Shown: positions 1 through 34,718 of the stretch, piece by piece
Position numbering within the stretch: position 1 is the first letter of the stretch
Layout: the number at the start of each line of letters is the position of its first letter
Source of the DNA: Patescibacteria group bacterium
GTDB lineage: Bacteria; Patescibacteriota; Minisyncoccia; Minisyncoccales; CG1-02-41-26
Reading direction: 5' to 3'
Length of the DNA stretch: 34,718 bases
Assembly (NCBI GenBank): GCA_023474835.1
Contig: JAMCXQ010000034.1
Coordinates: 1 to 34,718 of the forward strand
Notes under the pieces: model-generated
The model's input: only the letters and a program-made list of their open reading frames with translations
What the model was told of the DNA's origin: nothing
Databases searched by the model: none
Translations under genes and position numbers: made by a program

Positions 1-121
1 ACAAATCAACCAGTTTTGTTGAATATGGGAAAGTTGAAAGGTAAAAGAATTTTTAAGGAATTCTAATATGTTGACATAACCTGCCCAAATGTTGCGGAAG
101 ATCTGCCCTTTCCTTTTATTT

Positions 122-811
122 ATGGAATTAAAAATTCAAAAAGAGATATTTGAAACGTTTCCGGATTTTATTGCCGGCGTTATTTCAATAAAAGGGTGCG
201 ACAATCAAGGTGGCGTGCCCGAGATTGCCGAGCTTTTGAGAAAAACAGAGAAAAGCCAGATTGAAAAGTTTAGCGGGCTGGAATCGTTCAGCCAGCACCC
301 GCAGATTTTGGCTTGGCGCTCGTGCTATCGTAAATTCGGCGCTGACCCGCACCAATATCGCTGCTCGGTGGAGGCCTTGGTGCGCCGGGTTCTGAAAGGC
401 GGTCAATTGCCCAATATCAATAAACTGGTTGATTTGTATAATTATATTTCGCTTAAATATGTTTTGCCCTCTGGCGGAGAAGACGCGGACAAGGTAGCAG
501 GGGATTTGCTTTTGGGGTTTGCTGACGGTGCGGAGCAGTTTGTCCGGCTGGGGGGCGTTGAAAATGAACCGCCGCAAAAAGGCGAGGTGGTTTACAAAGA
601 CGAAAAGGGCGCGGTTTGCCGCAAATGGAACTGGAGAGAGGCCGACAGAACCAAGCTCACCGAACAAACGCGAAACGCCATAATTATGGTTGAGGCGCTT
701 TCCCCGGCCGTGAAAAGCGAAGTGGAAACCGCCACCGGCGAATTGGCCGGCTTAATCAAAAAACACTGCGGGGGCGAGGTTAATCTGTACCTTGTAGCCA
801 AAGATAGTTGA
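122..811 (+). CDS. B3/B4 tRNA-binding domain protein (PheT B3/B4-like, COG3382-type)
   Basis: ORF; internal ATG at 122 after TTATTT; 'HPQILAWRSCYRKFGADPHQYRCSVEALVRRVLKGGQLPNINKLVDLYNYISLKYVLPSGGED' is typical of free-standing B3/B4 proteins. Confidence 0.8.
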   Translation: MELKIQKEIFETFPDFIAGVISIKGCDNQGGVPEIAELLRKTEKSQIEKFSGLESFSQHPQILAWRSCYRKFGADPHQYRCSVEALVRRVLKGGQLPNINKLVDLYNYISLKYVLPSGGEDADKVAGDLLLGFADGAEQFVRLGGVENEPPQKGEVVYKDEKGAVCRKWNWREADRTKLTEQTRNAIIMVEALSPAVKSEVETATGELAGLIKKHCGGEVNLYLVAKDS

Positions 812-841
812 AGGCGAAAAAAATGAAAAGAACAGCGTCAA

Positions 842-868
842 TTCCCGCTTTTGCGGGGATTTTTTATT
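842..868 (+). terminator. Rho-independent terminator
   Basis: TCCCGC-TTTT-GCGGGGA hairpin followed by TTTTTTATT. Confidence 0.75.
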
Positions 869-910
869 AAAGTTGTTGCGAAAAAGAGATTTTTCGGTTA
901 TAATACCAAT

Positions 911-1444
911 ATGAATTGCCCGAATTGCCAAAATCAGGAATTGGAAAAGATTGTCTTTCACCAAACCAAGGTTGATTTCTGCGATAAGTGTTTGGGTATG
1001 TGGTTTGACGCGGATGAATTGAGGGCTGTGAAAGACGACAAAGATGAAAATCTGAAATGGCTTGACATTGATTTGTGGAAAGACGAAAAACAATTTCAAT
1101 TAAGCCAAAGCCAAAAGGCCTGCCCTAAAGACGGCAGTCCTATGTATGAAACGCAATACAACGATTCGGGCATTGGCGTGGATGTTTGCAATTTGTGCCG
1201 TGGAATTTGGCTTGACCGGGGGGAGTTCAAAAAAATCATTGATTATCTGAAAGAGAAAGCGTATTACGAAACCGCCTATCACTTTTGGAAAAATTTGGCA
1301 AAAGAAGTTTCCGAAGTTTTCATTGGCCCTCAAGGCCTCAAAGATGAAATAGCTGACGTTTTGATTTTGCTGAAAATTTTGAATTACAAATTTCTTGCCA
1401 AGCATCCCTATTCGGCAAATATAATCGCGTCGCTGCCAAAATAG
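911..1444 (+). CDS. Double TFIIB-type zinc-ribbon protein
   Basis: CPNC...CDKCLGMWFDADEL and CPKDG...CNLCRGIWLDRGEF, two zf-TFIIB motifs; likely ATG at 911. Confidence 0.8.
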   Translation: MNCPNCQNQELEKIVFHQTKVDFCDKCLGMWFDADELRAVKDDKDENLKWLDIDLWKDEKQFQLSQSQKACPKDGSPMYETQYNDSGIGVDVCNLCRGIWLDRGEFKKIIDYLKEKAYYETAYHFWKNLAKEVSEVFIGPQGLKDEIADVLILLKILNYKFLAKHPYSANIIASLPK

Positions 1445-1466
1445 GTAAATAAATAAAACCCAAAAT

Positions 1467-1557
1467 CAGAAACCAGAATAACGAAAAAATACCCAATACC
1501 TAAATCCCAAAAATTAGGAATTGGGTATTAAAATATTTTTTCGGCATTCGGGTTTCG
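1467..1557. repeat. Imperfect inverted repeat, intergenic
   Basis: ATACCCAAT (1489-1497) pairs with ATTGGGTAT (1520-1528); outer arms GAAACCAGAATAACGAAAAAAT and ATTTTTTCGGCATTCGGGTTTC also pair imperfectly. Confidence 0.75.
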
Positions 1558-1570
1558 GTATTTTTAAAAT

Positions 1571-2128
1571 ATGGCCATGATTTTTTACGCAATTATCGGC
1601 GTTATCGCCATTATTGTCATCTGGCTCATTGCCAGTTTCAACTCGCTTGTGCGCCTGAAAAACCAGTCGCAGGAGGCCTGGAGCGACATTAACGTTCAGT
1701 TAAAAAGAAGATACGATTTAATTCCCAATTTGGTGCAAACGGTCAAGGGATACGCGGCTCATGAAAAGCTGGTTTTTGAAAACGTCACCCAGGCAAGGGC
1801 TGCGGCAATCAACGCCCAAACGGTTGCCCAAAAAACGCAAACCGAAAATGTTTTGTCGGGCGCTTTAAAATCGCTGTTCGCTGTGGCGGAAGCGTATCCG
1901 CAATTGCAGGCATCGGTGAATTTTCTGGAACTGCAAAGGGAATTGACCGACACCGAAGACAAAGTCCAGGCGGCCCGAAGGTTTTATAACGGCAATGTGC
2001 GGGATTTGGCGATTAAAATTGAAAGTTTCCCGTCGAACATCGTGGCCGGCGCTTTTCTTTTCAAGAAAATGGAGCTGTTTGAGCTGGAAGAAACAGCAGC
2101 CAAAGAGCCGCCCAAAGTGCAGTTTTAA
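1571..2128 (+). CDS. lemA: LemA family protein
   Basis: N-terminal TM then 'FNSLVRLKNQSQEAWSDINVQLKRRYDLIPNLVQTVKGYAAHE', the LemA signature. Confidence 0.93.
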   Translation: MAMIFYAIIGVIAIIVIWLIASFNSLVRLKNQSQEAWSDINVQLKRRYDLIPNLVQTVKGYAAHEKLVFENVTQARAAAINAQTVAQKTQTENVLSGALKSLFAVAEAYPQLQASVNFLELQRELTDTEDKVQAARRFYNGNVRDLAIKIESFPSNIVAGAFLFKKMELFELEETAAKEPPKVQF

Positions 2129-2185
2129 TTTTTTGAGCGGCAAATTTTGACTTTTTGACTGTTTGATGTAGAATAAAAAAGAAAT

Positions 2186-2392
2186 ATGGAACAACAAATT
2201 GTTTTTGAAAAAAAGAAAAATCAGGTTGTTTTGGATAGCCGTTCTTTTTTTGCCCTGCAGCAAAAAGCCGCTTTTTTGGCTGGTATTTTAGATTTTATTG
2301 AAGATAAAGCCCTGGGCTATTTGATGAAGGAAACAGAAAACGAAGAAAACATTTCTTTGAAAGAAGCCAAAAAAATAGCTCGGGGGTTTTAA
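2186..2392 (+). CDS. Putative antitoxin of the adjacent RelE-like toxin
   Basis: 68-aa ORF immediately upstream of the RelE/ParE-like ORF; assigned mainly by position and size. Confidence 0.55.
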   Translation: MEQQIVFEKKKNQVVLDSRSFFALQQKAAFLAGILDFIEDKALGYLMKETENEENISLKEAKKIARGF

Positions 2393-2399
2393 TCGCAGA

Positions 2400-2672
2400 A
2401 TGATAGTATTTTTTAAGAAAACTTTTCTTAAAGATTTTGCCAGATTGCCTCAAAATATTCGGGCGGAAGTCAAAGAGATTTGTTTTGACGTTTTTCCGAA
2501 AACTAAAAATTTGAGCGAATTTAAGGATTTTCCCTTCCGTAAAATGGAGGGTTTTCAATTTTATTGGCGTATTAAAGTGAAAGATTTTCGGATTGGTTTT
2601 AAAAAAACCGACGGGGAAGTTGTTTTTATGCGGGTTTTGTCAAGAAAGGACATCTACAAACTTTTTCCTTAA
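2400..2672 (+). CDS. RelE/ParE-family toxin
   Basis: 90 aa; 'FLKDFARLPQNIRAEV...YWRIKVKDFRIGFKKTDGEVVFMRVLSRKDIYKLFP', typical RelE pattern. Confidence 0.78.
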   Translation: MIVFFKKTFLKDFARLPQNIRAEVKEICFDVFPKTKNLSEFKDFPFRKMEGFQFYWRIKVKDFRIGFKKTDGEVVFMRVLSRKDIYKLFP

Positions 2673-2675
2673 AAT

Positions 2676-3578
2676 ATGGCAACATTATACAGCCAAGCCA
2701 ATTCCAATATCCGCAAGACCTGGGTTTTAATGTCCGCCTTTTTTGTTTTTATTATTTTTCTGGGCTGGCTTTTGAGCCGGTATTTCCAGGGTCCGGCTAT
2801 TTTGTATTTTGCCGTGTTTTTGAGCGTTTTGATGTCCGTGGCTTCCTACTGGTGGAGCGATAAAATCGTTTTATCAATGGTCAAGGCCAAGCCGATTGCG
2901 GAAAAAGACAATCAGGAACTTTACCATATCGTGGAAAACCTTTGCATTGCCAGTGGTTTGCAAATGCCCAAAATTTACATTATACCCGAAGCCCAGGCAA
3001 ATGCTTTTGCCACAGGCAGGGACGAGAAGCACGCGGTAGTGGCGGTTTCGGCCGGGCTTTTGCAGAAATTAAATAAAACGGAATTGGAAGGAGTGATTAG
3101 CCACGAGTTGAGCCACATAAAAAACAAAGACACGCTGTTGCAGGCGGTTGTCGTGATTTTGGTGGGGGCGGTGGCCATAACGGCCGACTTCTTTTTGCGC
3201 TTTGGCACGGTTGCCCGAATGTCCGATGACGAGGATTCCAAAGTCGGCTTAATTTTTATGGTTTTGGGTTTGATAGCGGCGATTTTGGCACCCATAGCCG
3301 CCACCCTGATTCAACTGGCGATTTCCAGGAAAAGAGAATTTTTGGCGGACGCTTCCGGCGCCCTGCTGACCCGTTATCCGGAAGGATTGGCAAGCGCTTT
3401 GGAAAAAATATCAGCCGACCCAACGCCAATGCAAAAAGTCAATAATTCAACCGCCCATTTGTTTATCAGTTCGCCTTTCAAAGGCCGGCAAAAAACAACT
3501 TGGCTTGTTAAATTATTTATGACCCATCCGCCCGTTGAAGAAAGGGTAAGAGCCCTAAGGGGTTTGGGGATAAAATAA
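2676..3578 (+). CDS. htpX: Protease HtpX (M48 zinc metalloprotease)
   Basis: HELSHIKNKD zinc motif, multiple TM segments, C-terminal 'MTHPPVEERVRAL'. Confidence 0.95.
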   Translation: MATLYSQANSNIRKTWVLMSAFFVFIIFLGWLLSRYFQGPAILYFAVFLSVLMSVASYWWSDKIVLSMVKAKPIAEKDNQELYHIVENLCIASGLQMPKIYIIPEAQANAFATGRDEKHAVVAVSAGLLQKLNKTELEGVISHELSHIKNKDTLLQAVVVILVGAVAITADFFLRFGTVARMSDDEDSKVGLIFMVLGLIAAILAPIAATLIQLAISRKREFLADASGALLTRYPEGLASALEKISADPTPMQKVNNSTAHLFISSPFKGRQKTTWLVKLFMTHPPVEERVRALRGLGIK

Positions 3579-3627
3579 TCTTTGACATTGATTTTCTGTT
3601 CTTTTTTGTTAAGATATAAAAAACATT

Positions 3628-3876
3628 ATGGCTGTGAAAGCAATGGGAAACAATTTAATAAATGTTTCTGAAAAATTATTGAAAGGACAGGGCGGCGCAG
3701 TGATTTTGGGATTGAAGCAGTATAAAGAATTTTTGAAATACGAAATGGAAAAAGAGCGCATTGATGAAACTATTCGCGACGGGCTGGCCGCAAAAAAGAA
3801 AGGGGAAACTGAAACTATGGAAAGTTTTCTTAAAAAAGATTATCCGCAGCTATATGCAGATGTCTGGGGGATATAA
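3628..3876 (+). CDS. Small antitoxin-like protein (Phd/YefM-like?), no adjacent toxin
   Basis: 82 aa; 'LINVSEKLLKGQGGAVILGLKQYKEFLKYEMEKERIDETIRDGLAAKKKGE' resembles antitoxin layout. Confidence 0.45.
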   Translation: MAVKAMGNNLINVSEKLLKGQGGAVILGLKQYKEFLKYEMEKERIDETIRDGLAAKKKGETETMESFLKKDYPQLYADVWGI

Positions 3877-3923
3877 AGAACATTGGTTTTTTGGATAAAT
3901 TTTGATTTCAGGGTAAAATTTAT

Positions 3924-3953
3924 CTTCCTTTCAGACAAGGAAGTTTTGTTTTT
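3924..3953 (+). terminator. Rho-independent terminator
   Basis: CTTCCTT-tcagac-AAGGAAG followed by TTTTGTTTTT. Confidence 0.8.
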
Positions 3954-3993
3954 AGAAGCTGGAATCCATGATATGTATCGCTAGTTCCAATGA

Positions 3994-4078
3994 GGTGGGG
4001 TACGAAAGTGGCTTAATCGAACGGCCTGGAGCGCCGTGCCCCGTAAGGGGCTCGTGGGTTCGAATCCCACCCCCACCG
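3994..4078 (+). tRNA. tRNA-Ser(GGA)
   Basis: Acceptor GGTGGGG/CCCCACC, anticodon stem-loop ACGGC-CTGGAGC-GCCGT, long variable arm GCCCCGTAAGGGGC, T-arm GTGGG-TTCGAAT-CCCAC; CCA not encoded. Confidence 0.95.
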
Positions 4079-4218
4079 CAAAATAATGAGCGAAGCGAAT
4101 ATATTTTGCGAGAGGGGAGCGAGCCAACTGCTTGGCTCGCGAAGGGATTCGAAGGGCGAGCCATGCCCCGTCCCAAACGGGGCCGCGAGCCCAGGGCGTA
4201 AATCCCATCCCCACCGCA
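4079..4218. repeat. Structured repeat downstream of tRNA-Ser, ending in a degenerate copy of the tRNA 3' end
   Basis: Hairpin GCGAGCCAA-CTGC-TTGGCTCGC (4119-4140); ATGCCCCGTcccaaACGGGGC variable-arm-like hairpin; AATCCCATCCCCACCGCA (4201-4218) matches tRNA-Ser 3' AATCCCACCCCCACCGCA at 17/18. Confidence 0.8.
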
Positions 4219-4249
4219 GAATATAATCTTGTTAAAAAATTTTTATTTT

Positions 4250-5884
4250 ATGACCACCAAATACATTTTTGTTTCGGGCGGAGTGATTTCCAGTTTGGGC
4301 AAGGGAATCACCGCCGCTTCCATAGCCAATCTTTTGCAGGCCAAGGGCTACAAAACCACCAATGTCAAGTGCGAAATGTACGTCAACATTGACGCGGGCA
4401 CCATACGGCCAACCGAGCACGGCGAAGTTTTCGTGACCGGCGACGGCATTGAAACCGACCAGGACATCGGCTCATACGAAAGGTTTTTGGGCTTTGACTT
4501 GGGAAAAGAAAACTTTTTAACCACCGGCCAAATTTATCAGGAGGTTATCAAAAGAGAAAGAAACCTGGAATACGACGGCGAAGATGTTGAAGTGGTGCCG
4601 CACGTGCCCGAAGAAATAATCCGCCGTATAAAAGAAGCGGGCGAAAAAGCCAAAGCCGAATTTGTCATTGCGGAGCTTGGGGGCACGGTGGGGGAGTACC
4701 AGGGCGTTTTGTTTTTGGAAGCCAACCGGATGATGAAGCTGAAAAATCCCAAAGACATAATGCATATTCATGTTTCTTATCTGCCCATTCCTTCAACAGT
4801 GGGGGAAATGAAAACTAAACCGGTGCAGTATTCGGTGCGCACTTTGAACGCCGCGGGCATTCAGCCGGATTTCGTGGTTGGCCGGGCAGAAAAGCCGATG
4901 GACGACAAAAGAAAAGAAAAAATTTCGCTTTTTTGCGGGGTGCCCAAAGGAAACGTCATTTCCAACCCCGACGTTTCGTCAATTTACGAAGTGCCTTTGG
5001 TTTTGGAAGAGCAGAAAATGGCGGATAAAATCCTGGCTTATTTTGGCAAAAAGCCCCGAAAAAACGATTTAACGAAATGGAAAAACCTGGTCAAAAAAAT
5101 AAAAACGGTTTCAAACGAACTCAAAATCGGCATTGTCGGCAAATATTTTCAAACCGGTGATTTCACTTTGGAGGATTCCTATGTTTCAATAATTGAGGCG
5201 ATAAAGCACGCCTGCTGGGTGTGCGGGGTTAAGCCGAAAATCCAGTGGTTGGCCAGCGAAAAATACGAAAAAGACGGCTCGTCGGTGGCCGAGCTGAAAG
5301 AATACAGCGGCGTGATTGTGCCGGGCGGTTATGGCTCGCGGGGCACTTCGGGCAAAATTTTAGCCATTGAATATTTACGCAAAAACAAAATCCCGTTTCT
5401 GGGCCTGTGCTATGGAATGCAGCTGGCAGTGGTTGAATTCAGCCGCAATGTCGCCGCGTTTTCGGGCGCCAACACCACGGAAATTGACCCGAAAACGCCT
5501 CGTGCGGTTATCTGCTTAATGAGCGAGCAAAAGGAACTTTTGAGAAACAGGCAATACGGCGACACCCAGCGTTTGGGCAATTACGACTGCGAAATCACGC
5601 CGGGCACTTTGGCAAGCCGGGCTTACAAAAAACAAAACATTGTTGAACGCCACCGCCACCGCTACGAATTTAACAACAAATACCGCGATGTTCTGCAAAA
5701 CAAAGGTTTGGTTATAAGCGGCATAAATCCGCAAAGAAATTTAGTGGAGATTATTGAACTGAAAAATCACCCGTTTTTCCTGGGCACGCAGTTCCATCCG
5801 GAATTTAAGTCCCGGCCGCTTGACCCCCATCCCTTGTTTGTGGAATTTGTCAAAGCGAGCAAAAGCCGCGAAATTAGCAGGTAA
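4250..5884 (+). CDS. pyrG: CTP synthase
   Basis: 'TKYIFVSGGVISSLGKGITAASIANLLQAKGY' N-terminus and GATase 'PFLGLCYGMQLAVVEFSRNV'; ATG at 4250 preferred over TTG at 4229. Confidence 0.97.
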   Translation: MTTKYIFVSGGVISSLGKGITAASIANLLQAKGYKTTNVKCEMYVNIDAGTIRPTEHGEVFVTGDGIETDQDIGSYERFLGFDLGKENFLTTGQIYQEVIKRERNLEYDGEDVEVVPHVPEEIIRRIKEAGEKAKAEFVIAELGGTVGEYQGVLFLEANRMMKLKNPKDIMHIHVSYLPIPSTVGEMKTKPVQYSVRTLNAAGIQPDFVVGRAEKPMDDKRKEKISLFCGVPKGNVISNPDVSSIYEVPLVLEEQKMADKILAYFGKKPRKNDLTKWKNLVKKIKTVSNELKIGIVGKYFQTGDFTLEDSYVSIIEAIKHACWVCGVKPKIQWLASEKYEKDGSSVAELKEYSGVIVPGGYGSRGTSGKILAIEYLRKNKIPFLGLCYGMQLAVVEFSRNVAAFSGANTTEIDPKTPRAVICLMSEQKELLRNRQYGDTQRLGNYDCEITPGTLASRAYKKQNIVERHRHRYEFNNKYRDVLQNKGLVISGINPQRNLVEIIELKNHPFFLGTQFHPEFKSRPLDPHPLFVEFVKASKSREISR

Positions 5885-5888
5885 ATTT

Positions 5889-6278
5889 ATGGATTTTTCT
5901 TTGTCAAAAAGAATTCAAAAAGCCCCAAAACCTGTCAGCGACAGCCAGCCGGCTGGAAAGCCGGACTTCCAAAGGCCGCGGGTTTCAAAAAACATTTTTG
6001 GCGTGAGCGGTTTTGCTTCGCGGCTGAAAATGCAAAAAAGTTTGGCAAAATCATACAGCGAAATAAAAAAAGTGCCGGTTTGGAAAATTGACAAAACCAA
6101 AGAACAGGAAATTTTTCAGCAGTTTTTCCCCGATAAAACCCAGAAACCGTTTTTCAGGAAGCCGGATGTTGCGGAAAACCTGCGTTCGTGGAGTAAAGAA
6201 AAAATCTGGGCAAAAGGCAGGCAAAAAGCCGACCTGATTGAAAAAATCCAAATCCTCAAAAAAGCCAGCGGAGTTTAA
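5889..6278 (+). CDS. Hypothetical basic protein (129 aa)
   Basis: ORF from ATG 5889 between pyrG and recO, same strand; no recognised domain. Confidence 0.6.
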   Translation: MDFSLSKRIQKAPKPVSDSQPAGKPDFQRPRVSKNIFGVSGFASRLKMQKSLAKSYSEIKKVPVWKIDKTKEQEIFQQFFPDKTQKPFFRKPDVAENLRSWSKEKIWAKGRQKADLIEKIQILKKASGV

Positions 6279-6319
6279 GCGTTTCAAGCTGCGCCTTAAG
6301 GCGCAGCTTGAAACGCTTA
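6276..6319. repeat. Perfect 44-bp palindrome
   Basis: TAAGCGTTTCAAGCTGCGCCTT / AAGGCGCAGCTTGAAACGCTTA, no mismatch; contains the upstream stop codon. Confidence 0.97.
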
Positions 6320-6328
6320 CCTATTTTT

Positions 6329-7114
6329 ATGGCATACCAGCATTACAGAACCAGGGCGATTTTTCTGGCGAAAGAAGACAGGGTTGAGGCGGACCAGATT
6401 TTTTTTGTTTATACAGCCGACTTGGGGAAGCTGGAAATAACCGGCAAGGCAATCCGCAAGATAGATTCAAAGCTGCGTTCGGGCGCTGGTTTGTTTTATT
6501 ATTCGGAAATTGAATTTGTGCAGGGCAAAAACCAAAAAACATTAACCGACGCGGTTTTAATTGATAAATTCCAGAACGTTTTGAACGAGCCGGCAAAGTT
6601 ATCCATTGCCGCCCAAATCTGCCAAATCGCCCATTCCCTGCTCGGTTTCGAGCAGCCTGATGAAAAGGTTTGGGTCTTGCTCTTGTTTTCTTTGCAGGGT
6701 TTGGGAAACTTACCACTTACCGCTTACAGCTTACAGCTTACTTACTATTATTTTTTTTGGAATTTGCTCACTTTGTCGGGTTATTCTCCTCAGCTGCGTT
6801 TTTGCGCCGTTTGCAATAAAAAACTTATGCCTGAAACGTTTTTTTTCTCGCCGGGGGAGGGCGGAGTGGTTTGCTGGCAGTGTTTTGGAAAAATAAGAAA
6901 AGCAAGGGAGCAATGCTTGAAAGAGCAGGGGATAAACGGGTTAAAAGCAAAAGACATACTGGCCAAAGAGGCCCTGGAAATTACCGTTGGAGCCGTGAAA
7001 ATTTTACGACTGATTTTAGACGCGCGGTTTAATCCGATAAAGCAGGTTATGGGGGAGGCAAAGGACTTTGAAAACCTGCGCCAAATCACCGAACTGCAAA
7101 AAGAATTTTCATAA
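6329..7114 (+). CDS. recO: DNA repair protein RecO
   Basis: 'YRTRAIFLAKEDRVEADQIFFVYTADLGKLEITGKAIRK' OB-fold start and 'LRFCAVCNKKL...GGVVCWQC' zinc finger; ATG at 6329. Confidence 0.82.
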   Translation: MAYQHYRTRAIFLAKEDRVEADQIFFVYTADLGKLEITGKAIRKIDSKLRSGAGLFYYSEIEFVQGKNQKTLTDAVLIDKFQNVLNEPAKLSIAAQICQIAHSLLGFEQPDEKVWVLLLFSLQGLGNLPLTAYSLQLTYYYFFWNLLTLSGYSPQLRFCAVCNKKLMPETFFFSPGEGGVVCWQCFGKIRKAREQCLKEQGINGLKAKDILAKEALEITVGAVKILRLILDARFNPIKQVMGEAKDFENLRQITELQKEFS

Positions 7115-7160
7115 CCGCTTGGGATATAATGACAAAAGATAATTAAATAACAACTGTGGG

Positions 7161-7193
7161 AAACTGCCCCTTGCAATTTGTGGCAGTTTTATT
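7161..7193 (+). terminator. Rho-independent terminator
   Basis: AAACTGCC-ccttgcaatttgt-GGCAGTTT then TATTAT. Confidence 0.65.
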
Positions 7194-7239
7194 ATAATTC
7201 AGGAAAGGTCGTAATCAAGATTTAGTAAAAATAATTTTT

Positions 7240-7593
7240 ATGGAGAACAAAGATAAAATCATTGAATTGATTATTTCAAAAAAGAAAACGCCAAAAGAAA
7301 TGGCAATAATTCTAAAAATCACTGAAAGACAAGTTCATTTTTTATTAGAAAAATGGGGAGTTCAAATCCCTAGGAGAAAGTATAAAAGGGTTCCTATACC
7401 AGATCGTGAGACGCTTTTACGTCTTTATGAACAGAATAAAACAACTTCTGGTGTGTCAAAAGTTATGGGAGTGGGTATTAATACAATTGCAAGGTGGATG
7501 AAAGAATTAAAAATACCTACAAAAAGATTACAAATGAGCGAAAGTGAAAAGATTAAGCTTTTGGAATACCACATAAATAGGTTAAAGATATAA
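7240..7593 (+). CDS. Small protein with two HTH-like segments
   Basis: 'TPKEMAIILKITERQVHFLLEKWGVQIPRR' and 'TTSGVSKVMGVGINTIARWMKELKIPTKR'. Confidence 0.65.
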   Translation: MENKDKIIELIISKKKTPKEMAIILKITERQVHFLLEKWGVQIPRRKYKRVPIPDRETLLRLYEQNKTTSGVSKVMGVGINTIARWMKELKIPTKRLQMSESEKIKLLEYHINRLKI

Positions 7594-7698
7594 AAGATAC
7601 GTAATCGGCTTAAATGTAGATTATCGAAGGGCGCATGCTATAATTTAATAATCACGATTGAAAAAGGTCGAAAGATTATGTTCAGTAAAAAAATAATT

Positions 7699-7995
7699 AT
7701 GGAACAATCTATCCAACAAAATCAATTTCAGATAAAGGCTGGCGACAGCGAAATTAAGGGAGTATATGCTAATGTTATGCAGGTTCAACATTCAAAAGAG
7801 GAGTTCTGCTTGGATTTTTTGAATATTTTTCCACCATTAGGAGTACTAACCGCAAGAATTATTATCAGCCCCGGGCATTTAAAAAGAATGATTAAGGTTT
7901 TAGACAATGTTCTGACTAAATACGAAAAAGAATTTGGTTCTATTGGAGAAGCACAGGAGCCGCCAAAACCAGAAGTTGGTTTTGTAATGAAATAA
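7699..7995 (+). CDS. DUF3467 domain protein
   Basis: 'YANVMQVQHSKEEFCLDFLNIFPPLGVLTARIIISPGHLKRMIKVLDNVLTKYEKEFG'. Confidence 0.82.
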   Translation: MEQSIQQNQFQIKAGDSEIKGVYANVMQVQHSKEEFCLDFLNIFPPLGVLTARIIISPGHLKRMIKVLDNVLTKYEKEFGSIGEAQEPPKPEVGFVMK

Positions 7996-8000
7996 AAAGA

Positions 8001-8050
8001 GCGAGGGTTTGCCATTTTCTAGAAACGGCACCCTCGCCCCTTCCATTTTT
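8001..8050 (+). terminator. Probable terminator
   Basis: GCGAGGG...CCCTCGC hairpin followed at a short distance by a T-rich tract. Confidence 0.6.
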
Positions 8051-8115
8051 ATTATAACCCAATTTTAGAAAAAATAAAAAACCATATCGCTTGATAAATT
8101 TGAGCGATTAAAACA

Positions 8116-8811
8116 ATGCCTTACATATTTTTAGATGAAAGCGGACAATTTGGAAAATACGACAATGAAAAATATTTTGTGGTTGGCAGTTTTATCGTTG
8201 GTAACCCTCGAAGGACAGAAAGACAGTTCCATTCATGGTATAGGTCTCGGTTCCCTAAAAAACTTCGTTGTCAGCCGGAAATTAAATTTTCGGAGATTAA
8301 AATTACTGAAAAACTTCGGTTAAAAACTTTAAGATTTATTGCCAATCTTGATGTCAGAATCAATTACTCATTTTTACTGAAACAGAATATCCCAGATGAT
8401 TATAGACAAAAAGATAAACTTCAAAGTGGGCTTTTGTACACAAATATTATTGGCGAGATGTTAGAAATGTATTTGCCGGTTACTGACTTGGAGTTTAGGG
8501 TATTTTGCGACGAACGCCATTTAAAAGGCATAAAGCGCTCGGAGTTTAAAAAACTTCTTATTGCTCGATTATTGCCCCAATTACCACACAATTCTATTAT
8601 CCAGATTGAAATGGTTAGTTCTGCTCAAAATGCGAATATCCAGATCGCCGATTGGATAGCTGGCGCTTTAGCATGGTCTTTGGAAGGTAAGCCGCTTGGT
8701 AAGGATTGTTGCGCAATTTTGCAAAACAATATCTTGAAAGAGGGGAAAGAGTTGTTTAAAAATTATTGGGAAAATAAGTTTTTAAAACAAAAAACTCAAT
8801 CAGATGATTGA
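8116..8811 (+). CDS. DUF3800 domain protein (predicted RNase H-like fold)
   Basis: 'YIFLDESGQFG' N-terminus, 'FRVFCDERH', 'NANIQIADWIAGALAWSLEGK' C-terminus. Confidence 0.82.
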   Translation: MPYIFLDESGQFGKYDNEKYFVVGSFIVGNPRRTERQFHSWYRSRFPKKLRCQPEIKFSEIKITEKLRLKTLRFIANLDVRINYSFLLKQNIPDDYRQKDKLQSGLLYTNIIGEMLEMYLPVTDLEFRVFCDERHLKGIKRSEFKKLLIARLLPQLPHNSIIQIEMVSSAQNANIQIADWIAGALAWSLEGKPLGKDCCAILQNNILKEGKELFKNYWENKFLKQKTQSDD

Positions 8812-8812
8812 G
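8784..8812 (-). terminator. Rho-independent terminator of the ncRNA
   Basis: Minus strand CTCAATCA-TC-TGATTGAG-TTTTTTGTTTT. Confidence 0.8.
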
Positions 8813-8917
8813 AATCTTGTTAGAAGTAGCGTCTTGGGGAATGGTTGTCCACAGCTTAAGTCCCGGATTCTCCGAGGGAACACCGTGGCATCCTCCAAGC
8901 TATTATTGCATACTTCT
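8784..8917 (-). ncRNA. Unclassified rod-like small RNA
   Basis: Minus-strand stem UAGAAGUA/UACUUCUA enclosing CUUGG/CCAAG, CCAC/GUGG, GUUCCC/GGGAC and apical CGGA-GAA-UCCG; bounded by promoter and terminator. Confidence 0.55.
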
Positions 8918-8923
8918 ATTTGA

Positions 8924-8951
8924 AGTATAGCAAATAATTTTCAAAAGTAAA
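8924..8951 (-). promoter_or_regulatory. Sigma-70-type promoter for the ncRNA
   Basis: Minus strand TTTACT - 16 nt - TATACT. Confidence 0.5.
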
Positions 8952-9054
8952 GTCAAGGTGCTTATCCACAATTCTCGTATAGCGCAACATATATATTTTT
9001 GGACGAGTTGCTTTTTTTTGGCAAAAAGTTATCATATAGTATTATCTTTGAAAT

Positions 9055-10686
9055 ATGCGCAAATTTTTTCTTTTTGTTTTAATTCTGGTTATCGGCGTTT
9101 GTGCCGTGGGCTTTTGGTACTGGAAGACCGGCGCTTACTCAAAAGAGGTTTTGAAACTGGAAATTTTGGGTCCGGACACCGCCCAAGCCGGCCAGGAAGT
9201 GGAATACTCGGTAAAATTGAAAAACAACGGCAAGGTGCGTTTGGAAGAGCCGCAAATGGTTTTTGAGTATCCGAAAAACTCTTTGGTTGAAGGCAGCAAG
9301 GCCCAAAGGGTCATTCAGCAGCTGGAAGCCATATACCCGGGCGAAGAAAGGATTATTTCTTTCAAGGCGCGGCTTTTCAGCAGGGAAAACGACCCGCTGG
9401 AAGCCAAATGTTTGCTTACTTTCAAGCCCAAAAATCTGAAAGCAAGTTACCAAGTTAATACAAGTTTTATCACCAAAATTTCTTCCGTGCCCATAACTTT
9501 GGAATTTGATTTGCCCGCCAAGGTTGAGCAGTCCGACAACATGAAATTTTCCCTGAACTATTTTTCCAACGCCGAAACCGTCCTCGAGAATTTAAGAGCC
9601 AAAATTATTTACCCGCCCGGGTTTATTTTCCAAAGCGCCCTGCCCCGCGCTTTGGATGAAAATGAATGGGCTTTGCCCTCCGTCTCCCAGGCCGAGGGCG
9701 GGCGCGTTACGGTGCAAGGGGAGCTGGGCGATTCGGCTCCGGGGCAGAAAAACACTTTCAGGGCCCAGCTGGGAATCGTTTTGAACGGCGAATTCGTTTT
9801 ATTGAAAGAAACATCGCAAACCCTGGAAACCGCCGAACCGTCGCTTTATGTTTCGCAGCTGGTCAACGGGGCGCAGAATTACAAGGCGAATGTCGGCGAT
9901 TTGCTGCATTACACGATTTATTTCAAGAACATCGGCAAGGCGGCGATCCAAAAAAAGTTTTTATTGGTGAAGCTGGACGGCGATTTGTTTGACATAAGCA
10001 CTTTAAAGTCCGAGAACGGCGACATAGGCAACGGGGACAATTCCATTATCTGGGACTGGAAAAGCGAGCCCTCTTTGCAGTTTTTGGACGTGGACGAAGA
10101 GGGCGAAGTTGAGTTTTGGGTTAAAGTGAAAAGCAATTCGCAGGCCAGAAAAATACAAAACCCCATTTTAAGGGACGCCGTGGTCATTGCCGGAGCTGAA
10201 AAAACATTTGAAATCAAAGTGAATTCCCAGGCGGAGCTGGTTCAAAAAGCGGTTTTTGACGACGACTATTTCGGCAATGCCGGGCCGGTGCCGCCCCAGG
10301 TTGCCTCGTCAACCACCTACACGATAATATGGCAGATTAGGAATTCCTGGAATAATCTTAAAAACGTGAAAATAAAGGCCGCTTTGCCCGACAATGTCAG
10401 GCCAAGTGGCAAAATATTCCCTGAAAACGCTAAGTTCACTTTTGACTCCACTTCCCGTGAAATTGTCTGGCTGGTGGGCGATCTGGCCGCAGCCCAGGCG
10501 GACGTTGAACAGCCGGTGGTCCCGCTGGCCTTTCAGGTTGAGCTAACACCCGGCCAGGCCCAGGGCGGCTCAATGGCGCCATTGGTCCTCAATGTGGAAA
10601 TCACCGGAGAGGACGGTTTTACCGGCGACATTGTTTCAAATACCGTTAAAGGTGTTGACGTTTTGGTAGCTATAGCTCCGTACTAG
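9055..10686 (+). CDS. Membrane-anchored surface protein with repeated beta-sandwich (DUF11/COG1361-like) modules
   Basis: N-terminal TM; 'AQAGQEVEYSVKLKNNGKVRLEEPQMVFEYP' and 'ANVGDLLHYTIYFKNIGKAAIQKKFLLVKL'. Confidence 0.7.
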   Translation: MRKFFLFVLILVIGVCAVGFWYWKTGAYSKEVLKLEILGPDTAQAGQEVEYSVKLKNNGKVRLEEPQMVFEYPKNSLVEGSKAQRVIQQLEAIYPGEERIISFKARLFSRENDPLEAKCLLTFKPKNLKASYQVNTSFITKISSVPITLEFDLPAKVEQSDNMKFSLNYFSNAETVLENLRAKIIYPPGFIFQSALPRALDENEWALPSVSQAEGGRVTVQGELGDSAPGQKNTFRAQLGIVLNGEFVLLKETSQTLETAEPSLYVSQLVNGAQNYKANVGDLLHYTIYFKNIGKAAIQKKFLLVKLDGDLFDISTLKSENGDIGNGDNSIIWDWKSEPSLQFLDVDEEGEVEFWVKVKSNSQARKIQNPILRDAVVIAGAEKTFEIKVNSQAELVQKAVFDDDYFGNAGPVPPQVASSTTYTIIWQIRNSWNNLKNVKIKAALPDNVRPSGKIFPENAKFTFDSTSREIVWLVGDLAAAQADVEQPVVPLAFQVELTPGQAQGGSMAPLVLNVEITGEDGFTGDIVSNTVKGVDVLVAIAPY

Positions 10687-10692
10687 TTTTTT

Positions 10693-12072
10693 ATGGATGA
10701 AATGCAAAAAATAACATCGTTGTGCAAAAGGCGGGGATTTGTTTTTCCCAGTTCGGAAATTTACGGCGGATTTTCGGCTGTTTATGATTTTGGGCCGTAC
10801 GGCGTTGAGCTGGCGAACAACATCAAAAAAGAGTGGTGGAAAAACATGGTGCAGTTAAGGGAAGATATTGTCGGCTTGGATTCGGCCATTTTCATGCATC
10901 CGAAAATCTGGGAAGCGTCGGGCCATACAACCGGTTTTGCCGACCCATTAACCGAGTGCAAAAATTGTCACAGCCGTTTCCGGGTTGACCATTTGCTGGA
11001 AGCAATCGGCGTGGTTGCGGACGAAAAAATGACCGAAGAGCAAATCAACGGGATTTTTGGACAAAACAAAAGCAAAATCAAATGCCCCGATTGCGCCAAA
11101 AGCGATTTCACAAAAGTTAAAAAATTCAATTTGCTCGTTAAAGCCAATCTGGGCAATTTTACCGACGACTGGGCAAAAGCGCCGGTTTATTTGCGGGGCG
11201 AAACCTGTCAGGGGATTTATGTTAATTACCTCAATGTTTTGGATTCAACCCGGGTTAAAATTCCTTTTGGCATTGCCCAAATAGGCAAAGCGTTCAGGAA
11301 CGAAATCACCGCCCGCCAGTTTATTTTTAGAACCCGTGAGTTTGAACAAATGGAAATGCAGTATTTGTGCAAGCCCGGCCAGGAAATGGAGGAATACGAA
11401 AAGCTGCGCCAGTACCGCTGGCAGTATTACATGGATTTGGGTTTCAAGCCGGAAAATCTGAAATGGCACAAGCATGAAAATCTGGTTTTTTACGCCAAAG
11501 AGGCCTACGACATTGAGTATAACTATCCGTTCGGTTTCGCCGAGCTTGAAGGCGTGCACGCCAGAGGCGATTACGACTTGTCCCAGCACCAAAAATTTTC
11601 CGGCCACGAATTGTCTTACACCGACCCCCAAACAAACGAAAAATACATTCCCCATATTATTGAATCGTCGGTGGGCGTGGGCAGAACTTTTTTGGCCGCT
11701 GTTTGCGAAGCGTACGCCGAAGAAGAAGTGGCGGGCGAGGAAACGAGAATCGTTTTGAAATTTCCCAAGCAATTAGCCCCGATAAAAGCCGCGGTTTTTC
11801 CCTTGCTGCGCAACAAGCCCGAATTAGTGGAAAAAGCGAGGAAGGTTTTCAACGAGGTGAAACGGCATTTTATGGCCGAGTTTGACGACAACGGCAACAT
11901 TGGCAAACGCTATCGCCGCCAGGACGAAATCGGCACTCCTTATTGCTTGACCATTGATTTTGACACTCTAAAAGATAACACTATTACCATTCGCGACCGC
12001 GACACAATGAAACAGGAAAGAATAAAAATCAGCGAGTCAGGCGGTTTTTTAAAGCAAAAACTGTCTGCTTGA
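10693..12072 (+). CDS. glyQS: Glycine--tRNA ligase (dimeric class II type)
   Basis: 'LCKRRGFVFPSSEIYGGFSAVYDFGPYGVELANNIKKEWW', 'FRNEITARQFIFRTREFEQMEMQ', C-terminal anticodon-binding domain. Confidence 0.96.
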   Translation: MDEMQKITSLCKRRGFVFPSSEIYGGFSAVYDFGPYGVELANNIKKEWWKNMVQLREDIVGLDSAIFMHPKIWEASGHTTGFADPLTECKNCHSRFRVDHLLEAIGVVADEKMTEEQINGIFGQNKSKIKCPDCAKSDFTKVKKFNLLVKANLGNFTDDWAKAPVYLRGETCQGIYVNYLNVLDSTRVKIPFGIAQIGKAFRNEITARQFIFRTREFEQMEMQYLCKPGQEMEEYEKLRQYRWQYYMDLGFKPENLKWHKHENLVFYAKEAYDIEYNYPFGFAELEGVHARGDYDLSQHQKFSGHELSYTDPQTNEKYIPHIIESSVGVGRTFLAAVCEAYAEEEVAGEETRIVLKFPKQLAPIKAAVFPLLRNKPELVEKARKVFNEVKRHFMAEFDDNGNIGKRYRRQDEIGTPYCLTIDFDTLKDNTITIRDRDTMKQERIKISESGGFLKQKLSA

Positions 12073-12147
12073 CTTTTGCCGATTTCGTGGTATAAAGTAA
12101 ACCTGGGTTGAGTTTTGCCCAGTTTTTGTTTATCAATTTATAACAAT

Positions 12148-13413
12148 ATGTACAGAAAAACAGTTTTGCCAAACGGCCTAAGGGTTATTTTGGTGCCGGA
12201 TAAAAACACGAAAGCAGTCACGGTTTTGGTTGTGGTGGGCACGGGCTCAAAATACGAAAACAAAGCCAATAACGGCGTTTCGCATTTTGTCGAGCATATG
12301 TTTTTCAAGGGTACCAAAAAACGGCCTAGCACCCAAAAAATATCCGAAACCCTGGACAGGGTGGGCGGCAATTACAACGCTTTTACCAGCAAAGAATACA
12401 CCGGCTATTTCGCCAAAGTTGATTCAAAACACTTTGATTTGGCTTTGGACTGGGTTTCCGATATTTTTCTTAATTCCAAAATCGAGGCGAAAGAAATAAA
12501 CAGGGAGCGGGGGTTTGTTATTGAAGAACTGAACATGTATCAGGACACTCCGGTGCGCTATATCAGGGACATTTTCGAGGAGGTTTTATACGACGACCAG
12601 CCCTCGGGCTGGCAGATTGTCGGCACCAAAAAAAGCCTGCAAAAATTGAAAAGAAAGGATTTTTTCGATTACATAAAAAACCATTATTCATCGCAAAACT
12701 CCATTGTTTGCGTGGCGGGCAATTTCAACTCCCGGACCATCATAAAAAAAATCAAAAAGCGGTTCAAAAAAATCAACACGAAGGAAACCGAGCCGAAACT
12801 GAAAACAGTTGAAGAACAGCAAACTCCCAGGGTTTTTTTGCGCTACAAAGAAACCGACCAGACTCATTTTTGCCTGGGGGTAAGGGGGCACGATTTGTTC
12901 AGCTCCAAGTCCTACGCCCAGGAAGTGCTGGCCACGATTTTGGGCGGCAATATGAGCTCGCGGCTTTTTATCAAAGTAAGGGAAAAACAGGGGCTGGCTT
13001 ACTATATCAGAACCGAAGACGAAACATTAACCGACAGCGGCTATTTGGTTACCCAGGCGGGCGTGCCGCACAACGCCCTTGAAAAAACCGTGGGTTTGGT
13101 TTTGCAAGAATACAGAAGCCTGAAACAAAAGCCGGTTTCAGCAATCGAGCTTAAAAAAGCCAAGGATTACTTAAAGGGCAGTTTGGTTTTGAATCTGGAA
13201 ACGTCCGACGCGGAAGCGTCTTTTTGCGCTTTCCAGGAATTGCTCAAAAACAAAATTTTGACATTGGAAGAAGAGTGTGAGAAAATTGATAAAGTAAGAA
13301 TAAAAGACGTGCAGGAAATCGCCAAAGAAATTTTCCAGCCGAAAAATCTGAACCTGGCGGTTATCGGCCCGCACAAAAACAAAAACTATTTTGAAAAAAT
13401 ATTAAGGATATGA
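12148..13413 (+). CDS. M16 family zinc peptidase
   Basis: 'LPNGLRVILVPD' and inverted zinc motif HFVEHMFFKGT; ATG at 12148. Confidence 0.95.
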   Translation: MYRKTVLPNGLRVILVPDKNTKAVTVLVVVGTGSKYENKANNGVSHFVEHMFFKGTKKRPSTQKISETLDRVGGNYNAFTSKEYTGYFAKVDSKHFDLALDWVSDIFLNSKIEAKEINRERGFVIEELNMYQDTPVRYIRDIFEEVLYDDQPSGWQIVGTKKSLQKLKRKDFFDYIKNHYSSQNSIVCVAGNFNSRTIIKKIKKRFKKINTKETEPKLKTVEEQQTPRVFLRYKETDQTHFCLGVRGHDLFSSKSYAQEVLATILGGNMSSRLFIKVREKQGLAYYIRTEDETLTDSGYLVTQAGVPHNALEKTVGLVLQEYRSLKQKPVSAIELKKAKDYLKGSLVLNLETSDAEASFCAFQELLKNKILTLEEECEKIDKVRIKDVQEIAKEIFQPKNLNLAVIGPHKNKNYFEKILRI

Positions 13414-14450
13414 GCTCCACCAGCTACAAGTTGCATATTGACTGGTCAACCATCGCGAAAATAGGCGGGCTGGTTGTCTGCCTGTACGTTTTGTACATCA
13501 TCAAAAGCATTATCATTTGGTTTGTTTTCGCTTTGGTCATAGCCATTTTGTTCAATTTTTTGATTGATGCTCTGGAAAGAAAAAAAATACCCCGCCTTGC
13601 TTCGGCTGCCGTTTTATACCTGGGGGTTTTCGCTTTGGTCGGTTTTTTTGTTTATAAAACAGCTCCGCTGATGCTTTACGAAATGCAGGATTTTATGAAA
13701 AACCTGCCGCTTTATTTGAAAAGAATTTCGCCGTTTTTTGAAAAGCTGGGCGTTTATTACTTTCAAAATCCGAATATTCTTTCCGATACCCTGCAGCAAA
13801 GCCTGAGTAAAGCGGGCGGAAGTTTCGGCAATGCTTTGTCGGCGGTTTTCGGGGGAGCGTCGTCAACCGCCCTGGTTTTGGCAATGGCTTTTTTCATTTC
13901 TTTGGAAAGGCAGTTCGTGGAAAAATTGCTTGGCGCTTTTTCGCCCCAGAGATACAAAGAATATATGTTCAGTCTGTGGCGAAGGGCGAGAAAAAAAGTA
14001 AGCGGCTGGTTTTTAACGAGAATTATCGGGGTGATTTTCGTGGGCGCTTTGACCTACATTATTTTGATGATTTTGGACGTGAAATACGCTTTTATTTTGA
14101 GCGTGATAGCGGGTTTTTTGGACTTGATTCCGGTGGCCGGCCCCCTGGTGGCGGCCGTCATTTTGGCGGCAGTAACCGCTTTAAATTCTACCTGGCAGGC
14201 TGTTTTCGTGCTGGTGGCTTTTTTCTTTATCCAGCAGATTGAAAACCACATTTTGTTTCCGGTTCTGTTCAAAAAATTGGCCGGACTTCCTCCGGTTTTG
14301 GTTTTGGCGTCTTTCGCCATTGGCGGAGAGTTGTGGGGGGTGGCCGGGGCGATTTTGGGCATTCCTTTGGCCGGCGTGGTTTACGAAGTTATAAAGGATT
14401 ATTTCGCAAAAAAACAGCGCGACGAACTGCCCGAATCAGAAAACAGCTGA
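13410..14450 (+). CDS. AI-2E family transporter (PerM-like)
   Basis: Multiple TM; 'FLDLIPVAGPLVAAVILAAVTAL...QQIENHILFPVLFKKLAGLPPVLVLAS'. Confidence 0.92.
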   Translation: MSSTSYKLHIDWSTIAKIGGLVVCLYVLYIIKSIIIWFVFALVIAILFNFLIDALERKKIPRLASAAVLYLGVFALVGFFVYKTAPLMLYEMQDFMKNLPLYLKRISPFFEKLGVYYFQNPNILSDTLQQSLSKAGGSFGNALSAVFGGASSTALVLAMAFFISLERQFVEKLLGAFSPQRYKEYMFSLWRRARKKVSGWFLTRIIGVIFVGALTYIILMILDVKYAFILSVIAGFLDLIPVAGPLVAAVILAAVTALNSTWQAVFVLVAFFFIQQIENHILFPVLFKKLAGLPPVLVLASFAIGGELWGVAGAILGIPLAGVVYEVIKDYFAKKQRDELPESENS

Positions 14451-14455
14451 AATTT

Positions 14456-15169
14456 ATGCTATATATCGTAGCCACTCCCATTGGCAACTTGCAGGATATT
14501 TCCCAAAGAGCTTTGGACACCCTGCAAGGCGTTGATTTTATTTTATGCGAGGACACGCGCCTGAGCGGCAAACTATTAAGCCGTTTTAACATAAAAAAGC
14601 CGCTCATTTCCTATCATCAGCACTCCCATTTGCAAAAAACTGATTATATTTTGGATTTGCTGGCGCAGGGCAAAAACCTGGCTTTGGTTTCCGACGCGGG
14701 CACTCCGGGGATTTCCGACCCGGGAAACAAATTAGTGGAGGAAGCGGTTAAACTTGCCCTGATCGAAGTCGAAGGGTCGAGTGGTAGGGCGGCAATAGCG
14801 CCGATTCCCGGGCCCTCGGCCATAACCGCCATTGCCAGCGTTGCCGGTTTCGCGATGGACAGGTTTTTGTTCTTGGGCTTTCCTCCCATAAAGAAAAAAC
14901 GCAGACAATTTTTTGAAGAAATCTTGGACTCCAAATATCCTGTTATCTTCTACGAATCTTGCCATAGAATTTTAAGAACTCTTAACGATTTGCTCGTCAT
15001 ATCGTCATCTCGAAATATCGGAATATCCCTTGTTGTCGGCAGGGAATTGACCAAAAAGTTTGAAACGATATATCGGGGGAGCGCCGGCGAAGTAATTGAA
15101 CAAATAAAAAAAGACGCGCCAACCGGCCGGCCCAAAGGCGAGTTTGTGGTGACAGTAAGCAGGCCATAA
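14456..15169 (+). CDS. rsmI: 16S rRNA (cytidine(1402)-2'-O)-methyltransferase
   Basis: 'MLYIVATPIGNLQDISQRALDTLQGVDFILCEDTR', 'PIPGPSAITA', 'GRELTKKFETIYRG'. Confidence 0.95.
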   Translation: MLYIVATPIGNLQDISQRALDTLQGVDFILCEDTRLSGKLLSRFNIKKPLISYHQHSHLQKTDYILDLLAQGKNLALVSDAGTPGISDPGNKLVEEAVKLALIEVEGSSGRAAIAPIPGPSAITAIASVAGFAMDRFLFLGFPPIKKKRRQFFEEILDSKYPVIFYESCHRILRTLNDLLVISSSRNIGISLVVGRELTKKFETIYRGSAGEVIEQIKKDAPTGRPKGEFVVTVSRP

Positions 15170-15212
15170 TCAGCTTGTATTTGCCGCATATTTGTTATAA
15201 CATAAGGCAATA

Positions 15213-16703
15213 ATGCCTTTTTTGTTTGCGTCTATGGCAAAAGAAAAAAACAATTTTTTCATTACAACCGCCATTGATTACGTCAACGGAGAGCCGCATT
15301 TGGGGCATGCTTTGGAAAAAATCCAGGCGGACGCGATCGCCCGTTATTTTCGTTTGTCGGGAAAAGACGTTTTCTTTTTGACCGGCGCCGATGAAAACAG
15401 CCTAAAAAATGTCAGAGCCGCTGAAAAAGAGGGCATTGCTGTTGAGGATTTTGTCGATAAAAACACTAAAAAATTCAAGAGCTTAAAAGATTTTTTGGAC
15501 TTGAGTTTCAACGATTTTATAAGAACAACCGAAGAAAGGCATATTAAAGGGGCACAAAAGCTCTGGCAGGAGTGCGCCAAAAAAGGCGACATTTGCAAAG
15601 GCATTTATGAGGGGCTTTATTGCGTGGGCTGCGAGGCGTATTTAACGCCCGAGGAGCTGAAAAATGGTTGTTGCCCGGAGCACCAGACGCCACCCGAACA
15701 AATAAAAGAAGAAAACTATTTTTTCCGGCTGTCGCAATATCAAAAACAAATCCAGGAAATAATTGAAAATGATAAGTTAAAAATCATTCCCCAAACCCGC
15801 AAAAATGAAATTTTGAGCTTCGTGAAGTCCGGCTTAAAAGACATTTGCGTTTCGCGAAGCAACGGACGGGCGAAAAACTGGGGAATTTCCGTGCCAGACG
15901 ACGACACGCAAAAAATTTGGTGCTGGTTTGACGCTTTGGGCAACTATATTACTGCTTTGGGTTACGGCGGAAACAGCGAAAAATTTGAAAAATACTGGCA
16001 AAAAGGCGAAGTTCTGCATTGCATTGGCAAGGGCATTTCCCGTTTCCACGCCGTTTATTGGCTGGGCATTTTGTTGTCGGCCGGTTTGAGGCTGCCCGAT
16101 AAAATTTTTGTCCACGGCTATATCACGGTTGACGGCCAGAAAATGTCAAAATCATTGGGCAATGTCATAAATCCGTTTGAGTTAGTTGAAAAATACGCGC
16201 AAAAAATCGGCAACAAAGAAGCAACAGTCGACGCGGTGCGCTATTATCTGCTGGCTGCAATTCTTTCCACCGAGGACGGCGATTTTACCTATGAGAAATT
16301 CGAGGAAAAATACAACGCTGATTTGGCGAAAGGCATAGGGAATCTTGTTGCAAGAGTATTAACTCTTGCAACAAAACTAAAATCTGAAAACGAAAATCTC
16401 AAATTTACATCTAGAAACTCAAAACTTGAAGAAATAAAATCAAAATATAACAAAGCTTTTGAGGAATTCGATTTTTACGGGGCGCTGGGGGCGATATGGG
16501 AGCTGATTGGCTGGTGCGACAAGATTATTGACACGGAAAAACCGTGGGAAAACAGGGGAAACTCTAAAGAAGTTATTGGCGATTTGCTTTTGGTTTTAAC
16601 TGAAATCGCTGAATTGTTAAAGCCGTTTTTGCCAAGAACATCCGAGAAAATTTCAGAGCAGATTAAAACAGGCCAGGGTGAACCGCTTTTCCCAAGGATA
16701 TAA
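15213..16703 (+). CDS. metG: Methionine--tRNA ligase
   Basis: 'GEPHLGHALEKIQADAIARYFRL' and 'KMSKSLGNVINP'; start may be 15213 or 15234. Confidence 0.96.
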   Translation: MPFLFASMAKEKNNFFITTAIDYVNGEPHLGHALEKIQADAIARYFRLSGKDVFFLTGADENSLKNVRAAEKEGIAVEDFVDKNTKKFKSLKDFLDLSFNDFIRTTEERHIKGAQKLWQECAKKGDICKGIYEGLYCVGCEAYLTPEELKNGCCPEHQTPPEQIKEENYFFRLSQYQKQIQEIIENDKLKIIPQTRKNEILSFVKSGLKDICVSRSNGRAKNWGISVPDDDTQKIWCWFDALGNYITALGYGGNSEKFEKYWQKGEVLHCIGKGISRFHAVYWLGILLSAGLRLPDKIFVHGYITVDGQKMSKSLGNVINPFELVEKYAQKIGNKEATVDAVRYYLLAAILSTEDGDFTYEKFEEKYNADLAKGIGNLVARVLTLATKLKSENENLKFTSRNSKLEEIKSKYNKAFEEFDFYGALGAIWELIGWCDKIIDTEKPWENRGNSKEVIGDLLLVLTEIAELLKPFLPRTSEKISEQIKTGQGEPLFPRI

Positions 16704-16710
16704 TTTAACT

Positions 16711-18414
16711 ATGTCCGAAAAAAAACTTAGCGGGCGCGCTAAAGAACAACTTGTAATATTAAACAAGGATAGTGTTGGGCGTGAAACAGAAAGGAAAAAT
16801 AAGTTTTTTGAGCAAATAAAACAGAAAGTTGATATAGCCAAATCATTGTTGGATTTTGTCGAAGAACACAGAAACGACGATATACCCACGTTAAAAAGCG
16901 CTTGCGAGAAAAAAAAGAAAGAGACGGCTGAAATTTTCGCCGATAGTTTAGAAAAAAGGCAAAAGCAGGTTTTAAAGTTAGACAAGGCCTATATTGACGC
17001 AAATGAAAAAATGAAGGATGTTGAAAGAGAAATCCATTTACCGCGAGGGCAAAGTGAAAAAAGCGAATTTAGTCAAGAAAACAAAAAGAAGCTGAAACTT
17101 TTGGAGGAAAAGTTCCGAAAAATATCAGACCGAATGTTGACTATCCAGGGAAGGGTGGAGTTTTTCCTGCACAGCCATAGGGACGCTGATTTTGTTGTGA
17201 AAGCCAATTACTTTTTGGATGGTTTAATCATGAAAAAAAAAGAAGTCATTGAACACAAAGAAACTTTTTCTGCGGATCCGGTGTTTTTTTTCCGTGATGC
17301 CCTGGGTTATGATAATTATAAAGCTATCAGGTTAAAAGATAAAATCAGGGCGGATTTTTCGGGCTTTGATGCCAATATCATTTTACCCTCAAAGGATTTT
17401 GAAGCGGTTACCGGCGAGCCGCCGGATGTCGTCGCTCAACATATCGTTCATTCAGTTTTTAATTTGATTAAGGACACAGAGAACTTGGAGGATTATATCA
17501 AACATGAGGCAAAACATAGTTTGTTTGAGCTTTTTATAGATAATAAAGTGCCAAAACCGCAGAGGTTTTTAACTAACATCCAAAAACACATAAACGAGTT
17601 TGGAAACTTGGAGGAAACGGGGGCTGAAACTTCAAGAATGGAGAAACAGAAAAAGTCAATGCAAACATCAGTTGAGAATTATATTTTTGATGTTTTTGAA
17701 GAGTTAATTGTTGAGATGGATAGTATGGAAACAGGCCAAGTCGGCAGTTTTTTTTCCTATATGTCGGAAGTTTCAAAAGGGCTCTCGAGTTTTTTGAGTT
17801 TTCCTTTGAGTCCGGAGTTAAAGGAGATACTATCTGGTTTCTGTGATGTTTTGAAAAAACAATTCGCGGCTTTATTGAGCGAACTTTCTACCGCTTTTTT
17901 TGTCGGCGGCAAGACCGGCAAACTTGATGATGTAAAAATGGCGCTTGTTGTTTTGAGCCCGGAGGAAATCATAAGAAAAAGAAAGCTAACAAAATTCACC
18001 GAATATATTGTCGGTAAGCGGCAATATGATTTGCATAGCGGCATCGAAGGGCTTGTTGGCACTGATTTGTTGTTTAACGCGCAACAGCTGGACAATTCTT
18101 TGGCAGCCAAAACAATATGGGAGAATAAGCTTTGCGGTTTTTTTGAACCGTCAAATATAAAGAAAGCAGCCAGCATTTTGCAGACAAACCAAAATAGTCT
18201 GCGTCTTGAAAATAAAGAAAGGCAGATGATGGTTATCATGTTGCACAGATTGAGCAAAGAGCGTTTGCATAAAATCATAAAAAACATAGATAATTTTCCT
18301 GATTTTCACCAGGATATTCAAATTATCGCCGAGAAACTTGATTTGGACATTTTGCTTGATTTTGTGGATAACGTTATCCGGCCGAAATTTGAGCCTGGAG
18401 TTTCAGAAAAATAA
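16711..18414 (+). CDS. Hypothetical coiled-coil protein with an HExxH motif
   Basis: 568 aa from ATG 16711; 'LEDYIKHEAKHSLFELFID'; lysine/glutamate-rich N-terminus. Confidence 0.65.
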   Translation: MSEKKLSGRAKEQLVILNKDSVGRETERKNKFFEQIKQKVDIAKSLLDFVEEHRNDDIPTLKSACEKKKKETAEIFADSLEKRQKQVLKLDKAYIDANEKMKDVEREIHLPRGQSEKSEFSQENKKKLKLLEEKFRKISDRMLTIQGRVEFFLHSHRDADFVVKANYFLDGLIMKKKEVIEHKETFSADPVFFFRDALGYDNYKAIRLKDKIRADFSGFDANIILPSKDFEAVTGEPPDVVAQHIVHSVFNLIKDTENLEDYIKHEAKHSLFELFIDNKVPKPQRFLTNIQKHINEFGNLEETGAETSRMEKQKKSMQTSVENYIFDVFEELIVEMDSMETGQVGSFFSYMSEVSKGLSSFLSFPLSPELKEILSGFCDVLKKQFAALLSELSTAFFVGGKTGKLDDVKMALVVLSPEEIIRKRKLTKFTEYIVGKRQYDLHSGIEGLVGTDLLFNAQQLDNSLAAKTIWENKLCGFFEPSNIKKAASILQTNQNSLRLENKERQMMVIMLHRLSKERLHKIIKNIDNFPDFHQDIQIIAEKLDLDILLDFVDNVIRPKFEPGVSEK

Positions 18415-18422
18415 AATTAACT

Positions 18423-19235
18423 ATGCTAATTGATACCCACAGCCATTTGAATTTCAGGGCGTTTGAACAAGACCGTGGCGAGGTGATTTCGCGTTGCTTG
18501 GAGCAGGGGATTTGGATTTTGAATGCCAGTTCAAACTACGAAACGTCAAAGCTGGCAGTTGAAATTGCCGAGAGATACGAAAAGGGAGTTTATGCTTCCG
18601 TCGGCCTCCATCCTTTGAACGCCACGGTGAATTTAAGCGAACACGCCGAAGACAGAATCGAGGAAAATTTTAATGCTGGAAAATACCGCGAGTTGGCCAA
18701 GTCAAAAAAAGTCGTGGCAATAGGGGAAATCGGTTTGGACTGTTGGTATGAGCCGAAAAGCAAAACAAAAGCCGAACAATACGGAAACAAACAAAAAGAA
18801 GCGATGTTGGCTCAAATGGATTTGGCTGGTGAAATAGATTTGCCGGTTATCTTCCATTGTCGAAAAGCGCATCAAAATCTCATAGAGATTTTGAAATCCG
18901 AAGCCAGAAATCCGAAACTTAAGGGAATGGTGCATTGTTTTACCGGAAACTGGCAACAAGCGCAGGAGTATCTGGCAATGGGTTTGTATTTGGGTTTCAA
19001 CGGGATTATTTACAAAATGGATTTATCTGAAGTAATAAAAAAAACGCCGCTGGACAGGATTTTGCTGGAAACCGACTGCCCGTTTTTAAGCCCGCCTTCA
19101 GTCTCCGACCGCAACGAGCCCGCTAATGTGAGATATATCGCCCGAACAATCGCTGAAATCAGGGGCGAACCGCTGGAAAAAATAGCGGACGCGACAACTA
19201 AAAATGCCAAAAAATTGTTCAATATAGCGTTATGA
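18423..19235 (+). CDS. TatD family metal-dependent hydrolase
   Basis: 'LIDTHSHLNF', 'AIGEIGLDCW', 'LLETDCPFLSP'. Confidence 0.95.
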   Translation: MLIDTHSHLNFRAFEQDRGEVISRCLEQGIWILNASSNYETSKLAVEIAERYEKGVYASVGLHPLNATVNLSEHAEDRIEENFNAGKYRELAKSKKVVAIGEIGLDCWYEPKSKTKAEQYGNKQKEAMLAQMDLAGEIDLPVIFHCRKAHQNLIEILKSEARNPKLKGMVHCFTGNWQQAQEYLAMGLYLGFNGIIYKMDLSEVIKKTPLDRILLETDCPFLSPPSVSDRNEPANVRYIARTIAEIRGEPLEKIADATTKNAKKLFNIAL

Positions 19236-20302
19236 AAATCATTTTACTTATTATCGCTTTAATGGCCGTGGTTTTTGTTATCGGCTTTTTGATGTTGAGC
19301 AACAACGGCGTTTTTGTTGTCCAGCGCCAGAGTTTGCTGGCTCAGATACAAAGCGAAAAAAATGACTTGCCGTTGCCGGCAACCGATGTTGACGCGGCCA
19401 ACCCGGAAGTTTCTTTGATTTTCGTTGGCGATATAATGCTCTCGCGGGGCGTGGCGCAAAAAATCAAGGAAAAAAACAGCTATGACTACCCTTTTTTGCA
19501 GGCGGGCGATTATCTGGGAACGGGGGACATTGTTTTTGGCAATTTGGAAACAACGGTTTTTGACGGCAGAAAAATCGGGACGGGCGAAATGGTTTTCAGG
19601 GCAGATGTTCCGGCGGTCAGCGCCATAAAAAGAGCGGGTTTTACGGTTTTGTCTTTGGCAAACAACCACACAATGAACTTCGGCGGTAAGGGTTTGCAAA
19701 AAACAATGCAAAATTTAGAAAATGTCGGCTTGCAATACGCGGGAGCGGGCAATAACATTGACGAAGCATACCAGCCGGTCATTATGGAAAAAAACGGGCT
19801 GAAATTCGCTTTTTTGGCTTTTACCGATACTGATGTTATTCCAAATTCCTATGGCGCCACAGCCGGCAAACCGGGCGTGGCTTTTATGGATAAAACTTTA
19901 ATGGAAAGGGCGGTTGAACAGGCCAAAACACGGGCCGATTTCGTCATTGTTTACATACACTCGGGCAATGAATACCAAAAAAACCCCAGCCAGCGCCAAA
20001 CTGATTTTGCCCGCGCCGCCATTGACGAAGGCGCTCACTTGGTTGTCGGCTCGCACCCGCACATTGTCCAGCCAGCGGAAACATACAAAGGCAAATACAT
20101 TTTTTATTCTTTGGGAAATTTTGTTTTTGACCAGCGCTCTCAAAATACCAAAGAAGGTGTTATAATCAAAACAGTGTTTGACAGAAACGGTTTGGTTAAT
20201 ATCGAGCCGCAGGCGGTTTTAATCAGGGATTTTTCCCAGCCGGCGATTTTGCAGGGGGAAACGGCTGACAAAATCATTTTACGGCTTGGTTTGGCAAACT
20301 GA
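19232..20302 (+). CDS. CapA family (poly-gamma-glutamate synthesis-type) metallophosphatase-fold protein
   Basis: 'LIFVGDIMLSRGV', 'LSLANNHTMNFG', 'GSHPHIVQPAETYKGKYIFYSLGNFVFDQ'. Confidence 0.93.
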   Translation: MKIILLIIALMAVVFVIGFLMLSNNGVFVVQRQSLLAQIQSEKNDLPLPATDVDAANPEVSLIFVGDIMLSRGVAQKIKEKNSYDYPFLQAGDYLGTGDIVFGNLETTVFDGRKIGTGEMVFRADVPAVSAIKRAGFTVLSLANNHTMNFGGKGLQKTMQNLENVGLQYAGAGNNIDEAYQPVIMEKNGLKFAFLAFTDTDVIPNSYGATAGKPGVAFMDKTLMERAVEQAKTRADFVIVYIHSGNEYQKNPSQRQTDFARAAIDEGAHLVVGSHPHIVQPAETYKGKYIFYSLGNFVFDQRSQNTKEGVIIKTVFDRNGLVNIEPQAVLIRDFSQPAILQGETADKIILRLGLAN

Positions 20303-20310
20303 ATAAATCT

Positions 20311-21099
20311 ATGAACGAAAAATTTGCTCCTAAAATCACGGAAACAGAAAAAGAAAAAATAAAACAGGAATTGAAAAAAATCCTTGCGGGCGGCGAAAAA
20401 GAAAACAAGATGCCCGACGCGGTTTTTATTTTGAGCGGCGGCATAAAAGAAACTGTTGAGCCGGAAAACAAATACGATTTTTTGAACCAACGCCGTTTCC
20501 GCTCAAATTCTTATCTTGACGAAGACCCGCACGGCGCGATTACCGGAGCTGAAGCCAGGGTAGTGGCCGCGGCAGAGCTCGGCAAGTTTTTCCCTGAAAT
20601 GGTTTTTGTTGCAACGAGCCATGGCAGGCAGGATGAGCCGGCGCACGCGGCCGTGCAAAAAGCTGAACTGATACGATTGGGCATAGAGGGAAAAAGAATT
20701 TTTTCTGAGGAAAAATCGGTTAATACCATTACGGAATTTGTTGAAATGATAAAAATGGCTTTTGAAAATAACTGGCAAGATTTGGCCGTCATTACCAGCG
20801 GTTATCACGTAAAAAGATGCCAAATGCTGTGGGATAAGCTGGACGGTTTAATCGCGAACAGCAATGCCGGCGATGATTACAAAAATGAATTTCAGCGAAA
20901 TTTGGCAAAATTTCAGGAAAAAGGCGGCAATATCCGTTTTGTCGGCGCCGAGGACGTGCTGATGGCCGTAAATAATGATTACAGGGTTTTAATTGAAGAA
21001 GCGTATCAAAGCGAAGGATACAAAAAAAGAGTTGGGCTTGAAGAAAAAGGCATAAAGGACCTGGAAGAAGGAAAATACAGATTTTATATGAAAGTTTAA
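20311..21099 (+). CDS. YdcF/ElyC-like DUF218 protein
   Basis: 'DAVFILSGGIKE', 'EKSVNTITEFVEMIK', 'LAVITSGYHVKRCQMLW'. Confidence 0.8.
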   Translation: MNEKFAPKITETEKEKIKQELKKILAGGEKENKMPDAVFILSGGIKETVEPENKYDFLNQRRFRSNSYLDEDPHGAITGAEARVVAAAELGKFFPEMVFVATSHGRQDEPAHAAVQKAELIRLGIEGKRIFSEEKSVNTITEFVEMIKMAFENNWQDLAVITSGYHVKRCQMLWDKLDGLIANSNAGDDYKNEFQRNLAKFQEKGGNIRFVGAEDVLMAVNNDYRVLIEEAYQSEGYKKRVGLEEKGIKDLEEGKYRFYMKV

Positions 21100-21100
21100 T

Positions 21101-21598
21101 ATGGAGCTTCAAAACAAAGAACTTCACCGGATTGTCATTACCGCCATTATTATAAAAGACGGCAAGTATTTGATTACGCAAAGAAACCGCAGCAAAAAGG
21201 CCTGGCCCGGCTTGTGGACAGTGCCGGGAGGGGGTATGGAGGTTGGCGATTACATAAACACGCCCAAAACCGCCGGGGATTGCTGGTATTTTGCAGTAGA
21301 AAAAACCCTCAAACGGGAAGTAATGGAGGAGGTGGGATTGGAGATTGGCAAAGTCAGGTATCTTTTGGATTTGGCGTTTATCCGGCCCGACGGCGTGCCG
21401 GTTATAACTCTGAGTTTTTATTGCAATTGGCAAACAGGAGATGTGCGGCTTAACGAAGAAAACATTGATTATAAATGGGTTAGTTTTGAGGAAGCCAAAA
21501 AATACGAGCTTATCCCCGGCATTTTGGGCGAACTGGAAATGGTGGATAAAATCATAAAAGGTCGTAACCCCGATGAAATAGAATATCGGGCTATTTAA
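21101..21598 (+). CDS. NUDIX hydrolase
   Basis: 'WTVPGGGMEVGD' plus 'LKREVMEEVGLEIG'. Confidence 0.9.
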   Translation: MELQNKELHRIVITAIIIKDGKYLITQRNRSKKAWPGLWTVPGGGMEVGDYINTPKTAGDCWYFAVEKTLKREVMEEVGLEIGKVRYLLDLAFIRPDGVPVITLSFYCNWQTGDVRLNEENIDYKWVSFEEAKKYELIPGILGELEMVDKIIKGRNPDEIEYRAI

Positions 21599-21611
21599 TT
21601 TTGGGTTAATT

Positions 21612-22232
21612 ATGCTTAAGAAAGACACAATTTTTTTGATTATAGTTATAGTGGTTGGCTTGGGCGCTATAGCCGCTGGCGCCTGGCAATGTTTTATAGC
21701 GCCATATCTTGATGAAGTAAGGGTGGTAAAAATGAATTATGCGGAACAGACATATAAAGTGGCTGTTCTTGAAAGCGAACGAGCCGCCCTGGAACAACAA
21801 TTAGACAAATTAGAGACGCTTTTACTCAAAAATAATACCAATCCCACGTCATCTAAAGTCGCTAACAATAATAGTGATATTGTCAAACGTTCTCTGCGGG
21901 TGATTTCACCCAATGGCGGGGAAACGTTGTGCATCGGCGAAAAAATCACTATTAAAATTGACATTCGCAATGTTGAAGTAATGTCGCTCGTTTTGGTGGG
22001 TTATAATTCGTCCGGGGAAAGCTATAATTATATCGGCGATTTTTCCGGCTTAAATGAAAGCGGCAAATATGGTGAATGGGCGCTTGACTGGCAGACTGGC
22101 GATTTTGAAAACCAATACAGCGACTTAAATGATAATATTGGCTATAAGTTGAAAGTTGAAAGTGCTGACGGCGGTGTTCACATAGAGGATTTAAGCGATA
22201 AGATTTTTCATATCATTAGCTGCCAGGGTTAA
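21612..22232 (+). CDS. Membrane-anchored protein with Kre9/KNH-like Ig domain
   Basis: N-terminal TM, coiled coil, then 'LRVISPNGGETLCIGEKITIKIDI'. Confidence 0.65.
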   Translation: MLKKDTIFLIIVIVVGLGAIAAGAWQCFIAPYLDEVRVVKMNYAEQTYKVAVLESERAALEQQLDKLETLLLKNNTNPTSSKVANNNSDIVKRSLRVISPNGGETLCIGEKITIKIDIRNVEVMSLVLVGYNSSGESYNYIGDFSGLNESGKYGEWALDWQTGDFENQYSDLNDNIGYKLKVESADGGVHIEDLSDKIFHIISCQG

Positions 22233-22278
22233 TTTTGTTGAGGTGAGCTTGCCGCCAAGGTTGTATTTGAATTATTCT

Positions 22279-24069
22279 ATGGATAATCAGGTTCAGCAAA
22301 TCAAAGAGCGGATTGACATTGTGGAGTTGGTTTCCAGCTACTTAAAGCTGGAAAAAACCGGCATTAACTGGCGGGCAAAATGCCCGTTTCATCAGGAAAA
22401 AGGCCCGTCGTTTTTCGTTTCGCCAACCCGCCAAAGCTTTAAGTGCTTTGGCTGCGGGGTCGGGGGCGATGCGTTTGAGTTTGTCATGAAAATCGAAGGC
22501 ATTGAATTCGGCGACGCTTTGCGGACATTGGCGAAAAGGGCCGGCGTGGAATTGAAACAATTCCACGCGCATCCCGAACTGGCAACCAAAAGAGCGCGGC
22601 TAACGGAGATTTGCGAACTTGCCTGCCGTTTTTACGAAAAGCAGCTGGCCGCTTCCCAGGCAGGCAGGCAGGCAGGGGATTATCTACAAAAAAGGGGATT
22701 GACAGGTGAAACGATAAAAAAGTGGCGCCTGGGGTATTCGCCCGACGAATGGAGGGGCTTATCCGATTTTTTGGTGAGCCGCAACTACGCGAGAGACGAA
22801 ATAGTGGAAGCGGGTCTGGCAGTTAAATCCGAAAAATCGGATACTCCTTACGACCGGTTCAGGGGCAGAATAATGTTTCCGGTTTTTGACTTGCAGGGCC
22901 AGGTGGCCGGGTTCGGGGGCAGAATCACCGAAGAACAGAAACAACTGGCCGGCGCTGAGGCGGGCGCGAAATACCTGAACACCGCCAACACCGAGCTTTA
23001 CGACAAAAGCCGGGTTTTATACGGCCTGAATTTCGCCAAAACCGAAATCCGTAAAAAAGACGCCTGCATTTTAACCGAAGGCTACATGGACGTGATTTTG
23101 TCGCACCAGGCCGGTTTTGAAAACACGGTGGCCGCCAGCGGCACTGCCCTGAGCCCTTACCAGCTGCAGATTATCAAAAGATACACGGAAAACCTGCTGG
23201 TTGCTTTTGATATGGATTTGGCGGGCGGTTTGGCGACCCAAAGAGGCATTGATTTGGCGCAAAAACAGGGTTTTGAAATCAAAGTGATTTTAATGACCCT
23301 TGAAAAAGACCCAGCCGACATCATTCAGCAAAATCCAGGCGACTGGGAAAAAGCAGTCAGCAACGCCCAGGAAATTATGAGCTTTTATTTCTCAACAGCC
23401 CAAACAAGATATGACGCTGTAACCCCCAAGGGCAAAAAAGAAATCGCCGATTTTTTATTGCCGCAAATCAAGAAAATTTCAAACAGCATTTTGCAAAATC
23501 ACTGGGTAAGAAAACTGGCAGACATTATCGAGGTTTCCGAACAAGCGGTTTTTGAAGAATTGAAAAAAACGAATTTATCCCGGGCCGAAGGGCAAAACGA
23601 TTCAAGCCGCAGCCAGCCCGCAGCCAATCCCGTTCCCAAGGCAAAGGAAAGGAAATTCCTTTTGCAGGAAAGGGTTTTGTCGCTGGTTTTGAAAAACCCG
23701 GCGCATTTGAATTTGCTCACTGACGACCGGCTGGATTGTTTTTCCGCGGAATTCAAAAACATTTTCGCTTTTTTCAAAACCAGGCAAGTCCAAACGGCGC
23801 AGGACCTGTCGCAAATAACAAATGACCTGCAAAGCCAGGAGCAGGGTATTAGGCTTGTTTTGGAAAGCTGCCTTTTTTTGTCCGAGCTTTACGAAACCGA
23901 AGACAGCGAAGCGGAAATGCAAACCTGCCTTTCCGTTTTGGCCGGCCTGCGAAAACAAAGGGCGCTCGCTGACCTGGCTTTGGCCATTAAGCAGGCGGAG
24001 CTGTCGGGGGACGAGGCAAAATCAGCCGCTTTAATGCAGGAGTTCAACCAATTAGCAAAAATTAAATAG
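22279..24069 (+). CDS. dnaG: DNA primase
   Basis: 'CPFHQEKGPSFFVSPTRQSFKCFGCGVGGDAFEFVMKIEG' CHC2 zinc finger; 'EGYMDVILSHQAGFENTVAASGTAL' Toprim. Confidence 0.96.
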   Translation: MDNQVQQIKERIDIVELVSSYLKLEKTGINWRAKCPFHQEKGPSFFVSPTRQSFKCFGCGVGGDAFEFVMKIEGIEFGDALRTLAKRAGVELKQFHAHPELATKRARLTEICELACRFYEKQLAASQAGRQAGDYLQKRGLTGETIKKWRLGYSPDEWRGLSDFLVSRNYARDEIVEAGLAVKSEKSDTPYDRFRGRIMFPVFDLQGQVAGFGGRITEEQKQLAGAEAGAKYLNTANTELYDKSRVLYGLNFAKTEIRKKDACILTEGYMDVILSHQAGFENTVAASGTALSPYQLQIIKRYTENLLVAFDMDLAGGLATQRGIDLAQKQGFEIKVILMTLEKDPADIIQQNPGDWEKAVSNAQEIMSFYFSTAQTRYDAVTPKGKKEIADFLLPQIKKISNSILQNHWVRKLADIIEVSEQAVFEELKKTNLSRAEGQNDSSRSQPAANPVPKAKERKFLLQERVLSLVLKNPAHLNLLTDDRLDCFSAEFKNIFAFFKTRQVQTAQDLSQITNDLQSQEQGIRLVLESCLFLSELYETEDSEAEMQTCLSVLAGLRKQRALADLALAIKQAELSGDEAKSAALMQEFNQLAKIK

Positions 24070-24078
24070 AAAATAACA

Positions 24079-25260
24079 ATGAAAAGACAAAAACCAAAAC
24101 TAAAACAAAAAAAGAATTATCGCAAAAAGCCGGCAACAAAAACGGAAAAAGTCCGTTCGCGCCGGCCCGTAAAATCCGCCAAAAAACAGGGAAAAACCAA
24201 AAAGATGAATTTATTTTCCGAACAGGCCGTAAAGCCGGTCATTGACAAGGCGAGAAGCAGGGGATTTATCACCACCAACGAAATTCTAAGAGCTTTTCCG
24301 GCCCTGGAAAAGGACGTTTCAGGACTGGAGCAATTTATTGACGGTTTGCAGGCCCAGGGCGTTGACATTATTGAAAGAAGCGGTTTTTTGGAAACTCAAG
24401 CCCCAAAGAAAGACAAAAACGCCATGCAAAACAAAATCGACTCCGTGCAGATGTATCTGAAAGAAATCGGCAGTATGAGCATGATTACCGCCAAAGAAGA
24501 AAAGGAGCTGGCAAAACGCATTGAGCTTGGCGATCTTGAAGCGAAAAAAAAGCTGGCGCAGGCGAACTTGCGCCTGGTGGTTTCCATTGCCAAAAAATAC
24601 GTGGGCCGGAGCCCGAATTTGAGCCTGCTTGATTTGATTCAGGAGGGAAACCTGGGGCTTTTCCGGGCGGTTGAGAAATTCAACTGGCAAAAGGGCTATA
24701 AATTTTCAACTTACGCCACCTGGTGGATACGCCAGGCCATAACCAGGGCTTTGGCCGACCAGTCCCGCACCATCAGAATACCCGTGCATATGGTGGAAAC
24801 GCTGAGCAAATACGAAAAAGTGAAAAAGCGGCTTTTACAAACGTTGGGCAGGCCCCCTTTGGCCGAGGAGGTGGCCGCGGAAATGGGCCTGGAAGTTGAC
24901 AAAGTGCATCAGCTGCGCAAAATCAAGCAAAAATCCGTTTCTTTGGAAACGCCGGTGGGCGACGACGAAAAAGACAGCACTTTGGCGGAATTCATCCAGG
25001 ATGAAAAAACCCCTTTGCCTTCGGTTGAGGCGGCGCGCAATTTGCTGAAAGAACGGCTTGATGAAGTATCAATTGAATTAACCCCCCGGGAAAGAAAAAT
25101 TTTGGCAATGAGATTCGGCCTGGAAGACGATGTTACGCGCACTTTGGAAGAGGTAGGGGAGGAGTTTGGCGTCACGCGAGAGCGCATCCGGCAAATCCAG
25201 GCAAAGGCTCTTGAAAAAATCCGCCGTTTGCAGGGCGTGAAAAAGCTAAGGGATTATTAA
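24079..25260 (+). CDS. rpoD: RNA polymerase sigma-70 factor RpoD
   Basis: '[32 protein letters not shown]' and '[28 protein letters not shown]'. Confidence 0.97.
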
Positions 25261-25263
25261 AAT

Positions 25264-26160
25264 ATGACGAATTTGGAAAAACCCGGCGGCAATAAAGAAA
25301 CGGAATTTGATTTGTCAGGTACGTTTGACCGGAATGTGTTTGACTTTTTGCCCAAACATATACAAAATGATTTGCGGTTTATTCTTGAAAGATCGCTGGC
25401 CGTTGATAAGGCCACAATAAAAGAACGGTTAATCGAATTTATAAATGGCTATGAGGGCTTTTGCGATTTACAGAAATCCTTGTCTTCCCCGCAGAATAAA
25501 ATTGAGGCCAATATAATTCTGGAGCCGGAAAATCCTATCGTGCGAGAACATCGCTTGCACGTTTCTGCTGTTTTGCTTAAACAAGTTTCGGGCGAGGCGC
25601 CCCAGTATGCTGGTTATATAAGTTTATTTTTCCATTGCGACGGCAAGAAAAACGAGATTTATATTTTAAGCCGTGAGTTGAAAGAGCAAGGAATGGGTTT
25701 TGGTTTGGATTTAGAATGTCAAATTGAAGATTTCTGCCGTAGGGCAGGCATTTGGAATATTAGAAACAGGCCTACTACTGCGCCGTACGGATATGTGGGC
25801 GGTTATGTTTGGGCGAAATATGGCTACGAGTTTGACGATTCTTCGGATGTTGCGAATGTAAGGGATGATATAAAGCGTTTTGCAAAAGAACAAAACATTA
25901 TCATCAAAGAAAGCGACTTAAATAGATGTAAAAGGCCCATAGATTTTGCTTCATTGAAAGGTAAAAACGAAAATGGCGATGAGCTGCCAGCGGGCAAACT
26001 GTCCCTTCTTGAGCATTCCCAATGGCACGGCCGGCGTGATTTGCAGTTTGACAGTCAGGGTACCAAGGACTTTGTGGCTTATTTGAAACAGCGCGGCCGC
26101 CGCGACCTGATAGAGAAATTTTACCCGATGTTTCTTGAAAAAATAAGCAAAAGAGCTTAA
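25264..26160 (+). CDS. Divergent GNAT-like protein, paralog A
   Basis: 'EQGMGFGLDLECQIEDFCRRAGIWNI...GGYVWAKYGYEFDD' resembles GNAT motif A and terminal strand. Confidence 0.5.
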   Translation: MTNLEKPGGNKETEFDLSGTFDRNVFDFLPKHIQNDLRFILERSLAVDKATIKERLIEFINGYEGFCDLQKSLSSPQNKIEANIILEPENPIVREHRLHVSAVLLKQVSGEAPQYAGYISLFFHCDGKKNEIYILSRELKEQGMGFGLDLECQIEDFCRRAGIWNIRNRPTTAPYGYVGGYVWAKYGYEFDDSSDVANVRDDIKRFAKEQNIIIKESDLNRCKRPIDFASLKGKNENGDELPAGKLSLLEHSQWHGRRDLQFDSQGTKDFVAYLKQRGRRDLIEKFYPMFLEKISKRA

Positions 26161-26177
26161 AACTGCGAACTTTTAAT

Positions 26178-27113
26178 ATGTCCGGTTTTGAAAAACCAAA
26201 AGAGAAGGCAGATGAACGAACAGTTGGTTTGGCCAAAGAAATTTTTAACAGCGAGAAAGCGCTTGATGATTTGCGGCAAGAGCTTTCTGTTCCCGATCGT
26301 AAAATAGGATGTTCTTTTGACGCGAAAGTGGAAAAGGTTATCAGGGATGGCAAAAATGAATTCGGGGTTTTGCAAGTAAGGATTTACCTAGCGGAAAAAA
26401 CAGATAATGCCCCGCGTCAAATTGGTTATTTCAGTTTTTCTTTTGGCAAGCACCACGCGGTTTCGCAGGAACTTTACATAGAATTTAACGAGTTAATCGG
26501 AGAGAAACAGGATAAAGGGCTTGGTTTGGAGCTTGAATGCAAAATTGAAAATTTCTGCCGTTCGCATAATATCTGGGATATTTATAATACCGCAACCAGC
26601 GCCCCGGCCGGAGTTTTTGGCGAAAGCAGATTTATTGGCGGTTATTTTTGGGCGCGTATGGGTTTTGATTTTGATGAATTCAAAGAATCTACAAGGCACA
26701 GAATTGAATCTTGGAGAAAGGATTTAATTGAGTTTGCTCAAAACAAAAAAATCGACATTTTATTTGACCCGCTGGAGCTTACCATGCCTTTTGAGTTTGC
26801 CGGAGCAATGGGCTTGGACGAAGATAACCATATTGTCAGTTTGGGCAAGAAATTTTTTATAGAGGGCGAGATAAAATGGTTTGGCCACAAGGACTTGCGT
26901 TTTAACAGCCAATGTTCCAGGGATTTCGTTGGTTATTTGATGTTGAGGAACCGGTTTGATTTGCTGGAAGAATATTTCATTGAACCCCTTGACGCAGAAA
27001 GAGACAAAGAGTTTATTGATTATTTGGCGGCTGAATTGGCTGAAAAGGGCAAGGCGGATTTGTTCACAAAATATTTTCCGCAAATTCTTGAAAAAGACAT
27101 AGAAATAGAGTAA
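26178..27113 (+). CDS. Divergent GNAT-like protein, paralog B
   Basis: 'DKGLGLELECKIENFCRSHNIWDI...GGYFWARMGFDFDE'; aligns along its length with paralog A. Confidence 0.5.
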   Translation: MSGFEKPKEKADERTVGLAKEIFNSEKALDDLRQELSVPDRKIGCSFDAKVEKVIRDGKNEFGVLQVRIYLAEKTDNAPRQIGYFSFSFGKHHAVSQELYIEFNELIGEKQDKGLGLELECKIENFCRSHNIWDIYNTATSAPAGVFGESRFIGGYFWARMGFDFDEFKESTRHRIESWRKDLIEFAQNKKIDILFDPLELTMPFEFAGAMGLDEDNHIVSLGKKFFIEGEIKWFGHKDLRFNSQCSRDFVGYLMLRNRFDLLEEYFIEPLDAERDKEFIDYLAAELAEKGKADLFTKYFPQILEKDIEIE

Positions 27114-27141
27114 ATTAAAAGTGTCAATTTGCTCTGTACAA

Positions 27142-27159
27142 TTCAATATTCCGCGGTGG
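27142..27159 (+). repeat. Duplicate of tRNA-Asn 5' end and leader
   Basis: TTCAATATTCCGCGGTGG versus TTTAATATTCCGCGGTGG at 27358-27375 (17/18). Confidence 0.85.
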
Positions 27160-27163
27160 GTCA

Positions 27164-27331
27164 AAGCCAACTGCTTGGCTTTGACGGCCGATTTAGGAAA
27201 TCGTCCCCGATTTCCGTTAAAAATCGGCCAGGCACATTATATTAAGCCAACTGCTTGGCTTTGACGGCCGATTTAGGAAATCGTCCCCGATTTCCGTTAA
27301 AAATCGGCCAGGCACATTATATTAAGCCAAC
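27164..27331. repeat. 80-bp tandem repeat, two copies plus a partial third
   Basis: 27164-27243 and 27244-27323 identical by eye; third copy starts AAGCCAAC then diverges; each unit encodes two hairpins. Confidence 0.95.
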
Positions 27332-27365
27332 CGCATAGTTCATTTGAAATAAAATAGTTTAATAT

Positions 27366-27437
27366 TCCGCGGTGGCGCAATGGTAGCGCGAGGGACTGTT
27401 AATCCCCAGGTTGTAGGTTCGAATCCTACCCGCGGAG
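27366..27437 (+). tRNA. tRNA-Asn(GTT)
   Basis: Acceptor TCCGCGG/CCGCGGA, anticodon loop CTGTTAA, T-arm GTAGG-TTCGAAT-CCTAC; CCA not encoded. Confidence 0.95.
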
Positions 27438-27486
27438 CAAACGTGCCGACTTCGGCAAATATCCACCACATAATACATAAAGCAAA

Positions 27487-27516
27487 AAGGCTCGGGTAAA
27501 ACCGAGCTTTTTTGTT
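27487..27516 (+). terminator. Rho-independent terminator
   Basis: GCTCGG-gtaaaa-CCGAGC followed by TTTTTTGTTTT. Confidence 0.85.
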
Positions 27517-27574
27517 TTCTCTGTTACGGTTAACTTCTGGAAGACACTCTTGTTTTTTGTTATAGTTATGAAAT

Positions 27575-28273
27575 ATGAAATTAAGAGATGTAAGAAGCCT
27601 CCATTTTATTCCTGCGCATAAAACTGCCTTCCTTGAGCATCTTTTTAAGGATGTTCAAACAAGGCCAGATGCGATTGTTTTTGATTTGGAAGATAGTGTT
27701 AAGCCTGAAGCCAAAGACCTAGCCAGAGAAAATCTGATTAAAGTTATTAAAGAGAACAAGGATAAATTAAAGGATTATGTAATTATAATTAGACCAAACA
27801 GAGAAGGCACTCCTTATTATAAAAAGGATGTAGAAGCTATTCAGTTACTTAATCCTGATGCCGTTCTACTGCCAAAAGTTGAGGATAGAAAAGAAATAAA
27901 AAGAGCAAGAAAGCAATATAAAAACAAGTCTTTAATAGTAGCAATTGAAACTCTTGTTGGGATAGAAAATATAGATAGCATATTAAGTAATTTAACCGAA
28001 TTTGATGCTGTGGTTGCTGGATATGAAGATTTGTCTGCTGATCTAAAAATTGAAAGGCCAAAAGACCTGTCATTAACAAACCCGCTTACCTATTTAATTT
28101 TTGAAGTTTATATAAGTGCTAGAAAGCACAGTGTTATTATTTTTGACGCTGTTTGCAGGTATTTTAAACATGAGGACTTACCTATTTTAGATAGGGAGTG
28201 TGATTTTACTTCTAACTTACGATTTGCTGGAAAATTTTCGATCCATCCCAATCAAATTAGTTTGATAGGGTAA
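27575..28273 (+). pseudogene. HpcH/HpaI aldolase/citrate lyase (CitE)-like, 3'-truncated by the IS
   Basis: 'RPDAIVFDLEDSVKPEAKDLAR', 'LLPKVED', 'GKFSIHPNQISLIG'; stop TAA is within the IS terminal repeat. Confidence 0.75.
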
Positions 28274-29124
28274 AGTTCAATTTTCGTACCAAAAATTCTT
28301 CAAAAATGTTGATTTTAAGCCCGAAACCCGCTCTTTGAAATTCAAATTTCTGTGATTGTATTTCCAGACATATTCTCCAAGGAAGAGAGGCAGTTTTTCT
28401 CGTCTAATTCCACCCTTGGCCGATAGCTTTCTTTTCAGATATCCCCAGAAACCTTCAAGGCCGTTAATATGGTGCCCTTTGCCGTCAGTGTATTCTTTTT
28501 TACCGTGGTCAACCAATCGGTGAACATATCCTTTAGCGGCTAATCCAGTGTAAGCCCTCCAACCATCAGAGCAAACCACCGAACCCTTAATGACTTGTTT
28601 TTCAATGAGTGGTTCCAAATCCTTGGCTTCCGTGTCCTTGACTATTTCAGCCCAGACCTTTCCTTCGCGGCACAAAATGCCAAACACCGGCTGCTTGATT
28701 GTTCCAAACCCCCGTCTGTTCTTGCTGTATTTACAACGTTCCGACAATCTCCTGTTTTTCATCTGACCGCCCAAGTATGTTTCGTCTACTTCCACTATTC
28801 CAGAAAAAACATCAGGCACCTCTTTAGCCATCGCTATCCTTAACAGAGTTAAAATTTTCAACAGTTTGTATTTGGAAATTTCAACTCTGGCAAGAATGGT
28901 ATCGGTGGAATGTTCCAACAAAAATTCTTCAATGATATTTTTTAAGATTGCTGGCTTTAATTTAAATGGATGATTTTGAAAAGTGAAGACCGAACGGCAT
29001 TGTTTACATTTTAACCGATTATCGTTTAATTGCCAAAAGTCCTTTCCTTTACAGGTTTTGCATTTGATGACCATACCTAATTTCATTGTAGTGTATTAGG
29101 TACGATTTTCAAACTTTACCCTAT
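28265..29124 (-). mobile_element. IS1595-family (ISXO2-like) insertion sequence
   Basis: Terminal repeats ATAGGGTAAAGTTcaAttttCGTACC and GGTACGattttcaAACTTTACCCTAT flank a transposase gene. Confidence 0.87.
28277..29086 (-). CDS. IS1595-family transposase
   Basis: N-terminal zinc ribbon CKTC...CKQC; 'VEVDETYLGGQ', 'VCSDGWRAY', 'HINGLEGFWGYLKRKL', 'EYVWKYNHR'. Confidence 0.93.
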   Translation of the reverse strand: MKLGMVIKCKTCKGKDFWQLNDNRLKCKQCRSVFTFQNHPFKLKPAILKNIIEEFLLEHSTDTILARVEISKYKLLKILTLLRIAMAKEVPDVFSGIVEVDETYLGGQMKNRRLSERCKYSKNRRGFGTIKQPVFGILCREGKVWAEIVKDTEAKDLEPLIEKQVIKGSVVCSDGWRAYTGLAAKGYVHRLVDHGKKEYTDGKGHHINGLEGFWGYLKRKLSAKGGIRREKLPLFLGEYVWKYNHRNLNFKERVSGLKSTFLKNFWYEN

Positions 29125-29139
29125 AATTCTATTTAAAAT

Positions 29140-29173
29140 AAGCGTGGCATGAGTTGTCACGCTTTCTTTTTCT
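29140..29173 (+). terminator. Terminator-like hairpin
   Basis: AGCGTGgCAtgagtTGtCACGCT followed by TTCTTTTTCT. Confidence 0.7.
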
Positions 29174-29183
29174 CAAAAAACTA

Positions 29184-29211
29184 TTGACAAAACTTTTGTA
29201 ATGAGTAGTAT
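29184..29211 (+). promoter_or_regulatory. Sigma-70-type promoter upstream of the T-box
   Basis: TTGACA - 16 nt - TAGTAT (overlapping TATAAA). Confidence 0.6.
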
Positions 29212-29250
29212 AAACACATAAAAGAAAAAGTAATTTGTAATTCAATTAAA

Positions 29251-29484
29251 AGCGTTGACGGGGAGAATGGGCCCCCGAGCTGAACGGTGAAACTTGAAAA
29301 AGCGCGTAGCCGTCTCCGGAAGCTGTCCGTTATCATACAGCAGCCGATGTTAGTCGGCGCGACAAGGTTTGGCCTGCCATCAGGCGGGCTGAATAAAACA
29401 AGGTGGCACCACGTTTCTGTTTCTACAGAACCGTCCTTGTAAGATTTTTGCGATGTGCAGAAATTTTACAAGGGCGGTTTTTTT
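29251..29484 (+). promoter_or_regulatory. T-box leader, probable tryptophan (UGG) specifier
   Basis: T-box motif AAGGTGGCACCACG (29400-29413); GAA-TGG-GCCCCCGAGCTG specifier context (29265-29282); ACAAGG/CCTTGT antiterminator; downstream terminator. Confidence 0.88.
29431..29484 (+). terminator. T-box attenuator terminator
   Basis: CCGTCCTTGTAA ... TTACAAGGGCGG followed by TTTTTTT. Confidence 0.9.
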
Positions 29485-29553
29485 ATAAATCGTTCTGTTG
29501 TTCTGTTAGTTAAATAATAATGGTTCATTCACAATAAAAAAGGAGAGTGTGTT

Positions 29554-30882
29554 ATGTACACCACAGACATTAAACTGGATGGCAAATATTTGGATAAACA
29601 TTTAATGATGGAGTCGTTGGCAGTTCAGGAATACAGCTTTTCAAATGAAGCTAGAGCTCATCAGGATTTGCTGCAAAACGCTGATCCAATGATTTTGGCA
29701 AAGATTGCTGAATCTGTTAAAAATGGAGGACTATCCTTTGAGGATTCCTTTGTCGGTATGCTGTTGGTTTTGGCGGCAACTAATAATCATATCCGCTTGG
29801 CTATTTTCCCCAAAATGACTTTCCCTGAAGCTATTTCAAAGGGAACGGGATTTTTGACAATAATGGCTCAAAAAGAGTTTTCTTACGGATTAACTCCGGA
29901 AGAAATCGCAGGTATGGTTGGGGCGGCAACGCTTGACATCATATTTAGATGCCCCGCATTTGAGGTGTTAGAAACATGCGGGATGGGCGGAGATAGAGGT
30001 TTTGGAACCAAAAAAGTAAAAACTATCAATGTTTCAACGTTAAGCGCTATCGTGCTTGCCGCAATGGGTTATGAGGTATTCAAACATGGTTCTCATGGGA
30101 ATACCACAAAAATAGGTTCAGTGGATATCCCTGTCAACTTCGGGGCAAAAATATGCCTTCATTCAAAAAATGCGATTGTGGATTTATTTGAAGAAACGGG
30201 CTTTTGGTTCAGCGATGCGCATAGTGTAAAAACTATCCACTATTTGTCTCATCTTCTGATGATTGAGACAATAAATCATATTATTGGTCCGATGACAATA
30301 CCTCTTGCCCACGGAGCTCGCTTGTTAAAGGTTATGGGGGTTAACCATCACGTTTCTCCTGAAACTATAGCAAGAGCATACACGATTTTGCATAAAAAGG
30401 GCTTTCTAAATCTTGGCGGGGTTATTGTTTTAGCTGGAGTAGACACCGTGCCGAACGAACAGCAATTGCAGGATGGTAGATGGGCTCAAAAACATAGTTT
30501 TTTGGATGAAGTTTCCCCAATTGCCACTGTCGCAAGTTTAGCTACAGGTGAAAATTTTGTGGGCAATTTCTTGTTTACCGATGATAGTTTTGGCTGTGGG
30601 GTATTAGCGCCTGAGAAATTAAAAATAAAGAACGAAGAGCAGGATTTGATGCGGGCGAATGAACTCGCCATAAGAGGAGAAGATGAAATTCTAACAGATT
30701 ATTTGGCAAGAAATGCCGCTATTGGATTAATGTTACTGAAGGGTAACGTCAACGGAGAGGATATCAATAATCTGCCGGCGTTTTACAAAGAATGCCTACA
30801 GAGCATTAAATCCGGCGATGCGTTTGAGAAGTTACTGGAATACATTGAAGCGTCTGGCGGCTCTTTCAGAAGTTGGCTTTAA
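29554..30882 (+). CDS. TrpD/nucleoside-phosphorylase-superfamily (glycosyltransferase family 3) phosphoribosyltransferase-like
   Basis: 'ETCGMGGDRGFGTKKVKTINVSTLSAIVLAAMGYEVFKHGSHGNTTKIGSVD' parallels TrpD GTGGD...KHG...S; SD AGGAG upstream of ATG. Confidence 0.8.
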   Translation: MYTTDIKLDGKYLDKHLMMESLAVQEYSFSNEARAHQDLLQNADPMILAKIAESVKNGGLSFEDSFVGMLLVLAATNNHIRLAIFPKMTFPEAISKGTGFLTIMAQKEFSYGLTPEEIAGMVGAATLDIIFRCPAFEVLETCGMGGDRGFGTKKVKTINVSTLSAIVLAAMGYEVFKHGSHGNTTKIGSVDIPVNFGAKICLHSKNAIVDLFEETGFWFSDAHSVKTIHYLSHLLMIETINHIIGPMTIPLAHGARLLKVMGVNHHVSPETIARAYTILHKKGFLNLGGVIVLAGVDTVPNEQQLQDGRWAQKHSFLDEVSPIATVASLATGENFVGNFLFTDDSFGCGVLAPEKLKIKNEEQDLMRANELAIRGEDEILTDYLARNAAIGLMLLKGNVNGEDINNLPAFYKECLQSIKSGDAFEKLLEYIEASGGSFRSWL

Positions 30883-30936
30883 TAATATATTAAAGCCAAA
30901 TGCGTTAAGTAATTACTTAGCGCATTTCTTTTTTTG
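30873..30936. terminator. Two adjacent hairpins between convergent genes; second is a likely bidirectional terminator
   Basis: TTGGCTTTAATA-ata-TATTAAAGCCAA, then AAATGCGTTAAGTAATTACTTAGCGCATTT followed by CTTTTTTTT. Confidence 0.8.
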
Positions 30937-31755
30937 TATAATGGCCTTTACAAAACCTTTTGTTTTAACAAGATCTATCTTAGCTTGCCATGGCTTTAAA
31001 TTCACCTCCGTTTTTTTTGATCGCTTTGCCCCCGATTTTAGAGATGTTGCTACGATTACACCGTTGGCGTATCGCAGAAGTGTTTTTACATTCTCTTTTG
31101 TAGCTCCACTGCCGACAAAAATTGGAAAGTCGTCCCCTGCTACCCCTCTTGCTTCTTTTAACTCGTCAAGATTGGGCATATCCCCTGTCCACTTTCCAGT
31201 AATGATTAAACCATCAGAGCCATTTTGTTTCGCTTCTCTGACGGATTGGGTAATAGTTTTTTGCTCAAGCATTTCCGCGTGTTTAACATGAATATCGGTT
31301 AGCAACGCAACGTCTAAGGCGCCAATATTTTTTCTGAATTTCAAAACATCTTCTGGATTAACCATTATTCTCCCGTAGTCAGTTTTGACGCTATCAACAA
31401 AAACAGGCACTCTTATAAATTGACAATTGCAGATTTTTGCAATTGACAAGGCCGTTTTATAATCATTCCATAAAACGCAAATTCCCAATGGAATTTTAAT
31501 TTCATTTTTTATTTTAGATATTAAAAATGTCATTGTTGCAACAGTTTCTGGTCCCACAAAAATTTTATGCGGAATATCATAATTATTTTCTACCATTATG
31601 GCGTCAACCCCGCCTTTTTCTAATGTTTTTGCATCCCGTAACGCCTTTTTCAAACAAACATTAACCTCAGGAAAATTCTTATACCCCAAAAGCGGCGGGA
31701 AATGGACCATTCCTATTATTATATTTTGTTTTTTGTTGAATATTTTTTCTAGCAC
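30913..31755 (-). CDS. BtpA/SgcQ family TIM-barrel protein
   Basis: 'IIGMVHFPPLLGY', 'GGVDAIMVENNYDIPH', 'LTDIHVKHAEML', 'VGSGATKENVKTLL'; GTG start. Confidence 0.87.
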   Translation of the reverse strand: MLEKIFNKKQNIIIGMVHFPPLLGYKNFPEVNVCLKKALRDAKTLEKGGVDAIMVENNYDIPHKIFVGPETVATMTFLISKIKNEIKIPLGICVLWNDYKTALSIAKICNCQFIRVPVFVDSVKTDYGRIMVNPEDVLKFRKNIGALDVALLTDIHVKHAEMLEQKTITQSVREAKQNGSDGLIITGKWTGDMPNLDELKEARGVAGDDFPIFVGSGATKENVKTLLRYANGVIVATSLKSGAKRSKKTEVNLKPWQAKIDLVKTKGFVKAIIQKKKCAK

Positions 31756-31762
31756 AAATAAA

Positions 31763-32707
31763 TTATCTTTTATTTAGGCGGAATATTAAGTTGATAAAAT
31801 CCTCAATAAACTTTTGCCCATCAATTTTAACAGCCACTTTAACATTGGGGTTTTTCGACGCTGCAATTCGTCTTTCCGCAACTGACATTCCAAAAGTATA
31901 TTCCCCATTTGTTTCAATTTTTATATCCATTTCTTCAAGTTGGAAAGCATCTGGATTTATCAAGTAATAAGCCGCTAATGGGTCATACATCAAAGCTCCT
32001 GCTATTCCATCAAATTTTTTGAGATTTTCAATGTAAGGAATTAACATTTTAGATAAAGTTTTGCCAATTAATCCGCTTTGCCCAATTTCTCTAATTGCGT
32101 TTTCTGGTAAAATAATGTCATTGCAAGCATCTAACGGAATTAGAACTTTTTCTACTTCTGAATCAAAAATAATTTTTGCGGCTTCTGGGTCAACAAAAAA
32201 ATTAAATTCCGCTACCCTGTTTTTATTGCCTGGCACAGTAATAGCTCCACCCATTATAATTACTTGCTTAATCATTTTTGGTAAAGATGGGTCTTTTAAA
32301 AAAGCTTTTGCGATATTGGTCAATGGCCCAAGAGTTAGCAGGGTTATTTCTTTGGGATCTTGTTTGACAATTTCAATAATTTTGTCAGACGCCTCATCTA
32401 TCGTTGGTTCTAACGGTAAACTTTCAGCACCAGAACCGTCTAATCCAGAAATTCCATGCACATTTGCCTTAATTAAATCTCGCTCAATGGGCTTTGATGC
32501 TCCAGCGTAAAGTGGAATATGCTCTTTTTTGGCTAAATTCAAAATATACTTGGCATTACGCGTGGTGTTTTCAATGGTGCTATTTCCAGCCACAGTAGTT
32601 ATTGCCAATATTTCTATCTGTGGAACAGCAAAAAGCATCAACAAGGCCATGGCGTCGTCATGGCCTGGATCCGTGTCAATAATAATTTTGTTTTTTTCTT
32701 CTACCAT
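31763..32707 (-). CDS. Inosine-uridine preferring nucleoside hydrolase family
   Basis: 'IIIDTDPGHDDAMALLML', 'VAGNSTIENTTRNAKYIL', 'ITLLTLGPLTNIAKAF'. Confidence 0.95.
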   Translation of the reverse strand: MVEEKNKIIIDTDPGHDDAMALLMLFAVPQIEILAITTVAGNSTIENTTRNAKYILNLAKKEHIPLYAGASKPIERDLIKANVHGISGLDGSGAESLPLEPTIDEASDKIIEIVKQDPKEITLLTLGPLTNIAKAFLKDPSLPKMIKQVIIMGGAITVPGNKNRVAEFNFFVDPEAAKIIFDSEVEKVLIPLDACNDIILPENAIREIGQSGLIGKTLSKMLIPYIENLKKFDGIAGALMYDPLAAYYLINPDAFQLEEMDIKIETNGEYTFGMSVAERRIAASKNPNVKVAVKIDGQKFIEDFINLIFRLNKR

Positions 32708-32831
32708 AGAGATTAGAGGTTCAAATTATCTTTGTATCTCTTTTAAAATAAATTATAGCATTTGATTAGAATAAAATAAATCAGGGGAGTATTCAACTAA
32801 TTGAAATTCTCCCCTTTTTGAATTGGTTATT

Positions 32832-33821
32832 TTATTTTTTCTTTCGTAGATAAAAAACACCTAAAAAGGTAACAATCGCCCCTGCGGAACGCATTGCCCA
32901 AGAAGTCCATTCTTCGGGGATTCCATTACCGAATGCTCCTGGGGACAAAATATTACCTATTGCAGTGATGGGCACGCCCATCGCAATCTTGGAGTTAATC
33001 AGTAAAAATACTACGGTTAAAGATTCGAATTTTAAGGCTTTTTGAGATAAGACATTATAAAGAGAGGCCAAAACCATCGTGATAGCAATCCACACAAAAG
33101 CGTTGAGATTTAGCATGCTTCGCATTTCTAACAAATCACAGAATTTCCCTCTTATTAACGCTAGGGAAGGTACGAGAATTGTGGCCACAGCGCTAAGCCA
33201 TATAAACCGCCATAAGCTAAAGGTCACGGCATCAGCGCTTTTTACTCCTTTCTTTCTGGTTCCATCCCCGAAAGCATTCAAACCAGAACATACAATAGCA
33301 ATAAGCACAACGCCCCAAACAGTAATTTTGATATTATCGGATATATGCTGTATGGAAGCCATGATAGAACCGAGAATTACTAAACTCGCTGGTAATAAAA
33401 TATTTTTTCCTTTTATATTTTTCTTAATCACATCGTACATTGCCATGTAAAAGACAGCACAACATCCTAATATCAAAATTAAAGAAGGATCTAACATTTG
33501 GCTGCCTCTAAGATAAAACAGAGTAGAAGTAGCTCCAAAAATTCCTGACAAAGCGGCATACTTGTGCATATTTCTTGTCCCAAAAGTAAATCCTGGATAT
33601 TCTGGATCTAATTGCTTCCCAAATATTTTATTACATATTAAAACGCATATGATATACACCCATGATCCTACCACTAAGTAAAACGAAGCAGCTGTAATTT
33701 GATCTTGAGAGGTAATCACACTGCGTACGATGTAGTTATCTATCGCTGCGTTTAGCGAAGTGAATAACGCTGCGATTAGAGCGATGGTCAAGACCCCTTT
33801 CGATACTTTTTCTCTATTCAT
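32832..33821 (-). CDS. DMT/EamA-like membrane transporter
   Basis: About 10 hydrophobic segments in a DMT-like arrangement; SD GGGAGG upstream of ATG. Confidence 0.7.
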   Translation of the reverse strand: MNREKVSKGVLTIALIAALFTSLNAAIDNYIVRSVITSQDQITAASFYLVVGSWVYIICVLICNKIFGKQLDPEYPGFTFGTRNMHKYAALSGIFGATSTLFYLRGSQMLDPSLILILGCCAVFYMAMYDVIKKNIKGKNILLPASLVILGSIMASIQHISDNIKITVWGVVLIAIVCSGLNAFGDGTRKKGVKSADAVTFSLWRFIWLSAVATILVPSLALIRGKFCDLLEMRSMLNLNAFVWIAITMVLASLYNVLSQKALKFESLTVVFLLINSKIAMGVPITAIGNILSPGAFGNGIPEEWTSWAMRSAGAIVTFLGVFYLRKKK

Positions 33822-33823
33822 TT

Positions 33824-34718
33824 CTATCCTCCCTTTCTAAATATTGATTGGTAATCAAGGTGCATCGCCTTTCTTACCGCTGCTATTGTGATCTCGCCAA
33901 TTTCACGAGCTCTGTTAGTGCCAGAAGCCAAATAATCACCAATGGGTTCTTCCTCTGCTAACATGCGGCGTTGGCGGATTGGCTCAAGAAATTTATTCAA
34001 AACTTCCGCAAGAACATCCTTGCATTGCACGCAACCTAGGTCACCCGTTGAGCAAGATTTATATCTCCCAGAAAATGTTTTTCTGTTGCCAAATAACTTA
34101 TGATATTTGTAAACAGGACAAGTTTTTGGATGTCCAGGATCATTTTTTCTTATTTTTTGCGGATCCGTGAACATATTTTTAACAATCCTCACAACATCTT
34201 CAGCGCTGTCTTTGAGCTGGATTACATTACCCAAAGACTTACTCATCTTTGCTTGACCATCTGTGCCTACAAGACGACCCACTAACCCCACTTTTGCTTC
34301 ACACCTTTGAAAAACATTACCATACTTATAGTTAAATATCCGGGCAATATCAGCTGCCTCCTCTATATGAGGAACCTGATCTTCTCCTACCGGTACGAGT
34401 AAATGGTTTTCTTGTTGTGGTGGATATGGAGTGAATAATAAAATATCCGCCGCCTGACTTATTGGGTAAATCATAAATCCAGCGGTTGGCGAAGAGTTCA
34501 TTTGTGCCAATTCTGCTTTAATGGTTGGGTTACCCTCCATTCTTGAAAATGGCACAATCATTGAGAAATACGCCGTAAGTTCAGTAAGCTCTGGCACATG
34601 GCTCTGTAAAACGAAATGTGTATTTGGTTTTGTTGGATTTAATCCTACGGCAATAAAGTCAAGAACTACTTCCCTTACCGCTTGTTCTATTACCGATGGC
34701 TTATCTACATGAGTTGTT
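33824..34718 (-). CDS. trpS: Tryptophan--tRNA ligase (partial, continues past window edge)
   Basis: 'PISQAADILLFTPY...VPVGEDQVPHIEEAADIA', 'AKMSKSLGNVIQL'; reading frame stays open to the window end (…HVDKPSVIEQAVREVVLDFIAVGLNPTKPNTHFVLQSHVPELT). Confidence 0.94.
   Translation of the reverse strand, partial: TTHVDKPSVIEQAVREVVLDFIAVGLNPTKPNTHFVLQSHVPELTELTAYFSMIVPFSRMEGNPTIKAELAQMNSSPTAGFMIYPISQAADILLFTPYPPQQENHLLVPVGEDQVPHIEEAADIARIFNYKYGNVFQRCEAKVGLVGRLVGTDGQAKMSKSLGNVIQLKDSAEDVVRIVKNMFTDPQKIRKNDPGHPKTCPVYKYHKLFGNRKTFSGRYKSCSTGDLGCVQCKDVLAEVLNKFLEPIRQRRMLAEEEPIGDYLASGTNRAREIGEITIAAVRKAMHLDYQSIFRKGG

Follow-up and report, generated by a model that had tools for sequence, protein, structure and literature searches.

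A dispersed double-hairpin element associated with tRNA genes and duplicated gene starts in Parcubacteria

Mobile elements built of two adjacent hairpins are dispersed in the small mitochondrial genomes of fungi, and integrative elements carrying genes and an integrase use tRNA genes as attachment sites. The fungal double-hairpin elements have a layout like that of the element considered here but come from different organisms, the likeness being one of descriptions and not of sequences, and they are not known to duplicate tRNA fragments. Integrative elements at tRNA attachment sites insert in the gene and leave it whole, as this one does, but typically use its 3' half, whereas the present element is gene-free and each of its fragments is that of the local tRNA. 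In Escherichia coli, the rtT repeats of the tyrT operon are tandem, lie downstream of a tRNA gene and carry a fragment of the 3' end of that tRNA. In the present case, by contrast, the fragment is mostly of the 5' end and lies upstream, the unit is scattered over many tRNA genes, and there is no Rfam match.

The REP and REPIN sequences associated with RAYT (TnpA-REP) transposases are likewise short, palindromic, non-autonomous and spread within a genome (PMC3733652, PMC8266576, PMC3116915). Their mobile form is believed to be single-stranded DNA folded into an irregular stem, and the genome studied here has Y1 transposase genes. The REP class has a GTAG or CGTC tetranucleotide at one hairpin foot (PMC3733652), whereas the feet of this element, (T/G)GG then G.. 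on the left and ..CCCNGG on the right, have no such tag. The element is also a 73-nt unit of two unlike hairpins, as opposed to the 20 to 40 bp of a REP unit; it strongly targets tRNA genes with a duplicated gene start; and, unlike in a REPtron, no copy stands beside the two Y1 genes of the source genome. Bacterial MITEs (PMC10969869) are small, non-coding and dispersed and have no enzyme of their own. Our element differs in that it has no terminal inverted repeats around the unit, its inverted repeats being internal hairpins, and may also differ in its duplicated stretch, which is long, variable and absent at most non-tRNA sites. An integron attC site was set aside on inspection by eye, which showed an unpaired GTTAA loop and no core boxes that pair. 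No description of the family was found in the open-licence papers searched.

The locus lies in a window (the whole stretch of DNA analysed) of 34,718 nucleotides, contig JAMCXQ010000034.1 of assembly GCA_023474835.1, a 647-kb draft genome that is 94% complete, has about 41 tRNA genes and has Parcubacteria as relatives. In the window (Table 1), the 18 nt around the start of an intact tRNA-Asn gene, comprising 8 upstream nucleotides and tRNA nucleotides 1 to 10, are present twice, as TTCAATATTCCGCGGTGG upstream and as TTTAATATTCCGCGGTGG at the real start, with 17 of 18 positions identical. Between these copies are two 80-nt units (27164 to 27243 and 27244 to 27323) that are 100% identical, and a partial third from 27324. 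The initial annotation had recognized the duplicated 5' end, the two and a partial 80-bp units and the preservation of the tRNA gene, all of which were borne out. It had also proposed two hairpins per unit; both fold, although hairpin 1 of unit 1, which is GTCAAAGCCAA-CTGC-TTGGCTTTGAC, is longer than it stated. Because of this hairpin, the start of the element is placed at 27160, right after ..GGTGG. Hairpin 2 is GGCCGATTT-A-GGAAATCG-TCCC-CGATTTCC-GTTAA-AAATCGGCC, followed by AGG. In unit 2, hairpin 1 is missing its first few nucleotides, as would be expected of a tandem copy. The element region has a folding energy of -114.6 kcal/mol (z = -4.87), and none of 100 shuffles is equally stable. 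Gathering-score matches to Rfam in the window are to tRNA and the DUF3800-V RNA motif only (the latter at 8822 to 8917, minus strand, 74.3 bits), and no family was matched at the element sites scanned. An IS1595/ISXO2-type transposase gene (28277 to 29086, minus strand) lies about 0.8 kb downstream of tRNA-Asn.

Table 1. Positions of the element, of the tRNA-Asn gene and of related features in the window, and of nested tRNA loci in relatives.
Feature	Position	Strand	Remarks
Promoter-like site, TTGAAA-17-TAAATT	27088..27116	+	Upstream of copy 1, in the probable ancestral tRNA-Asn leader
Truncated tRNA-Asn 5'-end copy (copy 1)	27142..27159	+	8 nt upstream plus tRNA nt 1-10
Element unit 1	27160..27232	+	Covariance model 96.6 bits, E 1.7e-20; own sequence in model training set
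Unit 1, hairpin 1	27160..27185	+	
Unit 1, hairpin 2	27186..27229	+	Followed by AGG
Element unit 2	27241..27312	+	Tandem duplicate of unit 1, period 80; 76.1 bits
Unit 2, hairpin 1	27244..27265	+	
Unit 2, hairpin 2	27266..27309	+	Followed by AGG
Tail	27313..27357	+	Partial third unit (AAGCCAACCGCA, 27324-27335) and A+T-rich leader of the intact tRNA
Second 18-nt target copy (copy 2)	27358..27375	+	Start of the intact tRNA gene
Intact tRNA-Asn (gtt)	27366..27438	+	
Degenerate element relative beside tRNA-Ser	4119..4218	+	Read by eye, without covariance-model match; weak DNA match 4122-4137; hairpin GCGAGCCAACTGCTTGGCTCGC 4119-4140, second hairpin 4154-4192, tRNA-Ser 3'-end copy 4194-4218
Nested tRNA locus	L071:1264-1520		Same amino acid inside and outside
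Nested tRNA locus	L176:1656-1920		Same amino acid inside and outside
Nested tRNA locus	L180:5230-5520		Same amino acid inside and outside

The conserved unit, for which a covariance model was built from seven units, consists of 73 positions in two hairpins and is followed by a variable A+T-rich tail. Its left end is GNNAAAG.. and its right end GCCCNGG, with right ends varying in length. Among 90 distinct rows, 94.6% of the cells pair and 26 of 28 pairs show changes on both sides; covariation is 0.583, against 0.152 in shuffled and at most 0.112 in slid alignments, the alignment having been fitted to the model, which somewhat favors it. The conserved unpaired bases are the A and the opposing GTTAA of the internal loop of hairpin 2, together with the final GG. 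Hairpin 1 is a nearly perfect palindrome, with 9 G-U, 9 A-C and 961 Watson-Crick cells. An RNA acting as one strand would be expected to accept G-U much more readily than A-C, and we therefore read hairpin 1 as a DNA palindrome under selection or correction; the equal counts would fit DNA better than one-strand RNA. The idea of an overall outer stem enclosing the element was rejected: flanks pair with each other no better than foreign flanks do, with 5% at p <= 0.05 and a mean z of about 0. On contig C14 (L015:1643-1670), hairpin 1 (GTCAAAGCCAA..TTGGCTTTGAC) occurs alone after a gene, with a T-rich flank, in a terminator-like arrangement.

The covariance model finds 20 copies in the source genome (E <= 2.3e-4), most of them at about a dozen tRNA loci, and a plain DNA search of this genome likewise yields strong copies on contigs other than that of the window. 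Three unrelated tRNA loci of the source genome have 69 to 80 identical nucleotides in common; since stretches of 69 to 71 nt of the window unit recur at 100% identity in two other tRNA loci, the unit is far beyond chance. Copies occur in 18 of 100 relatives, and copy number is patchy, ranging from 0 to 26 per genome (1 to 26 in the positives, by the covariance model). Within the family, 13 of 24 genomes are positive at E <= 1e-6. The closest copy is in the same genome for 49 of 75 copies, as opposed to 10.1 expected. A degenerate pattern matched 24 times in a collection of one genome for each of 84,980 species. Seven of these matches are assigned no further than "bacterium," two of the seven being from G076, which belongs to the same order as the window; the matches with a named group are all of Parcubacteria type (Gribaldobacteria, Wildermuthbacteria, Terrybacteria, Paceibacterota and Parcubacteria). 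Viral contigs matched neither an exact 30-nt pattern nor the degenerate one. So far, the family has been found only in the Parcubacteria-type lineage.

In the source genome, 18 of the 20 copies are no more than 150 bp away from a tRNA gene, a zone expected to cover 2.4% of the genome (binomial p about 1e-27, calculated with 41 tRNAs; the tandem copies are not independent of each other, and about a dozen loci are). Across all genomes, 47 of 91 copies are near tRNAs and 44 are not, and G076 has 5 of its 24 copies near tRNAs. The left flank ends in GGG or TGG in 62 of the 91 copies, and copies stand in both orientations relative to tRNAs. Three arrangements recur. In class A (sense), a tRNA 5' fragment ending in TGG is followed by the element, the tail and the intact tRNA (Asn, Glu, Gln, Val and Ile in the source genome; Val, Gln, Pro, Ala and Asn in relatives). 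In class B (antisense), hairpin 1 starts within tRNA nucleotides 1 to 3 (Lys, Arg and Glu, in many genera), and class C copies (antisense) lie near the tRNA 3' end (Gly, Leu and Glu). Copies abut the 5' end of tRNA-Lys in eight family genomes and are the only ones detected in G015, G017 and G021; those at tRNA-Lys or tRNA-Arg 5' ends recur across genera without a duplication and could have a conserved role. Class B copies, among them L103, L075, L070 and L034, are followed in several genera by a third hairpin that contains conserved TCGCGCGGAATATAATA..TTCCGCGCGA and lies upstream of tRNA-Lys or tRNA-Arg.

At most class A loci, the first seven nucleotides of the fragment are the exact acceptor strand of the downstream tRNA, and the whole 18 to 19 nt match that tRNA with at most one or two differences; the fragment at tRNA-Val(cac) (L033) differs from the downstream tRNA. 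Outside the window, the duplication is often 18 to 19 nt and spans tRNA nucleotides 1 to 18, because the TGG of the D loop ends there. Lengths are about 18 to 23 nt at most tRNAs, the exceptions to 18 to 19 nt being Glu (23), Ala (22) and Pro (36), and values of 13 and 41 nt bring the overall range to about 13 to 41 nt. A duplication of about 18 nt barely suffices to restore a tRNA that was struck at the D-loop TGG, which would explain the layout of the survivors. Direct repeats of 71, 109 and 30 to 46 bp in G011 (Val, Pro and Asn) were set aside as long target duplications because the upstream unit at Val is another copy of the element and the Pro and Asn cases are tandem arrays.

A flanking-repeat score of at least 13 was reached by 16 of 84 copies, against a null rate of 0.6%. 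Among the 34 copies away from tRNAs, flanking direct repeats are present in 1 to 3, and 31 have no repeat with a score of 9 or more. Given this rarity, the duplication of the target may not be part of the insertion itself: either the repeat-free non-tRNA copies are old, or the duplication is a separate event kept by selection in genes only. Apparent protein-coding sites show a similar arrangement in G076, where two copies follow the first 36 to 41 nt of an apparent open frame whose start is repeated, in diverged form, on the other side. One of these frames, with the element near its start, reads by eye as an acylphosphatase.

Empty sites are present in relatives. In at least 11 other family genomes, tRNA-Asn has neither element nor 5' fragment in the 130 nt read upstream. 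Together with the proximity to tRNA genes in the source genome, these sites largely support the proposal of the initial annotation that a small non-coding element was inserted and its target duplicated. The tRNA-Asn gene lies 34 to 124 nt after rpoD in G001, G002, G012 and G020; in the window, rpoD (24079 to 25260) is followed by two unassigned reading frames and then by the element and tRNA-Asn. These frames (25264 to 27113) look similar to each other, the second having no Pfam match, and they occupy a gap that in several relatives is a short spacer alone. In 11 comparisons, the flank before copy 1 aligns with the element-free tRNA-Asn leaders of G020 and G015, in each case with p = 0.002, which is the lowest value that 500 shuffles can give; the sequence before the intact tRNA-Asn does not align in this way. 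Because it is the upstream flank of copy 1 that aligns, this truncated copy most likely marks the ancestral tRNA-Asn start. The TTGAAA-17-TAAATT site in that flank is promoter-like, as judged from its match to the consensus and the alignment with a relative. A second empty site is provided by the Leu-Val cluster, which in G016 consists of tRNA-Leu, 6 nt and tRNA-Val, and in G009 (of the same genus as G016) and G000 of tRNA-Leu, a Val fragment, one or more elements and tRNA-Val. In several genomes (G002, G010, G012, G016, G017, G021 and possibly G020; L193-L197 and L199-L204), tRNA-Asn itself appears to be interrupted in the anticodon loop by roughly 200 to 600 nt, the insert in G010 being a group I intron by Rfam (95 bits).

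We favor, with moderate confidence, the interpretation that the unit is a 73-nt, non-autonomous, mobile double-hairpin DNA element that inserts near gene ends, mostly those of tRNA genes, and survives where duplication of the target leaves an intact gene. Given the palindromic hairpin 1 and the conserved internal loop of hairpin 2, its working form would probably be a folded single DNA strand. A putative enzyme acting in trans would insert it immediately behind (T/G)GG on one strand or the other, strongly preferring tRNA genes and only occasionally using the first codons of protein genes. In tRNA genes, the insertion point lies within about 10 to 18 nt of the 5' end, or 36 nt in the case of tRNA-Pro, and the sequence between the gene start and this point stands on both sides of the element, the upstream copy as a dead fragment and the downstream copy as part of an intact gene. 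RNase P would be expected to remove the leader of that gene, such that the cell survives, and local multiplication could proceed by tandem duplication, as in the 80-bp repeat of the window.

The tRNA association might instead reflect function, if the element were a structured RNA of tRNA leaders whose hairpins and additional 5' fragment have a role in the pre-tRNA, such as competition with the genuine 5' acceptor strand or guidance of RNase P. Such a role agrees with the strong conservation of structure, the 18 of 20 source-genome copies near tRNA genes, the recurrent copies at tRNA-Lys (the sole ones in three genomes), the retention of the exact acceptor sequence of the cognate tRNA in the fragments, and the nested cases described below, in which outer acceptor strands pair in a sequence unlike that of the inner tRNA. 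We nevertheless regard it as unlikely, in that copies occur in both orientations, 44 of 91 are away from tRNAs, hairpin 1 shows no excess of G-U over A-C, no general stem closes across the element, and most relatives have no element at all, nor does their tRNA-Asn.

The remaining alternatives concern the order and the means of duplication. Tandem duplications of a tRNA start could be common, with the element landing in the spare copy and the remainder then being lost; tandem duplication is indeed common around the element (units of 80, 143, 158 and 178 bp), flanking repeats are nearly confined to genes, and a pseudo-tRNA with a related hairpin pair follows both tRNA-Leu and tRNA-Ser. However, there is mostly no remnant of a spare copy past the insertion point, as the fragment ends exactly at the element, and the duplicated lengths cluster near 18 to 23 nt at many unrelated tRNAs, making this history decidedly unlikely. 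A passive hairpin repeat spread between tRNA genes by replication slippage and gene conversion would need no dedicated enzyme, could use as short homology the D-arm sequence ending in TGG that is common to tRNA genes, and would suit the clustering of copies by genome. It is highly improbable in view of the non-tRNA copies with the same left motif and structure, the insertions at the start of apparent protein genes in G076, and the origin of the acceptor part of each fragment, which is that of the local tRNA instead of a donor.

For a mobile double-hairpin element, the candidate enzymes include the Y1 (IS200-like) transposases, two genes for which (C8:10747 and C27:885) are present in the source genome, neither with an element nearby. 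Y1 genes occur in 13 of 18 element-positive and 41 of 82 element-negative genomes (p = 0.12). Among 16 Y1 regions checked, 15 have no copy, and the one match is the known tRNA-Arg copy in G076; in G006, no Y1 gene was found despite its 7 copies. A Y1 transposase was thus rejected as a proven partner, the association being weak and flanking copies absent. Retrotransposition primed on a CCA end was also rejected: the element-rich genomes G000, G009, G011, G022 and G076, each with at least 5 copies, gave no match to the PF00078 reverse transcriptase, whose absence is probable but, in drafts, less than certain, and which is unlikely to be the general answer. In searching for the mobilizing enzyme, the element family offers a defined substrate.

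The tRNA genes of very small Parcubacteria genomes should be among the worst sites for a mobile element. We tentatively raise the possibility, itself doubtful, that the family represents a new, Parcubacteria-specific class of mobile folded DNA that is safe to itself in tRNA genes because the target duplication rebuilds the gene, and whose serial insertions produce nested tRNAs. A family living in such sites and never failing to leave a complete gene would illustrate how selfish DNA persists in minimal genomes, and would account for some of the peculiar tRNA loci of these genomes, which are split, nested or repeated.

At three loci, the 3' remainder of a split tRNA follows an intact inner tRNA: L176 (Terrybacteria, Ser), L180 (Wildermuthbacteria, Pro) and L071 (G002, Ala). 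At each of them, the two acceptor strands of the outer tRNA pair together (CGGGATG/CATCCCG, GGAAGGG/CCCTTTC and GGGCCTA/TAGGTCC), in a sequence that differs from that of the inner tRNA at all three loci, and the tRNA-like frame enclosing a whole tRNA folds with z values of -5.2 (L180), -8.4 (L071) and -6.2 (L176). In these three cases, the outer frames may be either leftovers or functional. Elsewhere in the window, a degenerate hairpin pair stands directly after tRNA-Ser (3994 to 4079), and on contig C34 of the source genome tRNA-Leu(taa) is followed by a comparable arrangement.

Follow-up and report, generated by a model that had tools for sequence, protein, structure and literature searches.

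A predicted tryptophan T-box riboswitch with an ultrashort stem I and an intrinsic terminator upstream of a TrpD-like gene in a reduced Patescibacteria-like genome

The window analysed here, a DNA stretch of 34,718 nucleotides, belongs to a reduced Patescibacteria-like genome (647 kb, 35 contigs, 93.8% estimated completeness). Its plus strand encodes, at positions 29554–30882, a 442-residue protein resembling anthranilate phosphoribosyltransferase (TrpD), as judged from matches to PF00591 (E = 8e-20), to the trpD model TIGR01245 (E = 2.5e-27, under the equivalog cut-off) and to TrpD entries of the PDB. The nearest named relative is a WWE3 MAG (46% protein identity), which together with the small genome suggests a WWE3/Patescibacteria affinity. 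Homologues of the TrpD-like protein are rare in the order, being present in 2 of 247 genomes, that of the window included. A search of the genome for PF00291, the family of tryptophan synthase beta, detected no member, although 14 of 14 control genomes were positive; tryptophan synthesis thus seems to lack its classical final step, but a gene may have been missed given an assembly completeness of ~94%. A minus-strand cluster convergent to the TrpD-like gene (30913–34718) encodes TrpRS, a 329-residue membrane-like protein, a nucleoside hydrolase and a BtpA-family protein; the TrpRS gene is interrupted by a run of N and runs off the window end. An IS1595-type transposase gene (28277–29086, minus strand) lies directly upstream of the leader discussed below, and a DUF3800-V RNA (RF02964; 74.3 bits, well over the cut-off) was found at 8822–8917, also on the minus strand.

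Sequence and comparison place a Trp T-box riboswitch at 29248–29484, 5′ of the TrpD-like gene; all its features are on the plus strand. A local cmscan search, a check proposed in the earlier note on this DNA, matched the Rfam T-box model RF00230 at 29246–29441 with 45.7 bits (E = 5.7e-9). The curated gathering cut-off of this model is 93 bits, and a default Rfam scan reported no T-box at 29248–29484 because the match falls below that score. By the gathering threshold the element is thus outside RF00230; that threshold is a database setting rather than a biological feature. The T-box motif, AAGGUGGCACCACG, was located exactly where the earlier note had seen it, and the antiterminator and terminator that it described as canonical are both there.

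A sigma-70-like promoter is predicted at 29184–29211 (TTGACA, spacer 16, TAGTAT; 10 of 12 matches in a consensus scan), and the transcript is expected to start near 29218, about 33 nt 5′ of the base of stem I. The region 5′ of 29248 is AT-rich and carries a terminator-like hairpin at 29140–29164; among close relatives, sequence conservation begins at AAAAGCG. Stem I itself, delimited by alignment with relatives, pair counts and a descriptor match, spans only 31 nt (29251–29281). It consists of a 3-bp basal helix (29251–29253/29279–29281), an internal loop, GUUGA/CGA, which is kink-turn-like by its pattern, a 4-bp upper helix (29260–29263/29272–29275) and an 8-nt apical loop, AGAAUGGG (29264–29271). 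This loop holds the specifier UGG (Trp, 29268–29270) followed by the purine G29271, in the context AGAAUGGGCCCCC (GAA-UGG-G). This is the arrangement of the ultrashort class, in which a short stem I joined through a kink-turn carries the specifier in its apical loop; of the interdigitated double T-loop that marks long stems I, neither T-loop is present in the 31 nt.

The earlier note had proposed a 5-bp stem, CGGGG/CCCCG, with UGG in its loop. The placement of UGG stands, but the register has to be shifted by one. In the single sequence the 5-bp register 29259–29263/29273–29277 is preferred (pair probability ~0.85 vs 0.12), whereas the comparative data favour the 4-bp register given above, since the kink-turn-like loop includes G29277-A29278. 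G29277, which the 5-bp register uses, sits within conserved CGAGCU, and the helices GUUGGG/CCCAAC or AAGAGG/CCUCUU of relatives also point to the 4-bp register.

The leader was aligned with those of L151 and L153, from the same family of genomes, and its functional positions are nearly invariant among the three. The structure tested on them was assigned by hand and comprised the basal helix, the short upper helix, stem II, IIA/B and an extra hairpin. All 72 of 72 cells were paired and five pairs were changed on both sides; the covariation score was 0.333 vs 0.159 for shuffled alignments (reached in 0 of 500), and it dropped to 0.014–0.045 when the structure was slid by 1–3 columns. A model from these three sequences was used to search other genomes of the phylum. 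The AGAAUGGG loop is identical in five relatives, standing 5′ of trpS in L163, L164 and L166 and 5′ of a TrpB-like gene in L151, while the helix around it varies by compensatory substitution. Aligned with one another, ten short stems I of the Trp type keep UGGG without exception, six of six helix pairs show double changes, and the covariation score is 0.700 vs 0.222 shuffled (0 of 500), which bears out the earlier proposal that an ultrashort stem I presents UGG as specifier in its apical loop. TrpD-like relatives in L003, L145, L042 and L050 also lie behind T-boxes, there with UGG in longer stems I. The TrpRS proteins under the same Trp T-box in L163 and L164 carry an N-terminal extension of ~160–170 residues outside the trpS model match. 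In L165 (1500–1680), a Trp-type stem I, stem II and F-box are followed directly by coding-looking sequence, and neither a T-box motif nor a terminator was found in that interval; deletion, mis-assembly or another use could each account for this.

Downstream of stem I, stem II (29284–29313) pairs 29284–29287 with 29310–29313, with a compensatory change, and its conserved strands UGAA/GUAG suggest an S-turn. It is followed by the IIA/B pseudoknot (29317–29341), which contains the F-box CCGUUA (29327–29332) and whose helices 29317–29319/29327–29329 and 29322–29326/29337–29341 are paired in all three close relatives, with one compensatory change. An extra hairpin (29343–29358) with two compensatory changes occupies the interval before stem III (29367–29394), which is predicted with covariation. 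In unconstrained minimum-energy folds of the single sequence the full T-box architecture does not appear. RNAalifold, run on the three sequences, pairs UGGGCC with the T-box motif; we judged this pairing unlikely, as its pairs never vary and it would be incompatible with relatives whose 3′ arm differs, such as L166.

The antiterminator (29398–29440, −13.4 kcal/mol), recognised from the T-box motif and the RF00230 match, is composed of helix A1 (ACAAGG/CCUUGU), the bulge UGGCACC (29404–29410) and the A2 hairpin. An intrinsic terminator with a 7-T run was found by terminator scan at 29431–29484 (hairpin −34.5 kcal/mol). The 5′ arm of this hairpin shares sequence with the 3′ strands of both A1 and A2 and uses CCGUCCUUGU of the antiterminator, so that the two structures are mutually exclusive, as in class I T-boxes. 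The whole segment folds at −40.1 kcal/mol when free vs −23.6 kcal/mol with the antiterminator forced; hence read-through would call for an outside stabiliser, e.g. uncharged tRNA. The Shine-Dalgarno-like AGGAG (29541–29545) lies ~57 nt past the terminator and outside any switch helix, and thus is not sequestered as in the actinobacterial type. Control therefore looks transcriptional, in line with what had been proposed from the letters alone.

The same genome carries a tRNA-Trp gene with anticodon CCA and an encoded G73-CCA. The genome's own tRNA-Trp consequently matches the element twice, by CCA to UGG and by G73 to the C of the bulge, whose UGGC is complementary to the GCCA end of the tRNA; the earlier expectation of a discriminator G73 is borne out by this gene. 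A second T-box of the same genome precedes serS and has a short stem I with UCC; a tRNA-Ser (GGA) with G73 is encoded at 3994–4079 of the window.

From these features, a mechanism may be proposed: the element is very probably a T-box riboswitch that senses tRNA-Trp through an ultrashort stem I and attenuates transcription of the TrpD-like gene. By analogy with the known T-box mechanism, the nascent RNA would present UGG in the apical loop of the 4-bp stem I, and the kink-turn-like loop would connect this stem with stem II and IIA/B, two elements that may brace the codon-anticodon duplex and so replace the missing contact with the tRNA elbow. Uncharged tRNA-Trp (CCA, G73) would pair at UGG, its free GCCA end would pair with the bulge UGGC, and the antiterminator stabilised in this way would let RNA polymerase read through. 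Charged tRNA-Trp would be unable to stabilise the antiterminator, and the far more stable terminator would form.

Four other readings were weighed. A canonical T-box, transcribed from a more distant upstream start and equipped with a complete stem I including the double T-loop for elbow binding, is very improbable. The start site is a predicted one, and a canonical long T-box, L146, does exist in the same family. However, the upstream region is AT-rich and already holds the promoter at 29184–29211 and the terminator-like hairpin at 29140–29164, relatives are conserved from AAAAGCG onward only, and stem I is closed at 29251/29281 with no AGAGA/UGxRA pair in between. We looked specifically for such an upstream start, which the earlier note had named as fatal to its proposal, and found neither another promoter nor a conserved stretch or complementary arm. 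There is still less reason to favour another specifier, such as AUG (Met), GGG (Gly) or GGC (Gly), for which only the overlapping triplets of the loop (AGAAUGGGC) speak: it is UGG that precedes a purine and is invariant 5′ of trpS, TrpB-like and TrpD-like genes, and the genome's tRNA-Trp, with CCA and G73, matches UGG and UGGC. A search for a different specifier yielded none better than UGG.

Translational control, as in the actinobacterial ultrashort ileS T-boxes, is just as doubtful as a change of specifier. Ultrashort stems I have been described mainly for such actinobacterial translational T-boxes (PMC7583486), but here the leader has a strong terminator with its 7-T run, AGGAG at 29541 stands apart from the switch, and terminators follow 94 of 104 relatives. 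Least probable of all is a decayed T-box remnant within a reduced genome: the short stem I, the sub-threshold Rfam score and the failure to find tryptophan synthase beta would agree with decay, yet compensatory changes and invariant functional positions extend across genera and families, and the motif, the terminator and the ORF are all intact. We therefore retain the tRNA-Trp-sensing transcriptional switch as the preferred reading.

The Trp T-box at 29248–29484 is one of many such T-boxes in the phylum. Of 384 genomes in the class, 78 have an RF00230 match, in no case above the Rfam cut-off; of 287 genomes in a phylum sample, 95 have one, and only nine of these exceed the cut-off, so that 86 of the 95 matching genomes have no match above it. 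The genes downstream of the class T-boxes are mostly those for aminoacyl-tRNA synthetases and Trp genes, and an intrinsic terminator lies 3′ of 94 of 104 class T-boxes vs 7 of 104 shuffled sequences. An ultrashort stem I descriptor, in a relaxed version with thresholds set after the sequences were seen, fits about a third of the class T-boxes (38 of 118, vs 4.9 expected from shuffles), and the cognate specifier was present in 25 of 34 labelled descriptor cases vs 0.25 expected. The full-length L146 (98.4 bits, 5′ of a proB-like kinase gene), with its double T-loop, indicates that stems I in the same family are not short for want of the long form.

Some glycine and threonine T-boxes may be stranger than the Trp element. 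Those 5′ of glyS (L028, L035, L038, L056, L067, L074, L082) have a short specifier hairpin containing GGC, which their consensus fold retains with covariation; neither stem II nor an F-box is recognisable in them, and only ~76–120 nt separate the predicted start from the T-box. Eight thrS loci (L024, L037, L043, L046, L072, L075, L085, L086) carry a short hairpin whose loop holds ACCAA in every case, and an S-turn or F-box is not clearly discernible in them; when the Thr T-boxes were folded to a consensus, little shared structure emerged. Two further thrS T-boxes, L137 (1627–1666) and L154, have very little leader: in L137 a promoter-like site, TTGACA-16-TATAGT, ends ~34 nt 5′ of the T-box, and the leader is one small hairpin without a Thr codon in its loop. 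L137 and L154 may be degenerate or specifier-less.

Compared with known systems, the Trp element shares with the actinobacterial ileS T-box (translational, class II) a very short stem I that carries the specifier at its apex, the lack of an elbow-binding double T-loop and the retention of stem II with an S-turn and of IIA/B; it differs in its amino acid, tryptophan, in its use of a transcription terminator where the ileS element sequesters the Shine-Dalgarno sequence, and in its Patescibacteria-like host. With canonical transcriptional T-boxes (class I, RF00230; e.g. those of Bacillus, and L146) it has in common the antiterminator/terminator switch, the UGGN bulge, stem II, the F-box and stem III, but it is without the distal stem I and the interdigitated double T-loop, and scores under the Rfam cut-off. 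The Trp T-boxes with an intermediate stem I (L003, L145, L042, L050, L155) likewise combine a UGG specifier, Trp-related genes and terminators, but in these an additional hairpin sits above an internal loop, and UGG occupies the 3′ strand of that loop. The main text of the TBDB description mentions class I T-boxes with a truncated stem I, without detail (PMC7778990). No literature linking T-box riboswitches to Patescibacteria or the Candidate Phyla Radiation was found, which is weak evidence given the poor coverage of subscription papers. What we rate as new, judging from sequence, is the combination of an ultrashort stem I, apparent transcriptional control and tryptophan.

In transcriptional T-boxes the elbow-binding tip of stem I has been held essential, for both speed and affinity (PMC7583486). 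The occurrence of the ultrashort design together with terminators, in the Trp element and across a large phylum sample, makes this claim testable with short RNAs. It is an evenly balanced question whether a phylum-wide radiation of T-boxes, mostly unseen by Rfam, senses tRNA co-transcriptionally with no recognition of the elbow, and whether certain Gly and Thr members have also shed stem II and IIA/B, leaving a specifier hairpin, stem III and the antiterminator in a leader of ~80–120 nt. If true, this would contradict the view of the elbow contact as essential for transcriptional T-boxes, as well as that of stem II as essential where stem I is short. The Rfam threshold hides most T-boxes in the phylum sample, and their presence suggests that reduced bacteria, which probably depend on hosts, regulate genes in response to amino acids.
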